From: Gordonia bronchialis DSM 43247 | Lineage (GTDB): Bacteria > Actinomycetota > Actinomycetes > Mycobacteriales > Mycobacteriaceae | Assembly (NCBI RefSeq): GCF_000024785.1 | Contig: NC_013441.1 | Location: 434,001 to 498,000 of the forward strand | Reading direction: 5' to 3' | DNA length: 64,000 bases | In this document: positions 1 to 64,000 of the stretch, one piece after another | Layout: every line of letters begins with the position of its first letter | Numbering within the stretch: the first letter of the stretch is position 1 | Program-made: the position numbers and the translations under genes | The notes under the pieces: generated by a model | The model's database searches: none | Seen by the model: only the letters and a program-made list of their open reading frames with translations | What the model was told of the DNA's origin: nothing

Positions 1-572
1 CCCACATACTGTTCGGGAGTTGCTGACTGCCAGCGTTTCTCGGCCTCGATCTTGGTCTCGATGTTGTAGCCGATGTGCTTGGCGCCCAGCTTCCGGGTGA
101 GCGCGAACAGATCGCCGAGGCGCGCGATCCGGTTCCCGACAACGGGTTTCGCATCGGGATAGTCGGCGAGATTCTTGTCGCAGTGCAAGGTGGCGATCTG
201 AGCGTACGTCAGATCGTGTACGACCTTCCCGACGTAAGGGAACTGCCGATCGCCGGGCGTCGCCGGAGCGGTGTCACGGCACTTGTCGGCCTGAATGGTC
301 GGATCGTGCCAGATGATGGGCTGGAGGTCGCGGGTGAGCACGATGTCGAGTTCGAGGGTGCTGACGCCGAGTCGTAGTGCGGACTCGAAGCCACGCAAAG
401 ACTCCTCGGTGTGTTCACCCCGACCACCGCGGTGGGCTTGCAGGTCGAACGACGCCGCGGTGGGACCAGGTGCGGCGACGGCCGACGGCGGTGGTGCACC
501 CACGAGAGTCGCGGCGGCGACGCCGGAGAGCAGGATCGTGGAACGGCGGACGAGCCGCATACCCCAGTGCAT
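1..572 (-). CDS. Glycerophosphodiester phosphodiesterase, secreted (C-terminus cut by window edge)
   Basis: Hydrolyses glycerophosphodiesters to glycerol-3-phosphate and an alcohol. The reading frame runs off the left edge, so only about 190 N-terminal residues are visible. After a twin-arginine-like signal region (LVRRSTILL, then an Ala-rich stretch) come the family landmarks: the HRGGRGEHTEES motif near residue 48, ELDIVLTRD, and IIWHD, which hold the catalytic His and the metal-binding Glu/Asp residues of the GDPD fold. The start is ATG at 572; an in-frame ATG at 560 would also keep the signal peptide. The enzyme probably acts outside the cytoplasmic membrane. The family call is firm; the substrate is not known. 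Confidence 0.85.
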   Translation of the reverse strand, partial: MHWGMRLVRRSTILLSGVAAATLVGAPPPSAVAAPGPTAASFDLQAHRGGRGEHTEESLRGFESALRLGVSTLELDIVLTRDLQPIIWHDPTIQADKCRDTAPATPGDRQFPYVGKVVHDLTYAQIATLHCDKNLADYPDAKPVVGNRIARLGDLFALTRKLGAKHIGYNIETKIEAEKRWQSATPEQYV

Positions 573-648
573 GGGCTGAACGTAAGTGACGCTGGCGCCC
601 AACGCAATCCGGGGTCACGCGGTGCTCACCGGTTGTTCATACACAGTT

Positions 649-1023
649 TCACTGCGGCGGTTCTTGGAAGGCTCGGACCTCGATGGCGCCTCCGACAGCG
701 GCGGAGCAACGCTCCGCCCACTGGAGTGCCGCCGCCTCGTCGGCGACGTCGATGATCCAGAAGCCACCGACGTACTGGTCCGCCTCGACGAACGGTCCGG
801 GGGTGTGGGTGGGCGGTGTCGACGTGGCGTCCACCATGATGGCCGACGACGGCGGGTGCAGTCCGCCGGCATGGACGAGCACCTTCGACTCGGTGAGATC
901 ATTGTTGAGCTTGGTGGTCTCGGCCATGAGTCGTTCCAGGTCGGTCGGGTCCATCTCCTGCATCGACTCCATGGTCGGCTCGTCGGCGCTGTCGTGGGGA
1001 ACGGTGAGGAAGTATTGCGGCAT
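649..1023 (-). CDS. YCII-related domain protein
   Basis: A 124-residue cytoplasmic protein of the YCII/DGPF family, a ferredoxin-like fold of mostly unknown function often found near sigma factors. It begins MPQYFLTVPHD and contains the family-typical AGGLHPPSSA and GGFWIIDVADEAAALQWA segments. The open frame extends upstream to 1140, but ATG 1023 is chosen because AAGGA sits about nine bases before it and homologous proteins begin there. It lies between the partial phosphodiesterase and the 45-bp tandem repeat and has no obvious operon partner. No sigma factor is adjacent, so its role is unknown. Confidence 0.75.
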   Translation of the reverse strand: MPQYFLTVPHDSADEPTMESMQEMDPTDLERLMAETTKLNNDLTESKVLVHAGGLHPPSSAIMVDATSTPPTHTPGPFVEADQYVGGFWIIDVADEAAALQWAERCSAAVGGAIEVRAFQEPPQ

Positions 1024-1154
1024 TGTGCTGTCCTTCTTCGTAGCGTGGCTACGTCGGCAATCAGGTAGACCGTGGGCGTCGGTGGAACTCATCGGTGGTG
1101 TGCCGATTGTGTGCGATGCCTGTCGGGTGGTTGCGGACATTGTTGGGTCGCTGG

Positions 1155-1349
1155 TGGTTTCGATACGCGTCGGGCTCGCAAGCTCGCTCGTCGCTACTCA
1201 ACCAGCAAAGGGGGTCGGGCTCGCAAGCTCGCTCGTCGCTACTCAACCAGCAAAGGGGGTCGGGCTCGCAAGCTCGCTCGTCGCTACTCAACCAGCAAAG
1301 GGGGTCGGGCTCGCAAGCTCGCTCGTCGCTACTCAACCAACGGGGAGGG
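1155..1349. repeat. 45-bp tandem repeat (4 copies) expanded from dispersed repeat family A
   Basis: The segment opens with GGTTTCGATACGC, then four copies of a 45-base unit start at 1171, 1216, 1261 and 1306. Each begins CGGGCTCGCAAGCTCGCTCG and ends near CTACTCAACCAGCAAAGGG; the last is slightly divergent. Between the YCII start (1023) and the end of nuoN (1367) I see no gene, only this array and unremarkable sequence. The unit matches part of the dispersed element seen near 28.9, 29.0, 34.5 and 34.6 kb. The unit is a multiple of three, so all six frames stay open, giving spurious ORFs. Confidence 0.9.
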
Positions 1350-1366
1350 TGGGTTGAGGGGAGCGG

Positions 1367-3085
1367 TCAGCGCAGGAAGGTGGCGGCGTGTTCGGTGAGG
1401 TCGAGGAGCGGCTGGGGGAACACGCCGAGGGCGATGGTGACGACGGTGCAGACGGCGATGCCGGTGGTGGTGAAGATGCTCGGTTTCACCACGTGCGGGG
1501 CGTCGACGGGGACGTCGTGGAAGAACATGGCGACGATGATGCGGACGTAGAAGTAGGCTGCGATGGCGCTGCTGATGACGCCGATCACCACCAGCACACC
1601 CCCGCCGGTGCCGGCGACCGCGGCGAACACGTCGAACTTGGCGATGAAGCCACTGGTGAGCGGGATGCCGGCGAAGGCCAGCAGGAACATCGAGAACATC
1701 GCGCCCACAAGGGGATAACGTCTTCCGAGGCCCGCCCACTGGGACAGGTTGGTGGCCTCGCGGCCGGACAGATGCGGACTGCGCGACACCGGGAGCCGTG
1801 CCTGCTGGCCGTGGCTGATCTGCGAGCGCAGGGAGGTGGGATTGTCTGCGGCGGTGTTGTCCGGCTCGCGGACCACGGCGATGGTCGCAAACGCGCCGAG
1901 CGTCGAAAAACCATAGGCGGCAAGGTAGAACAGCGTGGCGGCCAGCCCGGCGTCGTCGAAGGCGATGACGCCGAGCAGGATGAAGCCGGCGTGCGTGATC
2001 GAGGAGTACGCGAGCATGCGTTTGACGTCGGTCTGGGTGACCGCCATGACCGCGCCGACGAGCATCGTCGCGATCGCCACCGCCCACAGGGCCGGCTTCC
2101 ACTGGTCGTGCAGTGCCGGGAACGCCACGTAGAACACGCGTAGCAGCGCGCCGAAGGCGGCGATCTTGGTGGCCGCGGCCATGAACGCGGTCACCGGGGT
2201 GGGAGCGCCCTGATAGACGTCGGGAATCCACGCGTGGAACGGGACGGCCCCCACCTTGAACAGCAATCCCACCGCCAGCATGCCGAGGCCGATGAGGGCA
2301 AATGTGTTGTCGCCACCGGATGCGGTGGTGGCGGTGACCGATTCGCCGATGCGTGACAGGTTCAGCGAACCGGATGCACCGTAGGCCAAGGCTGCGCCGA
2401 AGAGGAAGAAGGCCGACGAGAAGGCGCCCAGGAGAAAGTATTTGAGTGACGCCTCCTGGGAGATGAGGCGCCGGCGTCGCGCCAATCCGCACAGCAGGTA
2501 CAGCGGCAGGGAGAACACCTCGAGTGCGATGAACATCGTCAGCAGGTCGCCACACGCCGGGAACAGCATCATGCCGCCGACGGTGAGCATCGTCAGCGGA
2601 AAGACCTCCGTGGTCACCGCCCCGGCGCGGGTGGCCTCGAACTCCGCCTCGGTGTTGGGTACCGACGCGCCCGACGGGGTGAACATGTCGGCGTCGGTGC
2701 CCGCGCCGGTACCGACGGTCTGAAGCGCGGGCGCGACAACGCGTTCGAGTCGGCGTTCGGCCATGAACGCGACACCGGCGACGGCGACCAGCAGCAGGAG
2801 TCCCTGGAGGAATAGTGCAGGACGGTCGACGACGACGGCCCCCGACATCGCGAACTGTCCATCGCCGCCGGAACTCTCGGAGTCGGCGACCGCGACGAGC
2901 GCTGCGAAGGCGGCGACCAGACCGCCGAGCGAGAGCACCACCTGTGCCGGGTAGCGGACCTTGCGGGAGGCGAAGGCCTCCACCAGCACGCCGACGACAC
3001 CGACGCCGAAAACGATGAGCATCGGTGACAGCGCAGCATATTCGACGCTGGGTGGGGTGATGGCGGCGAGCGCGCTCTGGGTCAT
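1367..3085 (-). CDS. nuoN: NADH-quinone oxidoreductase subunit N
   Basis: Antiporter-like membrane subunit of complex I that helps couple quinone reduction to proton translocation. The 572-residue protein carries the proton-translocating module signature (HAWIPDVYQGAPTPVTAFMA around residues 284-303, with conserved Lys and Glu residues in membrane helices). It is the last gene of the 14-subunit operon and overlaps nuoM by four bases (ATGA). It is somewhat longer than I expect for mycobacterial NuoN. About 34 hydrophilic residues (roughly 408-441) sit between two helices just before the conserved EATNLSQWAGLGRR segment and look like an insertion. Repeats lie immediately downstream. Confidence 0.96.
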   Translation of the reverse strand: MTQSALAAITPPSVEYAALSPMLIVFGVGVVGVLVEAFASRKVRYPAQVVLSLGGLVAAFAALVAVADSESSGGDGQFAMSGAVVVDRPALFLQGLLLLVAVAGVAFMAERRLERVVAPALQTVGTGAGTDADMFTPSGASVPNTEAEFEATRAGAVTTEVFPLTMLTVGGMMLFPACGDLLTMFIALEVFSLPLYLLCGLARRRRLISQEASLKYFLLGAFSSAFFLFGAALAYGASGSLNLSRIGESVTATTASGGDNTFALIGLGMLAVGLLFKVGAVPFHAWIPDVYQGAPTPVTAFMAAATKIAAFGALLRVFYVAFPALHDQWKPALWAVAIATMLVGAVMAVTQTDVKRMLAYSSITHAGFILLGVIAFDDAGLAATLFYLAAYGFSTLGAFATIAVVREPDNTAADNPTSLRSQISHGQQARLPVSRSPHLSGREATNLSQWAGLGRRYPLVGAMFSMFLLAFAGIPLTSGFIAKFDVFAAVAGTGGGVLVVIGVISSAIAAYFYVRIIVAMFFHDVPVDAPHVVKPSIFTTTGIAVCTVVTIALGVFPQPLLDLTEHAATFLR

Positions 3086-4689
3086 CGCGGTCCTCCCGGG
3101 GGCGAGTCGGCTACGGCGGGTGGGGGATCATGCACCCCGACGGTGGTCAAGGTGTGCCCGACCGCCGGATCGACGATGTCCAGCAGGGGTTTTGGATAGA
3201 CGCCGAGCGCGATGAGCAGAGCGATCAGTGGAACCACCACCACCAGTTCACGTCCGGCGAGGTCACGCATCGACGAGGCGCGCACGTCAGACAGCTTCGG
3301 CGGGCCGCCCATCATCCGCTGGTAGGTCCACAGGATGTAGATGGCGGACAACACCAGTGCGCCAGAGGCGATGATCGCGGCGATCGGGTAGCGGGTGAAC
3401 GTGCCGATCAGCACCAGGAATTCGCTGATGAACGGGGCAAGACCGGGCAACGACAGCGTCGCCAGGCCCGCGACGAGGAACGTTCCGGCCAGCACCGGAG
3501 CGACCTTCTGTACACCGCCGTAGTCGGCGATGAGGCGGCTTCCTCTCCGCGACACCAGGAATCCGGCGATCAGGAACAGCGCGGCCGTCGACAGGCCGTG
3601 ATTGACCATGTACAGCGTCGAGCCGGTCTGGCCCTGGCTGGTGAGCGCGAAGATGCCCAGGATGATGAACCCGAAGTGTGAGATCGAGGTGTAGGCGATC
3701 AGCCGCATGACATCGGTCTGCCCGATGGCGAGCACGGCGCCGTAGATGATGCCGATGACGGCCAGCGCGCAGATGAGCGGCGCGAAGTACTGCGACGCAT
3801 CGGGAAACAGTTGCAGGCAGAAGCGCAACATCGCGAAGGTGCCGACCTTGTCGACCACCGCCATCATCAACACCGCGCTGGCCGGGGTGGCCGCCACCGC
3901 GGCGTCGGGCAGCCACGAATGGAACGGCCACAGTGGCGCTTTGACCGCGAAGGCGAACATGAAGCCGAGGAACAAGAGCTTCGCCAGGCCGGTGCCGGAG
4001 TCGATGTCGCCGGCGGCCACCGCGTCGGAGATGGTGCGCAGTGAGAAGGTGCCCGCACCGTTGTGACCGACCCCCTGCTGCACCGTCACCACATACAGGC
4101 CGATGACTGCGGCCAGCATGATCAGCCCACCGAACAGGTTGTACAGCAAGAACTTCACTGCTGCGGCGGATCGTCGGGGCCCGTTGCCGAAGCCGCCGAT
4201 GAGGAAGTACATCGGGATCAGCATGGCCTCGAAGAAGATGTAGAAGAGCAGGATGTCGAGGGCGACGAAGCTCATCAGCACCATGGCCTCGACCGCAAGG
4301 GTGAGCGCGAAGTAGGTGTGTGGCGTCTTCTGCACGCGGCCGCCGGCTGCGTCGAGCGATCCGGCCTCGTCGGCGTCGCGCCACCCGGCGAGGATCAGCA
4401 GCGGCAGCAACGCGGCGGTGAGCAACACCAGGACCAGACCGATCCCGTCGAGCCCCAACGCGTATCGGGTGCCGAAAGCGGGTATCCAACTGTGGTCTTC
4501 GACGAACTGATAGCGCGCACCGTTCGGGTCGAATCCGACGGCGAGGCCGATCGCGAGTACCAGGACGAGCACGCTGACGGCGAGAGCGATGTCCTTGGCG
4601 ATCTCCGGGCGCCGGTTGGGGATTGCCAGCACCAGTAGCGCACCGATCGCCGGGGCGACCCACAGAATCGTCAACCATGGTGTGTTCAC
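3082..4689 (-). CDS. nuoM: NADH-quinone oxidoreductase subunit M
   Basis: Second antiporter-like membrane subunit of complex I (535 residues, about 14 hydrophobic helices). Family signatures include the helix with the conserved Glu ([17 protein letters not shown]) and the quinone/antiporter core segment [20 protein letters not shown] followed by [14 protein letters not shown] 4689 overlaps the nuoL stop by four bases and the gene's own stop overlaps nuoN, which indicates translational coupling. It is of ordinary length with no missing landmarks. It works with NuoL and NuoN as the distal proton pumps. Confidence 0.97.
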
Positions 4690-6635
4690 AGCACATTCAC
4701 CACCATCACGAGAGCCGTGATCACCGCGGCACCGGCGAACATGGACAGTGCGTAGGACCGCACGTAGCCGCTCTGCCAGCCGCGTATTCGCTCCGACAGC
4801 CCGGCGATCCCCGCCCCCACCCCGCTGGTGAGACCGTCGACACCGGAGTTCTCCACCTCCACCAGCCCGGCGGTGACGTGCTGCCCGGGACGCATCAGCA
4901 GGGCCTCGTTGGCGGCGTCACCGTACAGGTCGCGGCGAGCGGCGACGGTGAGCGCCGAGACGTCGTCGGGCGCGATCTCCGGGACCGCGCGGGTGGCGTA
5001 CTGCCAGTAAGCGATTCCCACCCCGACGGCCACGACGACGAGGATGATCACGGTCATCGCCCACACCGGTATCCCGAGTTCCGCGTGATCTTCACCGGTG
5101 ACACCGGCCCCGCTCGCTTCGCTCCCGGCGGCCACAACAGGCTCCAGCCAGTGTTCCAGCGCCCCACCGAAAGCCAGGAAGAAGCCGGAAGCTACCGATC
5201 CGATCGCGATGAGCACCATCGGCGCCGTCATCACCGACGGCGACTCATGCGGATGCGGCGCGGGGGCGTCGGTGCCGTCGTGCCAGCGCTTCTCGCCGAA
5301 GAACGTCAGGATCACCACCCGGGTCATGTAGAAGGCGGTGATGCCGGCACCCAGCAGGGCGGCGCCACCGAGCAGCAGACCCTTGACCCCGCCGGAGGCG
5401 AACGCCACCTCGATGATGTGGTCCTTGGAGTAGAAGCCGGCAAACGGCGGCACCCCGATGATCGCGAGATAGCCGACGCCGAAGGTGATGAATGTGATCG
5501 GCATGAGCTTGCGCAGACCGCCGTAGCGGCGCATGTCGGTCTCGTCGTTCATCCCGTGCATCACCGACCCGGCGCCGAGGAACAGCCCGGCCTTGAAGAA
5601 GCCATGCGTGAGCAGGTGCATGATGGCGAATGCGTAACCGGCAGGCCCCAACCCGGCCGCGAGCACCATGTAGCCGATCTGACTCATCGTCGACGCGGCG
5701 AGAGCCTTCTTGATGTCGTCCTTCGCGCAGCCGATGATCGCGCCGAACAGCAGTGTCACCGCCCCGACCACCACCACACCGACCTGCGCGTGTGGGGCGA
5801 GATCGAAGATGGGTCCGGACCGGACGATCAGATAGACGCCTGCGGTCACCATGGTGGCGGCATGGATGAGCGCCGACACCGGGGTGGGGCCCTCCATCGC
5901 GTCGCCCAGCCACGACTGCAGCGGCACCTGCGCCGACTTGCCGCACGCCGCGAGCAACAGCATGAAACCCAGTGCGGTGAGCGTGGTCTCGCCCGCCTGA
6001 CCGGCGCCGTCGAAGACCGCGGTGAACGACACCGCCCCAAAGGTGGCGAACATGATCATCAGCGCGATCGCCAGTCCGATGTCGCCGACGCGGTTGACCA
6101 CAAACGCCTTCTTGGCGGCGGTGGCCGCACTCGGCTTGTACTGCCAGAAGCCGATCAGCAGATACGATGCCAGGCCAACACCCTCCCAGCCCAGGTAGAG
6201 ACCGAGGTAGTTGTCGGCCAGGACCAACACGAGCATGGCGGCGAGAAACAGGTTGAGGTAGGCGAAGAATCGCCGCCGGTCGGGGTCGTCGGCCATGTAG
6301 CCGATGGAGTAGACGTGGATCAGCGACCCGATACCGGTGATCAGCAGGACGAAACACATGGACAGCTGGTCGAGCTGAAACCCGAAGTCCACGTGCAGTT
6401 CTGCGACGGGAATCCAGGTGAACAGGGTGTGGCTCACGGCGCGCTCGTCGGTCGACCGGGACAGCATCCCGACGAACATGACCAACCCCAACACAAAGGA
6501 GGCGAGGGCCAGCGCCGTGCCGAGCAGGTGGCCCCACCGGTCCGAGCCGCGGCCGGCAATGAGCAGCACCACCGCACCGAGCAACGGCAAACCGGGCAAC
6601 AACCAGAGCAGTGACGCCGTCTGATCGATGGTCAC
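4686..6635 (-). CDS. nuoL: NADH-quinone oxidoreductase subunit L
   Basis: Largest antiporter-like subunit of complex I (649 residues), which carries the long lateral helix in its C-terminal third. Landmarks are the N-terminal [14 protein letters not shown] helix, [16 protein letters not shown], and the core segment [20 protein letters not shown] with [10 protein letters not shown] region rich in Ala, Gly and His (about residues 455-520) separates the core from the C-terminal helices. The start ATG lies 16 bases after the nuoK stop, the widest gap in this part of the operon, with GGAGG-like bases in between. The end overlaps nuoM by four bases. Confidence 0.97.
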
Positions 6636-6651
6636 CGGGCCTCCTAATCCC

Positions 6652-6951
6652 TCACCGTTTCAACAGATCCGCGTCGTCGACAGACGCCGACCGTCGGGAC
6701 CGGAAAATCGTCATGATGATGGCCAGCCCGACGACCACCTCCGCGGCGGCGACCACCATCGTGAAAAAGGCGATCACCTGACCGTCGTACGATCCGTGCA
6801 TGCGGGCGAAGGTCACGAACGACAGGTTCGATGCGTTGAGCATCAGCTCGACGCACATGAACACCACGATCGCGTTGCGGCGCAGCAGGACCCCAGCGGC
6901 GCCGATGGTGAACAGCAACGCCGAGAGATACAGATAGTTCTCCGGATTCAT
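6652..6951 (-). CDS. nuoK: NADH-quinone oxidoreductase subunit K
   Basis: A small three-helix membrane subunit (99 residues, the usual size) with the conserved membrane Glu residues in [15 protein letters not shown] and in [12 protein letters not shown], which form part of the central proton channel. It begins [20 protein letters not shown] and overlaps nuoJ by four bases, as expected for this operon. Nothing is unusual. Confidence 0.97.
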
Positions 6952-7757
6952 CGCTGCACCTCGTCGGAGGCAGGTGGGGTGGTGGGGTTCGAGGACGGGT
7001 CGATACGCAGACCCAGATCGTGGTCGCGGGTCACCAGGGTGGCGTTGACCGACAGCCGGGCCGGTGACCCGTCGGGCAGCCGCGCGGGCACGTCGACGGC
7101 ATTGTGCCGGGCATACACGCCGGGGCTGGGCAGCGGCGTCATGTCGATGCCCTGACGGAACCGCGCCACCGACAGTTCGCGCTGACTCATGCGCGGGCCG
7201 AAGCGTTCCCGGTGCGCAAGCACCATCGCACCGAGTGTCGCGGTGATCAGCAGGGCGCCGGTGAGTTCAAAAGCCCACAGGTACTGCACGAAGATCAGTT
7301 CGGCGATCGCCTCGACGTTGCCGTCGCCGGCCGTGCTGGAACCACCTGCCGCGGGTGCGCCGGCGAAGGTGGCCACACTCGCGGTACCGATACCGGCGAT
7401 GAGCAGGATGCCGAAGCCCAGCCCGATGACCGCAGCCGCCAACCGCTGTCCCCGAAGGGTTTCGACGAGCGAATCCGACGAGTCGACGCCGATCAGCATG
7501 AGCACGAACAGGAACAGCATCATCACCGCGCCGGTGTAGACCACCACCTGCACGACGCCGAGGAACAGCGCCCCCTGCGCGACATAGAAGATCGCCAGGA
7601 TGATCATGGTGGTGGCCAGGAAGATGGCCGAATACACGGCCTTGGTGGCGAAGACGACGCCGAGCGCGCCGAGGACGGCCACGCCGCCGAGCACCCAGAA
7701 CTGCACGGCCTCACCGGTGGAGGTGCGGGTCAGTTCGGCGGCCAGCAGCGCCGTCAT
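6948..7757 (-). CDS. nuoJ: NADH-quinone oxidoreductase subunit J
   Basis: Membrane subunit with five N-terminal helices (269 residues). Signatures are [17 protein letters not shown], the pi-bulge helix that switches during turnover, and the preceding LGVVQV segment. The hydrophilic C-terminal tail after about residue 195 ([20 protein letters not shown] onward) is typical of the longer actinobacterial NuoJ. The start overlaps nuoI and the stop overlaps nuoK by four bases each, so the order I-J-K is tightly coupled. Confidence 0.96.
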
Positions 7758-8281
7758 CGGGGTGCCACCTGGCCGTCGGGGGTGATCTCGCCGCGGTAGT
7801 AGTTCTCCTCGGTGGAACCGGGCGCCATCGCGTGCGGGGGTGGCTGCGCGTCGTCGGGCATCGGGGCGAGCAGACGGTCCTTCTCATAGATGAGGTCGGC
7901 GCGGTTGTCGTCGGCGAGTTCGTAGTCGTTGGTCATCGTGAGAGCACGGGTGGGACAGGCCTCGATGCACAGGCCGCAGCCGATGCAGCGTAGATAGTTG
8001 ATCTGGTAGACGCGGCCGTATCGTTCACCGGGAGAATAACGTTCGTCGTCGGTGTTGTCGGCGCCCTCGACGTAGATGGCGTCGGCCGGGCATGCCCACG
8101 CGCACAACTCGCAGCCGATGCACTTCTCGAGCCCGTCGGGATGGCGGTTGAGCTGGTGGCGACCGTGATAGCGGGGGGCGGTGGGTTCCTTCTGCTCCGG
8201 GTACTGCTCGGTGATGGTCGGGGAGAACATCCCGCTGAAGGTGACTCCCAGTCCGCTGACCGGCTTGAGGAAATCAGGCAT
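7754..8281 (-). CDS. nuoI: NADH-quinone oxidoreductase subunit I
   Basis: Peripheral subunit holding the two 4Fe-4S clusters N6a and N6b that pass electrons towards NuoB. Both CxxCxxCxxxCP motifs are present: [18 protein letters not shown] and [16 protein letters not shown]. The protein has 175 residues; the C-terminal Pro-rich tail ([20 protein letters not shown]) is typical of actinobacterial forms. The start overlaps the nuoH stop by eight bases and the end overlaps nuoJ by four. Confidence 0.97.
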
Positions 8282-9575
8282 CGGTCATCTCCTTGTGTGT
8301 CGGGGGTTTGCTCCCGGACGGGCGGGTGGCCACCTGGCCGGGCAATGGCGGCACCGGGAACCCGCCGGCCATCGGGTCGAACGTCTCACCGGCCGAATCG
8401 ATCTCGTCGGGCTGATCGGGCAGTCGCATGGACCGCCAGATGGCGTAACAGATGAGTGCGGTGACGACGATCCCGGCGCCGGCCGAGATGAGCGCGCGGG
8501 TCAGCTCGCTCGCGTCGGTGGTGGCCGCGCGGATGACGGCGACCACCATCACCCAGGCCAGCGAGATCGGGATGAGGACCTTCCACCCGAGATTCATGAA
8601 CTGGTCGTAGCGCAGCCGGGGCAGGCTGGTGCGCAGCCAGATGAACACGAACATGAAGACCCAGACCTTGAGGGTGAACCAGAGGATCGGCCACCAACCG
8701 GAATTGGCCCAGTCGAAGGCGCTCAACGGCCACGGCGCCATCCATCCGCCGAGGAACATCGTGGTGGCCAGCGCCGACACCGTCACCATGTTGATGTACT
8801 CGGCGAGCATGAACATCGCGAACTTCAACGACGAGTACTCGGTGTGGAAGCCACCGACCAGCTCGCCCTCGGCCTCCGGCAGATCGAAGGGCGCACGGTT
8901 GGTCTCGCCGACCATCGAGATCGCGTAGATCACGAAGGACGGCAACAGGATCAGCACGTACCAGTGCCGGTCCTGGGCGGCGACGATCCCCGACGTGGAC
9001 ATCGTCGTGGCGTCGAGGAACATGGCGGCAAAGGTGAGGCCCATCGCGATCTCGTAGGAGATCACCTGTGCCGTGGACCGCAGACCGCCGAGCAGCGGAT
9101 AGGTGGAGCCCGATGACCAGCCGGCCAGCACGATGCCGTACACACCGATCGAGGTGATGGCCAGGACGTAGAGAACTCCGACGGGAAGGTCGGTGAGCTG
9201 CAACGGGGTTCGATGACCGAAGACCGAGACCATCGGGCCGAACGGGATCACCGCGAACGCCATCACCGCGGGTACCACCGCGATGATCGGTGCCAGCACG
9301 TAGATGATCTTGTCGACGCCGCTGGGGATGATCCCTTCCTTCAGAGCGAGTTTCACACCGTCGGCAAGACTTTGCAGCGCACCGCGCGGGCCGACCCGGT
9401 TGGGACCGATGCGCGATTGCATGCGCGCCATGATCTTGCGTTCCAGCAGGATCGCGACCAGTGGGTTGGCGACGAGGAAGGCGAAGACCGCGACCGCCTT
9501 GATCAGGATCAGCCACCAGGGATCGTGGCCGAAGTCGGCAAGGGTGGGGAAGTCGGCGGCGAGTGGTGCGGTCAC
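8274..9575 (-). CDS. nuoH: NADH-quinone oxidoreductase subunit H
   Basis: Membrane subunit at the quinone-binding chamber (433 residues, eight predicted helices). Diagnostic segments are [20 protein letters not shown] near the N-terminus and [20 protein letters not shown], whose acidic residues line the quinone site. The C-terminal extension after about residue 370, rich in Pro and polar residues, is usual for mycobacterial-type NuoH. ATG 9575 overlaps the nuoG stop by four bases. Confidence 0.97.
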
Positions 9576-11971
9576 CGGACACCTCCGGCGGGGGAGAGGG
9601 CCACCAGGTCGCCGGCCCGGGCCCGCAGGTTCGGGTACACCTGGGAGCCGGGTGAATTGGTAGGCACCCAGACGACGCGGTCGGGCATGTCGGTGATGGC
9701 GACCGGCAGGGCGATGCTGCCGTCGGTGGTGGAGATCCGCAGATCACCGCCGTCGGCGACACCGGCCTCCGCGGCGGTGGTCGCGGAGAGGCGGGCCACG
9801 GGGCGACGCGCGGTGCCGGCGAGGTGGGGTTCGCCGTCCTGCAAGCGGCCCAGGTCGAGCAGTTGGTGCCAGGTGGCCAGTACGGCCTGCCCGGATGCCG
9901 GTGCCCGTGACGGTTGCGCCGCTACCCGGTCGATCAGCGGACGATGTCCGGTCCAGGCGCCGATCCGGCTCAGATCCAGATGGATCGTTTCGGGGGTGTC
10001 ACACCGCAATTCGACGTCGAGCCGGGCGGCGAGCGCATCCAGGACCCGATGGTCGGCGAGGTGCCCGGTGTCGGCGAGGGCCGTGGTGAAGGCCCGGGGC
10101 CGGCCCTCCCAGTCGACATAGGTGCCGGACTTCTCCGGGACGGCCGCGACCGGGAACACGACGTCGGCGAACCGCGTGACGCTGCTGTGGCGCTGTTCGA
10201 GGCTGATCACGAAGGGTGCGGCCTCCAGTGCGGCAGCGGCATCGGCCGGATCGGGTAGGTCGTCGAGGTCGACGCCACCGACCAGCAGCGAGAGGCCATG
10301 GTAGCGGGCAGCTTCCAGGATTCCGGCGGTGTCGCGGCCGGGCTGCGCGGGCAGTTCGTCGACGCCCCAGGCGGAGCAGATCTGGGCGCGGGCATCGTCG
10401 TCGGCGACGGGCCGCCCGCCCGGCAGGATCCCGGGCATTGCGCCCACCTCGAGGGCGCCACGCTCACCCGCGCGCCGCGGAATCCAGGCGAGGCCGGCAC
10501 CGGTCCGGGCGGCGAGATCAGCGGCCGCACGTAGCGCCCCGGGAGAGCCGGCGAGTCGCTCGCCGGCGAGGATGACCGAGCCGCGTGCGGAGACCGCGTC
10601 GGCAACGGCGTCTGCCGCGAGATGATCGGCTTCGGCGCCGGGGGTGGTGTAGAGGATCAGACCGTCGAGTTTGGTAAGACCGCGAGAAGCGAACGGCGCC
10701 AGCGCGTACACCTTCTGCCCGGCGGTGCGGACCGCACGCCGCAGCCGCAGGAACACGATCGGCGACTCCTCTTCGGGTTCGAAACCGACGAGCAGGACCG
10801 CGGGAGCCGCGGACAGGTCATCGTAGGTGATGCGCATCGGCGACCCGGCGACCACCGCGCCGAGGAACTCGGCCTCTTCCGCCGAATGCGGCCGGGCGCG
10901 CAGGTCGATGTCGTTGGTGCCGAGCACCGTTCGCGCGAACCGGGAATAGGCGTAGGCGTCCTCGACGGTGAGCCGGCCCCCGGTGAGCACCCCGGTGCCG
11001 CGGGCGGCGTCGCGAATCCCCTGGGCCGCGGCGCCGAGGGCCTGCGCCCACGACACCTCACGGAGGTCACCGTCGCGGTGGCGCAGCAGTGGCGAGGTGA
11101 TCCGGTCGGCGGACGTCGTGTAGGTGAACGCCCAGCGACCCTTGTCGCAGTTCCACTCCTCGTTGACCTCCGGATCGTCGCCAGCCAGGCGCCGCAACAC
11201 TTTTCCGCGTCGATGATCGGTACGCTGCGAACAGCCGCTCGCGCAGTGTTCGCAGACGCTGGGCGTGGAGACGAGATCGAAGGGGCGCGCCCGGAATCGG
11301 TAGGCGGCGCCGGTCAGCGCGCCGACCGGGCAGATCTGCACGGTGTTGCCGGAGAAGTAGGAGTCGAAGGGCTCGTCGGCGTAGATGCTGACCTGTTGCA
11401 GCGCACCGCGATCGGCGAGTTCGATGAGCGGGTCGCCGGCCACCTGGGTGGAGAACCGCGTGCAGCGGGCGCAGAGGACGCAGCGCTCACGGTCGAGTAG
11501 GACCTCTGACGACAGCGGAACCGGCTTGGTGAAGGTGCGTTTGATGCCGTCGAAACGGGACTCCGAGCGTCCGGTGGACATCGCCTGGTTCTGCAGCGGG
11601 CATTCGCCACCCTTGTCACACACCGGACAATCCAAGGGATGGTTGATGAGCAGCAGTTCCATGACGCCGCGTTGCGCCTTCTCGGCGACCTCGGAGCTGC
11701 GCTGGGTGTGGATGATCATGCCGTCGGCGACGGTGGTGGTGCACGATGCCAACGGTTTACGCTGTCCCTCCACCTCCACGAGGCACTGTCGGCATGCGCC
11801 GACCGGGTCGAGCAGCGGGTGATCGCAGAACCGGGGGATGGTGACGCCGATCTGCTCGGCGGCCCGAATGATCAACGTGCTCTTCGGGACCCGCATCTCC
11901 TGGCCGTCGATGGTGATACCGACGAGGTTGTCGGCCTCGGTGGTGGGCTCGTTGCCGTGGGTGAGGGTCAT
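9572..11971 (-). CDS. nuoG: NADH-quinone oxidoreductase subunit G
   Basis: Iron-sulfur subunit of the electron-input arm (799 residues). The N-terminal ferredoxin fold has the 2Fe-2S cysteines ([15 protein letters not shown]...C). The His-Cys3 motif lies in [19 protein letters not shown], and the next cluster motif is CVLCARC...CPVGAL. The extra N7 motif CEHCASGC...C is retained as well. A molybdopterin-oxidoreductase-like domain fills the C-terminal half, apparently without molybdenum chemistry as is usual for NuoG. ATG 11971 overlaps the nuoF stop by four bases. Confidence 0.97.
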
Positions 11972-14088
11972 CGCTGACCTCCCTGCGATCCGCTCCCTGA
12001 GGTGCGAGCGAAGCGAGCCTCGAAGGGACAGCCGCTCGCCAGGTGGGCGTCGTACTCGTCGCGGAAGTATTTCAGGGAGGAGACGATCGGGCTGCCCGCG
12101 CCGTCACCCAGGGCGCAGAACGACTTGCCGACGATGCTGTTGGTGACGTCGGCGAGGGTGTCGAGGTCGGCGGTGGTGCCGCCCTCGGTTTCCAGTCTCT
12201 TCAGTAGTTGCACCAGCCAGTAGGTGCCCTCGCGGCAGGGGGTGCATTTGCCGCAGGATTCGTGGGCGTAGAACTGCGTCCAGCGCAGCACCGCCCCCAC
12301 CACACAGGTGGTCTCGTCGAAGATCTGTAAAGCCTTGGTGCCCAGCATCGATCCGGCGGCACCCACGCCCTCGTAGTCGAGCGGGACGTCGAGGTGCTCG
12401 GCGGTCAGCAGCGGCGTCGATGACCCGCCCGGTGTCCAGAACTTCAACTGATGTCCGGCCCGGACGCCGCCGGCGCGGTCGAGGAGCTCACGCAGGGTGA
12501 CGCCGAGCGCGGCCTCGTACTGTCCCGGACGTTCGACGTGTCCGGACAGCGAGTACAGCGTGAATCCGGGTGACTTCTCGGTGCCCATCGACCGGAACCA
12601 GTCGACGCCGTTGCGGATGATCGGCGGCACGCTCGCAATGGATTCGACGTTGTTGACCACCGTCGGGCTGGCATAGAGACCCGCTACCGCGGGGAATGGT
12701 GGCCGCAGCCGGGGCTGCCCACGCCGGCCCTCCAGGGAGTCGAGCAGCGCGGTCTCCTCTCCGCAGATGTAGGCGCCGGCACCCGCATGCACCACCAGCT
12801 CGAGATCGAAACCGGAGCCGAGGATGTCACGACCCAAATAGCCTGCGGCATAAGCGTCGTCGACGGCGGTCCGCAGCCGACGGATCACCGAGGCAACCTC
12901 CCCGCGGACGTAGATGAAGGCGTGGTGCGCCCGGATCGCGTAGGCGGCGATGATCACGCCTTCGACCAGCGAATGCGGGCTCGCCAACATCAACGGCATG
13001 TCCTTGCAGGTACCCGGCTCGGACTCGTCGGCATTGACGACGAGGTAGTGCGGTGGGGCGTCGGGATCGTCGGATTGGGGTATGAACGACCACTTCATCC
13101 CGACCGGGAATCCTGCGCCACCGCGGCCACGTAGGCCCGAGGCCTTGATGAGTTCGATGATGTCGTCGGGTGGGGTGTCGAGGGCCTTGCGCAGACCCTG
13201 ATAGCCGTTGTGCTGCAGGTAGTTGTCGAGGGTCCAGGAGTCGGGCTCCTGCCAGTGGCGGGAGAGGACGGGGATGGTTTCCGGCTCTGCGGCTTGGGTG
13301 GTGGGGGTGGTTTGGTTGCGGGGCCCTTCGAGGCTCGTCGCTAGCGCTCCCTTCGAGGCTCGTTCCTCGCTCCTCAGGACGGCGCCTCGCACCTCAGGGA
13401 GCGTAAGGGGGCTCGTTGGGCCCTCGGGCAGACCCGCGAGAGTACGCGCCGTCTGCCGGAAGGAGCAGAGGCTACCGGTACCCCGGGATGGTTCGGTGGG
13501 TACGCCGGCGCGCAGGTCCTCGACGAGTTCGATGGCGGTGTCCGGGGTTTGGTTGTCGAAGAACTCCCAGTTGACCATCACGACGGGGGCGAAGTCGCAG
13601 GCGGCGTTGCATTCGACGTGTTCGACGGTGATGCGGCTGTCGGCGGTGGTGTCGCCGGGGTCGATGCCGAGATGCTCACACACCGATCCGAGGATGTCGT
13701 CCCCGCCGAGGGTGGCGCACAGGGTGTTGGTGCACACTCCGATGAGGTATTCGCCGGTCGGGTTGCGGCGATACATGGAGTAGAAGGTCGCGACCGAGGC
13801 CACCTGTGCGGCGGTGAGATCGAGTTGGGCTGCGCAGAAAAGGATTCCGGCGCGGGTGATGAACCCGTCCTCGGACTGTACGAGATGCAGCAGCGGGAGA
13901 AGGGCAGAACGTGATTGGGGATAGCGGGCGATGATGGCGGCGGCCTCGGCGGCGAGGCGTTCGTGGACATCCGGCGGGTACTCGACCGGACCGTCGAAGG
14001 TGATCGTCGGCGCCGGCGCGGGCAGGGTCGGGGCGGGCCGCTCGACCGGCGGGTCCACGCTCAGCTCGACGAATACGGGTTCGCTCAT
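11968..14088 (-). CDS. nuoF: NuoE-NuoF read as one 706-residue frame (24-kDa and 51-kDa subunits of complex I)
   Basis: One uninterrupted frame covers two subunits that are separate genes in mycobacteria. Residues 1-220 are NuoE, with 2Fe-2S cysteines C119, C124, C160 and C164. Residues about 266-706 are NuoF, with the NADH/FMN loop GRGGAGFP (321-328) and the 4Fe-4S cysteines C612, C615, C618 and C658. The joint (about 225-262) is encoded by repeat family B DNA, and neither a NuoE stop nor an ATG for NuoF is present; a GTG at V233 is the only plausible internal start. ATG 14088 overlaps nuoD (ATGA). The C-terminal tail is also repeat-encoded. Either a real fusion or a one-base error hides the boundary; the NuoF part starts near 13295 and NuoE ends near 13420. 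Confidence 0.85.
11988..12028. repeat. Dispersed repeat family B, copy 1, inside the nuoF 3' end
   Basis: CGCTCCCTGAGGTGCGAGCG and AGCGAGCCTCGAAGGGA match, in reverse orientation, the DNA between the NuoE and NuoF modules at 13322-13406. Here the element encodes the last residues of NuoF (around [14 protein letters not shown]), a tail I would not expect in homologues. Confidence 0.7.
13322..13406. repeat. Dispersed repeat family B, copy 2, joining nuoE and nuoF
   Basis: Contains CCCTTCGAGGCTCG twice, 26 bases apart, followed by GCACCTCAGGGAGCG. The reverse complement of the copy at 11988 aligns with both halves. The segment supplies the linker codons that fuse the NuoE and NuoF frames. In the other two minus-strand frames it carries stop codons, so a single-base change on either side would separate the genes. 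Confidence 0.75.
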
Positions 14089-15425
14089 CGGTCCACCCCT
14101 CCCATCACCGGGTCGATGCTGGCTACGGCGGTGATGACGTCGGCCACCATGCCGCCCTCGCACATCGCCGCCACCGCTTGCAGATTGGTGAACGACGGGT
14201 CGCGATAGTGCACCCGGTACGGGCGGGTGCCGCCGTCGGAGACCATGTGCACGCCGAGTTCCCCGCGCGGGGATTCCACCGCCACATAGCACTGGCCGGC
14301 GGGCACGCGCATGCCCTCGGTCACCAGCTTGAAGTGGTGGATCAACGCCTCCATCGAGGTACCCATGATGCGGGCGATGTGCTCCGGCGAGTTCCCGAGA
14401 CCGTCGGGCCCGAGGGCCAGGTCGGCCGGCCAGGCGATCTTGCGGTCGGCCACCATCACCGGTCCGGGCCGCAGCCTCTCCAGACATTGGCGCACGATCT
14501 TGATGGATTCGCGCATCTCCTTGACCCGAATCAGGTAGCGGCCGTACGAGTCACAGGTGGTGTCGGTGATGACGTCGAAGTCGTAGTTCTCGTATCCGCA
14601 GTACGGCTGCGACTTTCGCAGATCATGCGGGAGGCCGGTGGACCGCAGGACGGGTCCGGTGATGCCCAGCGCCATGCAGCCGGTGAGGTCGAGGTATCCG
14701 ACGCCCTGGGTGCGTGCCTTCCAGATGTAGTTGTCGTTCAACAGGTCCCCGAGTTCGTCGAGGCGTCCGGGCAGGATCTCGAGCACCTCGGCCACCTTGT
14801 CGACCCCGTCGGACGGGAGGTCCTGTGCGACCCCACCGGGCCGGATGTAGGCATGGTTCATGCGTAGTCCGGTGATGAGCTCGAAGAGGTCGAGGATCAT
14901 CTCGCGTTCGCGGAACCCGAGGAACATCGCGGTCACCGCGCCGAGTTCCATCCCGCCGGTGGCCAGTGCCACCAGGTGGGAGGTGATGCGGTTGAGTTCC
15001 ATCATCATCACCCGGATGACGGTGGCGCGCTCGGGGATGTCGTCGGTGATGCCGAGCAACTTCTCCACACCCAGGCAGTACGCGGTCTCGTTGAAGAACG
15101 GCGACAGATAGTCCATCCGGGTCACAAAGGTGACACCTTGCGTCCAGTTGCGGAACTCGAGGTTCTTCTCGATCCCGGTGTGCAGGTAGCCGATTCCGCA
15201 GCGGGCCTCGGTGACGGTCTCGCCCTCGATCTCCAGGATCAGGCGCAACACCCCGTGGGTGGAGGGGTGCTGCGGTCCCATGTTGACCACGATGCGCTCG
15301 TCGCCGGGCTGTTGTTCGGCGCGGGTGCGGACGTCGGAGACGATCTGTTCCCAGTCCTGCCCGGTCACGGTGTACGTGCGGGTCGCCTTGGGACCGGGCG
15401 CATGCCCGGTGGTGGTGTCGGTCAT
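14085..15425 (-). CDS. nuoD: NADH-quinone oxidoreductase subunit D
   Basis: The 49-kDa subunit of complex I, which forms the quinone-reduction site with NuoB (446 residues). Signatures are [20 protein letters not shown] and [12 protein letters not shown] in the N-terminal half, then the hydrogenase-like large-subunit fold ending [11 protein letters not shown]. The N-terminal 40 residues before VVNMGPQHP are the usual actinobacterial extension. ATG 15425 shares one base with the nuoC stop (TGATG) and the end overlaps nuoE by four bases. Confidence 0.97.
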
Positions 15426-16108
15426 CAGTTGTAGGACCTCCGACGATCCGGGGGAGCCACGCGGGTTCCCTTGTATTCCACCGGAACCCCACCCAGCGGA
15501 TAGTCTTTACGCTGCGGGTGACCCTCCCAGTCGTCGGGCATCTCGATGCGCGTCAGGGAGCGGTGGCCGTCGAAGATGATGCCGAAGAAGTCGTAGGTCT
15601 CGCGCTCATGCCAGTCGTTGGTGGGGTAGATGTCGCAGATGCTCGGAATGTGCGGATCCGCGTCGGGCGCAGACACTTCCAACCGGAGTCGACGTTTGTG
15701 GGTGATGGATGTCAGCGGGTAGACGGCGTGGAGTTCGCGGCCGGCGTCATCGGGGTAGTGCACCCCGTTGACGCCGAGACACAACTCGAAGCGCAGGTCG
15801 GGATGGTTGCGCAGCAGCAGGGCTACTTGCCGTAGATGGGTCCGGCTCACGTGCAGTGTCATCTCGTCACGGAAGACGACGACCTTCTCGATCGCGTCGG
15901 AGTAGTCGTCGGAGAGTTCGGTCTCCAGGAGATCGGCAATCTCGTCGAAGTAGCTGCCGTATGGGCGGGAACTGTTGGCGTCCAGGGTGATCGGTGCGAT
16001 GAGGCCGCCGTATCCGGAGGTGTCGCCGGTGCCGAGGGCGCCGAACAAGCCGTGTCGGACGCCGATGACCTCGGGATCGTCGGGGGAACCATCGCGGGGG
16101 CCGGTCAT
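15425..16108 (-). CDS. nuoC: NADH-quinone oxidoreductase subunit C
   Basis: The 30-kDa subunit of the peripheral arm (227 residues). The diagnostic segment [20 protein letters not shown] is followed by [20 protein letters not shown] near the C-terminus. The frame is open further upstream to 16576, but ATG 16108 gives a four-base overlap with the nuoB stop, matching the rest of the operon, and matches the usual N-terminus. It is separate from NuoD here, unlike in E. coli. Confidence 0.95.
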
Positions 16109-16659
16109 CGCAGCAGCCCCTTCATCTCGATCGTCGGGGTGGCCTGCAGGGCGGCGCGTTCGGCGGCCCAGATGGCCTCGTCGCGGTTGACGCCGAGCGG
16201 CATCTCCTGGATCTTCTCGTGCAGTTTGAGGATCGCGTTGAGCAACATTTCCGGGCGCGGCGGGCAACCGGGCAGGTAGATGTCGACGGGCACCACGTGG
16301 TCGACGCCCTGCACGATCGCGTAGTTGTTGAACATGCCGCCCGACGAGGCGCAAACTCCCATCGCCAGAACCCATTTCGGCTCGACCATCTGGTCGTAGA
16401 TCTGCCGCAACACCGGAGCCATCTTCTGGCTGACCCGCCCGGCGACGATCATCAGGTCGGCCTGTCGGGGTGATGCGCGGAAGGCCTCCATGCCGAATCG
16501 GGCCAGGTCGTAGCGTCCGGAGGTGGTGGCCATCATCTCGATGGCACAGCAGGCGAGCCCGAACGTGGCCGGCCACAGCGACCCTTTGCGCATGAACCCG
16601 GCGAGCTCCTCCACGGTGCTCAGCAGGAATCCGCTGGGAAGTCTTTCCTCGAGTCCCAT
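16105..16659 (-). CDS. nuoB: NADH-quinone oxidoreductase subunit B
   Basis: Holds cluster N2, the last iron-sulfur centre before quinone (184 residues). The tandem cysteines of [20 protein letters not shown] and the later CASSGG and [10 protein letters not shown] cysteines are all present. AAGGAGGT lies just upstream of ATG 16659, the strongest ribosome-binding site in the operon. A 43-base gap separates it from nuoA. Confidence 0.97.
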
Positions 16660-16702
16660 CGCGTACCTCCTTGCCGTGGTTGATAAGTCGCGTCCCCTCC
16701 GG

Positions 16703-17125
16703 TCAGTCCCAGCTCAAACCCCCGCGTCGCCACTCGTATGCGTAGGCGACGGAGACGTTGACGATGAACAGCGTCATGGCGAGCAGACCGAACCAGCCCA
16801 GGGCGTCGAAAGCGACCGCCCAGGGGTAGAGGAAGACGATTTCTATGTCGAAGATGATGAACAGCATCGCGGTCAGGTAGTACTTCACCGGCACCCGGTG
16901 GACCGGGCCGGTGACCACCGCGCCGGCGCTGCGTTGGCGGGCGCCCGACGACGCGACGCTCGTCGACACCAGGCTCTGTTCGACGGGTTCGATCCCGCAT
17001 TCGTACGGCTCGAGTTTCGCGCGGTTGTACCGCTTGGGGCCGATGGCGACCGCGATGAACACCGAGAACACCGCGAAGGCCGCACCGATCGCCCCCAGCA
17101 CCATGATCGGTACGTAAGCGTTCAT
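16703..17125 (-). CDS. nuoA: NADH-quinone oxidoreductase subunit A
   Basis: Three-helix membrane subunit and first gene of the operon (140 residues). Landmarks are [11 protein letters not shown] and [20 protein letters not shown], with the conserved acidic residues near the quinone tunnel. A hydrophilic insert between helices ([20 protein letters not shown]) makes it longer than the usual 120-odd residues. ATG 17125 is preferred over the upstream frame extension because GGGGAGG lies before it and MNAYVPIMV begins directly in the first helix. Confidence 0.96.
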
Positions 17126-17172
17126 AGGCGGATGGCCTCCCCGTAGCCGAGGCTGTTGTGAGCTACACCACA

Positions 17173-17178
17173 AGCCTA
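17173..17178 (-). promoter_or_regulatory. Candidate -10 element of the nuo operon
   Basis: TAGGCT on the minus strand, about 48 bases before the nuoA start, is the best TANNNT match in the gap before nuoA. No convincing -35 is visible at 17 bases. The transcript would have a leader of about 40 bases with a good ribosome-binding site. Confidence 0.4.
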
Positions 17179-17267
17179 CAGACGGTGTGATGCAGGTTGC
17201 GACTTTTCGACGACATGTCGCCGGGACCCGGTGAGCAGAAATGGGTCGGGCGTCCCAAGACGCCGGG

Positions 17268-17675
17268 TCAGGACAAGAACTTCTTCACCATGGCGACGAA
17301 GGTTGCAGGCAGTGCAATCGGGTCGACGGGCAGGGTTGCCGTCGCGTCGGCGCGTGACCAGTCGGCCAACCACCGATCGTCGGCGCGGCCGAGCAGGACC
17401 AGCGTCGGCGGGCACGGATCGAGTTCATCCTTCATCTGTTTGGCGACACCCATCCCGCCCGATGGCGTGGCCTCCCCGTCGGCGATCACGGCGTCGACGA
17501 CGCCGGCGTCGAGCTGGGCGAACACCATCGGCGCGGTGGCCACCTCGATGAAACTCAGCTCGGGTATCGCCGGGTCGGGACGGGTGCCGAGTGCGCCGAT
17601 GACCTGCGCACGCGTGTCGGCGTCATCGGAATAGACCAGCACACGCAGCGCACGTGAAACGGTGGCGTCGGTCAC
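17268..17675 (-). CDS. Degenerate response-regulator receiver protein (Rv3143-like)
   Basis: A stand-alone 135-residue receiver-like domain with no output domain. RVLVYSDDADTRAQVIGALG gives the acidic pocket (D17, D18), and D66 in AVIADGEA sits at the phospho-acceptor position. The conserved Thr/Ser after strand 4 reads Gly-Arg (LVLLGRADD), and the conserved Lys of strand 5 is absent (LPVDP), so phosphorylation-driven switching is doubtful. Its place just downstream of nuoA, on the same strand, matches the mycobacterial neighbour of nuo, Rv3143. GTG 17675 is chosen because a -10 hexamer lies seven bases upstream. Function unknown. Confidence 0.75.
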   Translation of the reverse strand: MTDATVSRALRVLVYSDDADTRAQVIGALGTRPDPAIPELSFIEVATAPMVFAQLDAGVVDAVIADGEATPSGGMGVAKQMKDELDPCPPTLVLLGRADDRWLADWSRADATATLPVDPIALPATFVAMVKKFLS

Positions 17676-17682
17676 GCGGTCG

Positions 17683-17688
17683 ATGCTA
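17683..17688 (-). promoter_or_regulatory. -10 element, leaderless start of the receiver gene
   Basis: TAGCAT on the minus strand, seven bases before GTG 17675, fits transcription starting at or next to the first codon. Confidence 0.6.
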
Positions 17689-17743
17689 CGTCACGGGGTG
17701 TCGACGACCGACGAGGCTAGCGGTCATGATTCGCGGCACCGGA

Positions 17744-18064
17744 TCATAGGTTCAGTGTGCCCTCGATTGCCGTGGCAATCCGTCGGGCAGAGTCGTTATC
17801 GGTGTTCTCGTAGCGGGCGGCTGCCGCGCGGGTGGTGGATTCGAGATGATCGAGGCGGCTCGACAAGGCTGCCGTGAAGTCGGCCAGCTGCGTTGTGAAA
17901 TCGGCGTACCCGACTGCCGAGCGCGTCGCCCAGCCGGCTGCACACGTCGCCAACACGCCGTCCTGATCACGCAAGGTGGTATGCGAGAGATCGTTGATCG
18001 CCGAAAGAGCTCGCGCAGTTGCCCACAGTTGGGCGGGCTCGACCTCGACGTGGTCTGCACTCAT
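17744..18064 (-). CDS. Small helical type VII secretion-type protein (WXG100/EspC-like)
   Basis: A 106-residue, mostly helical protein without a signal peptide. Its features resemble WXG100/ESX-associated substrates: an N-terminal EVEPAQLWATARALSAIND helix, a turn around CAAGWATRSAVGYADF, and a second long helix rich in Ala and charged residues. It has no clear canonical WxG, so the closer match is the EspC/DUF2580 type. GGAG lies before ATG 18064. It is divergent from lppA and the DUF1023 hydrolase and may be their secretion partner. No ESX core genes (eccC, mycP) are in the window. Family assignment is moderate. Confidence 0.6.
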   Translation of the reverse strand: MSADHVEVEPAQLWATARALSAINDLSHTTLRDQDGVLATCAAGWATRSAVGYADFTTQLADFTAALSSRLDHLESTTRAAAARYENTDNDSARRIATAIEGTLNL

Positions 18065-18162
18065 GGTCGGTCTCCGTGGTCATCGAACTAGTTGTTGTCG
18101 GTTTTGATAGGTTTGGCTGATTCTTCACTCAGGGTAGGGGGAAGTCGGCGTGGGGGGTCGGT

Positions 18163-18774
18163 ATGCGCGCGCGTCTGTTGAGTGCAGTGGCGCTTGTCGT
18201 CATTGGAATCGGGGGGTGTTCGGCTGTCAATGAGTCGACGTTTGGTGAGACGGAGGACGTGTCGCCGCAGCGGCTGACGGAGCTCAACGACGAGCTGCGT
18301 GGGCTGCCCACTCTGGATGTGACGCTCGAGGACTATCGCCGGCTACGGGAGCGACTCACGCTGCGGATTCGGGAGGTGGCACCGGAGACGTACTGGAGAT
18401 CGTCCGCGATCGAGGGTGATCGCTATCCCGATCATCGGCAGTCTTGCTCAGGGGAGTGGGCCGACACCGACGGGCGTCAGGTGCAGTTGGACCGGCGTGT
18501 GTCGGCGGTTCCGATCGGCGAAGCTCACTGGTCGGAGGCGTTGGCGGTGGTGCGCGAGACCGTGGCCGAGTACGGATTGAAACAGATTGGCGCATATCGC
18601 GATCTGCCGGATGACCGAGATATCAGGTTCAGCGGCCCTGGTGGTAGCGCCCTGATGTTCGGCACCTTCAAGGCCGCAGTGCTCTCGATTCAGACGCCGT
18701 GTCGACTTCCAGCCGGTCCGCCGGCGCCGATCAGTCCGCCGAATCCGGTCACATCGCAAGCCAGAGGGAACTGA
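18163..18774 (+). CDS. LppA-family lipoprotein
   Basis: A 203-residue exported lipoprotein. The signal peptide ends in a lipobox, GIGGC, with the acylated Cys at residue 19. The mature part has PTLDVTLEDYRRLRERLTLR and DHRQSCSGEWADTDGRQVQL, which I recognise as the mycobacterial LppA/LppB type. It lies six bases upstream of the DUF1023 hydrolase, the same pairing as Rv2542/lppA, and a decayed partial second copy follows the hydrolase. A purine-rich GGGGGG stretch precedes ATG 18163. Function unknown; it is anchored to the outer face of the membrane. Confidence 0.75.
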   Translation: MRARLLSAVALVVIGIGGCSAVNESTFGETEDVSPQRLTELNDELRGLPTLDVTLEDYRRLRERLTLRIREVAPETYWRSSAIEGDRYPDHRQSCSGEWADTDGRQVQLDRRVSAVPIGEAHWSEALAVVRETVAEYGLKQIGAYRDLPDDRDIRFSGPGGSALMFGTFKAAVLSIQTPCRLPAGPPAPISPPNPVTSQARGN

Positions 18775-18780
18775 TCCGTC

Positions 18781-20495
18781 GTGGACCTGGCGACAATCGA
18801 CACGTGGAACACGGGTGCGCTCGACACCATGGCCGACACCCTGGGCAAGAGGGTGAGCACGTCGCCGAGGTCGAGGCTGCACTGCAGACCGCGAGCCAGT
18901 TGCCCGGGTGGTTTGGCGACGGTGCAGCAGGAGCCCGCGGTATCTATCAGGTCACTGCCGACGACCTACGCGACGAGGCTGCGGTTCTGGGCGCCGCACG
19001 TCAACTGGCAGTAGAGACTTCGGCAGCCGTCAAGCACCTCCAATCGCGCTTGGCCACTTTGCGAGGTGAGGCCGCCGCTGCGCGCATGAGAATCCATCCA
19101 GATGGAGTGGTCACCGCAGACGTAACGGAGAATCCCGACGACGATGCCGCGCGCGAAGAACAACGACAGGGTCTCGAGATCGCCGCGAAGGCATTGATCG
19201 CCCAGGCGGCCGACGTCGACGGTGACGCCGAGCGTGTCTTCAATGCCATTCGCAATGGCCACATCTCAACGAATGGTGCCGCGAACACCGAGGATGCGAT
19301 GCGTGCGGGCGCCGGGCAAGGCGGACTGACACCATTCGAACCACCCGAAGGCAAGAGCCCAGCGGAGATCAAGGCGTACTGGGACGCGCTGCCACCAGAT
19401 CAACAGCACAACCTGCTCCAGCACCGACCCGACCTCCTGGGCAACCTCGACGGAATACCGTCGTCGGTCCGACACGATGCCAACATGCGCAGGCTGGGCG
19501 GCGTGCTGAGTGCGCTGGAAGCACGACGAAAGCAGCTGGAGAAGCAGATCGACGACCACGTCTTCGGTGGGTTGTTGACCAATGAGGACGCCGAACTCGA
19601 ACAGGTCAAGCGCAAGATCGCGGACGCAGGGAAGCTGAAGGAGTTGATGAATCAAGACGCCTGGAGTGAGATCAATCCGAATGGCCGGATGCTGCTCGTA
19701 CTCGACATGACGACCGGGGAACAGGGTAAAGCAGCGATCTCGATAGGCAACCCGGACGACGCCGACCATATTGCGGTGACGACACCGGGTATGAACACGA
19801 ACATTCGCGGCAGCATGACCGACATGCTGAGCGAGTCGAATGCCCTTCGTGCCGAAACCGTTAGCCAGCTAGAACGAGCGGGAGCCCCGGGCCAGAAAGT
19901 GGCGACCATCACCTGGCTCGACTATGAGCCGCCCGACAAAGGAAACACGCGACCGTTCGCCGATCAGTATTCGTGGGCGGAGGCGATGCAGCAGGACCGT
20001 GCCGTCGTGGGTGCCCGCGATCTCGCGCGGTTCTACAACTGTCTCGAGGCCACGTCGACACGTGACGACCCGCATATCGTCGCTCTAGGGCACTCGTACG
20101 GTTCGCTGACGCAGGGGTTGGCACTGCAGGAGTCCGGCGGGCATCCCGTCGACGACGCGGTCTTCTACGGTTCACCGGGTTTCGAGGCGAGTGACGAGCC
20201 TGAACTCGGGCTCCGGCAAGGTCATGGATATGTCATGCAGGGCGACGACGACGACATTCGGCACGTGACATCGAAGGGAGGGGTCGGTCCGAATGGGCCG
20301 GCTCCGACGTCGACTCAACTCGAGCAACTTGACGTCAATGCGCGGACCACCGCCGACGGGGTGGCTCGAGAAGGTGCGCACACGCACGCCGACTATCCGC
20401 GGATGGGGGATCGTGTGGGACCCGATGGGGAGAAGACACTTCGGGTGTCGGGATATCTGATGGCCCGGATCCTCGCTGGGTTGCCGCCGGAATGA
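18781..20495 (+). pseudogene. DUF1023-type alpha/beta hydrolase with an apparent one-base frameshift near 18861
   Basis: GTG 18781 starts a frame (MDLATIDTWNTGALDTMADT) that suits the N-terminus of this family, but it breaks near 18861. From there the next frame reads VAEVEAALQTASQLPGWFGD and continues to the stop at 20495. Adding one G in ACGTCGCC joins the two. The C-terminal half is an alpha/beta hydrolase of DUF1023 type, with nucleophile motif GHSYG at about 20088-20102 and a long helical N-terminal half. It follows lppA by six bases. AGAGGGA precedes the GTG. A longer alternative frame from 18699 overlaps lppA and is not credible. It may be intact if the base loss is a sequencing error. 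Confidence 0.65.
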
Positions 20496-20513
20496 TGACG
20501 AAGATGTGTTGCG

Positions 20514-20669
20514 GGTGAGCGAGGTTGCGCCGGAACCCGGTGATACTCCGACGCGATCGAGGACGATCACTTCCCCGATGATCGGCAGTCCTGTTCGGCT
20601 GAGTGGACCGATACCGACGGGCGGGTGGTGGGCATGGATCGGCGGGTGTCGCCGGCGCCGACGAACTAA
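20514..20669 (+). pseudogene. Remnant of a second lppA/lppB-like lipoprotein gene
   Basis: Downstream of the hydrolase, frame pieces match the middle of the upstream lipoprotein. SEVAPEPGD parallels REVAPETYW, and, after a frame change, DHFPDDRQSCSAEWTDTDGR parallels DHRQSCSGEWADTDGRQ, ending at TAA 20667. The signal peptide and C-terminal part are gone. In M. tuberculosis lppA and lppB are a tandem pair, so this is probably a decayed second copy. Confidence 0.65.
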
Positions 20670-20679
20670 TCGCAGTAGA

Positions 20680-20685
20680 TAGGCT
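20680..20685 (+). promoter_or_regulatory. -10 element, leaderless start of the SRPBCC gene
   Basis: TAGGCT, six bases before ATG 20692. Confidence 0.65.
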
Positions 20686-20691
20686 GGCGAA

Positions 20692-21165
20692 ATGCCGCTC
20701 GTCGAATCGTCAGTGGTGGTGCCGGTGTCCCCGGAGGTGGCGTTCGCGGTCTCCCAGACCTCCGGCGACATCCGGTTGCGGTGGGACCCGTTTATCGCGA
20801 AGCAGCACTTTCTCGACGGCGCGACCGAACCCGGGCGGGGCGTGCGGACCTTCACCCGTCACCGGATGGGATTCACCATGGTCAGCGAGTATGTCTCGTA
20901 TCGTCCGCCGACGACCGTCGGCATGAAGATGGTGCGCGGTCCATGGTTCTTCGCCAAGCTCGGCGGCGGGTGGCGGTTTGCCGACCACGGCGACGGCCAG
21001 ACACTCGCCACATGGCGGTACAACTTCGGCTGCCGGCCGTCGTGGCTGGCTCCGGTCGCCGAGCGCATCGGTGCCTGGTGGCTGGGCCGCGACATCGACG
21101 AACGGATCGCCGGATTCGCGAAGGGATGCGCCGATCCGGTGGTGTTAGCAGCGGTCGGCGACTGA
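20692..21165 (+). CDS. SRPBCC-fold (polyketide cyclase/START-like) protein
   Basis: A 157-residue cytoplasmic protein of the SRPBCC superfamily. Family features are the opening ESSVVVPVSPEVAFAVSQ, the strand pattern with RTFTRHRMGFTMVSEYVSY, and the C-terminal long helix (AERIGAWWLGRDIDERIAGF), which closes a hydrophobic pocket. The ligand cannot be told. The start is fixed by a TAGGCT hexamer six bases upstream. It stands alone, convergent with ddl. Confidence 0.8.
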   Translation: MPLVESSVVVPVSPEVAFAVSQTSGDIRLRWDPFIAKQHFLDGATEPGRGVRTFTRHRMGFTMVSEYVSYRPPTTVGMKMVRGPWFFAKLGGGWRFADHGDGQTLATWRYNFGCRPSWLAPVAERIGAWWLGRDIDERIAGFAKGCADPVVLAAVGD

Positions 21166-21176
21166 CGTGCTGGCGC

Positions 21177-22253
21177 TCAGTGCTCCGTCGAGAACCCCAC
21201 CCGACGCCGGTGCACCCCGAGAGCGAAGGTGACCAGCTGATCGATCAGATCGGGGTAGCTGATGCCCGTTGCCTCCCACAGTTTGGGATACATCGAGCCG
21301 GGGGTGAACCCGGGAATGGTGTTGACCTCGTTGAGAAGCCAGCCCCGGCCGGACTCCTCGTAGAAGAAGTCCACCCGGGCCATGCCAGTGCAGCGCATCG
21401 CGGTGAACGTCTTCGAGGCCAGTTCGCGCACCTGCGCGGTGGCCTCTTCGCTCAGCGGAGCCGGGATGACCAGCTTGGCGGCGCCGGTGATGTACTTGTC
21501 CTCGTAGTCGTAGAACTCGCTACCCGGTTCGATCTCGCCGGGCACCGACGTCTCGGGTGCGGTGTCGCCGAGGACGGCCACCTCCACCTCTCGGCCGGTC
21601 ACCGCCTCCTCGAGGATCACCACGTTGTCGTAGCGCAGTGCGACGTTGATCGCGGTGTCGAGTTCGGCTTCGTCGTGCGCCTTGGTGATGCCCACCGACG
21701 ACCCCAGGTTTGCCGGTTTGACGAAGATGGGCAGCCCGAGCTGCCCGACAGCGTCGGCGACGATGGTGTTCGGGTCGTCGACGCCGTCGCGGAATTCCAG
21801 CCAGCGGCATTGGGGGATACCGGCTTGCGCGGCAACCACTTTGGCCATCGCCTTGTCCATGCACAGCGCCGACGACAGCACCCCTGCCCCCACGTAGGGG
21901 AGCTTGAACAGCTCGAGCATGCCCTGGATGGTGCCGTCCTCGCCGTGTGGACCGTGCAGTAGTGGCAGCACGACGGTCGGGGTGTCGGCGGCGTGGGCCG
22001 CAAGCTCGGTGAGCGGGTCGACGACGGTGCCGGCCACGTCCAGCGCATCGGGTAGCGGTGTGCCGTCGGTGAGAGCGGCGATGGCCTTGTCGTTGCGCAG
22101 CCAGGTCCCGTCCTTGGCGATACCGATCGGGACGAGCTCGTACTTGCCGCGGTCGGCGGCGGCCAGCACGTGTGCGGCGGTGACCCGGGAGACGTCGTGC
22201 TCGGCGGACACACCGCCGAACAGCACGACCAGACGCAGCAGAGGGGTTGGCAT
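21177..22253 (-). CDS. ddl: D-alanine--D-alanine ligase
   Basis: ATP-grasp enzyme joining two D-alanines for peptidoglycan (358 residues). Landmarks are VVLFGGVSAEHDVSRVTA at the N-terminus, LPLLHGPHGEDGTIQG, KPANLGSSVGI, and the omega-loop DYEDKYITG. The Lys-Tyr there is typical of D-Ala-D-Ala rather than D-Ala-D-Lac (VanA-type) enzymes. The C-terminal RVDFFYEESGRGWLLNEVNT holds metal ligands. ATG 22253 is preferred over GTG 22262 because TATCGT lies seven bases before it. It is divergent from murF, whose product uses the dipeptide made here. Confidence 0.95.
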   Translation of the reverse strand: MPTPLLRLVVLFGGVSAEHDVSRVTAAHVLAAADRGKYELVPIGIAKDGTWLRNDKAIAALTDGTPLPDALDVAGTVVDPLTELAAHAADTPTVVLPLLHGPHGEDGTIQGMLELFKLPYVGAGVLSSALCMDKAMAKVVAAQAGIPQCRWLEFRDGVDDPNTIVADAVGQLGLPIFVKPANLGSSVGITKAHDEAELDTAINVALRYDNVVILEEAVTGREVEVAVLGDTAPETSVPGEIEPGSEFYDYEDKYITGAAKLVIPAPLSEEATAQVRELASKTFTAMRCTGMARVDFFYEESGRGWLLNEVNTIPGFTPGSMYPKLWEATGISYPDLIDQLVTFALGVHRRRVGFSTEH

Positions 22254-22260
22254 GGGTGTC

Positions 22261-22266
22261 ACGATA
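22261..22266 (-). promoter_or_regulatory. -10 element, leaderless start of ddl
   Basis: TATCGT on the minus strand, seven bases before ATG 22253. The murF -10 lies 31 bases away in the opposite direction, so the two promoters interleave. Confidence 0.65.
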
Positions 22267-22297
22267 CGGGCGAGGCGGAGGCGCTGCGACGGTCGGC

Positions 22298-22303
22298 TAG
22301 CGT
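22298..22303 (+). promoter_or_regulatory. -10 element, leaderless start of murF
   Basis: TAGCGT, six bases before GTG 22310. Confidence 0.7.
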
Positions 22304-22309
22304 TGACGC

Positions 22310-23629
22310 GTGCAATTCATGGCGAGCGAGATCGCAGAAGTGGTCGGCGGACAACTCGTGGGCGATGACGTCGCCGTCAACGGGGCGACCATCGATTCGC
22401 GCAGCGTGTCGACCGGGCAGCTGTTCGTGCCGATCGTCGCGGCCCGCGACGGACACGACTTCATTTCTGCTGCCCTCGACGCCGGGGCGCCGGCGTATCT
22501 GACGTCCGCGGGTGCCGTCGATGGCGCGGCGGGCGCGGCCATCATCGTCGACGACACCGCACGCGCCCTCGCGGCGCTGGGGGCCGCGGCCCGTGACCGG
22601 CTGCCCGGCCGGGTGGTCGGCGTGACGGGGTCGGTGGGCAAGACCTCCACCAAGGATCTGCTGGCCGGGTTGCTTGCCACGACGTTCCGGACCGCGGCCA
22701 GCGAGAAATCCTTCAACAACGAGCTTGGTTTGCCGTTGACGCTGGTCAACGCACCCGACGACACCGAGGCCGTGGTGCTGGAGATGGGTGCGCGCGGCAT
22801 CGGCCACATCGACCTGCTGTGTTCCATCGGCAAACCGACCGTCGGGATCATCACCCGCGTCGAAGGTGTGCATCTGGAACTGTTCGGCAACATCGAGGCG
22901 GTTGCGCGGGCGAAGGGCGAACTCGTCGAGGCGCTGCCCGACGACGGCATCGCGGTCCTCAACGCCGACCACAAACATGTCGCGGCGATGGCCGACCGCA
23001 CGTCGGCGCGGGTCATCACCTTCGGGCTCACCCCCGAATCAGACGTGCACGCCTCGGCGGTGGTGATCGACGATGAGCTGCGCGCCTCATTCCGGCTGCA
23101 TTCGCCGTGGGGGGAGACCGACATCCGGCTCGCCGCGCGTGGGGAGCATCAGGTGCCCAACGCACTGGCTGCGGTCGCCGCGGCCGGTGGGCTCGGGGTG
23201 CCGCTGGAGAAGTTCGCCGAGGGTCTGCTCGGTGCCGCGTTGTCGGGGCTGCGGATGGAACTGGTCACCTCCGAGCGCGGTGTCACGATCCTCAACGACG
23301 CCTACAACGCGAACCCCACGTCGATGTCGGCCGCGTTGCAGTCGCTTGCGGCACTGGCGGCGGGTCGTCGGATCGCGGTACTCGGCACGATGGCCGAGCT
23401 CGGCCATGATTCGGCGTGGCAGCACGAGGCGATCGCGTCGCAGGCGCGGGAACTCGGGATCGAGGTGATCGCCGTCGGTGAGCCCACCTACGGCGCCGAC
23501 GTCCGGCACGTCGCCGACGTCGCGGCGGCCTCCGCCGAGCTGAGCGACCTCGGAGCGGGCGACGCGGTGCTGGTCAAGGGCAGCCGTGTCGCCGAACTCG
23601 AGCGGGTCGCGCAGGCGTTGCTGAACTGA
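22310..23629 (+). CDS. murF: UDP-N-acetylmuramoyl-tripeptide--D-alanyl-D-alanine ligase (MurF type)
   Basis: Adds D-Ala-D-Ala to the UDP-MurNAc-tripeptide (439 residues). The N-terminal substrate domain has GATIDSRSVSTGQLFVPIVA. The central ATPase has the P-loop VTGSVGKTSTKDLLAG and the SEKSFNNELGLPLTL and EMGARGIGHI motifs, and the C-terminal domain contains ILNDAYNANPTSM. It is shorter than the roughly 510-residue MurF I expect in mycobacterial cell-division clusters. It is not among such genes here, so it may be a second MurF; the window cannot show that. GTG 22310 is set by the -10 hexamer; an ATG three codons later is the alternative. It is divergent from ddl. Confidence 0.92.
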   Translation: MQFMASEIAEVVGGQLVGDDVAVNGATIDSRSVSTGQLFVPIVAARDGHDFISAALDAGAPAYLTSAGAVDGAAGAAIIVDDTARALAALGAAARDRLPGRVVGVTGSVGKTSTKDLLAGLLATTFRTAASEKSFNNELGLPLTLVNAPDDTEAVVLEMGARGIGHIDLLCSIGKPTVGIITRVEGVHLELFGNIEAVARAKGELVEALPDDGIAVLNADHKHVAAMADRTSARVITFGLTPESDVHASAVVIDDELRASFRLHSPWGETDIRLAARGEHQVPNALAAVAAAGGLGVPLEKFAEGLLGAALSGLRMELVTSERGVTILNDAYNANPTSMSAALQSLAALAAGRRIAVLGTMAELGHDSAWQHEAIASQARELGIEVIAVGEPTYGADVRHVADVAAASAELSDLGAGDAVLVKGSRVAELERVAQALLN

Positions 23630-23636
23630 GGCCACA

Positions 23637-23706
23637 GCAGAAACCGCGTGTCGCGTCAGAAACCGCCTTCACGAGACAGGTTTCTGGCGGGACACGCGGT
23701 TTCTGC
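23637..23706. repeat. Dispersed palindromic repeat family C, copy 1 (likely bidirectional terminator)
   Basis: A 70-base imperfect palindrome whose arms are GCAGAAACCGCGTGTC and its complement, with an inner copy of CAGAAACCG. It lies between the convergent ends of murF and the MerR regulator. A near copy lies at 63208, also between convergent genes. Confidence 0.8.
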
Positions 23707-23727
23707 ATTGCGACACACTGACGCGGG

Positions 23728-24498
23728 TCAGTGCTTGGCCGCGTTGGCCCGGATCACCTCGCGCAGGTAGACCGCGAGGCCGCTGGCGATCCCGTCGTAG
23801 TGCGCGGTGAACCGCGGATCGGCGACGTACATGTCGGCCAGGCATACCTGCATCTCGTGGCTGCAGTCGTAGAACTGCTCGATCGATGCCCGGTGCGCCT
23901 CGGCTAGCTCGTCGGCCTCGGCGCTACCCGGGTCGACGCCGCGTCGCATCGCGTCGGCGATCCGCGCCTCGAAGGCGTCGGTCTCGTCCTTGATGCGCTG
24001 CCAGTCGGCCTTGGTGTACTGCGCCGTGCGCTGTCGGCTCTGCTTCCACGCATCGGTGTCACCCCAGCGCTGCTCGGCCTCGGTGGCGTACTCGTCGCCG
24101 GTCCAGTCGTCGCCGAAGATATCGGCCTGCTCGGCGGCGGTCAGCTGGATTCCGGTCTTCTTGGCGGTCATCATGTCCTCCACTGCGGCGACCATCCGAT
24201 GTAAGCGGTCGATTCGTTCGCGCAGCAGGTCACGCTGAGTCTCCAGGTGCCGATGCGGGTCGGGATCGTCGAGCAGGGTCGCGATCTGCTCGAGCGGAAA
24301 GCCCAGTTCCCGGTACGTCAGGACCTGGTGGAGACGTTCGACGTCGGCGTCGTCGTAGACGCGGTACCCGGCGGGCGTACGACCCGACGGCACCACCAGA
24401 CCGATCTGGTCGTAGTGGTGCAGGGTACGCACGCTGACGCCGACGAGACCGGCTACGGCGCCGACCGTGAGGTCACCCGTCTGCTTTCCGTTGCTCAC
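23728..24498 (-). CDS. MerR-family regulator with TipA-type ligand domain
   Basis: Transcription activator of the TipA-L kind (256 residues). The N-terminal winged helix has LTVGAVAGLVGVSVRTLHHY and GRTPAGYRVYDDADVERL. A coiled-coil dimer helix follows (about 85-110), then a TipAS-like all-helical domain ending TAHYDGIASGLAVYLREVI. TipAS domains in this family bind thiopeptide-like drugs; the ligand here is unknown. GTG 24498 is chosen over GTG 24507 because a promoter with 19-base spacing would start transcription there. No target gene other than itself is evident; tgt and the lipoprotein are not obviously linked. Confidence 0.85.
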   Translation of the reverse strand: MSNGKQTGDLTVGAVAGLVGVSVRTLHHYDQIGLVVPSGRTPAGYRVYDDADVERLHQVLTYRELGFPLEQIATLLDDPDPHRHLETQRDLLRERIDRLHRMVAAVEDMMTAKKTGIQLTAAEQADIFGDDWTGDEYATEAEQRWGDTDAWKQSRQRTAQYTKADWQRIKDETDAFEARIADAMRRGVDPGSAEADELAEAHRASIEQFYDCSHEMQVCLADMYVADPRFTAHYDGIASGLAVYLREVIRANAAKH

Positions 24499-24505
24499 AC
24501 AGATC

Positions 24506-24536
24506 ACCGTCGGCCATCACGTCGCGTGAGGGTCAA
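24506..24536 (-). promoter_or_regulatory. Probable autoregulated MerR-type promoter and operator
   Basis: On the minus strand TTGACC (24531-24536) is followed after 19 bases by GACGGT (24506-24511). The long spacer contains the inverted repeat TCACG-N3-CGTGA (24517-24529). An over-long spacer with a dyad is the hallmark of MerR/TipA-activated promoters, so the regulator probably controls its own gene. Confidence 0.6.
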
Positions 24537-24542
24537 GCGCTG

Positions 24543-24998
24543 CTACGGGGTGAAGCCGATCACGTCGCTGCCCTTGACGCAGGCGGCGAGCATCCCTTCG
24601 ATGTCCGACGGTCCGCACGTCCAGCCCGAGACCTGCTGCTGTGAGCCGGTGGCGATCTTGGGTCCGTACTCGTTCGCGACTTCGGTGGCCGTGGCGCACG
24701 AGACATTCCCGGCAACGATGATGACGCGCAGCGCGCCGTCGGGGCCGGGGATCTTGCGGCATACATGACCGGCTTCGGCTGCCGAGGAGGACACCGACTC
24801 GGCCGACGATGTGGTGGCCGGCGACTGCGGGCGCGGACCGCCGACGACGGGAGCGCTCGAGGACAAGGCGAGTGGTTCCGAGGTGGCGCTCGAGCCCACC
24901 TCCTGCTCGCTGCCACAGCCGGCGAGCGAGAGCGCCAACGCGCCGGTGGCCAGGGTGCCGATGCCGAACGAGACGAGTCGATGTGGTGTTCGCAGCAT
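24543..24998 (-). CDS. Secreted lipoprotein with cysteine-paired C-terminal domain
   Basis: A 151-residue exported lipoprotein. The signal peptide ends LSLAGC, with the acylated Cys at residue 28. A low-complexity Ser/Ala/Pro linker (about 30-78) leads to a compact domain with four cysteines (C80, C101, C128, C140) that could form two disulfides. The sequence GALRVIIVAGNVSCATATEV resembles small mycobacterial secreted proteins of unknown function. ATG 24998 has a TACCGT hexamer seven bases upstream. It lies divergent from tgt. A long open frame across tgt in this frame is an antisense artefact. Confidence 0.7.
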   Translation of the reverse strand: MLRTPHRLVSFGIGTLATGALALSLAGCGSEQEVGSSATSEPLALSSSAPVVGGPRPQSPATTSSAESVSSSAAEAGHVCRKIPGPDGALRVIIVAGNVSCATATEVANEYGPKIATGSQQQVSGWTCGPSDIEGMLAACVKGSDVIGFTP

Positions 24999-25005
24999 GG
25001 ATCTC

Positions 25006-25011
25006 ACGGTA
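25006..25011 (-). promoter_or_regulatory. -10 element, leaderless start of the Cys-pair lipoprotein
   Basis: TACCGT on the minus strand, seven bases before ATG 24998. Confidence 0.6.
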
Positions 25012-25052
25012 ACCAACTCCGCTGTGGTTTGGGCCGACACGCCGTCACCTGC

Positions 25053-25058
25053 GAAGAT
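25053..25058 (+). promoter_or_regulatory. Weak -10 candidate of tgt
   Basis: GAAGAT, six bases before GTG 25065; only the A at position 2 and the final T match the consensus. Confidence 0.35.
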
Positions 25059-25064
25059 GCTCCG

Positions 25065-26318
25065 GTGAGCAGCTTGCAGACCCCGGATCAAAGCTTCGCC
25101 GTGGGCACCCGGTTGCCCGGTGCCAAGGGCCGTACCGGGGTGATCACCACCCCGCACGGCCAGATCCACACCCCCGCCTTTGTGCCGGTCGGCACCAAGG
25201 CCACGGTCAAGACGGTGCTGCCGGAGTCGGTGGCCGCGCTCGGCGCGCAGGCGGTGCTGGCCAACGCCTATCACCTCTATCTGCAGCCCGGCCCGGAGAT
25301 CATCGACGAGGCGGGCGGGCTCGGCGCGTTCATGAACTGGCCGGGCCCCACCTACACCGACAGCGGCGGCTTCCAGGTGATGTCGCTGGGCGCGGGGTTC
25401 AAGAAGGTCATCTCGATGGACCCCAACCACACCCCCGACGACGAGCTGACCGCCAACGGCAAAGAGCGGCTCTCCCGCGTCGACGACGACGGGGTGACGT
25501 TCAAATCGCACCTCGACGGGTCTGCGCACCGGCTCACCCCCGAGGTGTCGATGCAGATCCAGCATCAACTCGGCGCCGACATCATCTTCGCCTTCGATGA
25601 GCTGACCACGCTGATGAACACCCGCGAGTACCAGGAGAATTCGCTGGAGCGCACCCGACTGTGGGCGATTCGCTGTCTGGCCGAACACAATCGGCTCACC
25701 GCGCAGCGTTCGCATCGTCCACCGCAGTCGCTGTGGGGTGTCATCCAGGGCGCGCAATATGAAGATCTGCGGCGCAAGGCATCTCGTGATCTCGTGGAGA
25801 TGAGCCGACGGGACGTCGAGCAGGGTGGGCGCGGTTTCGGCGGCTACGGCATCGGCGGGGCACTGACCAAGGACGACCTGGGGACCATCGTCGGCTGGGT
25901 CAACGACGAACTGCCCGAGGATGCGCCGAAACATCTGCTCGGCATCAGCGAGCCCGACGACATCTTCACCGCCATCGAGAACGGCGCTGACACCTTTGAC
26001 TGTGTGTCGCCGACCCGCGTCGCACGAAACGGCGCCATCTACTCGCTGGACGGTCGGTACAACATCACCAATGCCCGCTACCGCAAGGACTTTCGTCCGC
26101 TCGACCCGGAGATCGAGAACTACACCTCCCAGTACAGCCGCGCCTACCTGCATCACCTGTTCAAGGCCAAGGAGGGTCTCGCCGCGACGTTGGCGACTCT
26201 GCACAACGTGTCCTTCGTGGTGACGCTGGTCGACCGGGCACGACAAGCCATCGAGGACGGCAACTACGCCGAGTACCGCGACGAGTTCCTCGGCCGGTAT
26301 TACGCGGGTGCGTCGTAG
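25065..26318 (+). CDS. tgt: tRNA-guanine transglycosylase, variant lacking the zinc cysteines
   Basis: Exchanges guanine 34 of queuosine-type tRNAs for a 7-deazaguanine base (417 residues). Catalytic Asp candidates are D99 (TDSGGFQVMSL) and D312 (TFDCVSPTR). The zinc site, normally CxCxxC plus His, reads I350, N352 and S355 with only the His (H363/H364 in YLHHL) kept. The base-specificity loop is GGYGIGGALTKDD instead of GGLAVGE, so the Glu that selects preQ1 in the Zymomonas enzyme is Gly265. Both changes suggest a divergent substrate or a metal-free fold. GTG 25065 is the probable start. gluQ, which modifies queuosine, lies 3 kb away; no queuosine biosynthesis genes are in the window. Confidence 0.88.
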   Translation: MSSLQTPDQSFAVGTRLPGAKGRTGVITTPHGQIHTPAFVPVGTKATVKTVLPESVAALGAQAVLANAYHLYLQPGPEIIDEAGGLGAFMNWPGPTYTDSGGFQVMSLGAGFKKVISMDPNHTPDDELTANGKERLSRVDDDGVTFKSHLDGSAHRLTPEVSMQIQHQLGADIIFAFDELTTLMNTREYQENSLERTRLWAIRCLAEHNRLTAQRSHRPPQSLWGVIQGAQYEDLRRKASRDLVEMSRRDVEQGGRGFGGYGIGGALTKDDLGTIVGWVNDELPEDAPKHLLGISEPDDIFTAIENGADTFDCVSPTRVARNGAIYSLDGRYNITNARYRKDFRPLDPEIENYTSQYSRAYLHHLFKAKEGLAATLATLHNVSFVVTLVDRARQAIEDGNYAEYRDEFLGRYYAGAS

Positions 26319-26379
26319 CGGGAACTCTGTCGGCGTCCGGGACGTTGGGTTTGCGTGACATGTCGTCTTTCCGGCACCG

Positions 26380-26511
26380 TGGATGGTGATCCCCGGGTGA
26401 CGACCGACCGATAACTGACCAGAAAGCACTGATGACCCGCGCCAGGCGCAAACGCAGGAAACCTCGACGATCCGGCCCCCATGAGGGGGCAACCATCATG
26501 AGGGGTGCGTC
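26380..26511 (+). ncRNA. Possible structured 5' leader of the CNNM operon
   Basis: The gap before the first CNNM gene ends in a GC-rich hairpin: CCCCC-ATGA-GGGGG near 26478-26491, then a second ATGAGGGG overlapping the ribosome-binding region. GCGCCAGGCGC upstream could form another stem. CNNM proteins are often linked to magnesium, and magnesium-sensing leaders exist, but I could not match this to the M-box or yybP-ykoY consensus. Confidence 0.25.
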
Positions 26512-27891
26512 ATGCTGACCGCCCTCGGAATTCTCGCCGGCATCGTCGTCGTGCTGGCCATCACCGCCCTGACCGGCTATTTCGTCGCGCAGGAGTTCGC
26601 CTACATGGCGGTCGACCGGTCGCGGCTCAAGGCCCGTGCCGAGGCGGGCGACGCCGCCGCCGGGCGCGCTCTCACCGTGACCCGGCGCACCTCGTTCATG
26701 TTGTCCGGCGCACAGCTGGGCATCACGGTCACCGGCCTGCTTGTCGGTTACGTGGCAGAACCACTGATCGGTAGTGGCTTCGGTGATCTGCTGAACGGAG
26801 TGGGTGTGCCGGTCGCCGTGGGTGTCGCGATCGGCACCGTGCTGGCCGTCCTGTTCTCCACCGTCGTGCAGATGGTGTTCGGCGAACTGTTCCCCAAGAA
26901 CCTCGCCATCGCCCGCCCCGAACCCGTGGCGCGCTGGCTGGCCCGCTCGACCACGATCTATCTGGCCGTGTTCGGTTGGCTCATCGCCCTTTTCGACAAG
27001 TCGTCGAATCTGTTGCTGCGGGTGCTGCGTATCGAACCGGTGCACGACGTCGAGCACTCGGCGTCGGTGCGCGACCTCGAACACATCGTCGCCGAATCCC
27101 GTGACGCGGGTGAACTGCCCCCGGAGTTGTCGGTGCTGCTCGACCGGGTTCTCGACTTTCCCACGCGCACAGCCGAACACGCTATGATCCCGCGACCGCG
27201 CGTCGACCATGTGGAGGCCGACGCCGCCGCGGCCGACGTGATGACGCTGATGGGGACCGGCCACACGCGGTATCCGGTGCTCGATCCGGCGACCGACGAG
27301 GTACACGGCGTCATCCACCTGCACGATCTGCTCGACTGGTCTGCCGAATCCGCGGCCACACCGCCGACGGCCGACCCGGCGGCGACCGCTCGTGACCTGT
27401 GTCGTCCGGCGGTGGTCGTGCCGTCGACGCTGCCGCTGCCCGAGGTGCTCGAGCAACTGGCGGCCACCGACGACGAGATGGCCATCGTCATCGACGAATA
27501 CGGCGGTTTCGCCGGTGTGGTGACCGCCGAGGACATCGCCGAGGAGGTCGTCGGCGAGATCGACGACGAACATGATCCGGAGTCCACCGAACCCATCGCG
27601 CGCGACGGCGACGGATGGCGGATGCGCGGCGACGTGCACCTCGACGAGGCGTCGCGGACTATCGGACATGAACTGCCCGAAGGTGATTACGAAACCCTGG
27701 CCGGCCTGGTGATCGCCGAGTTCGTCGGCCTGCCGAAGGTGGGGGACACCGTCACGATCACTCTCGAACCCGACCCGGCGGAACTGGCCGACGGCGACGA
27801 CGCCCCCGAACGCGAATTGCGGGCCACCGTACTGGAAGTGGATAAACGGGTCCCGTCGTCGGTGCGAATCGAGGAGGTGCGCGGTGAGTAA
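26512..27891 (+). CDS. CNNM/CorC-type membrane protein with CBS pair and C-terminal transporter-associated domain
   Basis: Complete CorB/CNNM-type protein (459 residues). The CNNM membrane domain has three to four helices (about 1-190, with VAQEFAYMAVDRSRLKARAE and GELFPKNLAIARPEPVARWL). A CBS pair follows (about 210-340, MGTGHTRYPVLDPATDEVHG and DDEMAIVIDEYGGFAGVVTA), then a CorC_HlyC domain (about 350-450, GDVHLDEASRTIGHELPEGD). The family includes magnesium transporters and was once called haemolysin-like. AGGGG lies before the ATG. It overlaps the next CNNM gene by eight bases, so the two probably form a heteromeric unit. Confidence 0.88.
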   Translation: MLTALGILAGIVVVLAITALTGYFVAQEFAYMAVDRSRLKARAEAGDAAAGRALTVTRRTSFMLSGAQLGITVTGLLVGYVAEPLIGSGFGDLLNGVGVPVAVGVAIGTVLAVLFSTVVQMVFGELFPKNLAIARPEPVARWLARSTTIYLAVFGWLIALFDKSSNLLLRVLRIEPVHDVEHSASVRDLEHIVAESRDAGELPPELSVLLDRVLDFPTRTAEHAMIPRPRVDHVEADAAAADVMTLMGTGHTRYPVLDPATDEVHGVIHLHDLLDWSAESAATPPTADPAATARDLCRPAVVVPSTLPLPEVLEQLAATDDEMAIVIDEYGGFAGVVTAEDIAEEVVGEIDDEHDPESTEPIARDGDGWRMRGDVHLDEASRTIGHELPEGDYETLAGLVIAEFVGLPKVGDTVTITLEPDPAELADGDDAPERELRATVLEVDKRVPSSVRIEEVRGE

Positions 27892-28885
27892 CCCGTGGGT
27901 CGTCGCGCTGGTGACCGTGGTGCTCATCGCGGCGAGTGCGTTCTTTGTGGCTGTCGAGTTCGCGCTGATCGCCGCTCGTCGCCACCGCATCGAGGATGCC
28001 GCGGCCACCAGCCGCAGCGCCCGTGCCGCGTTGCGCAGCGCATCCGAACTGTCGGTGTTGCTAGCCGGGTCGCAGCTGGGTATCACCGTCTGCACCCTGG
28101 CCCTGGGCGCGGTCACCAAACCTGCTGTGCACCACTGGCTCACGCCGGCGACCTCCGGGTGGGGTGCGCCGATGTGGGTCGCCGACGTCGCCGGCTTTGT
28201 GCTGGCGCTGATCATCGTCACCTTCCTCCATCTGGTGGTCGGTGAGATGGCGCCGAAATCGTGGGCCATCGCCCACCCGGAACGGTCCGCGGTGCTGCTG
28301 GCGCTCCCGATGCGGGCGTTCATGTGGCTCACCCGGCCGGTCATCGTGGTGCTGAACCGGCTCGCCAACTGGTGTCTGGTGAAGGTCGGCGTCCAGCCGG
28401 TCGATCAGGTGGCCACCGGTCAGGACAGCGACGCGTTGCGTCACCTCGTCGAGCATTCGGCGACGGTCGGAACCCTCGATGAGCGCTATCACGCGCACCT
28501 CACCAGCGCACTGGAACTCGAGTCGCTGACGGTGGCCGACGTGGTGCGTCCCAGTGGCGAGCTGGGCGCCGTGGGTCGGGATGCATCCGGTGACGACATC
28601 CGTTCTGCGGCACGTTCATCCGGCCATCTTCGACTGTTGGTCCGGGGGGCCGGCGGCGACGTCGACGGCGTCGTGCACGTGCGCGACAGCCTGGGTTCGG
28701 AGCAGACCGCCGCAGATCTCATGCGTCCGGTCCTGACACTGGACATCGACGAACCGGTGTATGCGGCGCTGGCCCGCATGCGTGAAACCCGAACTCACCT
28801 GGCACTGGTGACCGATGGTGGTCGCCCGGTGGGGCTGATCACGCTCAACGACGTCCTGCAGAGACTGATGGCGACGGCGGCGTGA
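27884..28885 (+). CDS. CNNM/CBS membrane protein, short form lacking CorC_HlyC domain
   Basis: A 333-residue relative of the upstream gene. The CNNM domain (AFFVAVEFALIAARRHRIED, VVGEMAPKSWAIAHPERSAV) and a CBS pair (about 210-330, ending LVTDGGRPVGLITLNDVLQR) are present, but the C-terminal CorC_HlyC domain is missing. GTG 27884 overlaps the upstream gene by eight bases. Actinobacteria often carry such long-plus-short pairs in tandem. Repeat family A follows directly. Confidence 0.85.
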   Translation: MSNPWVVALVTVVLIAASAFFVAVEFALIAARRHRIEDAAATSRSARAALRSASELSVLLAGSQLGITVCTLALGAVTKPAVHHWLTPATSGWGAPMWVADVAGFVLALIIVTFLHLVVGEMAPKSWAIAHPERSAVLLALPMRAFMWLTRPVIVVLNRLANWCLVKVGVQPVDQVATGQDSDALRHLVEHSATVGTLDERYHAHLTSALELESLTVADVVRPSGELGAVGRDASGDDIRSAARSSGHLRLLVRGAGGDVDGVVHVRDSLGSEQTAADLMRPVLTLDIDEPVYAALARMRETRTHLALVTDGGRPVGLITLNDVLQRLMATAA

Positions 28886-28919
28886 TCGTGTTGTTCCCCT
28901 TGCTGGGTGGGTCGCTCCT

Positions 28920-29093
28920 ACCGTTGGTTGAGTAGCCGGAGCGCCAGCGGAGGCGTATCGAAACCACTGGTGGGGCTGATGTATTGGTGCCGTAGTGGAT
29001 TCGGTGATTGCGGATGCTGTTGTGTTGCTGGGGTTTCGACACGCGGCGGCTCGTTTCTCGCCGTCGCGGCTCAACCAGCTCAACCAGCACGGG
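28920..29093. repeat. Repeat family A, composite with inverted arms
   Basis: Left arm 28920-28973 starts GTTGGTTGAGTAGC and ends GTATCGAAACCACTGG. The right arm, 29031-29093, runs GGTTTCGACACGCGG to CGGCTCAACCAGC in the opposite sense. About 57 bases of unrelated sequence separate them. The same two-armed layout recurs at 34467-34697. Confidence 0.75.
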
Positions 29094-29104
29094 GGCGTCG
29101 TGGC

Positions 29105-30034
29105 TCAGCCGGCACCTGGCGAAGCCCACTCGGAGGCCGTGAGAATCCACGGTTCGCGGGGCAACGCGTCGGGGTCGAACCGTCGGGCCAGGAGATCGAG
29201 GTCCACGAATTCGTCGCGGGCGGCGAGATCCAGCGAGTGGGCGATGTGGGACAGAACGGTCGTGGGGGAGACGCCGTCGGCGGCGAGGTCGGCGAGCGTC
29301 ACGGCGCCGTCGCGTTTGGACAGGCGGACGTGGTCGGCGTTGAGGACCATCGGCACGTGGGCGTAGGTGGGTGGGGAGGCGCCGATGACGGTGGCCAGCC
29401 AGGCCTGCCGGGGTGCCGACGAGAGCAGGTCGTCGCCGCGCACCACCTGGTCGATCGATTCGGCGGCGTCGTCGACGACGACGGCCAGGTTGTAGGCGGG
29501 CGTGCCGTCGTTGCGGCAGATCACGAAGTCGTCGACCATGCCCCGGTAATCGCCGTGCAGCACGTCATGCACCTCGAAGGTGGTGACGTCGGCCCGAATG
29601 CGGATCGCCGGCGGCCGGCCCGACGCCTGGCGTTCCGCCCGCTGGGCGTCGGTCAGATCGCGGCACGTGCCCGGGTAGGCGCCCTGCGGGGCGTGCGGCG
29701 CGGACGGCGCTTCCAGGATCTCGCGGCGTGTGCAGAAGCATTCGAAGGTGCGTCCCTCGTCGCGCAGTTCCTCGACGATGGCGCGGTAGCTCTCGCGGCG
29801 CGTCGTCTGGTAGATCACGGGCGGGTCCCAGTCGATACCCAGCGCCCGCAGGTCGGCGATCTGTCCCGCGTCGGCGCCGACCGCGGTCCGGTCCAGATCC
29901 TCCATGCGCAGCAGGAATCGGCGTCCGGTGGTGCGGGCGAACAGCCAGGCCAGCACGGCGGTACGCAGGTTGCCGACGTGCAGTTCACCCGACGGCGACG
30001 GCGCGAAACGGCCGGCTGGTGCGGTGGCAGACAT
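29105..30034 (-). CDS. gluQ: Glutamyl-Q tRNA(Asp) synthetase
   Basis: A truncated glutamyl-tRNA synthetase (309 residues) without an anticodon-binding domain, which attaches glutamate to queuosine 34 of tRNA-Asp. Class I signatures are FAPSPSGELHVGNLRTAVLA (HIGH) and VRLSKRDGAVT (KMSKS). The zinc-binding CFC at residues about 99-101 and the later PGTC match GluQRS. It is divergent from ligC. TAGGCT lies eight bases before ATG 30034. With tgt nearby it supports queuosine-modified tRNA in this organism. Confidence 0.93.
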   Translation of the reverse strand: MSATAPAGRFAPSPSGELHVGNLRTAVLAWLFARTTGRRFLLRMEDLDRTAVGADAGQIADLRALGIDWDPPVIYQTTRRESYRAIVEELRDEGRTFECFCTRREILEAPSAPHAPQGAYPGTCRDLTDAQRAERQASGRPPAIRIRADVTTFEVHDVLHGDYRGMVDDFVICRNDGTPAYNLAVVVDDAAESIDQVVRGDDLLSSAPRQAWLATVIGASPPTYAHVPMVLNADHVRLSKRDGAVTLADLAADGVSPTTVLSHIAHSLDLAARDEFVDLDLLARRFDPDALPREPWILTASEWASPGAG

Positions 30035-30042
30035 CGTCGTCG

Positions 30043-30048
30043 AGCCTA
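30043..30048 (-). promoter_or_regulatory. -10 element of gluQ
   Basis: TAGGCT on the minus strand, eight bases before ATG 30034; transcription would start at the first codon or within two bases of it. Confidence 0.5.
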
Positions 30049-30140
30049 CCGCGATGAGAACGGGCCGTCGGATCAGTCAGTACTGCGACAGGGGCGTGTG
30101 ATCGTTGCGCTCGCAACACTGGATGAAGGACGATGGGCCT

Positions 30141-31196
30141 GTGGATCTTCCGGTCATGCCACCGATTTCGCCGATGCTCGCCAAGGCGGTCACCGACATA
30201 CCTGCCCAACCCGACGACGCCGACCCGGTGTGGTCATACGAGCCCAAGTGGGATGGCTTCCGCGCGTTGATCTTCCGCGACGGCGATGAAGTGTCCATCG
30301 GTTCGCGTGGCGGCAAGGACCTGGCTCGCTACTTTCCGGAGATCGTCGCTGCGGCCAAGGAGGAACTGCCCGAGAAGGTGGTGCTCGACGGCGAGATCGG
30401 TGTGCCCGCCGAGATCGGCGGGACCCATCGCCTCGACTGGGACACCCTGGCCCAGCGAATTCATCCAGCAGCCTCGCGGGTCAACATGCTCGCCGAGACG
30501 ACCCCGGCCATTTTCATCGGATTCGACGCGCTGGCGCTGGAATCGGCGGACGTGATGGCCGAACCGTTCGAGGTGCGGCGCGACACGCTGCTGCGGGCCG
30601 TCGGGCCCGGTGGGCGCGACCGTCGCTTCCACGTGAGCCGGGTGACAGCCGATCCGACTCTCGCGCAGGACTGGTTCTCCGCCTTCGAGGGCGCGGGCCT
30701 CGACGGTGTCGTCGGCAAACGGCTGGCGGGCACGTATGTCGAAGGCAAACGAGAGATGGTGAAGGTCAAGCACAAGCGGACCGCCGACTGCGTCATCATC
30801 GGCTACCGGGTGCACAAGAGCGGGACCGGCGTCGGGTCGATGCTGCTCGGGCTGCACACCGACGACGGTGACCTGCACATGGTCGGCGGATCGAGCGCGT
30901 TCTCCGACAAGAAGCGGATCGAATTGCAGGAACAGTTCGAGCCGATGCGTCTGGACCCGGACAAGCCGGCGGCCGGCGAGCCGACGCGGTGGCGGTCGGA
31001 GAAGTCGGGGGAATGGATACCGATCCGGCCCGAGCTTGTCGCCGAATTCGCCTACGACCAGATGGAGAATCACCGGTTCCGGCACACCGTCAAGTTCCTG
31101 CGGTGGCGCCCGGATCGCGACCCGGAGAGCTGTGGATACGATCAGCTCGAGGTCCCACTGACCTATGACCTGCACGACGTGTTGGAAGGGGCCTGA
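30141..31196 (+). CDS. ligC: ATP-dependent DNA ligase LigC
   Basis: Nick-sealing ligase of 351 residues. The nucleotidyltransferase motif I is EPKWDGFRALIF with the AMP-accepting Lys, followed by LDGEIGVP, a FIGFDALALE segment, EGLDGVV-like motif IV (GAGLDGVVGKR) and motif V VKVKHKRTADCVI. An OB-fold domain ends at RWRPDRDPESCGYDQLE. It closely resembles M. tuberculosis LigC (Rv3731). GTG 30141 with GAAGGA ten bases upstream is preferred over the longer frame from 30105. The stop is two bases from the Prim-Pol start, so the two form an operon. Confidence 0.93.
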   Translation: MDLPVMPPISPMLAKAVTDIPAQPDDADPVWSYEPKWDGFRALIFRDGDEVSIGSRGGKDLARYFPEIVAAAKEELPEKVVLDGEIGVPAEIGGTHRLDWDTLAQRIHPAASRVNMLAETTPAIFIGFDALALESADVMAEPFEVRRDTLLRAVGPGGRDRRFHVSRVTADPTLAQDWFSAFEGAGLDGVVGKRLAGTYVEGKREMVKVKHKRTADCVIIGYRVHKSGTGVGSMLLGLHTDDGDLHMVGGSSAFSDKKRIELQEQFEPMRLDPDKPAAGEPTRWRSEKSGEWIPIRPELVAEFAYDQMENHRFRHTVKFLRWRPDRDPESCGYDQLEVPLTYDLHDVLEGA

Positions 31197-31197
31197 G

Positions 31198-32280
31198 ATG
31201 GCATCGCGTTCTCCCGCAGAGGAACTCGACGTCGACGGCGTACCCGTCCGGATGAGCAACCCGGACAAGATCTACTTTCCCGAACTCGGTGAGAACGGCG
31301 GGCGGAAAAGGGATCTCGTCGGCTACTACCGAACCATGGCACTCGGTCCGGACGGCAGTGACGGGCCCATCATGCGGGCCTTGCGGGACCGTCCGACCTT
31401 TCTGCAACGTTTCCCCGACGGCGTCGAGGGCGACGAGATCTATCAGAAGCACATCGCCAAGAAGCGTCCCGAGCATGTACAGTCCACCCGAATCGTGTTC
31501 CCGTCCGGGCGAACCGGTGATGCGATCAAACCGACGGTCCCCGCCGACGTCGTCTGGGGCGCCAACCTCGGGACGGTGACCTTCCACTCGTGGCCCACCG
31601 TCGACCCCGACAACGACCATCCCGATCAACTGCGCATCGACCTCGACCCGCAGCCCGGAACCACCTTCGACGACGTGCGGCGAGTCGCGCTCGACGGGCT
31701 GCGTCCCCTGTTGGAGGAGTTGGGGTTCACCGGGTTTCCGAAGACGTCGGGCGGCCGCGGGGTGCATGTATTCGTGCCCATCGAACCGAAGTGGGACTTC
31801 ATCGCCACGCGGCGGGCGGTGATCGCGCTGGCCCGTGAGCTGGAACGACGCGATCCGGATTCGGTGACCACATCATGGTGGAAAGAGGAACGCGGAGAAC
31901 GCATTTTCATCGACTTCAACCAGAACGCTCGCGACCGGACGATGGCGTCGCCGTACTCGGTGCGACGCAGTGCCATCGGCCGGGTGTCGACACCGGTGAC
32001 CTGGGAAGAACTCGCCGACGTCGACCCCGATGACTGCACCATGACCACGGTACCCACGATGATCTCCGACCGCGGCGATCCGTGGGCGGATATCGCCAAG
32101 CACCGCAAGGGAATCGAGCGGTTGCTCGAGATGGTGCAGGCCGACGACGCGAACGGCCTCGGTGATATGCCGTATCCGCCGAGCTACCCGAAGATGCCGG
32201 GTGAGCCGCCGCGGGTGCAGCCGAGCAAGAAGGTCGCCGAGCACTGGGACGAGAAGGGTAACCGCGTCGAGGGAGCGTGA
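31198..32280 (+). CDS. DNA Prim-Pol (LigD polymerase-like, Prim-PolC type)
   Basis: Archaeo-eukaryotic primase-superfamily polymerase of 360 residues, homologous to the LigD polymerase domain and to Rv3730c. Catalytic acids lie in LRIDLDPQ (DxD). TSGGRGVHVFVPI carries the SxH motif, and FIDFNQNARDRTMASPYS follows. It fills gaps that LigC then seals; Prim-PolC with LigC has been linked to excision repair in mycobacteria. ATG 31198 begins two bases after ligC ends, in the same direction. The C-terminal tail (KMPGEPPRVQPSKKVAEHWD) is unstructured. Confidence 0.88.
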   Translation: MASRSPAEELDVDGVPVRMSNPDKIYFPELGENGGRKRDLVGYYRTMALGPDGSDGPIMRALRDRPTFLQRFPDGVEGDEIYQKHIAKKRPEHVQSTRIVFPSGRTGDAIKPTVPADVVWGANLGTVTFHSWPTVDPDNDHPDQLRIDLDPQPGTTFDDVRRVALDGLRPLLEELGFTGFPKTSGGRGVHVFVPIEPKWDFIATRRAVIALARELERRDPDSVTTSWWKEERGERIFIDFNQNARDRTMASPYSVRRSAIGRVSTPVTWEELADVDPDDCTMTTVPTMISDRGDPWADIAKHRKGIERLLEMVQADDANGLGDMPYPPSYPKMPGEPPRVQPSKKVAEHWDEKGNRVEGA

Positions 32281-32289
32281 CTCCGAGAT

Positions 32290-33234
32290 TCACGTCCGGA
32301 ATGCGATGAGTAATCCGAGATACACGCAGTAGACGAGGACGAAGCCGACGCCTTCGGCGCGCGTCACCTTTCGGCCGGTGATGAACACCGGGATGCACAG
32401 CAGCGCAACGGCTGCCATCAGCGGGATGTCGATGCGGATGAGCTCGTCGGTCACCTCGAGCGGCCGGACCAGCGCCGTGGCGCCGAGGATGAAGGTGACG
32501 TTGTAGACGCTGGAGCCGATGAGGTTGCCGATCGCGAGATCACGGTCGCCGCGGATCGTCGACATGACGGTGGTGGCCAATTCGGGTGCGGACGTGCCGA
32601 TCGCGATGATGGTGAGACCGATGAACGCTTCGCTGACACCGAGGTCGGTGGCCACCTGCACCGACCCGTCGACGAGCCATTCGGCGCCGATGACCACAAC
32701 CCCGATCCCGGCGACCAGCTGCGCACCGCGCCACCACATCGAACCTGCGTCCTGGGCGGTGTGGTTCTCGAGCGGCAGGGTGTCGCGGGTGACGAGTTCC
32801 TGGCGAATCGACCACACGGTGTAGGCGACGGCGATCGCGACCAGCGCCAGGCCGTCGTACCGGGACAGCGTTCCGTTGGCGCACAGGATCAGGAGCAGTA
32901 GCGCGCTGATCACCATGACGGGCAGGTCGAAGCGTACGGTCTGCGGGCGCAGCGCCAGCGGAACCAGCGCGGCTGAGAGGCCCAGGATCAGCAGGATGTT
33001 CACGATGTTGGTGCCGGCGATGTTGCCCACCGCAAGCGGCCCCGCGTCGTTGAGGGTGGCGTCGATGCCGACCGCGAGTTCGGGCAGGCTCGTACCGATC
33101 GACACCACGGTCAGCCCCACGAGCAGCGGCGAGACACCGAGCCGGGTGGCGATGGCCGAGCCACCGCGCACGAGGAGTTCGGCGCCGAGGATGAGTCCGG
33201 CCAGGCCGGCGACCACGAGCACGTACTCGGTCAT
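32290..33234 (-). CDS. Calcium/sodium antiporter (CaCA family, YrbG-like)
   Basis: A 314-residue membrane exchanger with two inverted halves. The alpha-repeat signatures are GLTVVSIGTSLPELAVG (first half) with GNIAGTNIVNILLILG, and GLTIIAIGTSAPELATTV (second half) with GNLIGSSVYNVTFILG; their Glu and Asn residues bind the cation. About ten helices are predicted. Upstream frame extension is ignored: ATG 33234 has TACAGT six bases before it and begins directly at the first helix. It is convergent with the Prim-Pol gene, with nine bases between. Confidence 0.9.
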   Translation of the reverse strand: MTEYVLVVAGLAGLILGAELLVRGGSAIATRLGVSPLLVGLTVVSIGTSLPELAVGIDATLNDAGPLAVGNIAGTNIVNILLILGLSAALVPLALRPQTVRFDLPVMVISALLLLILCANGTLSRYDGLALVAIAVAYTVWSIRQELVTRDTLPLENHTAQDAGSMWWRGAQLVAGIGVVVIGAEWLVDGSVQVATDLGVSEAFIGLTIIAIGTSAPELATTVMSTIRGDRDLAIGNLIGSSVYNVTFILGATALVRPLEVTDELIRIDIPLMAAVALLCIPVFITGRKVTRAEGVGFVLVYCVYLGLLIAFRT

Positions 33235-33240
33235 GGACCG

Positions 33241-33246
33241 ACTGTA
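33241..33246 (-). promoter_or_regulatory. -10 element, leaderless start of the CaCA antiporter
   Basis: TACAGT on the minus strand, six bases before ATG 33234. The HtaA-type gene promoter lies 49 bases away in the other direction. Confidence 0.65.
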
Positions 33247-33294
33247 GTGGCCGGATCGGGACCTTGGTCGGTAGGCGACGCGCAGCGGTGGCGT

Positions 33295-33300
33295 TAGGGT
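33295..33300 (+). promoter_or_regulatory. -10 element, leaderless start of the HtaA-type gene
   Basis: TAGGGT, six bases before ATG 33307. Confidence 0.65.
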
Positions 33301-33306
33301 GCCCTC

Positions 33307-34410
33307 ATGCAGCGTCGCATTCTGTCCCGTCGTCTCGGCATCCTCGTCGTGCTCGCAGTCGCGCTCACCGGTTTGGTGTTGCCGTCCTCGGTGACCGGCG
33401 CCCACGCGGCTCCGGTGTTCCGGCCGCACATCGACGTGTTCGCCGCCGACGGTGTCACGCCGATCGGCAACACCGTGGTGCACCCGGGTGACACGTTGGT
33501 GGTGAAGGGTCGCGGCTTAGACCCGAACGCCAACCGCGGCGGCGGATTCCCGCTGCCCGTGCCGCCGGGCGTACCGCACGGCACCTTCATCGCCTTCGGT
33601 GCCTTCGCGCCGCACTGGAAGCCGTCCGCCGGTGCGCCGGAATCCGCCCGCGCCGCAACCCGGCTGGGCGTGCAATGGGCTCTCGCGCCGTCGGCGCTGG
33701 CGCAGGTACCGTCGGCGCCCTTCGACATGCGTCGCACCATCCGCCAGCAGTGGGTCCCGCTGTCGCCGCAGGGAACCTTCACCGCACGCGTCGTCGCCAG
33801 CACCCCCAAGGACACTCCCGCCGGCGCCCGCTACGGTGTCTACACCTACGGTGCGGCCGGGGCGGTCAACGCCGCACAGGAACTCTCGGTGCCGATCAAC
33901 TACTCGACCACACCCGGGGCGAATACACCGAAACCCGCTCCGCGCAACCTGATCTGGGCCTACTCGCCCTCCTTCTACCGCACCGTCACCAAGCAACTGC
34001 AGGGTGGGGTGTACGGCACCGACGGCGCGGGAGTCGACGACGCCGGGCGTCTGACCTTCGCGCTACGCGACGGCGCCGTGCGAAACGGTAACGGCGTGTT
34101 GCGTTTCCGCGGGACCATCGTGGCGTTCACCCGCTTCCATCTGTCGGAGATCGCGCTGGCCGATCCCGTCATCCGGGTCGCCAACGGGCGCGGCGTGCTG
34201 AGCATGCGCACCTCCACCACCAACACCAACGGCACCGACGCGCTGCGCCGTATCGACATCGCCGACGTCGACCTGAGTCGAATCGGCAATGGCCGCGACG
34301 TCTTCGGGGCTTCGGTGCGATTCCGGCCGGGGATCACACCGGAGGCGTTGGCTCTCCTGAGCGTCGGACCGGCTGCGCCGCTTGATCTTCGGTTCCCGGT
34401 GGCGCGCTGA
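33307..34410 (+). CDS. Secreted protein with C-terminal HtaA-like domain
   Basis: A 367-residue exported protein. A signal peptide ends near AHA-AP (residue 35). An N-terminal domain starts FRPHIDVFAADG and includes PPGVPHGTFIAFGAFAPHWK, a pattern common in secreted proteins of Corynebacteriales. The C-terminal part (about 215-365) has LIWAYSPSFYRTVTKQLQGG and GVLRFRGTIVAFTRFHLSEI, as in HtaA domains of haem-uptake proteins. No TM anchor or haem ABC transporter is nearby, so haem binding is only a family hint. Confidence 0.65.
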   Translation: MQRRILSRRLGILVVLAVALTGLVLPSSVTGAHAAPVFRPHIDVFAADGVTPIGNTVVHPGDTLVVKGRGLDPNANRGGGFPLPVPPGVPHGTFIAFGAFAPHWKPSAGAPESARAATRLGVQWALAPSALAQVPSAPFDMRRTIRQQWVPLSPQGTFTARVVASTPKDTPAGARYGVYTYGAAGAVNAAQELSVPINYSTTPGANTPKPAPRNLIWAYSPSFYRTVTKQLQGGVYGTDGAGVDDAGRLTFALRDGAVRNGNGVLRFRGTIVAFTRFHLSEIALADPVIRVANGRGVLSMRTSTTNTNGTDALRRIDIADVDLSRIGNGRDVFGASVRFRPGITPEALALLSVGPAAPLDLRFPVAR

Positions 34411-34466
34411 GCTGCCTCCTCTGCTGGTGCGTGGCACATTCTCCGCTGGTTGCGCTGCCCTTTCTT

Positions 34467-34697
34467 GCTGGTTGAGCGACTCGAGCCGCTAGGCTAGAGG
34501 CGCGTCGAAACCACTGGTGAGACAACGGTATTAGCGACCATGAGGTACTGACATCGTCTGCTTGCGTTGGTTTCGACACGCGGCGGTCTCGCTTCGCTCG
34601 CCCGTCGCGGCTCAACCGGCAGAAGGGGTGGCATGGGTGGCTCGGGTCGGTTCAACCGGCGGAAGGGGTGGCTCGAATCGACTCAACAGGCAGTCGA
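34467..34697. repeat. Repeat family A, composite with inverted arms plus a short downstream duplication
   Basis: Left arm 34467-34519 (CTGGTTGAGCGACTCGAG to GTCGAAACCACTGGTG). The right arm starts about 34566 (GTTGGTTTCGACACGCGG to CGGCTCAACCGGC). After it CAACCGGCGGAAGGGGTGGCT repeats in diverged form to 34697. Between the HtaA-type gene (ends 34410) and the NmrA gene (34729) I see nothing else. Confidence 0.7.
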
Positions 34698-34728
34698 GGG
34701 CCACCCGGCGGAGTACCGGCTCAGCAGC

Positions 34729-35578
34729 TCAGCTCCGAAGCGTCGCTGACGCCCACTCGGCGACGACTGCCACCCGACGTCGGGAAAGCGCTCGTGGAGC
34801 GCAGGGATGTCGACGGAATACCCATCCCCGCTGAGGAAGGTGAACATGGCGCGCATATCGGGTGACGAGATGCGTTCGGGATCAAAGGATTCGGCGGTCA
34901 CGCTCCGCCGAGGACGTCACTGAGGGTGGCGGCCATCTGATTCGGTGTCGGGGCATCGGAGGCGAGGTCGAAGCGCTCGCCGACGTGCGCCTGTGGATCG
35001 TCGAAGAGGCCCGCGACAAACCGTCCGAGATCGCGCCGCGACAGCTGCTGGAGTTCCTTGTCGGCGGGCATGGCAAGCGGCATCACCCCGGCCTGCAGAG
35101 CGTCTGCGCCGCCGAGCAGGTTGTCGTAGAAGTACGACGGCCCGACGACTGTGTGTGCGATATCGCTTGCTGCCAAGAGCTTTTCGACCTCGTACTTACT
35201 CTCGAAGTGCGGAACGCCGGTGCCGAGGTTTGCGCTCGCGACCGAGGAGAACACGAGGTAGGGGACCTGCGCTTCGGTGGCGGCCGAGATGAGTGCCCGA
35301 CCCTGGACGAGCTCGGCGTCGACGCCGGTCTCGAACGGGGTGGTGAGGGCGAAGACACCCGCAGCGCCGGTGAACGCGTCGGCGAGACCCGCACCGCTGA
35401 CCATGTCGCCGGTGGCGAGCGCCACGCCGCGGTCGGCGAGCTTGGTGGCCCGGCCCGACGACGGATCACGGACGATGGCTCGGACCGGACGCCCGGCGTC
35501 GAGGAGGGCGTCGAGGACCGCACCTCCCTGACCTCCGGTGGCACCGACGACAACAACGGGAGCGGTCTCGTTCGACAT
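34729..35578 (-). pseudogene. NmrA-like NAD(P)-binding oxidoreductase with two apparent one-base frameshifts
   Basis: The first part (ATG 35578 to TGA 34898) is a Rossmann protein: VVVVGATGGQGGAVLDALLD, then PYLVFSSVASANLGTGVPHF. It stops early at SDVLGGA. The next frame supplies the missing tail, FDPERISSPDMRAMFTFLSG then YSVDIPALHERFPDVGWQS. A third frame supplies the typical end VAEWASATLRS, stop 34729. Restoring one base near 34901 and one near 34765 gives about 283 residues, the usual NmrA length. Both losses fit CGGT read as CGT. TAGGCT six bases before the ATG marks a leaderless start. It could be a real pseudogene or intact. Confidence 0.7.
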
Positions 35579-35584
35579 GCCGCC

Positions 35585-35590
35585 AGCCTA
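35585..35590 (-). promoter_or_regulatory. -10 element, leaderless start of the NmrA-like gene
   Basis: TAGGCT on the minus strand, six bases before ATG 35578. Confidence 0.65.
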
Positions 35591-35717
35591 TCCGGGGCAC
35601 TCAAACGTGCATACATGACGAATCCGTGATTCACTATGGCAAACTTTGACGGGGGATGCCCGAGGCGCTCTCGGACATAGGATGATCGTGCACTGCACGA
35701 GATGAGGGGATCAATCA

Positions 35718-36362
35718 ATGCGACGTAGGGTCATGGCCGGTGTTCTGCTGTCCGTCGGAATGCTGGCCGCCGCGCCCGCTGTCACCGCCGAGGCGGCTCC
35801 GGCGACCACGGTGCGGTCCGGGATGGAGATCGACGTCGAGGAGTCGATCCTCACTCAGAGCAAGTGCACGCTGGGCGCGGTGGTCTCTCCGACGCGCGCC
35901 ATCACCGCCGGACATTGCGGCGAAGTCGGACGCGCCGTCTACAACGCGCGCGGCACGCGAATCGGCACGATCTCGGCCAACCGCATCACCAAGGGCCTCG
36001 ACATCGCGGTCATCCGACTTGCCCCCCGGCAGCGCGTCCAGGTCGATCGCATCGACTGGAACGCCGGGTTCTTCCGTGGTCAGGTGGTCACCAAGAACGG
36101 TGTGACAACGGGCTTCAGTCGCGGCGTGGTCACCGACCCGAAGCCGACCAAGCGCACTGCACGCGGCATCGTCTGGGCGCCACCCTTCCTACTGCAGCAC
36201 TCCACCGTCAGTGTTCGCACCAATCTCCTGTCGAAGGCCGGGGACAGCGGCTCGGGCGTCCGCGACGCGAGCGGCCGCATCGTGGGCATCCTGTCGTCGG
36301 GGTCGAGCGACCGCAACACCGCTGTGGCACCGGTCTCGATGCTCCCGGGCTACCTGCGGTAG
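35718..36362 (+). CDS. Secreted trypsin-like serine protease (S1 family)
   Basis: A 214-residue exported protease. The signal peptide ends around AEA-AP (residue 27). The catalytic triad is visible: H66 in AITAGHC, D95 in GLDIAVIRL, and S177 in AGDSGSGV. C50 and C67 could form the disulfide next to the His. The protein is compact and lacks a C-terminal anchor or binding domain, as in small actinobacterial S1 proteases. GAGGGG lies before ATG 35718. Its target and regulation are not evident. Confidence 0.88.
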   Translation: MRRRVMAGVLLSVGMLAAAPAVTAEAAPATTVRSGMEIDVEESILTQSKCTLGAVVSPTRAITAGHCGEVGRAVYNARGTRIGTISANRITKGLDIAVIRLAPRQRVQVDRIDWNAGFFRGQVVTKNGVTTGFSRGVVTDPKPTKRTARGIVWAPPFLLQHSTVSVRTNLLSKAGDSGSGVRDASGRIVGILSSGSSDRNTAVAPVSMLPGYLR

Positions 36363-36529
36363 CCAGAATCGGGTCCGATGGCTGTCCCAGATGACACCTA
36401 TGCGGTGGTGGTCGGCGCATATACGCATCTGCCGGACCAGGGGTGTCGTCGAGGACACTCGGCGCGCCGGTGCCGGCGAGGGCTCACGGTTTTGGGCGTC
36501 GGCGTCCTGACCGCTATCATCGCCGAGTT

Positions 36530-36618
36530 GGAGGATTCGCCTAGTGGCCTATGGCGCTCGCCTGGAACGCGGGTTGGGTTAACAGCCCTCAGGGGTTCGA
36601 ATCCCCTATCCTCCGCCA
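36530..36618 (+). tRNA. tRNA-Ser (anticodon GGA)
   Basis: An 89-base gene with a 7-bp acceptor stem (GGAGGAT/ATCCTCC), discriminator G and encoded CCA. The anticodon loop is CTGGAAC with anticodon GGA. A long variable arm typical of serine and the T-loop GGGTTCGAATCCC are present. It reads codons UCC/UCU. It is followed by a strong hairpin terminator. Confidence 0.96.
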
Positions 36619-36622
36619 CAGC

Positions 36623-36664
36623 CAACGCCCGTGATCGACTCGAAAGAGCTGGTCACGGGCGTTG
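36623..36664 (+). terminator. Hairpin terminator after tRNA-Ser
   Basis: A perfect 12-bp stem, CAACGCCCGTGA / TCACGGGCGTTG, with an 18-base loop, begins five bases after the tRNA CCA. There is no long T run, which is usual in high-GC actinobacteria. It also lies just beyond the doc stop and could act on both strands. Confidence 0.75.
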
Positions 36665-36668
36665 TTGG

Positions 36669-37048
36669 TTATCGTCCCGGGTCACTCCACGCCCGCAGTT
36701 GTGCGGCGATGCTCTCGAGTTCACCGTCCTGACCGGTCGCGACGCGGATGATGAAGTCGAAGCGGTCGTCCTCGGGCGCGGTGATCCACTGGTCATTGAT
36801 GCCGAGGAACGTCAGGCACGCCACCCAGGCAGTGGGCTTGTTGCCGTCGATGAGCGCGTGGTTGCGGGTGAGCGACTGCAACAGGGCCGCCGCCTTGAGG
36901 TGGAGGTCGGGGTAGGCGTCCTCGCCAAAGACGGTGGTGCGGGGCCGCGCTACCGCAGATTCCAGCAGGCCGTAGTCGCGGACCTCGGCGTCGATGCCGG
37001 TGGCGAGGGCGGAGATGGTGATGAGGTCTTCGAGATCCAGGAACTCGG

Positions 37049-37052
<4 letters not shown>
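36669..37052 (-). CDS. Doc/Fic-family toxin, with Arg-to-Pro change in the Fic motif
   Basis: Death-on-curing type protein (127 residues), a kinase-like Fic enzyme that in phage P1 inactivates EF-Tu. The motif reads H65-ALI-D69-G-N71-K72-P73-TAW, whereas the conserved pattern is HxFx(D/N)xNKR; the Arg that contacts the nucleotide phosphate is replaced by Pro. The flap and helices (VRDYGLLESAVARPRTTVFG) are intact. The start overlaps the antitoxin by four bases (ATGA), the usual antitoxin-toxin order. Reduced activity is an inference. Confidence 0.85.
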
Positions 37053-38758
<1,706 letters not shown>

Positions 38759-38760
38759 GG

Positions 38761-39603
38761 TCAGCGCTGCCCCAACCGGGTCCAGCCTGGGCTTTGGGGC
38801 AACGTCGGTTGGAAAGCGGGGTCCGTGGGACCCGTGGGATAGATGCGTTGAGGAGCCCCCTGGCTCTGGCCGGACGGTATCCCAGGGTAGTTGCGCGAGG
38901 CCCAGTTGCTGCACAAGATGGAGTTCGAACCGTCCAGATTGAGGCGATTCTGCTTGGCTGTCCATCCAGTGAAGGCATTCCAGTTGGGTGCGCGGTCGGT
39001 GTCGCGGTCGACGGTCGGATGCCACACACTTGTGCCGGACTTGCGCAGGCTAACCGAGTAGGGAAATGCATCGGGCATGAACCATCTACCGTCGCGGAGA
39101 TCGAACAGCGGAGGAAGACCTCGATGTTTGTGACCGATGTTCTTCTCAAAATAGAGCCCCGCCTGGTCGTCGCAGACCAGGGCGTCAAGACGGTCGTCTG
39201 TACGCGCAAGGCTGAGAAGCATCAGGCGACGTGTGCCGGCGCGCCTGTCGTCGGCCGACGGATGGCCTTCAGGTATGTCGTAGATGCTGTTTTGGACGAT
39301 TCTTACGGTGTCCGCGAAGCCTGGGAATGCGTAAGGCATCCCGAGCACCTCGACGATGAACCGGGACTCAAAGAACGCTCGTACCAGAGTTGCATCGGGC
39401 GTGGTGAGACTGATGCCGGGGGAGGCCTGCCAGACGGTCGTCATTGAGCCGAGCGCGATTGGAAAGCTGTAGGACCGTGCGGAATCCGCCGCGGTACTTG
39501 ACGCGCCATCTGAGGGTGTGACGTCAGAACACGCCGCCACAAACAGTGCGGATGCCAGCACGATTGCTGTGACGATGCGAAGGTTGCGTCGGATCACGAG
39601 CAT
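38761..39603 (-). CDS. Lipoprotein of unknown family in the 816-residue-protein cluster
   Basis: A 280-residue exported lipoprotein. The signal peptide ends LFVAAC with the acylated Cys at residue 25. The mature part has aromatic and charged segments (SYSFPIALGSMTTVWQASPG, GRWFMPDAFPYSVSL) and a second Cys pair (C144, C251), with no family I recognise. It lies 36 bases downstream of the 816-residue gene on the same strand, so it may be its partner. GC content seems slightly lower than in neighbours. Confidence 0.65.
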   Translation of the reverse strand: MLVIRRNLRIVTAIVLASALFVAACSDVTPSDGASSTAADSARSYSFPIALGSMTTVWQASPGISLTTPDATLVRAFFESRFIVEVLGMPYAFPGFADTVRIVQNSIYDIPEGHPSADDRRAGTRRLMLLSLARTDDRLDALVCDDQAGLYFEKNIGHKHRGLPPLFDLRDGRWFMPDAFPYSVSLRKSGTSVWHPTVDRDTDRAPNWNAFTGWTAKQNRLNLDGSNSILCSNWASRNYPGIPSGQSQGAPQRIYPTGPTDPAFQPTLPQSPGWTRLGQR

Positions 39604-39639
39604 CGCAATCTGGATCGCACGAATATGGTGGCAACGACA

Positions 39640-42090
39640 TCATTTCCTGCCGAGAAGCTCTTTGTCGTACTCGTCAGCAGAAATTGCATCGTCATCGTCT
39701 CCCGCGTACCTGTTGTAGGTGGCATCGTAGTTGGTCAAGTCCAGACCTTGGGCTTGAAGGCGTTTCACTATTATCTGGACGAGTGTAGGCTCGCTGATCG
39801 TCGGATGCTTTGCTGTGTCCGAATTGTTCTCGGCGACAACAACTCCTAGTGGCTTCAAGCTTCCGTCCGGATAGAACAATAGCGCGTCGATCTTGTTGCC
39901 GGGGATCGCTTGCGGATGTGTTGCCATCCACGCCGCCCAGTGTTGTTCAAGAAGAGTGTCATCGACTCCAACTCGGGTGGGTGCGATACCCTCGTGTGGT
40001 GGGGTGCTCGTGGGCGCGTGTGCCCAGTCGATCAGCATGCCTGCGCCAGTCGCCACGTAAGAGCTTCCGGGAATGGGTAATAGCTTGATGCCCTCCTTGA
40101 CAATTGTATTGACATTCGACTTTATCGAATTGAAGTCCTGGGCATCGATCCTTTGATCTCCAGGACGAGCGTCAAACCAATTATCGAAACTGTTCGCCGT
40201 CACTCCGTCGCGCAGGAGATGTTGCAACCAACCATTCCTGGCGGCGATATCGGCGTCGAACCCATTTCCTTGACGCAAAGCGTCCGGGACCATCCCGGCA
40301 TTGACGGATTGCCGGTAACCGATGTCCTGGATCAATTGCTCTCGCGCGGTCAATCCGGTGAGACCGGGTGGATTGGTGTCACCGGAAGAGATAAGCCCGA
40401 ACAGGCGGCGCACCCGATCCTGCAGATCGAAGTCCCTCGTCAACTCACCTTCTTTGGGATCGCCGAGTCCTATTAGATGGTCGGCCGCACCTGGATTGAA
40501 TCCGTAATTGTAGGGATTGCCACCGGCAAGTACGTTGAAGTACGGATGACTGGCCTCCTCGAGCGCTTTCGCGAACAGCGGGTTGATGTCTCCCAGCGCG
40601 GGTTTGTCGGCTCCGCCGATGTTCATGAGATGGTCGAACTGCTGTGGTCCGGTAGTCGCGTCGAAGAGTCCACGGAATGCTCGGGCTGACAGTTCAGGCT
40701 TGTATCCGTCCTGCTGATCGAGGGCGTAATCGTCGATCCAATCGGTCAGGTGTCCGAGGACCGCGCCGTGATCGCGCCAGTCATGGCTGGCGAGGTGTTC
40801 GATTGTCGCGGCGCGATCGTAGTTCTCCGGGAGCCCCGGCCCCTGTCCCGTCAACACCGTTGTTGCTGATTCGTGATTGATCAGGCCTGTGTTGAGGAGT
40901 GCTTCCATTGTCGAGTGGTATCGCGCCGGGGAGGCGATCCTGCCATCGGTGCCGGTCGGGTCCGCCAGGCCGTTATCGACACCCCACTCAGAGCGAAGCG
41001 CGAAATCCGCCATGTAAGAATCGACGCCGAATCTTGAACGTGCTGCGGCGGCAAGGTTCGCCGTCTTGAGAGTGAGTTCCGTACCTGTGCGAACCCCGGG
41101 CGGAACCGTGGCACCACTGAGGAGCTGTCCGAGTGCGAAAGACCGTGCAAATCCGTCGTAATTTTCTGGGCGGTCGACCGGAACACGTTCGGTCATCATG
41201 TCCTGCATCCATTTGGGGAGTTCGCTGAATCCGCCCGCGGTTCCACCACCGGCGACTCTCTCGCTACTCAGGCTGGTGATGCCGTTGGCGAATGCTCGTC
41301 CGGAACCGTCACCGAGGCCGTTGAGAGCGTAACGGAGGGCGAGAGCGTCCTTGGGGCTCAGGCCGTTATAGAGATTGCGGAGATACGAGACCAGTCCCGG
41401 TGGAACATTGGCGGTGCCACCATTGCGTAACGCCTGAATCTGCTCAGGGGTCAGTTGAGCATCCTTCAGGTGCTGGGCAACTCTGCGGATCTCATCGGGT
41501 GTCCACCCGTCCCTTGCCATCGCCACATCACGCGTTCCCATGGTGCCGTTGAGTGCCAGCTGCGGGGGAGTCAAGGTCGTGATCTGTCCCAACTCGACGG
41601 TCAGTGATCTCGCGAAATCGTTGACGGCAGTGAACGTATCGTTGGCCTGTGCCACCAGGCGGCCGCTCCATGAGCGCATCGCATCGGGATCGCCGCTCTT
41701 CTCCTCGCGACCCGTTTTGAGTTGAAGCGGCCACGAGGCGTCCATCGGGTCGCTCAAGACGTATCCGGCGTCGTCAGCTTCGGCAGTTAGTTTGTCCAGG
41801 TAGGACTTCTGATTGGCGATGTTCTCGCAACCCTTTTCGATAGAGGTGGCGACATCGCTCAGATTGTCCGAGATGTTGAAGAGCCATTTCTTGACGGCAT
41901 CGGCGCGGTCGTCTGCGGCACCACGGCTCTTGCCGACCCAGTCGCTGGTGCGGTCGAGGCCGACTACCGCGTTGTAGGTCGGGTTGCCCTGATCCAGAAT
42001 CGTCCGGGCCATCGTTCGCAGATCGGCGGCGACCGGGAGCATCATCTGGGGCTGCCAAAGCGTGACATCGAAGGCAGCGGGTGTTGACAT
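39640..42090 (-). CDS. Large helical protein (816 residues), possible type VII secretion substrate
   Basis: No known family recognised. The N-terminal 130 residues are helical (LWQPQMMLPVAADLRTMART, then LDRTSDWVGKSRGAADDRAD), resembling WXG100-like export domains. A long central helical region has a repeated TPEQIQAL-type stretch and segments with many Asp/Asn. The C-terminus has DDDDAISADEYDKELL, weakly like an EF-hand loop. GGGAGGG is well placed before ATG 42090. The preceding small T7S-like frame overlaps it. A lipoprotein gene follows. Together they look like an export-linked toxin/immunity or surface module, but no catalytic motif is visible. Confidence 0.7.
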   Translation of the reverse strand: MSTPAAFDVTLWQPQMMLPVAADLRTMARTILDQGNPTYNAVVGLDRTSDWVGKSRGAADDRADAVKKWLFNISDNLSDVATSIEKGCENIANQKSYLDKLTAEADDAGYVLSDPMDASWPLQLKTGREEKSGDPDAMRSWSGRLVAQANDTFTAVNDFARSLTVELGQITTLTPPQLALNGTMGTRDVAMARDGWTPDEIRRVAQHLKDAQLTPEQIQALRNGGTANVPPGLVSYLRNLYNGLSPKDALALRYALNGLGDGSGRAFANGITSLSSERVAGGGTAGGFSELPKWMQDMMTERVPVDRPENYDGFARSFALGQLLSGATVPPGVRTGTELTLKTANLAAAARSRFGVDSYMADFALRSEWGVDNGLADPTGTDGRIASPARYHSTMEALLNTGLINHESATTVLTGQGPGLPENYDRAATIEHLASHDWRDHGAVLGHLTDWIDDYALDQQDGYKPELSARAFRGLFDATTGPQQFDHLMNIGGADKPALGDINPLFAKALEEASHPYFNVLAGGNPYNYGFNPGAADHLIGLGDPKEGELTRDFDLQDRVRRLFGLISSGDTNPPGLTGLTAREQLIQDIGYRQSVNAGMVPDALRQGNGFDADIAARNGWLQHLLRDGVTANSFDNWFDARPGDQRIDAQDFNSIKSNVNTIVKEGIKLLPIPGSSYVATGAGMLIDWAHAPTSTPPHEGIAPTRVGVDDTLLEQHWAAWMATHPQAIPGNKIDALLFYPDGSLKPLGVVVAENNSDTAKHPTISEPTLVQIIVKRLQAQGLDLTNYDATYNRYAGDDDDAISADEYDKELLGRK

Positions 42091-42499
42091 CGACTTGCCC
42101 TCCCTGTCCGGTTGCCGGGGCCGGTCGCATCTGGTTGAACGGATCCCACGCCGTGACCGAGGGAAGATCCCCTGCTCCGGTGAAACGGCTCGCATTGAAC
42201 TCGTCGGTCTCTGCGGTCGTTCGTGCCGCGACCCGGACCAAAGCGCCGAACGCCTCCACCTGCCCGGCGCAACGGTCTACCGCGGAGCTGACAGTCGCGT
42301 CGGCTGTGTCGGCCACCGGCTTGACCGGTGACACGACGTTCGGTGTGTCCGGAATCGCCGTGCCCAGCGTTGCCATGCTGGTGCTCAGCCGGAGCGCGCG
42401 GATCGTCCCCGCGATCCCGTCCAGCTTTCCGGCTGCTTCGTCGACCCTCGTGACATTGATGGAAAAGTCATCATCCCCCGTCTCATATCGTGCAGACAC
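41774..42499 (-). CDS. Small type VII secretion-type protein; reading frame uncertain at both ends
   Basis: The credible coding part (about 42091-42499) encodes a helical protein beginning FSINVTRVDEAAGKLDGIAG and including VDRCAGQVEAFGALVRVAAR, typical of WXG100/EspC-like proteins. The frame then stays open for 317 bases into the 816-residue gene, where the residues look like shadow sequence, so a one-base loss near 42090-42170 is likely. GTG 42499 is the in-frame start used. An ATGATGACT in another frame just before TTTTCC would give a better start (MMTFSINV) if the T run had five bases. Confidence 0.4.
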   Translation of the reverse strand: MSARYETGDDDFSINVTRVDEAAGKLDGIAGTIRALRLSTSMATLGTAIPDTPNVVSPVKPVADTADATVSSAVDRCAGQVEAFGALVRVAARTTAETDEFNASRFTGAGDLPSVTAWDPFNQMRPAPATGQGGQVDVNTRCLRCHALAAPDDAPGRRRSANDGPDDSGSGQPDLQRGSRPRPHQRLGRQEPWCRRRPRRCRQEMALQHLGQSERCRHLYRKGLREHRQSEVLPGQTNCRS

Positions 42500-42683
42500 C
42501 TGCGAGTGCCGTCCTCCGCAACACCCTGTCATGCCTCAAGAAAGCCTGCCGGCCTGCGGTTTCCCAAGCATCCGGATTGCCCTGCGACCGATCGATCTCA
42601 AACCATGCCACATCTGAAGGCAACCCTCGTTCGGTTGTGCACAAGCAAGACGACCAGCCGACGATCCTGTCGGAGTGCGCCGG

Positions 42684-42689
42684 TAGTCT
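42684..42689 (+). promoter_or_regulatory. -10 element, leaderless start of dnaX
   Basis: TAGTCT, six bases before GTG 42696. Confidence 0.65.
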
Positions 42690-42695
42690 CGACGC

Positions 42696-45020
42696 GTGGC
42701 CCTGTATCGCACCTATCGCCCGGCTACGTTCGCCGACGTCGTCGGCCAGGAGCATGTCACAGACCCGCTGAGCCATGCGCTCGATGCCGGCCGAATCAAT
42801 CATGCGTACCTGTTCTCCGGGCCGCGCGGTTGCGGCAAGACGTCGTCGGCGCGCATCCTCGCGCGGTCCCTCAACTGTGTGCAGGGACCGACGTCGACGC
42901 CGTGCGGGGAATGCGTCTCGTGCGTCGCGCTCGCCCCGGGCGGGCCGGGCAACCTCGACGTCATCGAGCTCGACGCGGCCAGCCACGGTGGCGTCGACGA
43001 CACGCGTGAGCTGCGGGACCGGGCGTTCTATGCGCCGGCCGAGTCGCGCTACCGCGTGTTCATCGTCGACGAGGCACACATGGTCACCAACGCGGGCTTC
43101 AACGCGCTGCTCAAGATCGTGGAGGAGCCGCCGGAGCATCTGATCTTCGTCTTCGCCACCACCGAGCCAGAGAAGGTGTTGCCCACCATCCGCTCGCGCA
43201 CCCACCACTACCCGTTCCGGCTGCTCGCGCCGCCGGTGATGCGCGGACTTTTGGAGAGGATCTGCGCCCAGGAGCACGTGACCGTGGCACCCGAGGTCTA
43301 TCCGCTGGTGATCCGCGCCGGTGGGGGGTCGCCGCGCGACTCGCTCTCGATTCTCGATCAGTTGCTCGCCGGCGCCGATGACCGGGGCGTCACCTACGAC
43401 CGGGCTCTCGCGCTACTCGGCGTCACCGACATCGCGCTCATCGACGACACCATCGACGCTCTTGCCACTGGCGACGGCGCAACCCTGTTCGGCACCGTCG
43501 AGAAGGTCGTCGACGCCGGGCACGATCCGCGTCGCTTTGCCGTCGACCTTCTCGAACGGTTGCGGGATCTCATTCTGCTGCAAGCTGTTCCGGATGCGGC
43601 CGAGCGTGGCCTGGTGGAAGCACCAGGCGATCAGCTGGCCCGGATGAACAGGCAGATCGAGACCCTGGGTGCGGCGTCGCTCACCCGTTTCGCCGAACTC
43701 GTCCACGCCGCGCTGGGGGAGATGCGCGGTACCACATCGCCGCGACTGCTGCTCGAGGTGATGTGTGCGCGGATGTTGCTGCCGGCGGTGTCGGCCGACG
43801 AGATCGCGGTGCTGCAGCGGCTGGAACGACTCGAATCCGGTGTGCGGGCGTCGGTGCCGATCCCGGCCGCGCCGAGTGAACCCGAACCCGAACCCAAGTT
43901 CGTGCGTCCGTCGCAGCGCAAGGCGATGGAGGAGGCCAAGGCGTCGGCGGTTGCCGAACGTACCGAAGCCGAGGAAGCCGAGGCCGACGACGTGCAGGGC
44001 ATCGAACCTGGTGCTGTCGGCGTGGACGGGGAGCCGGTGCGTGGGGGTGGCACGCCCACTGCTCCGCAACCGCCGGCTCGGACACCTGCTGCGCGGGTCG
44101 AGCCGGAACCGGAACCGCAGCCCGCCCCCGTACCTGAGCCGGAGCCGCGTGAGCCGGAACCGGTTGCCTCGCGTGAACCCGAGCCGGAGCCCGAGGCGGA
44201 GCCGGTCGTCTCGCAGGAACCCGAGACGCAGCACGTCGCGTCACGGGATCCCGAGCCGCAACCTGGTGCCCCTCGTGAGCCCGAGCCGCGGAGCGTGGCC
44301 GAGCCTGCTCCGGAGACGGAAAGCATTGTCGCCGAGGATATTCCATTGCCGGACGAGCCGTTCGACGAGTACGACGCTCCGCCGGACGAGCCGTCGTCGC
44401 CGCGGCGTGCGCCGGACCCGGAACCCGAACCGGAGGCGGCGCCCACGGTGCCCGGACTCGATGCCGACACACTGCGCAAGCGTTTTCAGGAGGTTCGTGC
44501 CGCAGTGCGGGCGCAGAGTCCGCAGGGCAAGACGGTGGAACCGATGCTGTCGCCGGCCACCGTGCACGACCTCGACGGCGACGTCGTGGTGCTCTCCCAT
44601 CCCACCGAACTCCTGGTGGGCAGGCTGTCCGCGCCGCACAACGTCGCCATCATCCGGGCTGCGCTCCAGGAGGTGTTCGGTACGCCACTCGACGTGCGGA
44701 CGATCCATGTGCCGCCCGGCGCGGCCGCACCGGCCGGGGCGCCGCGACAGTCCCGGACGGCACAGCAATCCAAACCGCGACAGACCTTTTCGCGGCCCAG
44801 TCGGGCGCGCGACCAGGGCGCACCGTCGGCTCCGGCACCCGAGCCGGTGGCCGAACCCGAGGAGCCCGAACCGCCTCGCGCGGACGAGGACATCCCCGAC
44901 GAGGAGCGCAAGGAGATGGTCGCCGACGCGCAGGCGGCCTCCCCGGAGGGACGTCACGATCCGGACAAGGTCGCGCTGGAACTGCTCAAGACCGAGTTGG
45001 GGGCGCGTCCGCTCGAGTGA
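42696..45020 (+). CDS. dnaX: DNA polymerase III subunit gamma/tau
   Basis: Clamp-loader ATPase of 774 residues. Landmarks are MALYRTYRPATFADVVGQEH, the Walker A SGPRGCGKTSSARIL, the zinc cysteines in CVQGPTSTPCGECVSC, the DEAH-type VDEAHM, and the sensor region FVFATTEPEKVLPTIRSR. After about residue 385 a long Pro/Glu-rich low-complexity tract of EPEPEP repeats leads to a C-terminal tau-like domain (about 600-774). No programmed frameshift site stood out. GTG 42696 is set by TAGTCT six bases upstream. The order after aspC matches mycobacteria. Confidence 0.94.
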   Translation: MALYRTYRPATFADVVGQEHVTDPLSHALDAGRINHAYLFSGPRGCGKTSSARILARSLNCVQGPTSTPCGECVSCVALAPGGPGNLDVIELDAASHGGVDDTRELRDRAFYAPAESRYRVFIVDEAHMVTNAGFNALLKIVEEPPEHLIFVFATTEPEKVLPTIRSRTHHYPFRLLAPPVMRGLLERICAQEHVTVAPEVYPLVIRAGGGSPRDSLSILDQLLAGADDRGVTYDRALALLGVTDIALIDDTIDALATGDGATLFGTVEKVVDAGHDPRRFAVDLLERLRDLILLQAVPDAAERGLVEAPGDQLARMNRQIETLGAASLTRFAELVHAALGEMRGTTSPRLLLEVMCARMLLPAVSADEIAVLQRLERLESGVRASVPIPAAPSEPEPEPKFVRPSQRKAMEEAKASAVAERTEAEEAEADDVQGIEPGAVGVDGEPVRGGGTPTAPQPPARTPAARVEPEPEPQPAPVPEPEPREPEPVASREPEPEPEAEPVVSQEPETQHVASRDPEPQPGAPREPEPRSVAEPAPETESIVAEDIPLPDEPFDEYDAPPDEPSSPRRAPDPEPEPEAAPTVPGLDADTLRKRFQEVRAAVRAQSPQGKTVEPMLSPATVHDLDGDVVVLSHPTELLVGRLSAPHNVAIIRAALQEVFGTPLDVRTIHVPPGAAAPAGAPRQSRTAQQSKPRQTFSRPSRARDQGAPSAPAPEPVAEPEEPEPPRADEDIPDEERKEMVADAQAASPEGRHDPDKVALELLKTELGARPLE

Positions 45021-45032
45021 GCACGCTGACGA

Positions 45033-45062
45033 AAGTAGGGGAAGGAAATCCTTCCCCTACTT
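45033..45062. terminator. Perfect palindrome 1, bidirectional terminator between dnaX and tmsB
   Basis: A 30-base perfect palindrome (arm AAGTAGGGGAAGGA, loop AA) lies 12 bases after the dnaX stop. Its pure purine/pyrimidine arms end in AA/TT on both strands, suiting termination in both directions. Confidence 0.8.
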
Positions 45063-45101
45063 CCGGTTTCGTTCTCGAGAAACTTCCCGGGGACAGAACG
45101 A

Positions 45102-45133
45102 AAAGTGGGGGAAGGAAATCCTTCCCCCACTTT
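45102..45133. terminator. Perfect palindrome 2, near copy of palindrome 1
   Basis: A 32-base perfect palindrome (arm AAAGTGGGGGAAGGA, loop AA), differing from the first by a few bases. TTTCGTTCT (about 45067) and AGAACGAAA (about 45095) between them form a third, smaller stem. It terminates tmsBA from the other side. Confidence 0.8.
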
Positions 45134-45155
45134 CAGTCCGACGCCGAAGCGACCG

Positions 45156-46478
45156 TCAGGCCTGCCACCACGGCCGCAGCGGCAGATTGCTGCGGCCCTG
45201 CTTGTCGAGCTTGGTGGCCAGCACGTGATGCAGCTGGATGATGTTGCGGTCGAAGCCGATCCGGCAGCCGGCCATATACAGACCCCACAGTCGTGCGGTG
45301 CCCTCGCCGACCTCCTCGACGGCCTCGTCCCAGTGTTCGACGAGGTTGCGGTTCCAGTCGCGCAGGGTCATCGCGTAGTGCTCGCGGAAATTCTCCTCGT
45401 GCACCACCTCCATGCCGCCGATGTCCTGCAGCTTCGAGATGATCTTGCCCGACCCGGTGAGTTCACCGTCGGGGAACACGTAGCGGTCGATGAACGAGCC
45501 CGCGCGGCTGCGGCTCGAGTTGTCCGGCCGGGTGATGCAGTGGTTCAACAGCATTCCGCCGTCGCGCAGTTTGTCACGCATGAAACCGAAGTAGGCGGGG
45601 TAGTTGCTCACCCCGATGTGCTCGGTGAGGCCGATCGACGACACCGCGTCGAAGTCGCCCTCGGGCACATCACGGTAATCGCTGTGCCGCACCTCGGCGA
45701 GATCGCCGAGTCCCTCGTCGGCGATGGCCTTCTGGGCCCACTCGGCCTGTTCGGCGGACAGGGTCGCACCGATGACCTTGACGCCGCGCCGGGCGGCGTA
45801 GCGGACCATTCCGCCCCAGCCGCAACCGATGTCGAGTAGCCGGTCGCCCGGCTTGAGGCGCAGTTTGTCGAAGACGAGGCGATACTTGTTGTCCTGCGCG
45901 GTCTCCAGCGATGCGTCGCGGTCGGGGTAGACGGCGCAGGTGTAGGTCATCGACGGCCCGAGCACCCACTCGTAGAAGGTGTTCGACACGTCGTAATGGT
46001 GGTGGATGACCTCGGCGTCGCGGGACTTGCTGTGCCGGAACCCTTCGGCGAAACGCCGCCAGCGCGGCACGGCCTCCTGGGGCGGCGGAGCGATCGGCTT
46101 GAAGTGTTCGATGCCGAGCGACCGCGCGACCTGCGCGAGGGTGAGCGCCGACGGACGGGTGAACTCGAGATCGCCGGCCAGTGCGCGTAGCGCCTCGTAC
46201 GGGTCGGCGGGATGGGCGCCCACCAGCTCGAGATCGCCGGCGATGTAGGCGCGGGCCAAACCGAGGTCGCCCGGCGCGGTCACCAGATAGGTTGTGCCGC
46301 GCGGGGTCTTGAGGTTCAGCCCGTACTTCGCGTCGGGAGGGCCGGCGGCGCTGCCGTCGTAGGCGGTGATCCGGATCTTCAGGTTGCCGCCCATCAGTGA
46401 TTCGAAGATCTCGGCGAGGGTCATCTTGCCGGAACTGATCTCGAGTCCCGACGACGACGAATCCTTGAACGTGGTCAT
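45156..46478 (-). CDS. tmsB: Fatty-acyl methyltransferase of tuberculostearate synthesis (CFA-synthase family)
   Basis: SAM-dependent methyltransferase of 440 residues in the cyclopropane fatty acid synthase family. The SAM site is LLDIGCGWGGMVRYAARRGV, preceded by IHHHYDVSNTFYEWVLGPSM, with the later bicarbonate/active-site region SSIGLTEHIGVSNYPAYFGF. With the FAD-linked reductase directly upstream it matches Rv3720/Rv3719, the TmsB/TmsA (BfaB/BfaA) pair that methylates oleoyl chains and reduces the product to 10-methylstearate. ATG 46478 overlaps the tmsA stop by four bases. The longer open frame upstream is antisense to nothing useful and is ignored. Confidence 0.9.
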   Translation of the reverse strand: MTTFKDSSSSGLEISSGKMTLAEIFESLMGGNLKIRITAYDGSAAGPPDAKYGLNLKTPRGTTYLVTAPGDLGLARAYIAGDLELVGAHPADPYEALRALAGDLEFTRPSALTLAQVARSLGIEHFKPIAPPPQEAVPRWRRFAEGFRHSKSRDAEVIHHHYDVSNTFYEWVLGPSMTYTCAVYPDRDASLETAQDNKYRLVFDKLRLKPGDRLLDIGCGWGGMVRYAARRGVKVIGATLSAEQAEWAQKAIADEGLGDLAEVRHSDYRDVPEGDFDAVSSIGLTEHIGVSNYPAYFGFMRDKLRDGGMLLNHCITRPDNSSRSRAGSFIDRYVFPDGELTGSGKIISKLQDIGGMEVVHEENFREHYAMTLRDWNRNLVEHWDEAVEEVGEGTARLWGLYMAGCRIGFDRNIIQLHHVLATKLDKQGRSNLPLRPWWQA

Positions 46479-47878
46479 TGACGTTTCACCGCTTTCGCAT
46501 ACAGATCCAGCAGACGTCCCCGTGGGTCGTACCGCTTCTTCAGCAGACGATAGTGCTCGCCGCCGTAGAGCTCGTCGAAATCCTCGGGGCTGTAGAAGGA
46601 TTCCGAGTACAGCGACTTGTGGCCGTCGAGTTCGGCCACCTTGGCTTCGATCATCTTGTTGGTATGGCCCGGATCGCCGGGTGTCACCGGCACCGCCGAC
46701 CAGAAGCCGACGTTGACGTAGGTGCGGTGCGGTTCCAACGGGTACAGCGGCCACGGCCGGGCGGGATCGGCGCCAGGGAGGGCGGGGTCGCGTAACCGCA
46801 ACGGGCACAACCAGATCGGCTCGATGGGAATGTTCTGCAGGAACCACTCGAGGTAGGCGGTGGTGTTCTCGATGGGGACCTCGATGTCCTGCACCACACG
46901 CTCACCCGGCGGCTCACCCTTGCGGGCGTTGAGTCGGTCGCCGATGTCGTAGCGCTGATCGAGGGCGATGAGTTTCCAGTAGAAGCTGCTGCGTAGGTAG
47001 CGTTTCGGCCAGAACCGGCGAATGCGCGGATTCTGGGCGCCGAAGGCGCGTGAGCACCAGAACCAGTCGGTGTCCCAGCGCCAGAGGTAGTCGCCGATGG
47101 TGAGGCGGTCGTTCTGTTTGTGCTGGATCGACCGGTAGTAGATGTCCATTCCGGTGTAGTCGCTGGTGGGGCCCGTCTCGGCGGTTTGGCGGCCCAGCGT
47201 CAGGTAGGACTCGTCGGCGGAGAAGACGACGCCGTCGAGGTAGTCGACGGGTTGACCGTCGAAGCTGCGGTCGGTGACGATGGCCTCCATCGTCGACTGC
47301 AACTCCGCCAGACTGCGAAACCGGATGTGCCGCAACTCCACATAGGGTGGCACCTGCTCGAGTTCGATCTTCAACCGCACCGAATAGCCGAGCGTCCCAT
47401 ACGAATTGGGGAATCCGAAGAACAGGTCGGAGTGCTCGCCCTCGGGGGTGGCGGTGATGATCTCGCCGCTGCCGGTGAGGATGTCGATCTCGCGCACCGC
47501 CTCGTGCGGTAGGCCGTTGCGGAACGACGTGGATTCGATGCCCAGCCCGGTGACCGCGCCGCCGAGCGTGATGGTCTTCAGCTGCGGCACCACCGTCGGC
47601 GCCAGTCCGTAGGGCAGCGTCGCGGCGACGAGATTCTCGTAGGTGCACATGCCGGCCACGTCGGCGGTCCGAGCGTCGGGGTCCACCGAGATCACGCGGT
47701 CGAGCCCGGACACATCGAGCCCGGGATGCGGATTGGCCGCGCGCTTGCGGAAGAGATTCGAGGTCTTCTTCGCCAGACGGACAGTGGCCTCGGGAGGTAT
47801 CGCGCGATAGCTCTCCAGGAGGGTCGACACCCCCTGGTCGAATGCCCGTGCCCCCATCTCCAACCGGTCAGAAGTCAC
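46475..47878 (-). CDS. tmsA: FAD-binding reductase of tuberculostearate synthesis
   Basis: FAD-binding oxidase-type protein of 467 residues that reduces the 10-methylene intermediate to the 10-methyl fatty acid. The PCMH-type FAD domain has RVISVDPDARTADVAGMCTY, VPQLKTITLGGAVTGLGIES and GFPNSYGTLGYSVRL. The C-terminal half is the DHCR24-like catalytic part (YRSIQHKQNDRLTIGDYLWR). It is first in a two-gene operon with tmsB and overlaps it by four bases. GTG 47878 is set by TAGGCT six bases upstream; SRPBCC is divergent. Confidence 0.9.
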   Translation of the reverse strand: MTSDRLEMGARAFDQGVSTLLESYRAIPPEATVRLAKKTSNLFRKRAANPHPGLDVSGLDRVISVDPDARTADVAGMCTYENLVAATLPYGLAPTVVPQLKTITLGGAVTGLGIESTSFRNGLPHEAVREIDILTGSGEIITATPEGEHSDLFFGFPNSYGTLGYSVRLKIELEQVPPYVELRHIRFRSLAELQSTMEAIVTDRSFDGQPVDYLDGVVFSADESYLTLGRQTAETGPTSDYTGMDIYYRSIQHKQNDRLTIGDYLWRWDTDWFWCSRAFGAQNPRIRRFWPKRYLRSSFYWKLIALDQRYDIGDRLNARKGEPPGERVVQDIEVPIENTTAYLEWFLQNIPIEPIWLCPLRLRDPALPGADPARPWPLYPLEPHRTYVNVGFWSAVPVTPGDPGHTNKMIEAKVAELDGHKSLYSESFYSPEDFDELYGGEHYRLLKKRYDPRGRLLDLYAKAVKRQ

Positions 47879-47884
47879 TTGGCT

Positions 47885-47890
47885 AGCCTA
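47885..47890 (-). promoter_or_regulatory. -10 element, leaderless start of tmsA-tmsB
   Basis: TAGGCT on the minus strand, six bases before GTG 47878. Confidence 0.65.
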
Positions 47891-47936
47891 GGACGTGAGC
47901 AGGGCACCCGCCAATCAGTTCTAAGGAGAACCCATC

Positions 47937-48377
47937 GTGGGGCAGATTTCCGCAACGCAGTCGATCGACATCGCCGCCGCACCCGACGCGGTGATCGGCG
48001 CGCTCGCCGACTACAACGAGGTGCGCCCGGCGATCCTGCCGGAGCAGTACCGCGACTACGCGGTGATCAAGGGCGGCAACGGCGACGGCACCGTCGTGCA
48101 CTGGATTCTGCAGGCCACCTCCAAGCGTCAGCGTGACGTCAAGGCAACCGTGTCGGTGGTTCCCGATACGGTCACCGAACGCGACGAGAACTCGACGATG
48201 GTGACGACCTACCAGGTCAGCGCCGCGGGTAACGGTTCCAAGGTGACCACCACGACCACCTGGAACAGCCAGGCCAGCGGCATCGGCGGCTTCTTCGAGA
48301 AGACCTTCGCCCCCAAGGGTCTGGCCCGCATCCAGGCTGCGCTGCTCGCGAATCTGAAGAAGCGCCTGGAGAGCTGA
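47937..48377 (+). CDS. SRPBCC-fold protein (Rv3718c-like)
   Basis: A 146-residue START-like protein: SATQSIDIAAAPDAVIGALA at the N-terminus, a Thr-rich strand region (VTTTTTWNSQASGIGGFFEK) and a C-terminal helix ending KKRLES. It is the expected neighbour of tmsAB in mycobacterial genomes. AAGGAGA precedes GTG 47937. Its ligand is unknown, though its position suggests a lipid link. Confidence 0.85.
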   Translation: MGQISATQSIDIAAAPDAVIGALADYNEVRPAILPEQYRDYAVIKGGNGDGTVVHWILQATSKRQRDVKATVSVVPDTVTERDENSTMVTTYQVSAAGNGSKVTTTTTWNSQASGIGGFFEKTFAPKGLARIQAALLANLKKRLES

Positions 48378-48387
48378 GCCGCACCCG

Positions 48388-49341
48388 ATGCGTCGTCGGC
48401 GACCGTCGCCGCTACCCATCCGGGACGGCGTCGACGCGACCCGGGTGGTCCTGCGGGCCGGTCCGGAGTCGACCATCGGCGACTGCCTGCGTACCACCCC
48501 GGCGCTGGCCGACCTGACCGACGACGATCTGCGCCTTCGGGCGCAGGCCGGAGAGATCGTCGACGCCGCGGGCGACCCGGTGTCGCTGGACGCTCCGGCG
48601 CGGCTGAACACGGCGATCTATCTCTACCGCGACCTGCCCGACGAGGTCCCGATTCCCTTCGAACTGCCGATTCTCTACGCCGACGAGAACATCGTCGTCG
48701 TCGACAAGCCCCATTTTCTGGCGACCATGCCACGTGGCCGGCACGTCACCGAGACCGCACTGGTCCGGCTTCGACGACAACTCGGTTCCGACGACGTCGC
48801 CCCTGCTCACCGGCTGGACCGGCTGACCGCCGGTGTGTTGTTGTTCACGCTGCGACGTGAGGTTCGCGCCGCCTATCAGGATCTGTTCGCGACGCGGGCG
48901 GCCACCAAGGAGTACCGGGCGCTGGCGCCGGTCGACGACGCGCTGACGACGACGGTGACGATCCGCAACCGCATCGAGAAGACCGCGGGCGACCTGCGGG
49001 CGCGCGTCGTCGATGGCCCGGTCAACGCGATCAGCGACATCACGCTGCTCTCCGACGCCGGCCTCTACCGGCTGGTGCCGCACACCGGGCGTACCCATCA
49101 GCTGCGGCTGCACATGGCGTCACTGCGCGTCCCCATCGTCGATGACCCGCTCTATCCCGACGTGCGACCGGAGCTCGCGCAGCGCCCCGACGTCGGCGAC
49201 TTCTCCGCCCCGCTGCGGCTGGTCGCCCATGCGCTGGAGTTCACCGATCCATTTACTGGCGAGCGCCGACGGTTCGAGAGTCGACGGTCGTTCCCGCCGG
49301 CTCAACCAGCATCGGGACGCGGCGGTTCGACCAGCGGATGA
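48388..49341 (+). CDS. RluA-family pseudouridine synthase
   Basis: A 317-residue rRNA/tRNA uridine isomerase. The catalytic Asp is in HRLDRLTAGVLLF, with upstream VVVDKPHFLATMP and downstream GRTHQLRLHMA motifs. The N-terminal 90 residues are degenerate but S4-like. The C-terminal residues after RFESRRSFPPAQPA are encoded by a piece of repeat family A (CCGGCTCAACCAGCA), so the native stop may have been lost. Start ATG 48388 is ten bases after SRPBCC. The target RNA position is unknown. Confidence 0.87.
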   Translation: MRRRRPSPLPIRDGVDATRVVLRAGPESTIGDCLRTTPALADLTDDDLRLRAQAGEIVDAAGDPVSLDAPARLNTAIYLYRDLPDEVPIPFELPILYADENIVVVDKPHFLATMPRGRHVTETALVRLRRQLGSDDVAPAHRLDRLTAGVLLFTLRREVRAAYQDLFATRAATKEYRALAPVDDALTTTVTIRNRIEKTAGDLRARVVDGPVNAISDITLLSDAGLYRLVPHTGRTHQLRLHMASLRVPIVDDPLYPDVRPELAQRPDVGDFSAPLRLVAHALEFTDPFTGERRRFESRRSFPPAQPASGRGGSTSG

Positions 49342-49403
49342 GGGGCATGGCCGGCCGCACGATTCGATCAGGAATCGAGAAGCGCGAGGTGAGGTGACGC
49401 TCC

Positions 49404-49409
49404 TAGCGT
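49404..49409 (+). promoter_or_regulatory. -10 element, leaderless start of the VOC gene
   Basis: TAGCGT, seven bases before ATG 49417; it overlaps the upstream GTG 49408 and so argues against that start. Confidence 0.6.
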
Positions 49410-49416
49410 GAGTGTC

Positions 49417-50052
49417 ATGACCACTTCAATTGATTTCATCACCCTCACCGTCCCCGACGTCGATGCTGCGAAAGCGTTCTACCGCACAGCATTCGGCGAT
49501 GCCCTCGGGGATCGTCTCCGGTTCGCCGAAGGCGCGGACACCACCTCCGGGTTCCGCGGATACGTCCTGTCACTCGTCGTTGCCGATCCCGTTGTCGCCG
49601 ACTCCTTCCTCGAACCCGCGCTCGAAGCCGGGGCCACCGAGGTGAAGCCGGCGAAGAAGTCCTTCTGGGGTTACGGCGGGGTGATCGCCGCGCCCGACGG
49701 CGCTCTGTGGAAGGTCGCGTCGTCGAAGAAGAAGGCGACGGGCGCGCCGGCACGGCAGCTCGAGGATGTGGTGCTCCTGCTCGGCGTCGACGATGTGGCG
49801 GCCACCAAGGAGTTCTACGTCGAGCGGGGACTCGCCGTTGCCAAGAGCTTCGGCCGCAAGTACGTCGAGTTCCAGAGCGAACCGCAATCGGTGACGCTCG
49901 CACTCTACGGTCGCCGGGCCGCGGCCAAGGATGCCGGCGTCCCAGCCGACGGCAGCGGATCGCACCGCCTGACGATCGGTGGCGGAATCGGACCGTGCAC
50001 CGATCCGGACGGCTTCGTGTGGACCCCGCACTCCGTCCCGGCACGCGGGTAG
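49417..50052 (+). CDS. Two-domain VOC (glyoxalase-like) protein
   Basis: A 211-residue vicinal-oxygen-chelate protein with two glyoxalase-like repeats. The first has DFITLTVPDVDAAKAFYRTA and ends GGVIAAPDGALWKVASS; the second has DVVLLLGVDDVAATKEFYVE and ends GPCTDPDGFVWTPHS. Metal ligands are not obvious, so it may be a binding protein instead of an enzyme. The substrate is unknown. Confidence 0.78.
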   Translation: MTTSIDFITLTVPDVDAAKAFYRTAFGDALGDRLRFAEGADTTSGFRGYVLSLVVADPVVADSFLEPALEAGATEVKPAKKSFWGYGGVIAAPDGALWKVASSKKKATGAPARQLEDVVLLLGVDDVAATKEFYVERGLAVAKSFGRKYVEFQSEPQSVTLALYGRRAAAKDAGVPADGSGSHRLTIGGGIGPCTDPDGFVWTPHSVPARG

Positions 50053-50079
50053 CGCACAGGGCGCAGCATGATGGTGCCC

Positions 50080-50394
50080 ATGAGCGTGCAATTGTGCTGC
50101 TTGTTGTGGGCGCGGCCGGGTCGTCGGGCCGAGCTGAGCGCGTACGAGGACAAGGTGCTGCCGCTGGTCGCCGACCACGGCGGCACCGTCGTCTCGCGGG
50201 TGATCAGCGCCGACCCCGGCAGAGATGACCCCGGCGACGAGGACCCTGACGAAGTCCAGGTGTTCGACTTCGAGAACCGGGCCGCGCTCGACGCCTACCT
50301 GGCCGACCCGCGGCGCACGGCACTGCACGCCGAACGCGACGACGTGGTCGCCCGGACCCGGCTGTTCGGGGTGCGCATCGTGTCCGACCGATGA
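50080..50394 (+). CDS. DUF1330-like small protein
   Basis: A 104-residue ferredoxin-like protein: MSVQLCCLLWARPGRRAELS, then SRVISADPGRDDPGDEDPDE and VFDFENRAALDAYLADPRR. This resembles DUF1330/dimeric alpha-beta-barrel proteins. Alternative starts are at 50068 and 50071; 50080 is chosen because CATGAT lies seven bases upstream and because homologues start M-T/S-VQLCC. Function unknown. Confidence 0.65.
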   Translation: MSVQLCCLLWARPGRRAELSAYEDKVLPLVADHGGTVVSRVISADPGRDDPGDEDPDEVQVFDFENRAALDAYLADPRRTALHAERDDVVARTRLFGVRIVSDR

Positions 50395-50455
50395 GTCCGG
50401 GGCCGTCGGTGGGTCTGACTATCGTCGACGCACAGATGACCACAGGAGGACAGCC

Positions 50456-51100
50456 ATGGCGGCGCAACTGCTACGTGTGCAGAATTTCGGGGTTTCGCGA
50501 GACGGTTACGGTGCGGGGGAGGGGCAGAGCGCCCAGACGCCGTTCGGTCACGCCGATCCGGCCTCCATCTTCGCGTGGGCGGGTGCGACGGCGAGTTGGC
50601 CCAACCGCACCGAACCCGGCGGTAGTCGCGGACTCGACGACTACTTCACCCGCGATTTCCATCACAACATCGGCGCCGAGATCATGGGCGCCAACAAGTT
50701 CAGCCCGCACCGAGGACCGTGGGAGAACCATGACTGGCTCGGCTGGTGGGGCGACGAGCCGCCGTTCCACACCCCGGTCTTCGTGATGACCCACCATCTG
50801 CGTCCGTCATTCACCTTGTCCGACACGACCTTTCACTTCGTCGACGACGAGCCGGCGGTTGTCCTGGAGAAGGCGCGGGAAGCCGCCGACGGCAAGGACG
50901 TCCGCCTTGGCGGCGGGGCCGCGATCATAAGGTCGTTCCTCGACGCCGACCTCGTCGACACCTTGCACGTCGCGGTGTGCGACATCGAGCTGGGTGCCGG
51001 GTCGAGGCTGTGGGAGAGGCCGACGGACCTGGAGGACCGCTTCCGGCACGAAGTGATCCCGAGTCCGAGCGGAGTCACCCACCATCTGTTCTGGCGCTGA
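50456..51100 (+). CDS. Dihydrofolate reductase-family protein (RibD C-terminal type)
   Basis: A 214-residue NADPH-type reductase-like protein of the RibD-C/DHFR superfamily: VQNFGVSRDGYGAGEGQSAQ, the aromatic LGWWGDEPPFHTPVFVMTHH, GGGAAIIRSFLDADLVDTLH, and the typical end ITHHLFWR. It is unlikely to be the housekeeping DHFR. AGGAGGA lies five bases before ATG 50456. The last bases of the gene are the first unit of the downstream 17-bp tandem repeat. Confidence 0.82.
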   Translation: MAAQLLRVQNFGVSRDGYGAGEGQSAQTPFGHADPASIFAWAGATASWPNRTEPGGSRGLDDYFTRDFHHNIGAEIMGANKFSPHRGPWENHDWLGWWGDEPPFHTPVFVMTHHLRPSFTLSDTTFHFVDDEPAVVLEKAREAADGKDVRLGGGAAIIRSFLDADLVDTLHVAVCDIELGAGSRLWERPTDLEDRFRHEVIPSPSGVTHHLFWR

Positions 51101-51187
51101 CGTTGATCTGGCGCTGACGTTGATCTGGCGCTGACGTTGATCTGGCACTGACGTTGATCTGGCACTGACGTTGATCTGACACTGAGC
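51091..51187. repeat. 17-bp tandem repeat, about 5.7 copies
   Basis: Units CTGGCGCTGACGTTGAT start at 51091, 51108 and 51125. CTGGCACTGACGTTGAT starts at 51142 and 51159, and a partial unit follows at 51176. The first unit contains the last two codons and stop of the upstream reductase, so the array grew from that gene's end. A leaderless promoter begins four bases later. Confidence 0.9.
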
Positions 51188-51190
51188 GGC

Positions 51191-51196
51191 TAGCCT
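51191..51196 (+). promoter_or_regulatory. -10 element, leaderless start of the Imm10-like gene
   Basis: TAGCCT, six bases before GTG 51203. Confidence 0.65.
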
Positions 51197-51202
51197 GGCC
51201 AC

Positions 51203-51532
51203 GTGACCATCCGCGCGTCCTACGAACGGCATCCCGATCTGGGCTGCGAGGCCGTCGTCTTCATCGACGACGAGTCCATGGCGTGTTTCCAGATCCAGCG
51301 GGATCTGGTCGGCGGTCCGCGCTCAGATGAGCACTGTGTGACCACCGGTGCCAGTGCGCCCGTCTACGGCGGTATCACGCAGTGGCGGCGCGTCGACGAC
51401 CGTTTCGAGTTCGCGCTCACCCGCCGCGCGGGCCGGCTCTTCGGCGACGACGTGCTGTCCTTCGAGATCAGCCCGGCCGACGAGTCCTCGGTCGACGACA
51501 TCGCCGAGCATGTCGATCGGTTGTTGCGATGA
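51203..51532 (+). CDS. Imm10-like small protein
   Basis: A 109-residue cytoplasmic protein. [38 protein letters not shown] and [20 protein letters not shown] fit the Imm10 immunity-protein pattern, a family paired with polymorphic toxins but also found alone. No toxin is adjacent. It lies 20 bases upstream of ebfC, in the spot where dnaX-ebfC-recR order is otherwise conserved. The family call is tentative. Confidence 0.55.
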
Positions 51533-51540
51533 GCGACGGC

Positions 51541-51546
51541 TACCCT
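51541..51546 (+). promoter_or_regulatory. -10 element, leaderless start of ebfC
   Basis: TACCCT, six bases before GTG 51553. Confidence 0.65.
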
Positions 51547-51552
51547 GGACAC

Positions 51553-51921
51553 GTGACTCAACCTTTCGATCCCAGCGCCCTGTTCGGTGGCGGCGGAGCC
51601 GGTGGCGAGAACCCGATGGCCGGTCTGCTGGCGCAGGCTCAGCAGATGCAAGCCCAGCTGGTCAACGCACAGAACGAGATCGCCGCAGCCGAGGTGACCG
51701 GGACCGCGGGCAACGGGCTGGTGACCGTGACCGGTAACGGGACCGGGGAGATCACCGCCGTGACGATCGACCCCAAGGTCGTCGACCCCGACGACGTCGA
51801 GACCCTGCAGGACCTGCTGCTCGGGGCGCTGGCCGATCTGTCGAGCAAGCGGGAGGCCCTCGCGAGCGAGAAGATGGGTCCGCTCGCCGGGGGACTCGGC
51901 GGCTTGCCGGGCCTCGGCTGA
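51553..51921 (+). CDS. YbaB/EbfC nucleoid-associated protein
   Basis: A 122-residue DNA-binding protein. The core is [40 protein letters not shown] and [20 protein letters not shown]. It forms a dimeric tweezer shape and binds DNA as a nucleoid protein. It lies 25 bases upstream of recR, the universal pairing. GTG 51553 is set by TACCCT six bases upstream, although the frame is open further. Confidence 0.92.
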
Positions 51922-51946
51922 CGGCCGCGCGAACTCAGGACCACCG

Positions 51947-52558
51947 ATGTATGAGGGGCCGATCCAGGATCTGATCGACGAACTGGCCAAACAGCCCGGT
52001 CTGGGACCCAAGGGCGCCCAGCGGATCGCGTTCGCGCTGCTGGCCGGCGAGAAGTCAGAGATCGACCGGCTGGTCGCCGCGCTGGGCCGGGTACGTGACG
52101 ACGTCACGTTCTGCGCCGAGTGTGGCAACGTGTCGGCCAACCGGCTCTGCCGGATCTGCTCCGACGCCCGACGCGACGCGACCAAGATCTGCGTCGTCGA
52201 AGAGCCCAAGGATGTGCACGCCATCGAGCGGACCAAGGAGTTCAACGGCCGCTATCACGTGCTGGGCGGTGCGCTGGACCCGCTGTCGGGGATCGGGCCG
52301 GATCAGTTGCGGATCCGCGAGCTGCTGCGACGCCTGGCCAACACCGACGACGGCAACGACGTCACCGAGATCATCGTCGCCACCGACCCCAACACCGAGG
52401 GTGAGGCCACCGCGACCTATCTGCTGCGGATGCTCAAGGAGTTTCCCGGGCTGTCGGTGACCCGCCTCGCGTCGGGCCTGCCGATGGGCGGCGATCTCGA
52501 ATTCGCCGACGAACTCACCCTCGGCCGCGCCCTGTCCGGGCGGCGCGTTCTCGCCTGA
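51947..52558 (+). CDS. recR: Recombination protein RecR
   Basis: DNA-gap repair protein of 203 residues that loads RecA with RecF and RecO. The HhH region is [20 protein letters not shown], the zinc finger [16 protein letters not shown], and the Toprim domain starts [14 protein letters not shown]. Later [19 protein letters not shown] and [20 protein letters not shown] match all bacterial RecR. ATG 51947 is the only sensible start. Confidence 0.97.
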
Positions 52559-52668
52559 TCCATCGAATCGGGCATATACGTCGAACCCCGCGCCGACGTC
52601 GCTCCACCTCAGCCGGTCCGGTGTCTGTCTGCTAGAGATATAGGGATGCCGAGGTGGGGAGAGTGTTG

Positions 52669-54297
52669 ATGCACCGAGTTGGAGTCCGGTTACTGGGTGC
52701 GGTCGTGGCCTCCGCAGCGGCTGTCGCCATGGTGACCGTCCCGGCGGGAGGACCCCCGACGGCTGCCGCCGCCCCGCAACTCAGTTGGGGGCCGTGCGCC
52801 AAGATCCACTCCGCGAAGGGTGCCCAGTGCGCGACGATCGCCGTCCCGCGCGATTACGCAAAACCCAACGGCCCCACCATCACCGTGACCATCAGCCGTA
52901 TCCCGGCCCGGGATCAGGCCCACAAGATGGGTGTGCTGGTGGGCAATCCGGGTGGTCCGGGCGGTGACGCCCTCGGCCTGTTCTCGTGGGCTGCGCCACC
53001 CGCGGCAGTGCAGGACCGCTTTGACCTGGTGGCCGTGCAACCCCGCGGCCTCGTCGGCGGCACGGCTCTCAAGTGTGCGAAGTTCAACGCCGCCAACGAC
53101 TTTGTGGCCGTCACCAATTACGGGGCCATCAACCGCGACCGCTGTGAGGCGGCCAGCCCCGGGTACCCGGCCACGCTCACCACCGAGAACGCCGCGCGCG
53201 ACATTGAGATGGCAAGGCACGCACTGGGAGTGAACAAACTCAGCCTCTATGGCATCTCCTACGGGACGACGTTGATGGCGACGTACGCGACGCTGTTCCC
53301 GCAGCACACCGACCGGCTCGTACTCGACTCCGCGGTGAACCCGAACGGTATCTGGAACCGCGTCGGCAGCGATCAGACCCCCGGTTACAAGGGTCGCGTC
53401 AACGCGATGATGGCGTGGATTGCCGCGCACGACAACCTTTATCACCTCGGTGCGACCCCGCTGGCGGTGTACTGCAAGTGGAGTGCGCGCGTGGAGAAGG
53501 AAGCCGGTGTGCCGCCGTCGCTGGCGGCGCCGCCCGCCCAGGTCGGCGACGTCCCGCCGGGGCTGAAAGCGTGGTCGCAGCAGTACATCGCCGGGGTCAA
53601 CCTGACCGCCGACGCGCGGGCGCGCTACGAGAACTTCGTCGCGACGATGCTGACTCCCGGTGGGGATCAGTCGAAGTCGGCAATGCTGACCGCGACCCGC
53701 ACCGTGGCGCCGGACCGCAACTACTGGCCGCTGATCGCGCTGCGCCTGTCGAACATGGTGCCGCGTCGCAAGGCCGTCAAGCCCACCCCCGACGAGGTGG
53801 CCGCCGAAACAGCGTCGAACAACATGCAGACCATCCTGATGTGCAACGAGAACCAGTATCCGGCCCAGCCGGCCCAGATCCCGGCCGCATTGTTCGCCAA
53901 CCTTGTCGTCAGCGATGTCTTCGAGGCGCCGGGTCTGTTCTGGGAGTCGGGAATCGCTTGTGCCGGAACAACTCCGCGGGTTCGTCCGGTCGTCACCAGT
54001 AACCGCGGGCTAGCCGTCACGCCACTGCTGATCAACAGCGTCGACGACCCGCAGACGCCGTATCGGGGAGCGATGGTGCTGCGCCGCGCGATGGGTGCCC
54101 ACCTCATCACCGTCGGCGGCGGCGATCACGGTCAGCTCGCCCGCGGGAATCGTCCGCTCGACGCCGCGATCTCGCAGTACCTGATCACCGGCCGCACCGC
54201 GGTCACCGCCGCCCCGCAGGCGCCGATCACCACTCCGCTCAACCGTCTGCCCACCACGTCGGGATCGAGTTCGGAACGGTTCGGTTACGGCTGGTGA
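52669..54297 (+). CDS. Secreted alpha/beta hydrolase (tripeptidyl aminopeptidase-like)
   Basis: A 542-residue exported hydrolase. The signal peptide ends near AAAA-PQ (about residue 36). The nucleophile is in LYGISYGTTL, the oxyanion loop in LVGNPGGPGGD, the acid in NSVDDPQTPYRGA, and the His in VGGGDHGQL, as in mycobacterial Tap/SlpD-type peptidases. GGGGAGA with seven-base spacing favours ATG 52669 over GTG 52654. It overlaps the next kinase gene by four bases (GTGA). Confidence 0.87.
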   Translation: MHRVGVRLLGAVVASAAAVAMVTVPAGGPPTAAAAPQLSWGPCAKIHSAKGAQCATIAVPRDYAKPNGPTITVTISRIPARDQAHKMGVLVGNPGGPGGDALGLFSWAAPPAAVQDRFDLVAVQPRGLVGGTALKCAKFNAANDFVAVTNYGAINRDRCEAASPGYPATLTTENAARDIEMARHALGVNKLSLYGISYGTTLMATYATLFPQHTDRLVLDSAVNPNGIWNRVGSDQTPGYKGRVNAMMAWIAAHDNLYHLGATPLAVYCKWSARVEKEAGVPPSLAAPPAQVGDVPPGLKAWSQQYIAGVNLTADARARYENFVATMLTPGGDQSKSAMLTATRTVAPDRNYWPLIALRLSNMVPRRKAVKPTPDEVAAETASNNMQTILMCNENQYPAQPAQIPAALFANLVVSDVFEAPGLFWESGIACAGTTPRVRPVVTSNRGLAVTPLLINSVDDPQTPYRGAMVLRRAMGAHLITVGGGDHGQLARGNRPLDAAISQYLITGRTAVTAAPQAPITTPLNRLPTTSGSSSERFGYGW

Positions 54298-54860
54298 CAA
54301 CCGGTCCGGTCGTCATGGTCGATGCGCGTCTGCAGGAACGCCTCGATGCGCTGGCCGCGGAGATGACGACCGGGATCGTCGCCATCGACGGGCCATCCGG
54401 CGCCGGGAAATCGACCCTCGCCGATGCGCTGATGGCCACGCTGGCCGCCAACGGCACCGGTGCGGTCCTCGTCCGCACCGACGACTTCGCCACCTGGGAC
54501 AATCCGGTGGCCTGGTGGCCCGAGCTGGAATCCGATGTGCTGCAAGCCTTCATCCGCCGCCACGACTACCAGTACCGGCCGCGGGTGTGGCGCGACGGCG
54601 TGCCCGTACGTGGAGCGCGCGTCTGGCGCCGCTGGGAGCCGCTTCTGGTTATCGAGGGGGTGTCGTCTGCGCGGCGTCGGATCGCCGACCGGCTCTCTCA
54701 CGCACTGTGGCTCGACGGTGCGCCCGCCGCGGAACGGCTCGAACGGGCGGTGGCACGCGACGGCGAAGCGTCGCGGCCGTATCTGCAACGGTGGCAACGG
54801 TTTGAGCGCGGCTGGTTTGCCGTGGACCGGACGAGGGATCGATGCCTGGTCCTGGACTGA
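54294..54860 (+). CDS. P-loop nucleoside/uridine kinase-like protein
   Basis: A 188-residue small kinase-like protein. Walker A is IVAIDGPSGAGKSTLADAL, and the LVRTDDFATWDNPVAWWPEL segment resembles uridine kinases. RAVARDGEASRPYLQRWQRF provides an Arg-rich lid. The substrate is unproven. GTG 54294 overlaps the upstream stop; ATG 54315 is an alternative. Repeat-derived sequence follows. Confidence 0.75.
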   Translation: MTTGPVVMVDARLQERLDALAAEMTTGIVAIDGPSGAGKSTLADALMATLAANGTGAVLVRTDDFATWDNPVAWWPELESDVLQAFIRRHDYQYRPRVWRDGVPVRGARVWRRWEPLLVIEGVSSARRRIADRLSHALWLDGAPAAERLERAVARDGEASRPYLQRWQRFERGWFAVDRTRDRCLVLD

Positions 54861-54900
54861 GGTTGACATTTGTTAGTGCGCTGAACCGTTCGGGTTACGA

Positions 54901-54950
54901 GTGGTTTCGCCCCCAGAAGGGGGCGGCTCGACCAGCACAAGGGGGCGTAC
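54901..54950. repeat. Diverged partial copy of repeat family A
   Basis: TGGTTTCGCCCCCAGAAGG followed by GGGCGGCTCGACCAGCA keeps both ends of the family A right arm but has a shortened centre, which forms a CGCCCCC/GGGGGCG hairpin. It lies between the kinase and udgB genes. Confidence 0.6.
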
Positions 54951-54969
54951 CGACACCCCGGTGAGCCAC

Positions 54970-54975
54970 TACCCT
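54970..54975 (+). promoter_or_regulatory. -10 element, leaderless start of udgB
   Basis: TACCCT, six bases before GTG 54982, which argues against the longer upstream frame. Confidence 0.65.
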
Positions 54976-54981
54976 GGGATC

Positions 54982-55716
54982 GTGCGTGGATACCGGAGCA
55001 TCGCCGCACTCGACCGGGACCTGGTCGGGTGCCGGGCGTGTCCGCGTCTGGTTGCGTGGCGTGAGCAGGTGGGGCGGGAGAAGCGGCGTGCTTTCGCCGA
55101 CCAGGAGTACTGGGCCCGCCCGGTCCCGGGGTTCGGGCCGTCGGACGCTGCGGTCGTCATCATCGGCCTGGCGCCGGCAGCGCACGGCGGGAATCGGACG
55201 GGCCGCATGTTCACCGGCGACCAGAGCGGCGACGTGCTGTTCGCCGCACTGCACGCCGCGGGACTCGCCAATCAGGCGACCTCGGTATCGGCCGATGACG
55301 GGCTGCTCCTCTACGGCACGCGCGTGACCGCCCCGGTGCATTGCGCGCCTCCACAGAACAAGCCGACGCCGCAGGAGCGCGACGAGTGCGCGCACTGGCT
55401 GCACAGCGAACTGGAACTGCTTGCGCCGACGATGCGGTCGGTGGTGGCGCTCGGCGCCTTCGGGTGGCGGCAGACGCTGCACACGTTCGGCACACTGGGT
55501 TGGTCGGTGCCACGTCCGCGGCCGGCGTTCGGTCACGGCGCGCACACCGTGCTGACCCGCGGAGATCGCTCGATCGGTGTTTTCGGCTGCTATCACGTGA
55601 GCCAGCACAACACCTTCACCGGCCGTCTCACGCCGACGATGGTGGTCGACGTACTGAGCGCGGCCGCCCGGTACGCCGACCTCGGGTACGCCGTCCGATC
55701 AGAGGATTCCGAGTGA
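54982..55716 (+). CDS. Uracil-DNA glycosylase, family 5 (UdgB)
   Basis: Base-excision enzyme of 244 residues with an iron-sulfur cluster, related to Rv1259. The DNA-cleft motif is IIGLAPAAHGGNRTGRMFTG, which lacks the polar residue used by other families. The C-terminal motif is GCYHVSQHNTFTGRLT. Cys residues for the cluster start with DLVGCRACPRLVAWREQV. GTG 54982 is set by TACCCT six bases upstream; the longer frame to 54901 is repeat DNA. It removes uracil and hypoxanthine; with LigC/Prim-Pol it adds to repair capacity here. Confidence 0.92.
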   Translation: MRGYRSIAALDRDLVGCRACPRLVAWREQVGREKRRAFADQEYWARPVPGFGPSDAAVVIIGLAPAAHGGNRTGRMFTGDQSGDVLFAALHAAGLANQATSVSADDGLLLYGTRVTAPVHCAPPQNKPTPQERDECAHWLHSELELLAPTMRSVVALGAFGWRQTLHTFGTLGWSVPRPRPAFGHGAHTVLTRGDRSIGVFGCYHVSQHNTFTGRLTPTMVVDVLSAAARYADLGYAVRSEDSE

Positions 55717-55797
55717 ATTCACAGGTGCGGAGAACGGTTGTGTGAGTAAGGTTGTCGGCGTCGGTCTGGATGAATGACCGATTGAAACCTGGTGGGG

Positions 55798-55968
55798 ATG
55801 TTCGGGGGCGAAGGGTCGGAGACGTTGGAGAAACGAGCGGACGCGCGGTGTCGATGCGGACATCCGCGTGAGGTGCACGAGCACTTCCGTCGGGGAACCG
55901 AATGCGGAGTGTGTGGCGCCGAGGTCTGTCCCCGATTCCGTCGGGCGCGGTGGTGGCGGCGTAGCTGA
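55798..55968 (+). CDS. Small CxCGH...CxxC protein (56 residues), probable zinc binder
   Basis: A short frame that ordinary ORF length cuts would miss. After MFGGEGSETLEKRAD come ARCRCGHPREVHEHF and GTECGVCGAEVCPRFRR, giving five Cys plus His in CxCGH and CxxCxxxxC spacing, then a basic Trp/Arg tail. GTG 55792 is an alternative start. Similar Cys/His mini-proteins are annotated as hypothetical in related actinobacteria. It ends three bases before the convergent gatD stop. Function unknown. Confidence 0.55.
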   Translation: MFGGEGSETLEKRADARCRCGHPREVHEHFRRGTECGVCGAEVCPRFRRARWWRRS

Positions 55969-55971
55969 CCG

Positions 55972-56694
55972 TCAGCCCCGGCGGCCGGCGGCGAGGCGTT
56001 CGCGACGCAGCCTATCCACCTCCGGCAGCTCCAGCGGTGCCAGCGCGTCGGTGCCGATGGCCTGTGCCAGGAGATGATCGGCGAGTTCGGGGTTGCGGGC
56101 CAGCGCCGGGCCGTGCATGTAGGTTCCGATCACCGATCCCTGCACCACCCCCTCGGTACCGTCGCCCACGCCGTTCCCGACGCCGTGCCGTACCCGGCCG
56201 AGGGGTTGGGCGTCAGAGCCGAGTGTTGTTCCGCCACGGTGATTTTCGAAGCCGGATAGCGGTGCGTGCAGACCCGGCACCACCGGTTCGGTGATCAGCT
56301 CGCCGATGCTGCGTTTGGCCTGCGGTGCGGTGGTCAGATCGAATAGCGAGATCCCGTCGACACGTTCACCCGCAGAGGTCTCATACCAGTGGCCGAGCAC
56401 CTGGATGGCCGCGCAGATCGCCAGCACCGGGCGTCCCGCGGCGGCGGCACGCTGCAACCCGGGGTGACGGTTGAGATGGCGCGTTGCCAGGCGCTGCGCG
56501 TAATCCTCTGCGCCGCCGAGGGTATAGACGTCGAGCGAGTCGGGCACCTCGTCGTCGAGGGTGATGTGCACGACCTCGGCGTCGATGCCGCGCATCCGGG
56601 CCCGCTGACGCAGGATGAGTGCATTGCCACCGTCGCCGTAGGTGCCCATCACGTCGGGCAGGACCAGACCGATCCGCAGGGTCGACTCGCTCAC
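55972..56694 (-). CDS. gatD: Lipid II isoglutaminyl synthase, glutaminase subunit
   Basis: Class I glutamine amidotransferase of 240 residues that feeds ammonia to MurT for amidation of the D-Glu in lipid II. The nucleophile is C94 (LAICAAIQVLG) and the His is H194 (GTYMHGPAL), the same position as in S. aureus GatD for the Cys. GTYGDGGNALILRQ is typical of the family. It overlaps murT by four bases (ATGA). It matches Rv3713, once called cobQ2. Confidence 0.93.
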   Translation of the reverse strand: MSESTLRIGLVLPDVMGTYGDGGNALILRQRARMRGIDAEVVHITLDDEVPDSLDVYTLGGAEDYAQRLATRHLNRHPGLQRAAAAGRPVLAICAAIQVLGHWYETSAGERVDGISLFDLTTAPQAKRSIGELITEPVVPGLHAPLSGFENHRGGTTLGSDAQPLGRVRHGVGNGVGDGTEGVVQGSVIGTYMHGPALARNPELADHLLAQAIGTDALAPLELPEVDRLRRERLAAGRRG

Positions 56695-57968
56695 TGCTCA
56701 CCCTTCCGTGATCGTGCGGCACGTTCGAGTGCGATGCCGAGATCGCGGAACGCGGTGTAATTGGCGAGTACCTCGACGCGGCCGGGTGGGCAGGATGCGA
56801 TGGCGCGCATGGGATCTGGAAGGGTGGTGTGCTCGGCGCCGGCGTAGAGCAGTCGCACCGACAGGTCGGCGGCCCGTTCGCCGGCGGCCACCACCGCCAT
56901 CGTCTCGAAGGCCTCGAACCGCACGTCCCACAACCAGGACAGGTCCTCGCCGTCGGGGACCTGACCGTTGACCGCGATGACCAGGCCGTCGGCGTCCTGA
57001 TCGATCATGGACAACGCCTCCTGCCAGCCGGCGGGATTCTTCGCGAGCAGTGTCCGCACCGAATGGTTGCCCACCTGATGTACGCCGTAGCGGCCGGCGA
57101 CCTCGCCGACGGTGCCGACCGCGGCGACCGCCTTGGCGGGGTCGGCGCCCATCGCGACCGCCGCCGCGACCGCCTGTGCAGCATTGCCACGGTTGGCCCG
57201 GCCGGGTACGGACAGATCCAGCGGAGCCTGAAAACCGTTGGGACCGTAGATATTCTTCTCGTCGACCCACCAGTCGGGGGTGGGACGGCGGAAGTTCTCG
57301 TCACCGGTGGAGTACCAGCCGTGCTCGGAGCGCATAATGGGTTCGCCGGTGCGGGGGCAGCTCACCGAGTCGCCCACCCAGCTCGCGCCGGCCGCCACCC
57401 ACACCACGTGCGGGGCGTCGAAGGCGGCCGAGGTCACCAGCACGTCGTCGCAATTGGCGACGACGGTGGTCTCCGGGTGCCGGGCGATCCCCTCGCGCAG
57501 CCGCCGCTCGATCATGTTGATCTCGCCCACCCGGTCCAGCTGGTCGCGAGAAAGATTCAGCAGCACGAGGACTTCCGGGTCCACCGCATCGCTGACGTGC
57601 GGGACGTGCAGCTCGTCGACCTCGAGTGCGCAGACCGGTGCGGTGCGCTGCAGCGTCAGGGTCGCGATGATGCCGGCGTCCATGTTGGCGCCGTCGGCCT
57701 GGGTGGCGACCTCGCCGATCTCGGCGAGCGCGGCTGCGGTCATGCGGGTGGTGGTGGATTTGCCGTTGGTCCCGGTGATCACCGCGGTCCGCTTCCCTGC
57801 GGCCAGTCGACGCATGATGTCGGGGTCGATCTTGGCGGCCACCAGACCGCCGATCATCGAACCCTTGCCACGGCCGGCGGTCCGCGACGCCCAGCGTGCG
57901 GCGGCCGCGGCGGCAAGTGCGATCCTGGTGCGGGCGGGTACTCGCGGGGTGTTCACGCGGTCGGGCAT
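56691..57968 (-). CDS. murT: Lipid II isoglutaminyl synthase, MurT subunit
   Basis: Mur-ligase-like subunit of 425 residues that amidates the peptide D-glutamate with ammonia from GatD. The ATP site is AVITGTNGKSTTTRM, with NMDAGIIATLTLQ and VLVLLNLSRDQLDRVGEINM following. The zinc-ribbon insert seen in Firmicute MurT is reduced: only one Cys in VSCPRTGEP is obvious. The C-terminal DUF1727 region ends ANYTAFRDLGIALERAAR. ATG 57968 has CAGACT seven bases upstream; the longer frame is not needed. It is first of a two-gene operon with gatD. Confidence 0.92.
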   Translation of the reverse strand: MPDRVNTPRVPARTRIALAAAAAARWASRTAGRGKGSMIGGLVAAKIDPDIMRRLAAGKRTAVITGTNGKSTTTRMTAAALAEIGEVATQADGANMDAGIIATLTLQRTAPVCALEVDELHVPHVSDAVDPEVLVLLNLSRDQLDRVGEINMIERRLREGIARHPETTVVANCDDVLVTSAAFDAPHVVWVAAGASWVGDSVSCPRTGEPIMRSEHGWYSTGDENFRRPTPDWWVDEKNIYGPNGFQAPLDLSVPGRANRGNAAQAVAAAVAMGADPAKAVAAVGTVGEVAGRYGVHQVGNHSVRTLLAKNPAGWQEALSMIDQDADGLVIAVNGQVPDGEDLSWLWDVRFEAFETMAVVAAGERAADLSVRLLYAGAEHTTLPDPMRAIASCPPGRVEVLANYTAFRDLGIALERAARSRKGEQ

Positions 57969-58048
57969 GCCGACGAGTCTGTCACAGGAGTTTTCCGAAC
58001 GCCCAGGCGTGCGACGGGCACCCTGGCGACCGGGTTGCACCGATCGCG

Positions 58049-58054
58049 TACGCT
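58049..58054 (+). promoter_or_regulatory. -10 element, leaderless start of the esterase
   Basis: TACGCT, seven bases before GTG 58062. Confidence 0.6.
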
Positions 58055-58061
58055 CGGCGCT

Positions 58062-59177
58062 GTGAGTCGGGCCACATCACTGAAGCTACCGTTGTCCGCG
58101 CGCCCCCAGCGGGCTCTGGTGAGAGTCCTCGGGAAAGCGCAGCCATTCATCACGCCGTTGTTCCGGCGCCGAACCCGCGTGAACGCCGACGGCGAGCGTC
58201 TGGCACCCGAGATGGCGGTGGTGGGTTGGTCGGCGGCGAACATCCCGGGCATGGGCCTCGGCACCACCGACGTGCTCGGCTCCCGGCGCGACATCGACAT
58301 CTCGGCGACGACCATGGCCGAGAACCTCCCCGCCTTCGCCGTCGAGGAGGATCTCACCTTCGACGGGCCGGGCGGTCCGCTGGCCGCCACCCGGTATCGC
58401 GCCACCGAATCATCGTCGGGTCTGCTGATCTATTTCCACGGCGGGGGCTTTGTGCTCGGCAGCCGGATCAGTCATGACGGTGTCGCGCGGCGCCTCGCAC
58501 TCGGGGCGGGCGTGGACGTGCTGGCCGTCGACTATCGGCTGGCCCCGGAGAATCCGTTTCCCGCCGCCGTCGACGACGCACTCGCGACGTGGCGTTTTGC
58601 CGTGCGATCCGCCCCGCAGTGGGGTCTGGCGCCCGAACGGATCGTCGTGGCCGGTGACAGCGCCGGGGGCAATCTGGCCGCGGTGCTCGCCCAGCAGGTC
58701 CGTGGCGAGCAGGTGGTGCCGTGCCGGCAGGTGCTGCTCTATCCGATGACCGATGCGAGTTCGCGGCACCCGTCACGGGACGAGTTCGCGCAGGGACTGT
58801 TCCTCACCGAGGAGCGCATCAGGTTCTTCACCGACAACTACACACCCGACGAATCCGTCCGGACCGACCCGCGAGTGTCGCCGTTGCTGGCCGACGATCT
58901 GTCCGGACTGCCGCCGGCTCATGTGCTGGTGGCCGGCTTCGATCCGCTGCGCGACGAGGGGCTCGCCTACGCGCAGCGGCTCGCCGATGCCGGCGTGGCC
59001 GTGACGGTCCAGCGGGAGAGCTCGATGCTGCACGCCTTCGCCAACATGACGGTGTTCAGTGCAGATGCGCGGGCGGCCCTGGACCGCGTGTGCGCGGCGG
59101 TGCGCGACGGGCTCGCCGAGGCGCCCCGGCGCCCGGTCTCAGCGGGCGAGCAGGACTCGATCGCGGCCACCAGCTGA
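58062..59177 (+). CDS. Hormone-sensitive-lipase-family esterase
   Basis: A 371-residue alpha/beta hydrolase. The oxyanion motif is IYFHGGGFVLGS, the nucleophile GDSAGGNLAAVLA, the acid in AGFDPLRDEGLAYAQRLADA, and the His in SMLHAFANM, in the order typical of the HSL (family IV) lipases. About 100 residues before the HGGG motif form the cap. GTG 58062 is set by TACGCT seven bases upstream. The 3' end overlaps the EamA transporter on the other strand by 39 bases. Confidence 0.88.
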   Translation: MSRATSLKLPLSARPQRALVRVLGKAQPFITPLFRRRTRVNADGERLAPEMAVVGWSAANIPGMGLGTTDVLGSRRDIDISATTMAENLPAFAVEEDLTFDGPGGPLAATRYRATESSSGLLIYFHGGGFVLGSRISHDGVARRLALGAGVDVLAVDYRLAPENPFPAAVDDALATWRFAVRSAPQWGLAPERIVVAGDSAGGNLAAVLAQQVRGEQVVPCRQVLLYPMTDASSRHPSRDEFAQGLFLTEERIRFFTDNYTPDESVRTDPRVSPLLADDLSGLPPAHVLVAGFDPLRDEGLAYAQRLADAGVAVTVQRESSMLHAFANMTVFSADARAALDRVCAAVRDGLAEAPRRPVSAGEQDSIAATS

Positions 59178-60104
59178 CCCCGCGTCGTCGCTCCCCGTGG
59201 CCGGTGGGATGTGCGGTCGCGAGCGCGGCGTGGCGAGCACACCGGCCGCGCAGCCACCGATCACGATGACGGCACCGACGAGTTCGACGACGGTCGGGGT
59301 TTCCCCGAGCAGCGCCCACGACGCGCTGATCCCGACGATCGGCACCAGTAGCGACAGCGGCGCCACACGGCTGGCCGGGTGGCGTGCCATCAGTGACGTC
59401 CAGATACCGGCACCGGCGATGGTGCCGAGCAGGACCACGTAGGTCAGTCCGCACAGCGCCGGCACGCCGCTGTGGGTGCCCAGCGAGGTCAACGAGGCGA
59501 TGCCGGCCGACGGCCCCTCGACGGCGAGGCTGAGCAGGTACAGCGGGATCGGGGGGACCACTGAGAGCCACAGGGTCATGCGCAGGGCATCGTCGGGCTG
59601 GGCCAGCCGGCCACCGATGTTGCCGAACGCCCAGGCCAGTCCGCCGAGCACGGTCAGGCCGATGGGGAGCAGCGCGCCGGCGCCCAGGCCGCTGTGTGTC
59701 GCGCGATCAACGGCGATGAGCGTCATGCCGCCGACCGCGGCGACGATCCCGAGTACCTGCAGCGGCGTCATCCGCTCCCGCAGGAACAGCACACCGAGCA
59801 GCACGGTGAACGGCGCGGAGGTCTGCAGGACCAGGGAGGCGAGTCCGGTGGGCATGCCGAGTTCCATCGCGAGGAACAGGAACGCGAATTGCAGCGTCCC
59901 GAAGCCGATGGCGTACAGCAGGAACCAGCGGATGCGGACGCGCGGGAATCTGACGAACAGCATCACCGGGACCGCCATCACCGCGAATCGGAGCGCGGCG
60001 AAGAAGAACGGTGGAAAGTGGTTGAGTCCCAGCCGGATTGCGATGAAGTTGAAACCCCACAGCAAGACGACGGTCAGGCCGAGGACGCGATCGCGGGAGG
60101 ACAT
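59139..60104 (-). CDS. EamA-family (DMT) transporter
   Basis: A ten-helix membrane protein (321 residues) with two EamA repeats. The first starts VLGLTVVLLWGFNFIAIRLG; the second starts LTVLGGLAWAFGNIGGRLA. The C-terminal tail is hydrophilic. ATG 60104 (GACGAT seven bases upstream) is preferred over 60113 or 60140. The family exports amino acids or metabolites; the substrate is unknown. The end overlaps the esterase 3' end, convergent. Confidence 0.82.
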   Translation of the reverse strand: MSSRDRVLGLTVVLLWGFNFIAIRLGLNHFPPFFFAALRFAVMAVPVMLFVRFPRVRIRWFLLYAIGFGTLQFAFLFLAMELGMPTGLASLVLQTSAPFTVLLGVLFLRERMTPLQVLGIVAAVGGMTLIAVDRATHSGLGAGALLPIGLTVLGGLAWAFGNIGGRLAQPDDALRMTLWLSVVPPIPLYLLSLAVEGPSAGIASLTSLGTHSGVPALCGLTYVVLLGTIAGAGIWTSLMARHPASRVAPLSLLVPIVGISASWALLGETPTVVELVGAVIVIGGCAAGVLATPRSRPHIPPATGSDDAGSAGGRDRVLLAR

Positions 60105-60310
60105 GACAGCCATCGTCGTCGCGCCGCTGGTGAAGAACAATCGAATTCTACCGAAGAAACCATTCAGTTCTTCTGCATTAAACGCCGACGCGTGACAGGC
60201 GATGCAACTCGGGTATTGATCTATGCGTAATCAGTGTTGGACGTGCATCACTGCGACGATCTACCGTGCATTTTGTGAAGTGACTCACCCGGGGTCACAG
60301 TGGTAATACA

Positions 60311-61345
60311 CGATTCCTGCTCGGCGCGGCCGAGGCCGGGTTCTTCCCCGCGGTCATCTTCTATCTGGCCAAGTGGCTGCCCAACAGCTCCCGCGGACGC
60401 GCCACCGCGCTGTTCATCGCGGGCTCGTCGGTGGCGGCCGCCATCTCCGGTCCGGTCTCGGGTCCGCTGCTGTCGATGCACGGCCTGCTGGGTCTGCACG
60501 GCTGGCAGTGGCTGTTCCTGATCGAGGGGTCGCTCTCGGTGGTTGTCGGCATCATCGGCTACTTCCTGCTGAGCTCCAAGATCGACGACGCCACCTGGCT
60601 CAACGCCGACGAACGCGCCGCACTCTCGGCCGCCATCGCCGCCGAGGATGCCCAGAAGGCCGCTGATTCCGTTGTGGCGCACAAGGGTTCACGGTGGAAG
60701 ATGCTCGCCGACCGGCAACTCATCGTGTTCTGCGGCATCTACTTCTGCATCTCGATGGGCATCTACGCCAACACCTTCTGGCTCCCCGCCATCGTCCGGC
60801 GGATTCCGGGCACCAACGACATCACCGTCGGGCTGCTCTCCTCGCTGCCGTGGATCTGCGCGGTGATCGCGATGTACGCCACCTCCAAGATCGGTGACCG
60901 CACCGGAAACCGCCGGCCGCTGCTGATCGGTTCGCTGCTGGTCGCTGCCGGCGCAACCTTTGTGGCAGCGGTGGTCTCACCATGGCTGGCGCTGGTCTTC
61001 CTGTGCCTCGCGGCAATGGGATTCAAGAGCTCGAGTCCGCTGATGTGGTCGTTCCCGCAGTCCACCCTGCATCCGATGGTGCTCGCCCCCGCCATCGCGA
61101 TCATCAACTCGCTCGGCAACCTCGGCGGCTTCGTGGCGCCCTTCGGTTTCGGCGTGATCAAACAGGCCACCGGTCAGGTCACCGTCGGGCTGTTCGCACT
61201 CGCCGCCACCACGCTGCTCGCCGCCGTCCTGGTCCTCCTCATTCGGCGTCCGAGTGCGGTTTCGCCGTCCCCGACAACCGACCTCGACGACGCTCCGGCA
61301 TCGGCCGAGATGGACGCACTGAGCGCCAAGCCGGCCGTCCGATGA
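60311..61345 (+). pseudogene. MFS transporter, 5'-truncated (glucarate/galactarate type)
   Basis: The frame begins mid-protein at RFLLGAAEAGFFPAVIFYLA, a motif in the fourth helix of anion:cation symporters, right after a stop at 60281 and with no start codon. The first three helices (about 100 residues) are missing. Eight helices follow, including LPWICAVIAMYATSKIG and [16 protein letters not shown], ending at 61345. It sits directly before glucarate dehydratase, so it was probably the glucarate uptake protein. A GTG at 60431 allows a shortened frame, but a working transporter is unlikely. Confidence 0.75.
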
Positions 61346-61371
61346 GCACCACCCTCGACACAGGAGTCCCG

Positions 61372-62720
61372 ATGAGCGCCACCACCACCCCGGTCATCAC
61401 CGAGATGACGGTGTACCCGGTAGCCGGACACGACGGCATGCTGCTCAACCTGAGTGGCGCACACGCCCCCTACTTCACCCGAAACCTGGTGATCCTCACC
61501 GATTCCGAGGGCCGGACCGGGGTCGGCGAGGTGCCCGGTGGTGAAGCCATCCGGACGACCCTCGAGGACGCGCGGGCATTGATCGTCGGGCGATCCATCG
61601 GCGGCTACCACGCAATCCTCGGCGAGATGCGATCCACCTTCGCCGGCCGCGACGCCGGCGGCCGTGGCGCCCAGACCTTCGATCTGCGGATCGCCGTGCA
61701 CGCGGTGACGGCCGTGGAATCGGCCCTGCTCGACCTGCTCGGACAGCACCTCGACGTGCCGGTCGCCGCGCTGCTCGGCGACGGTCAGCAGCGGCAGCGC
61801 GTGCAAGCCCTCGGCTACCAGTTCTTCGTCGGCGACCGCAACCGCACCGACCTGCCCTACCGGTCGGCGGCCGACGAACCGGCCGACGCCGACGACTGGC
61901 TGCGCATCCGGCACGACGAGGCGCTCTCCCCGGAATCGGTTGTGGCGCTGGCCGAAGCTGCGCAGGCTCGGTATGGATTCCAGGATTTCAAGCTGAAGGG
62001 TGGAGTCCTCGCACCGCGCGACGAGGCTGCCGCGGTACGCGCACTCGCCGAGCGCTTCCCGTCGGCGCGAGTCACCTTGGACCCCAACGGCGGCTGGCTG
62101 CTGAGCGAGGCGATCGAGGTGTGCCGCGATCTGCGTGAAGTGCTGGCCTACGCCGAGGACCCCGTGGGCCCCGAGGGCGCTTTCTCCGGACGAGAGGTGA
62201 TGTCGGAGTTCAAGCGCGCCACCGGACTTCCGACCGCCACCAACATGATCGCCACCGACTGGCGGGAGATGGGACACGCGATCCGCTCCGGCGCCGTCGA
62301 CATCCCACTGGCCGATCCGCACTTCTGGACGATGAGCGGCTCGGTGCGCGTCGCGCAACTCTGCGACGCCTGGGGGCGGCTGACGTGGGGATCGCACTCC
62401 AACAACCACTTCGACGTCTCGCTGGCCATGTTCACCCACGTGGCAGCGGCCGCCCCCGGCGACATCACTGCCATCGACACCCACTGGATCTGGCAGGACG
62501 GACAACGCCTGACCACCGAGCCGTACACCATCTCCGACGGGTACCTGACGGTCCCGGACAAGGCCGGCCTCGGCGTCGAACTCGACATGGACCAGGTGCA
62601 AGCGGCCACGAGCTGTATCTGCGCGAGGGGCTCGGCGCCCGCGACGACGCCGCCGGCATGCAGTACCTGATCCCCGGCTGGAGCTTCGACAGCAAACGCC
62701 CGGCGCTCTGCCGGAGCTGA
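61372..62720 (+). pseudogene. Glucarate dehydratase with an apparent one-base frameshift near 62607
   Basis: Enolase-superfamily dehydratase (about 449 residues if repaired). Landmarks are [40 protein letters not shown] with the catalytic Lys, [41 protein letters not shown] and [14 protein letters not shown]. At 62607 the frame breaks. One more C in GCGGCCACG restores [20 protein letters not shown] and the usual end, stop 62720; as read it stops at 62670. AGGAG before ATG 61372 fixes the start; ATG 61342 is the alternative. It follows the truncated transporter. Confidence 0.8.
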
Positions 62721-62743
62721 CTGACCGGGGCAGGCTGCTGTGG

Positions 62744-62749
62744 CATCAT
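62744..62749 (+). promoter_or_regulatory. Weak -10 candidate of the small exported protein gene
   Basis: CATCAT, six bases before ATG 62756; A at position 2 and T at position 6 match. Confidence 0.4.
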
Positions 62750-62755
62750 GCCTGC

Positions 62756-63172
62756 ATGAGCAGATTCGGGGTCATGCTTACGGGGTCAGTCGTCCGGGGA
62801 GTTGCGGCAACCGTCGCGGTCGGGGCCGTCGCGGCGGTGACCACCCTCGGCGCGGCACACGCGCATGCCGTCGTCGGTCCGAAGGTCGCCGTCGCGGCGT
62901 CGGGCACATCCAACTGGCAACTCACCTATCAGCACGGTGACGCCCTGGACAGCTCGTGTGTGATCCACGTCGGGAAGACCATCGCGATCACCGGCCCCAG
63001 AAGCGGTACGACGACGATCGCCGGCTCGGACCTGCGCCCCGGCCGCTCCCCGGTACAAGTTCGCTGCGGTTCCCAATCGAGCCCGACCATCTGGATCTAC
63101 GCGCCGCGGGGCCAGATCAACGACCTGGGCACCTGGGCCAGCAACACCACGGCCGGTGTCCTGGGAATCTGA
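62756..63172 (+). CDS. Small exported protein
   Basis: A 138-residue secreted protein of unknown family. The signal peptide has a positively charged start and a hydrophobic core (VAATVAVGAVAAVTTLGAAH) with cleavage near AHA. The mature domain has two cysteines (SSCVIHVGKT, VRCGSQSSP) that may pair, and ends ASNTTAGVLGI. It lies alone between the glucarate gene and a palindromic repeat. No motif suggests a function. Confidence 0.65.
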   Translation: MSRFGVMLTGSVVRGVAATVAVGAVAAVTTLGAAHAHAVVGPKVAVAASGTSNWQLTYQHGDALDSSCVIHVGKTIAITGPRSGTTTIAGSDLRPGRSPVQVRCGSQSSPTIWIYAPRGQINDLGTWASNTTAGVLGI

Positions 63173-63207
63173 CCCTCGCGAACGGCACGCGGTCGGCGTG
63201 TCGCTAC

Positions 63208-63275
63208 GCAGAAACCGCGTGTCCCGTCAGGAACCGCGGTCACAAAGACGGTTTCTGACGAGACACGCGGTTTCT
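63208..63275. repeat. Dispersed palindromic repeat family C, copy 2
   Basis: A 68-base palindrome with arms GCAGAAACCGCGTGTC and GACACGCGGTTTCT, closely matching the copy at 23637. It again lies between convergent genes, which supports a terminator role. Confidence 0.8.
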
Positions 63276-63291
63276 CTATGTGCGGCGTGGC

Positions 63292-64000
63292 TCAACGCCA
63301 GCCGAGAGCCGGCGCCACGTGGGTGAGGATCGACTCGATGACGTGTGCGTTGTACTCGACGCCGAGCTGATTCGGCACGGTCAGCAGGAGTGTGTCCGCC
63401 GCCGCGATCGCCTCGTCCTCGCGGAGTTGTTCGATCAGCTTGTCGGGTTCGTCGGCATAGCTGCGACCGAAGCGCGCGACGCTGTTGTCGATGACACCGA
63501 CCTGGTCGTCTTCGGCGCCACCGCGGCCGAAGTACGCGCGGTCGCGATCGTCGGTGATGGCGAAGATGCTGCGGCTCACCGAGACCCGTGGCTCACGATC
63601 ATGGCCCTCCTCGGACCAGACCTTGCGGAAGCGCTCGATCTGCTCGGCCTGCAGCTGATGGAACGGGACGCCGGTGTCCTCGGTCAGTAGCGTCGAACTC
63701 ATCAGGTTCATCCCTTGGCGCGCAGTCCATTCCGCGGTCGCACGGGTGCCGGCGCCCCACCAGATGCGGTCGCGCAGACCCGGTGACTGCGGCTCGATGG
63801 GCAGCAGTCCGGGCGGGTTGGGGAACATCGGGCGCGGGTTCGGCTGGGCAAACCCCTGGCCCTCGATGACCTTCAGGAAGACATCGGTGTGCGCACGCGC
63901 CATGTCGGCATCGTCGGACCCCTCCGGCGGGACGTAGCCGAAGTACTTGTAGCCCTCGATGACCTGCTCGGGGGATCCGCGGCTTACGCCGAGTTGCAGC
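63292..64000 (-). CDS. LLM-class flavin oxidoreductase (N-terminus cut by window edge)
   Basis: Luciferase-like TIM-barrel oxidoreductase; about 236 C-terminal residues are visible and the frame runs off the right edge. Segments include LGVSRGSPEQVIEGYKYFGY, RIWWGAGTRATAEWTARQG and EDEAIAAADTLLLTVPNQLG. A repeat with QGMNLMSSTLL is typical of this group. The cofactor is FMN or F420; not determinable here. It ends 17 bases from the palindromic repeat. Confidence 0.85.
   Translation of the reverse strand, partial: LQLGVSRGSPEQVIEGYKYFGYVPPEGSDDADMARAHTDVFLKVIEGQGFAQPNPRPMFPNPPGLLPIEPQSPGLRDRIWWGAGTRATAEWTARQGMNLMSSTLLTEDTGVPFHQLQAEQIERFRKVWSEEGHDREPRVSVSRSIFAITDDRDRAYFGRGGAEDDQVGVIDNSVARFGRSYADEPDKLIEQLREDEAIAAADTLLLTVPNQLGVEYNAHVIESILTHVAPALGWR

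Follow-up and report, generated by a model that had tools for sequence, protein, structure and literature searches.

In the window, a 64,000-nucleotide stretch of the Gordonia bronchialis DSM 43247 genome, nuoE and nuoF form one uninterrupted frame of 706 codons within an intact nuoA-N operon. This frame very probably specifies a single NuoEF chain for complex I, born by a frame change at the overlap of two formerly separate genes and lengthened in its linker later on. Scattered beside split versions among relatives, the fused arrangement looks, as far as sequences can tell, real and repeatedly evolved.

A single nuoE-nuoF frame in the nuo operon

The gene runs on the minus strand, which the sequence-only reading had not given, from an ATG at 14088 to a TGA at 11968-11970. 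The mechanical ORF call comprises 839 aa and reaches upstream into nuoD, but the ATG at 14088 shares an ATGA with the stop codon of nuoD. Besides nuoEF, the products of nuoA, B, C and D and of nuoG to N score over the NCBIfam cut-offs. The features of the locus are:

11968..14088, minus strand: fused nuoE-nuoF gene, single open frame from ATG to TGA, 706 aa
13513..13941, minus strand: NuoE domain (2Fe-2S thioredoxin-like ferredoxin), residues 50-192 (PF01257, E 1.2e-45)
12043..13266, minus strand: NuoF part (FMN, NADH, 4Fe-4S), residues 275-682 (TIGR01959)
14085..14088, minus strand: ATGA overlap of nuoD stop and nuoE start (ORF end 14085, start 14088)
11968..11971, minus strand: ATGA overlap of nuoF stop and nuoG start (ORF coordinates and sequence)
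14085..15425, minus strand: nuoD (TIGR01962, 600 bits, cut-off 459)
9572..11971, minus strand: nuoG (NF005895, 1330 bits, cut-off 802)
15425..17173, minus strand: nuoA, nuoB and nuoC (NCBIfam NuoA, NuoB and NuoC over cut-offs; nuoA and nuoC starts provisional)
1367..9575, minus strand: nuoH to nuoN block (NCBIfam NuoH, I, J, K, L, M and N over cut-offs), namely nuoH 8274-9575, nuoI 7754-8281, nuoJ 6948-7757, nuoK 6652-6951, nuoL 4686-6635, nuoM 3082-4689 and nuoN 1367-3085

Pfam matches on the 706-aa protein are 2Fe-2S_thioredx (residues 50-192), Complex1_51K (314-488), SLBB (514-558) and NADH_4Fe-4S (600-682). That 706 codons run through both domains, as claimed from the sequence, is borne out by the frame itself and by two NCBIfam models over their curated cut-offs, the NuoE model NF005721 (332 bits vs 308, residues 35-223) and the NuoF model TIGR01959 (632 bits vs 559, residues 275-682). 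The broader NuoE model TIGR01958 narrowly failed (135.5 bits vs a cut-off of 142.4); other fused proteins tested scored 149.2, 141.0 and 125.1 bits with it. All cluster cysteines were said to be kept, and indeed C119, C124, C160 and C164 on the NuoE side and C612, C615, C618 and C658 on the NuoF side, which we take to be the ligands of clusters N1a and N3 respectively, are present and invariant in a 73-row alignment of fused proteins. The genome itself yields one match for NuoE-NuoF at E <= 1e-20 and thus no second copy of either subunit at that level.

Fused and split junctions among relatives

Comparison of nuoE-nuoF across related strains, a check proposed along with the original observation, found the same fusion in 25 other Gordonia genomes, so that, of the 54 genomes in which a single contig carries both genes, 26 are fused and 28 are split. 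One genome (G011), whose nuoE and nuoF stand on separate contigs, each at the end, was left out of all state counts, and four without a match at 1e-60 (G009, G016, G070 and G079) are unclassified and outside the 54. Mycobacteria had served as the yardstick for separate genes; of 80 named loci, those from Mycobacterium, Mycolicibacterium, Nocardia and Streptomyces are without exception split and mostly show a 4-nt stop/start overlap, but the host genus is Gordonia, where the fusion is common.

In a survey of the family, in which 314 of 401 genomes gave a match at 1e-200, a minority of the split genomes was checked by sequence and the full-span criterion may miss fusions with long linkers, all 36 full-span loci fetched from seven further genera were fused, which brings the fused genes, among the matches listed, to eight genera including Gordonia. 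Completeness is low in three of the non-Gordonia genomes (G314, 66%; G534, 75%; G477, 83%). An order-wide search of 249 genomes gave, among the matches listed, 11 full-span matches outside the family, all counted as split since each contains one or two stops. At the junction itself, a 4-nt stop/start overlap is present in all 28 split Gordonia and in 62 of 104 further split loci.

The minimum number of fused/split changes within Gordonia is four on the NuoE/F tree and five on the rpoB tree, and ten in the family sample. The NuoE/F tree has 121 rows, of which the named records L075, L076, L078 and L081 duplicate other genomes, its 66 fused rows standing for 62 genomes; it supersedes a smaller tree of 68 rows with eight changes overall and four in Gordonia. 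The rpoB tree covers 52 of the 54 genomes, G014 and G074 dropping out for lack of an rpoB match at the cut-off and G023 entering with a partial rpoB; one change is forced by its starred branches, while four to six are required on bootstrap trees.

The four-change solution for Gordonia contains one fission, and parsimony cannot tell gain from loss. Since the trees do not fix the direction and fused genes occur in eight genera, the fusion might be an old trait of the family, with the split state produced by repeated fission. This we consider unlikely, because the 4-nt overlap stands at the homologous place in all 28 split Gordonia, and repeated fission would need to recreate it each time; the split and mostly overlapping state of the four named genera likewise argues against it. 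The split arrangement is probably ancestral.

The preferred reading, a fusion born at the overlap, assumes an ancestor with translationally coupled nuoE and nuoF genes, the stop of one and the start of the other sharing 4 nt (ATGA or GTGA). A net frame change at this overlap would have brought nuoF into the nuoE frame with loss of the stop, and the linker would then have gained or lost whole codons, in the window with a dispersed repeat inside it. One NuoEF polypeptide would provide the NuoE and NuoF subunits at the NADH-oxidising tip of complex I, and a flexible linker may be tolerated because the two domains are docked together in the enzyme in any case. We infer that nuoEF is translated as one chain and that NuoEF assembles into complex I; at the protein level a working fusion is conceivable. 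NuoE carries cluster N1a, which lies off the main electron path of complex I. A broader proposal, possible but tentative, is that the fusion is a convergent and selectively kept family trait, which arose repeatedly at the 4-nt overlap, holds the 2Fe-2S (N1a) subunit and the flavin subunit strictly at one-to-one and has a linker in which mobile repeats can land in frame.

The linker and its dispersed repeat

The region between the two domains, and a related tail, comprise the following features:

13300..13419, minus strand: linker predicted disordered, residues 224-263 (pLDDT < 50 in the AlphaFold model)
13324..13403 (13324-13337, 13349-13362, 13385-13399), no strand given: dispersed-repeat arms in the linker (repeat matches)
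11991..12027, minus strand: reverse-orientation copy of the linker repeat, encoding the NuoF C-terminal tail (inverted matches I2, I6 and I10 and exact copies)

The arms lie in the reading frame at residues ~230-255, inside the predicted-disordered stretch and within the range, residues ~225-262, in which the joint had been described as repeat-coded. Copy numbers place them beyond chance: CCCTTCGAGGCTCG occurs in 7 exact copies in the 5.29-Mb genome, 3 of them in the nuoEF gene, and with up to one mismatch in 17 copies genome-wide vs 2 for its reversed-letter control, and GCTCGCACCTCAGGG occurs in 11 exact copies and in 17 with up to one mismatch (reversed-letter control, 1). Arms measure 14-19 nt, and the repeat also stands in frame between two Pfam domains of the glutamate synthase large subunit, whose gene contains a 33-nt tandem unit. 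A phage origin of the joint was sought by a distant blastn search with 181 bases, which gave no match.

Within the fused clade of the window (n=14) the linker takes 12 distinct lengths of 59-186 codons, and none of the members is split. The L035 and L012 linkers contain tandem units with periods of 21, 24, 30, 39, 66, 72 and 90 nt, each divisible by 3. The exact repeat 19-mer is present in 16 of 59 Gordonia genomes (14 fused, G076 split and G011 unclassified), most of which are closely related, so that its association with fusion is not independent evidence. As a cause of the fusion the repeat is rejected, since 12 of the 26 fused genomes, G015, G022, G008, G062 and G005 among them, lack the exact 19-mer; the fusion probably came first and the insertion of the repeat later.

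Repeats at the joint, together with the different contig ends of nuoE and nuoF in G011, mean that the joint can be hard to assemble, and a one-base error in the repeat had been put forward as the competing explanation. That an error of sequencing or assembly, or a frameshift private to one strain, makes two genes seem one is nevertheless scarcely credible given the same fusion in the other 25 Gordonia genomes and in the 36 loci of other genera. Moreover, a database representative (P0002, for a cluster of 27 sequences on 6 contigs) has the length of the window protein and four substitutions, two of which (residues 237 and 266) fall between the domains, with the frame kept, and the accessible part of the genome report gives an error rate below 1 in 100,000 for the finished sequence (PMC3035257). 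The reading of nuoEF as a genuine fusion with a repeat-derived joint is supported.

One frame might still yield two proteins, if NuoF arose also or only from internal initiation or if the chain were cut in the long, predicted-disordered linker. In-frame starts are indeed available: none of the 62 fused loci lacks an in-frame ATG, GTG or TTG in the searched stretch, 17 of the 62 have an ATG in the linker, and in some a Shine-Dalgarno-like stretch precedes an in-frame start, as scored by a crude matcher with no chance control and with lengths above 4 unreliable. Yet 45 of the 62 have no linker ATG, and neither has the window gene between its NuoE and NuoF cores, where the frame stays open and the one in-frame alternative start is a GTG at residue 233, inside the repeat itself and with no Shine-Dalgarno match found upstream by the crude matcher, in keeping with the reported absence of a NuoE stop and a NuoF ATG. 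By the same matcher, again with no chance control, the overlapping start in 24 of the 28 split Gordonia has a Shine-Dalgarno-like match of at least 4 nt. Two products from this frame thus appear quite improbable.

NuoEF among known systems

In the literature as far as it was accessible, no complex I operon with a NuoE-NuoF fusion is described, which does not establish that the fusion is absent from print, and the available part of PMC3711429 does not mention nuo genes. The fused proteins carry the database name NuoF, which serves as an annotation warning that NuoF entries of ~660-780 aa, such as those found, are NuoE-NuoF fusions. Close species in which NuoE-NuoF is either fused or split form a natural series for testing the role of this subunit boundary in the much-studied complex I, and nuoEF shows that a 4-nt overlapping gene pair can turn into one gene repeatedly.

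The AlphaFold model of NuoEF (pTM 0.86), built on an alignment of fused sequences only, has two ordered modules with disorder at 224-263; residues 446-463, inside the NuoF part, also fall below pLDDT 50. Foldseek aligned it over 648 columns with the beta subunit of Methylorubrum extorquens formate dehydrogenase 1 (7xqw_B; TMt 0.83, rank 31, 29% identity) and over 635 columns with HoxF (5xf9_A; TMt 0.80, rank 27, 28% identity), at rmsd values of 7.5 and 5.2 A respectively. The column counts come without residue ranges, but exceed what the NuoF part alone can give. We take 7xqw_B to be a natural NuoE-NuoF-like fusion, which however belongs to a formate dehydrogenase and not to complex I.

HoxF of the NAD-reducing [NiFe] hydrogenase likewise unites NuoE-like and NuoF-like domains in one chain, and the 24-kDa modules of the HoxF clade are described, in the accessible part of the source, as fused with their 51-kDa modules (PMC2216082). 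The HoxF-like architecture suggested by the sequence-only reading thus stands as to layout, but not as to family membership, since the best models are the NuoF and NuoE models of complex I, the HoxE model reaches 95 bits vs a cut-off of 224, and no HoxF model is among the matches listed; the direct neighbours of NuoEF are nuoD and nuoG, not hydrogenase genes.

In-frame placement in unrelated genes likens the repeat to the Rickettsia palindromic elements, dispersed repeats placed in frame within genes according to the accessible text of PMC10969869, which measure ~150 bp whereas the Gordonia repeat is short. NuoCD and NuoBCD are likewise fusions of neighbouring hydrophilic-arm subunits, although of other subunits, and NCBIfam has models named C/D and B/C/D, with none named E/F among the matches listed. 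Among the matches listed, the best solved sequences for the two halves of NuoEF are those of mycobacterial complex I (PDB 8e9g; 8e9g_F, 780.6 bits; 8e9g_E, 292.8 bits), which shares both families with NuoEF but has NuoE and NuoF as two chains, where Gordonia has one linkered chain.

A single reading frame in a complete operon

On the minus strand of the window, nuoEF runs from 14088 to 11968 as a single reading frame of 706 codons, the length that the sequence-only reading gave, with both domains whole, and the NuoF part is complete by Pfam and NCBIfam.

nuoEF junctions and Pfam domains of its product
nuoD stop / nuoEF ATG, minus strand: 4-base overlap
nuoEF TGA / nuoG start, minus strand: 4-base overlap
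Residues 50-192: PF01257, whole NuoE domain
Residues 314-488: PF01512, NuoF part
Residues 514-558: SLBB, NuoF part
Residues 600-682: PF10589, NuoF part

The protein exceeds the NCBIfam cut-offs of NF005721 (NuoE) and TIGR01959 (NuoF) and lies narrowly below that of the broader NuoE model TIGR01958. The complex I operon is complete, since nuoA, nuoB, nuoC, nuoD and nuoG to nuoN were all found in the window with scores above cut-offs; the genome itself holds no second NuoE/NuoF match at E <= 1e-20.

A one-base error in the repeat, proposed earlier as the competing explanation of the single frame, was ruled out: the genome report describes a finished type strain genome with less than 1 error per 100,000 bases (PMC3035257), and the protein P0002, which represents the closest cluster in the database (27 sequences on 6 contigs), likewise has 706 residues, with four substitutions (237, 266, 530 and 700), the first two falling between domains. 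NuoE and NuoF Pfam domains are both present in the best 120 protein matches listed, a list biased to fused proteins by ranking and giving no frequency of fusion; many of these proteins are labelled simply NuoF in the database.

Spread and origin of the fused state

Junctions were read in every Gordonia genome with a NuoE/NuoF match, and where both genes lie on one contig 26 of 54 are fused and 28 split; G011, a genome in which nuoE and nuoF break between contigs, stands outside this count. Four nearly complete Gordonia genomes (G009, G016, G070, G079) gave no NuoE/NuoF match at 1e-60 and may have lost this complex I. In the sample of the family Mycobacteriaceae, 314 of 401 genomes matched, with at least 49 full-span stop-free matches. 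Of these, 13 belong to Gordonia; the remaining 36 come from seven further genera, and all 36 proved fused when fetched. Among the matches listed, two genera of the sample, g74 (12/12 genomes) and g78 (4/4), are fused throughout. Fused loci with a named source include Rhodococcus oryzae, Rhodococcus sp. SMB37 and OK519, Tomitella cavernea and Tsukamurella sp. PLM1, and the protein cluster representative P0110 (62% identity, 811 sequences) is fused as well.

On a tree of the NuoE/NuoF cores (121 rows) the fused/split label needs 10 changes (bootstrap 10-11; 8 forced by starred branches), 4 of them inside Gordonia. An rpoB tree covering 52 Gordonia genomes requires 5 (4-6 across bootstrap trees, just 1 of them forced by starred branches). 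These are parsimony counts and carry no direction. In all 28 split Gordonia the nuoE stop and the nuoF start codon share a 4-nt overlap (ATGA or GTGA), which recurs in 62 of 104 split loci outside the genus. Because this overlap is identical in every split Gordonia and most other split loci, and fission, if repeated, would have to rebuild it every time, the split state is likelier to be ancestral. Five split actinobacterial loci (L077, L079, L084, L085, L088) have an overlap of 0: nuoF begins immediately behind nuoE and in its frame, and the stop codon alone divides the genes.

It is very probable that the gene encodes a true NuoEF subunit, which would have arisen when a net frame change joined nuoE and nuoF at their overlapping junction, and would have been retained because the NuoE and NuoF domains are partners in any case.

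The linker and its repeat

The joint had been described as encoded by a repeat, and three repeat arms do lie within the linker.

Copies of the dispersed repeat
13324-13337, 13349-13362 and 13385-13399: three arms, window linker
11991-12027: opposite copy, coding the C-terminal tail of the window protein
L269 1-1887 (own genome C1 about 2007000-2008886), minus strand: repeat-bearing glutamate synthase large subunit

The repeat is also present in the nuoEF linker of the sister genome G006. Its exact 19-mer occurs in 16 of 59 Gordonia genomes (control, 0 matches) and reaches 47 copies in G006 and 31 copies in the genome G002; several copies lie in tandem, spaced about 30-37 nt. As the exact 19-mer is absent from the whole genome in 12 of the 26 fused Gordonia, the repeat is read as a passenger that made the linker longer. 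In the glutamate synthase it forms tandem 33-nt copies, in frame, between GATase_2 and Glu_syn_central, with a peptide unit like SHARTSGNGNG. In two split Gordonia the C-terminal tail of NuoE is lengthened in a repeat-like way and extends 112 (L026, G035) and 48 codons (L023, G020) past the core; NuoE tails can therefore grow with or without fusion.

Two proteins might still be made from one open frame, and at least one in-frame ATG, GTG or TTG is present in the linker of all 62 fused loci. ATG is absent from 45 of these linkers, and in the window linker, where the lack of an ATG for NuoF had been noticed, residue 233 is the sole in-frame start, a GTG that no Shine-Dalgarno match precedes (matching was run without a chance control). 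Linkers in the 14-member fused clade that includes the window come in 12 distinct lengths (59-186 codons), so at least 11 length changes kept frame, as expected if NuoF is reachable only via NuoE; the linkers of the fused loci L035 and L012 hold tandem units that are multiples of three. We regard two products as improbable; the NuoEF subunit would, judging from sequence, be translated as one chain and assembled into complex I.

Predicted structure and known relatives

The AlphaFold model, for which 73 fused sequences were aligned, reaches a pTM of 0.86 and a mean pLDDT of 81.6, residues 224-263 and, within the NuoF part, 446-463 lying below 50. Foldseek ranks the NuoF chain of mycobacterial complex I first against it (8e9g_F, TMt 0.89). 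HoxF (5xf9_A; rank 27, rmsd 7.5 A, 635 columns) also aligns, as does M. extorquens FDH1 beta (7xqw_B; rank 31, rmsd 5.2 A, 648 columns). Foldseek gives no ranges, and both modules probably share in these two alignments, since the columns exceed the length of the NuoF part and TMq is higher (0.65-0.66 versus 0.56). The comparison with HoxF made earlier stands as to layout, whereas by family and operon the window protein is a complex I subunit. In the literature searched, most candidate papers being judged from their listing, no description of a NuoE-NuoF fusion in complex I was found; fused complex I subunits are already known as a kind, NuoCD and NuoBCD, which have NCBIfam models named after them.
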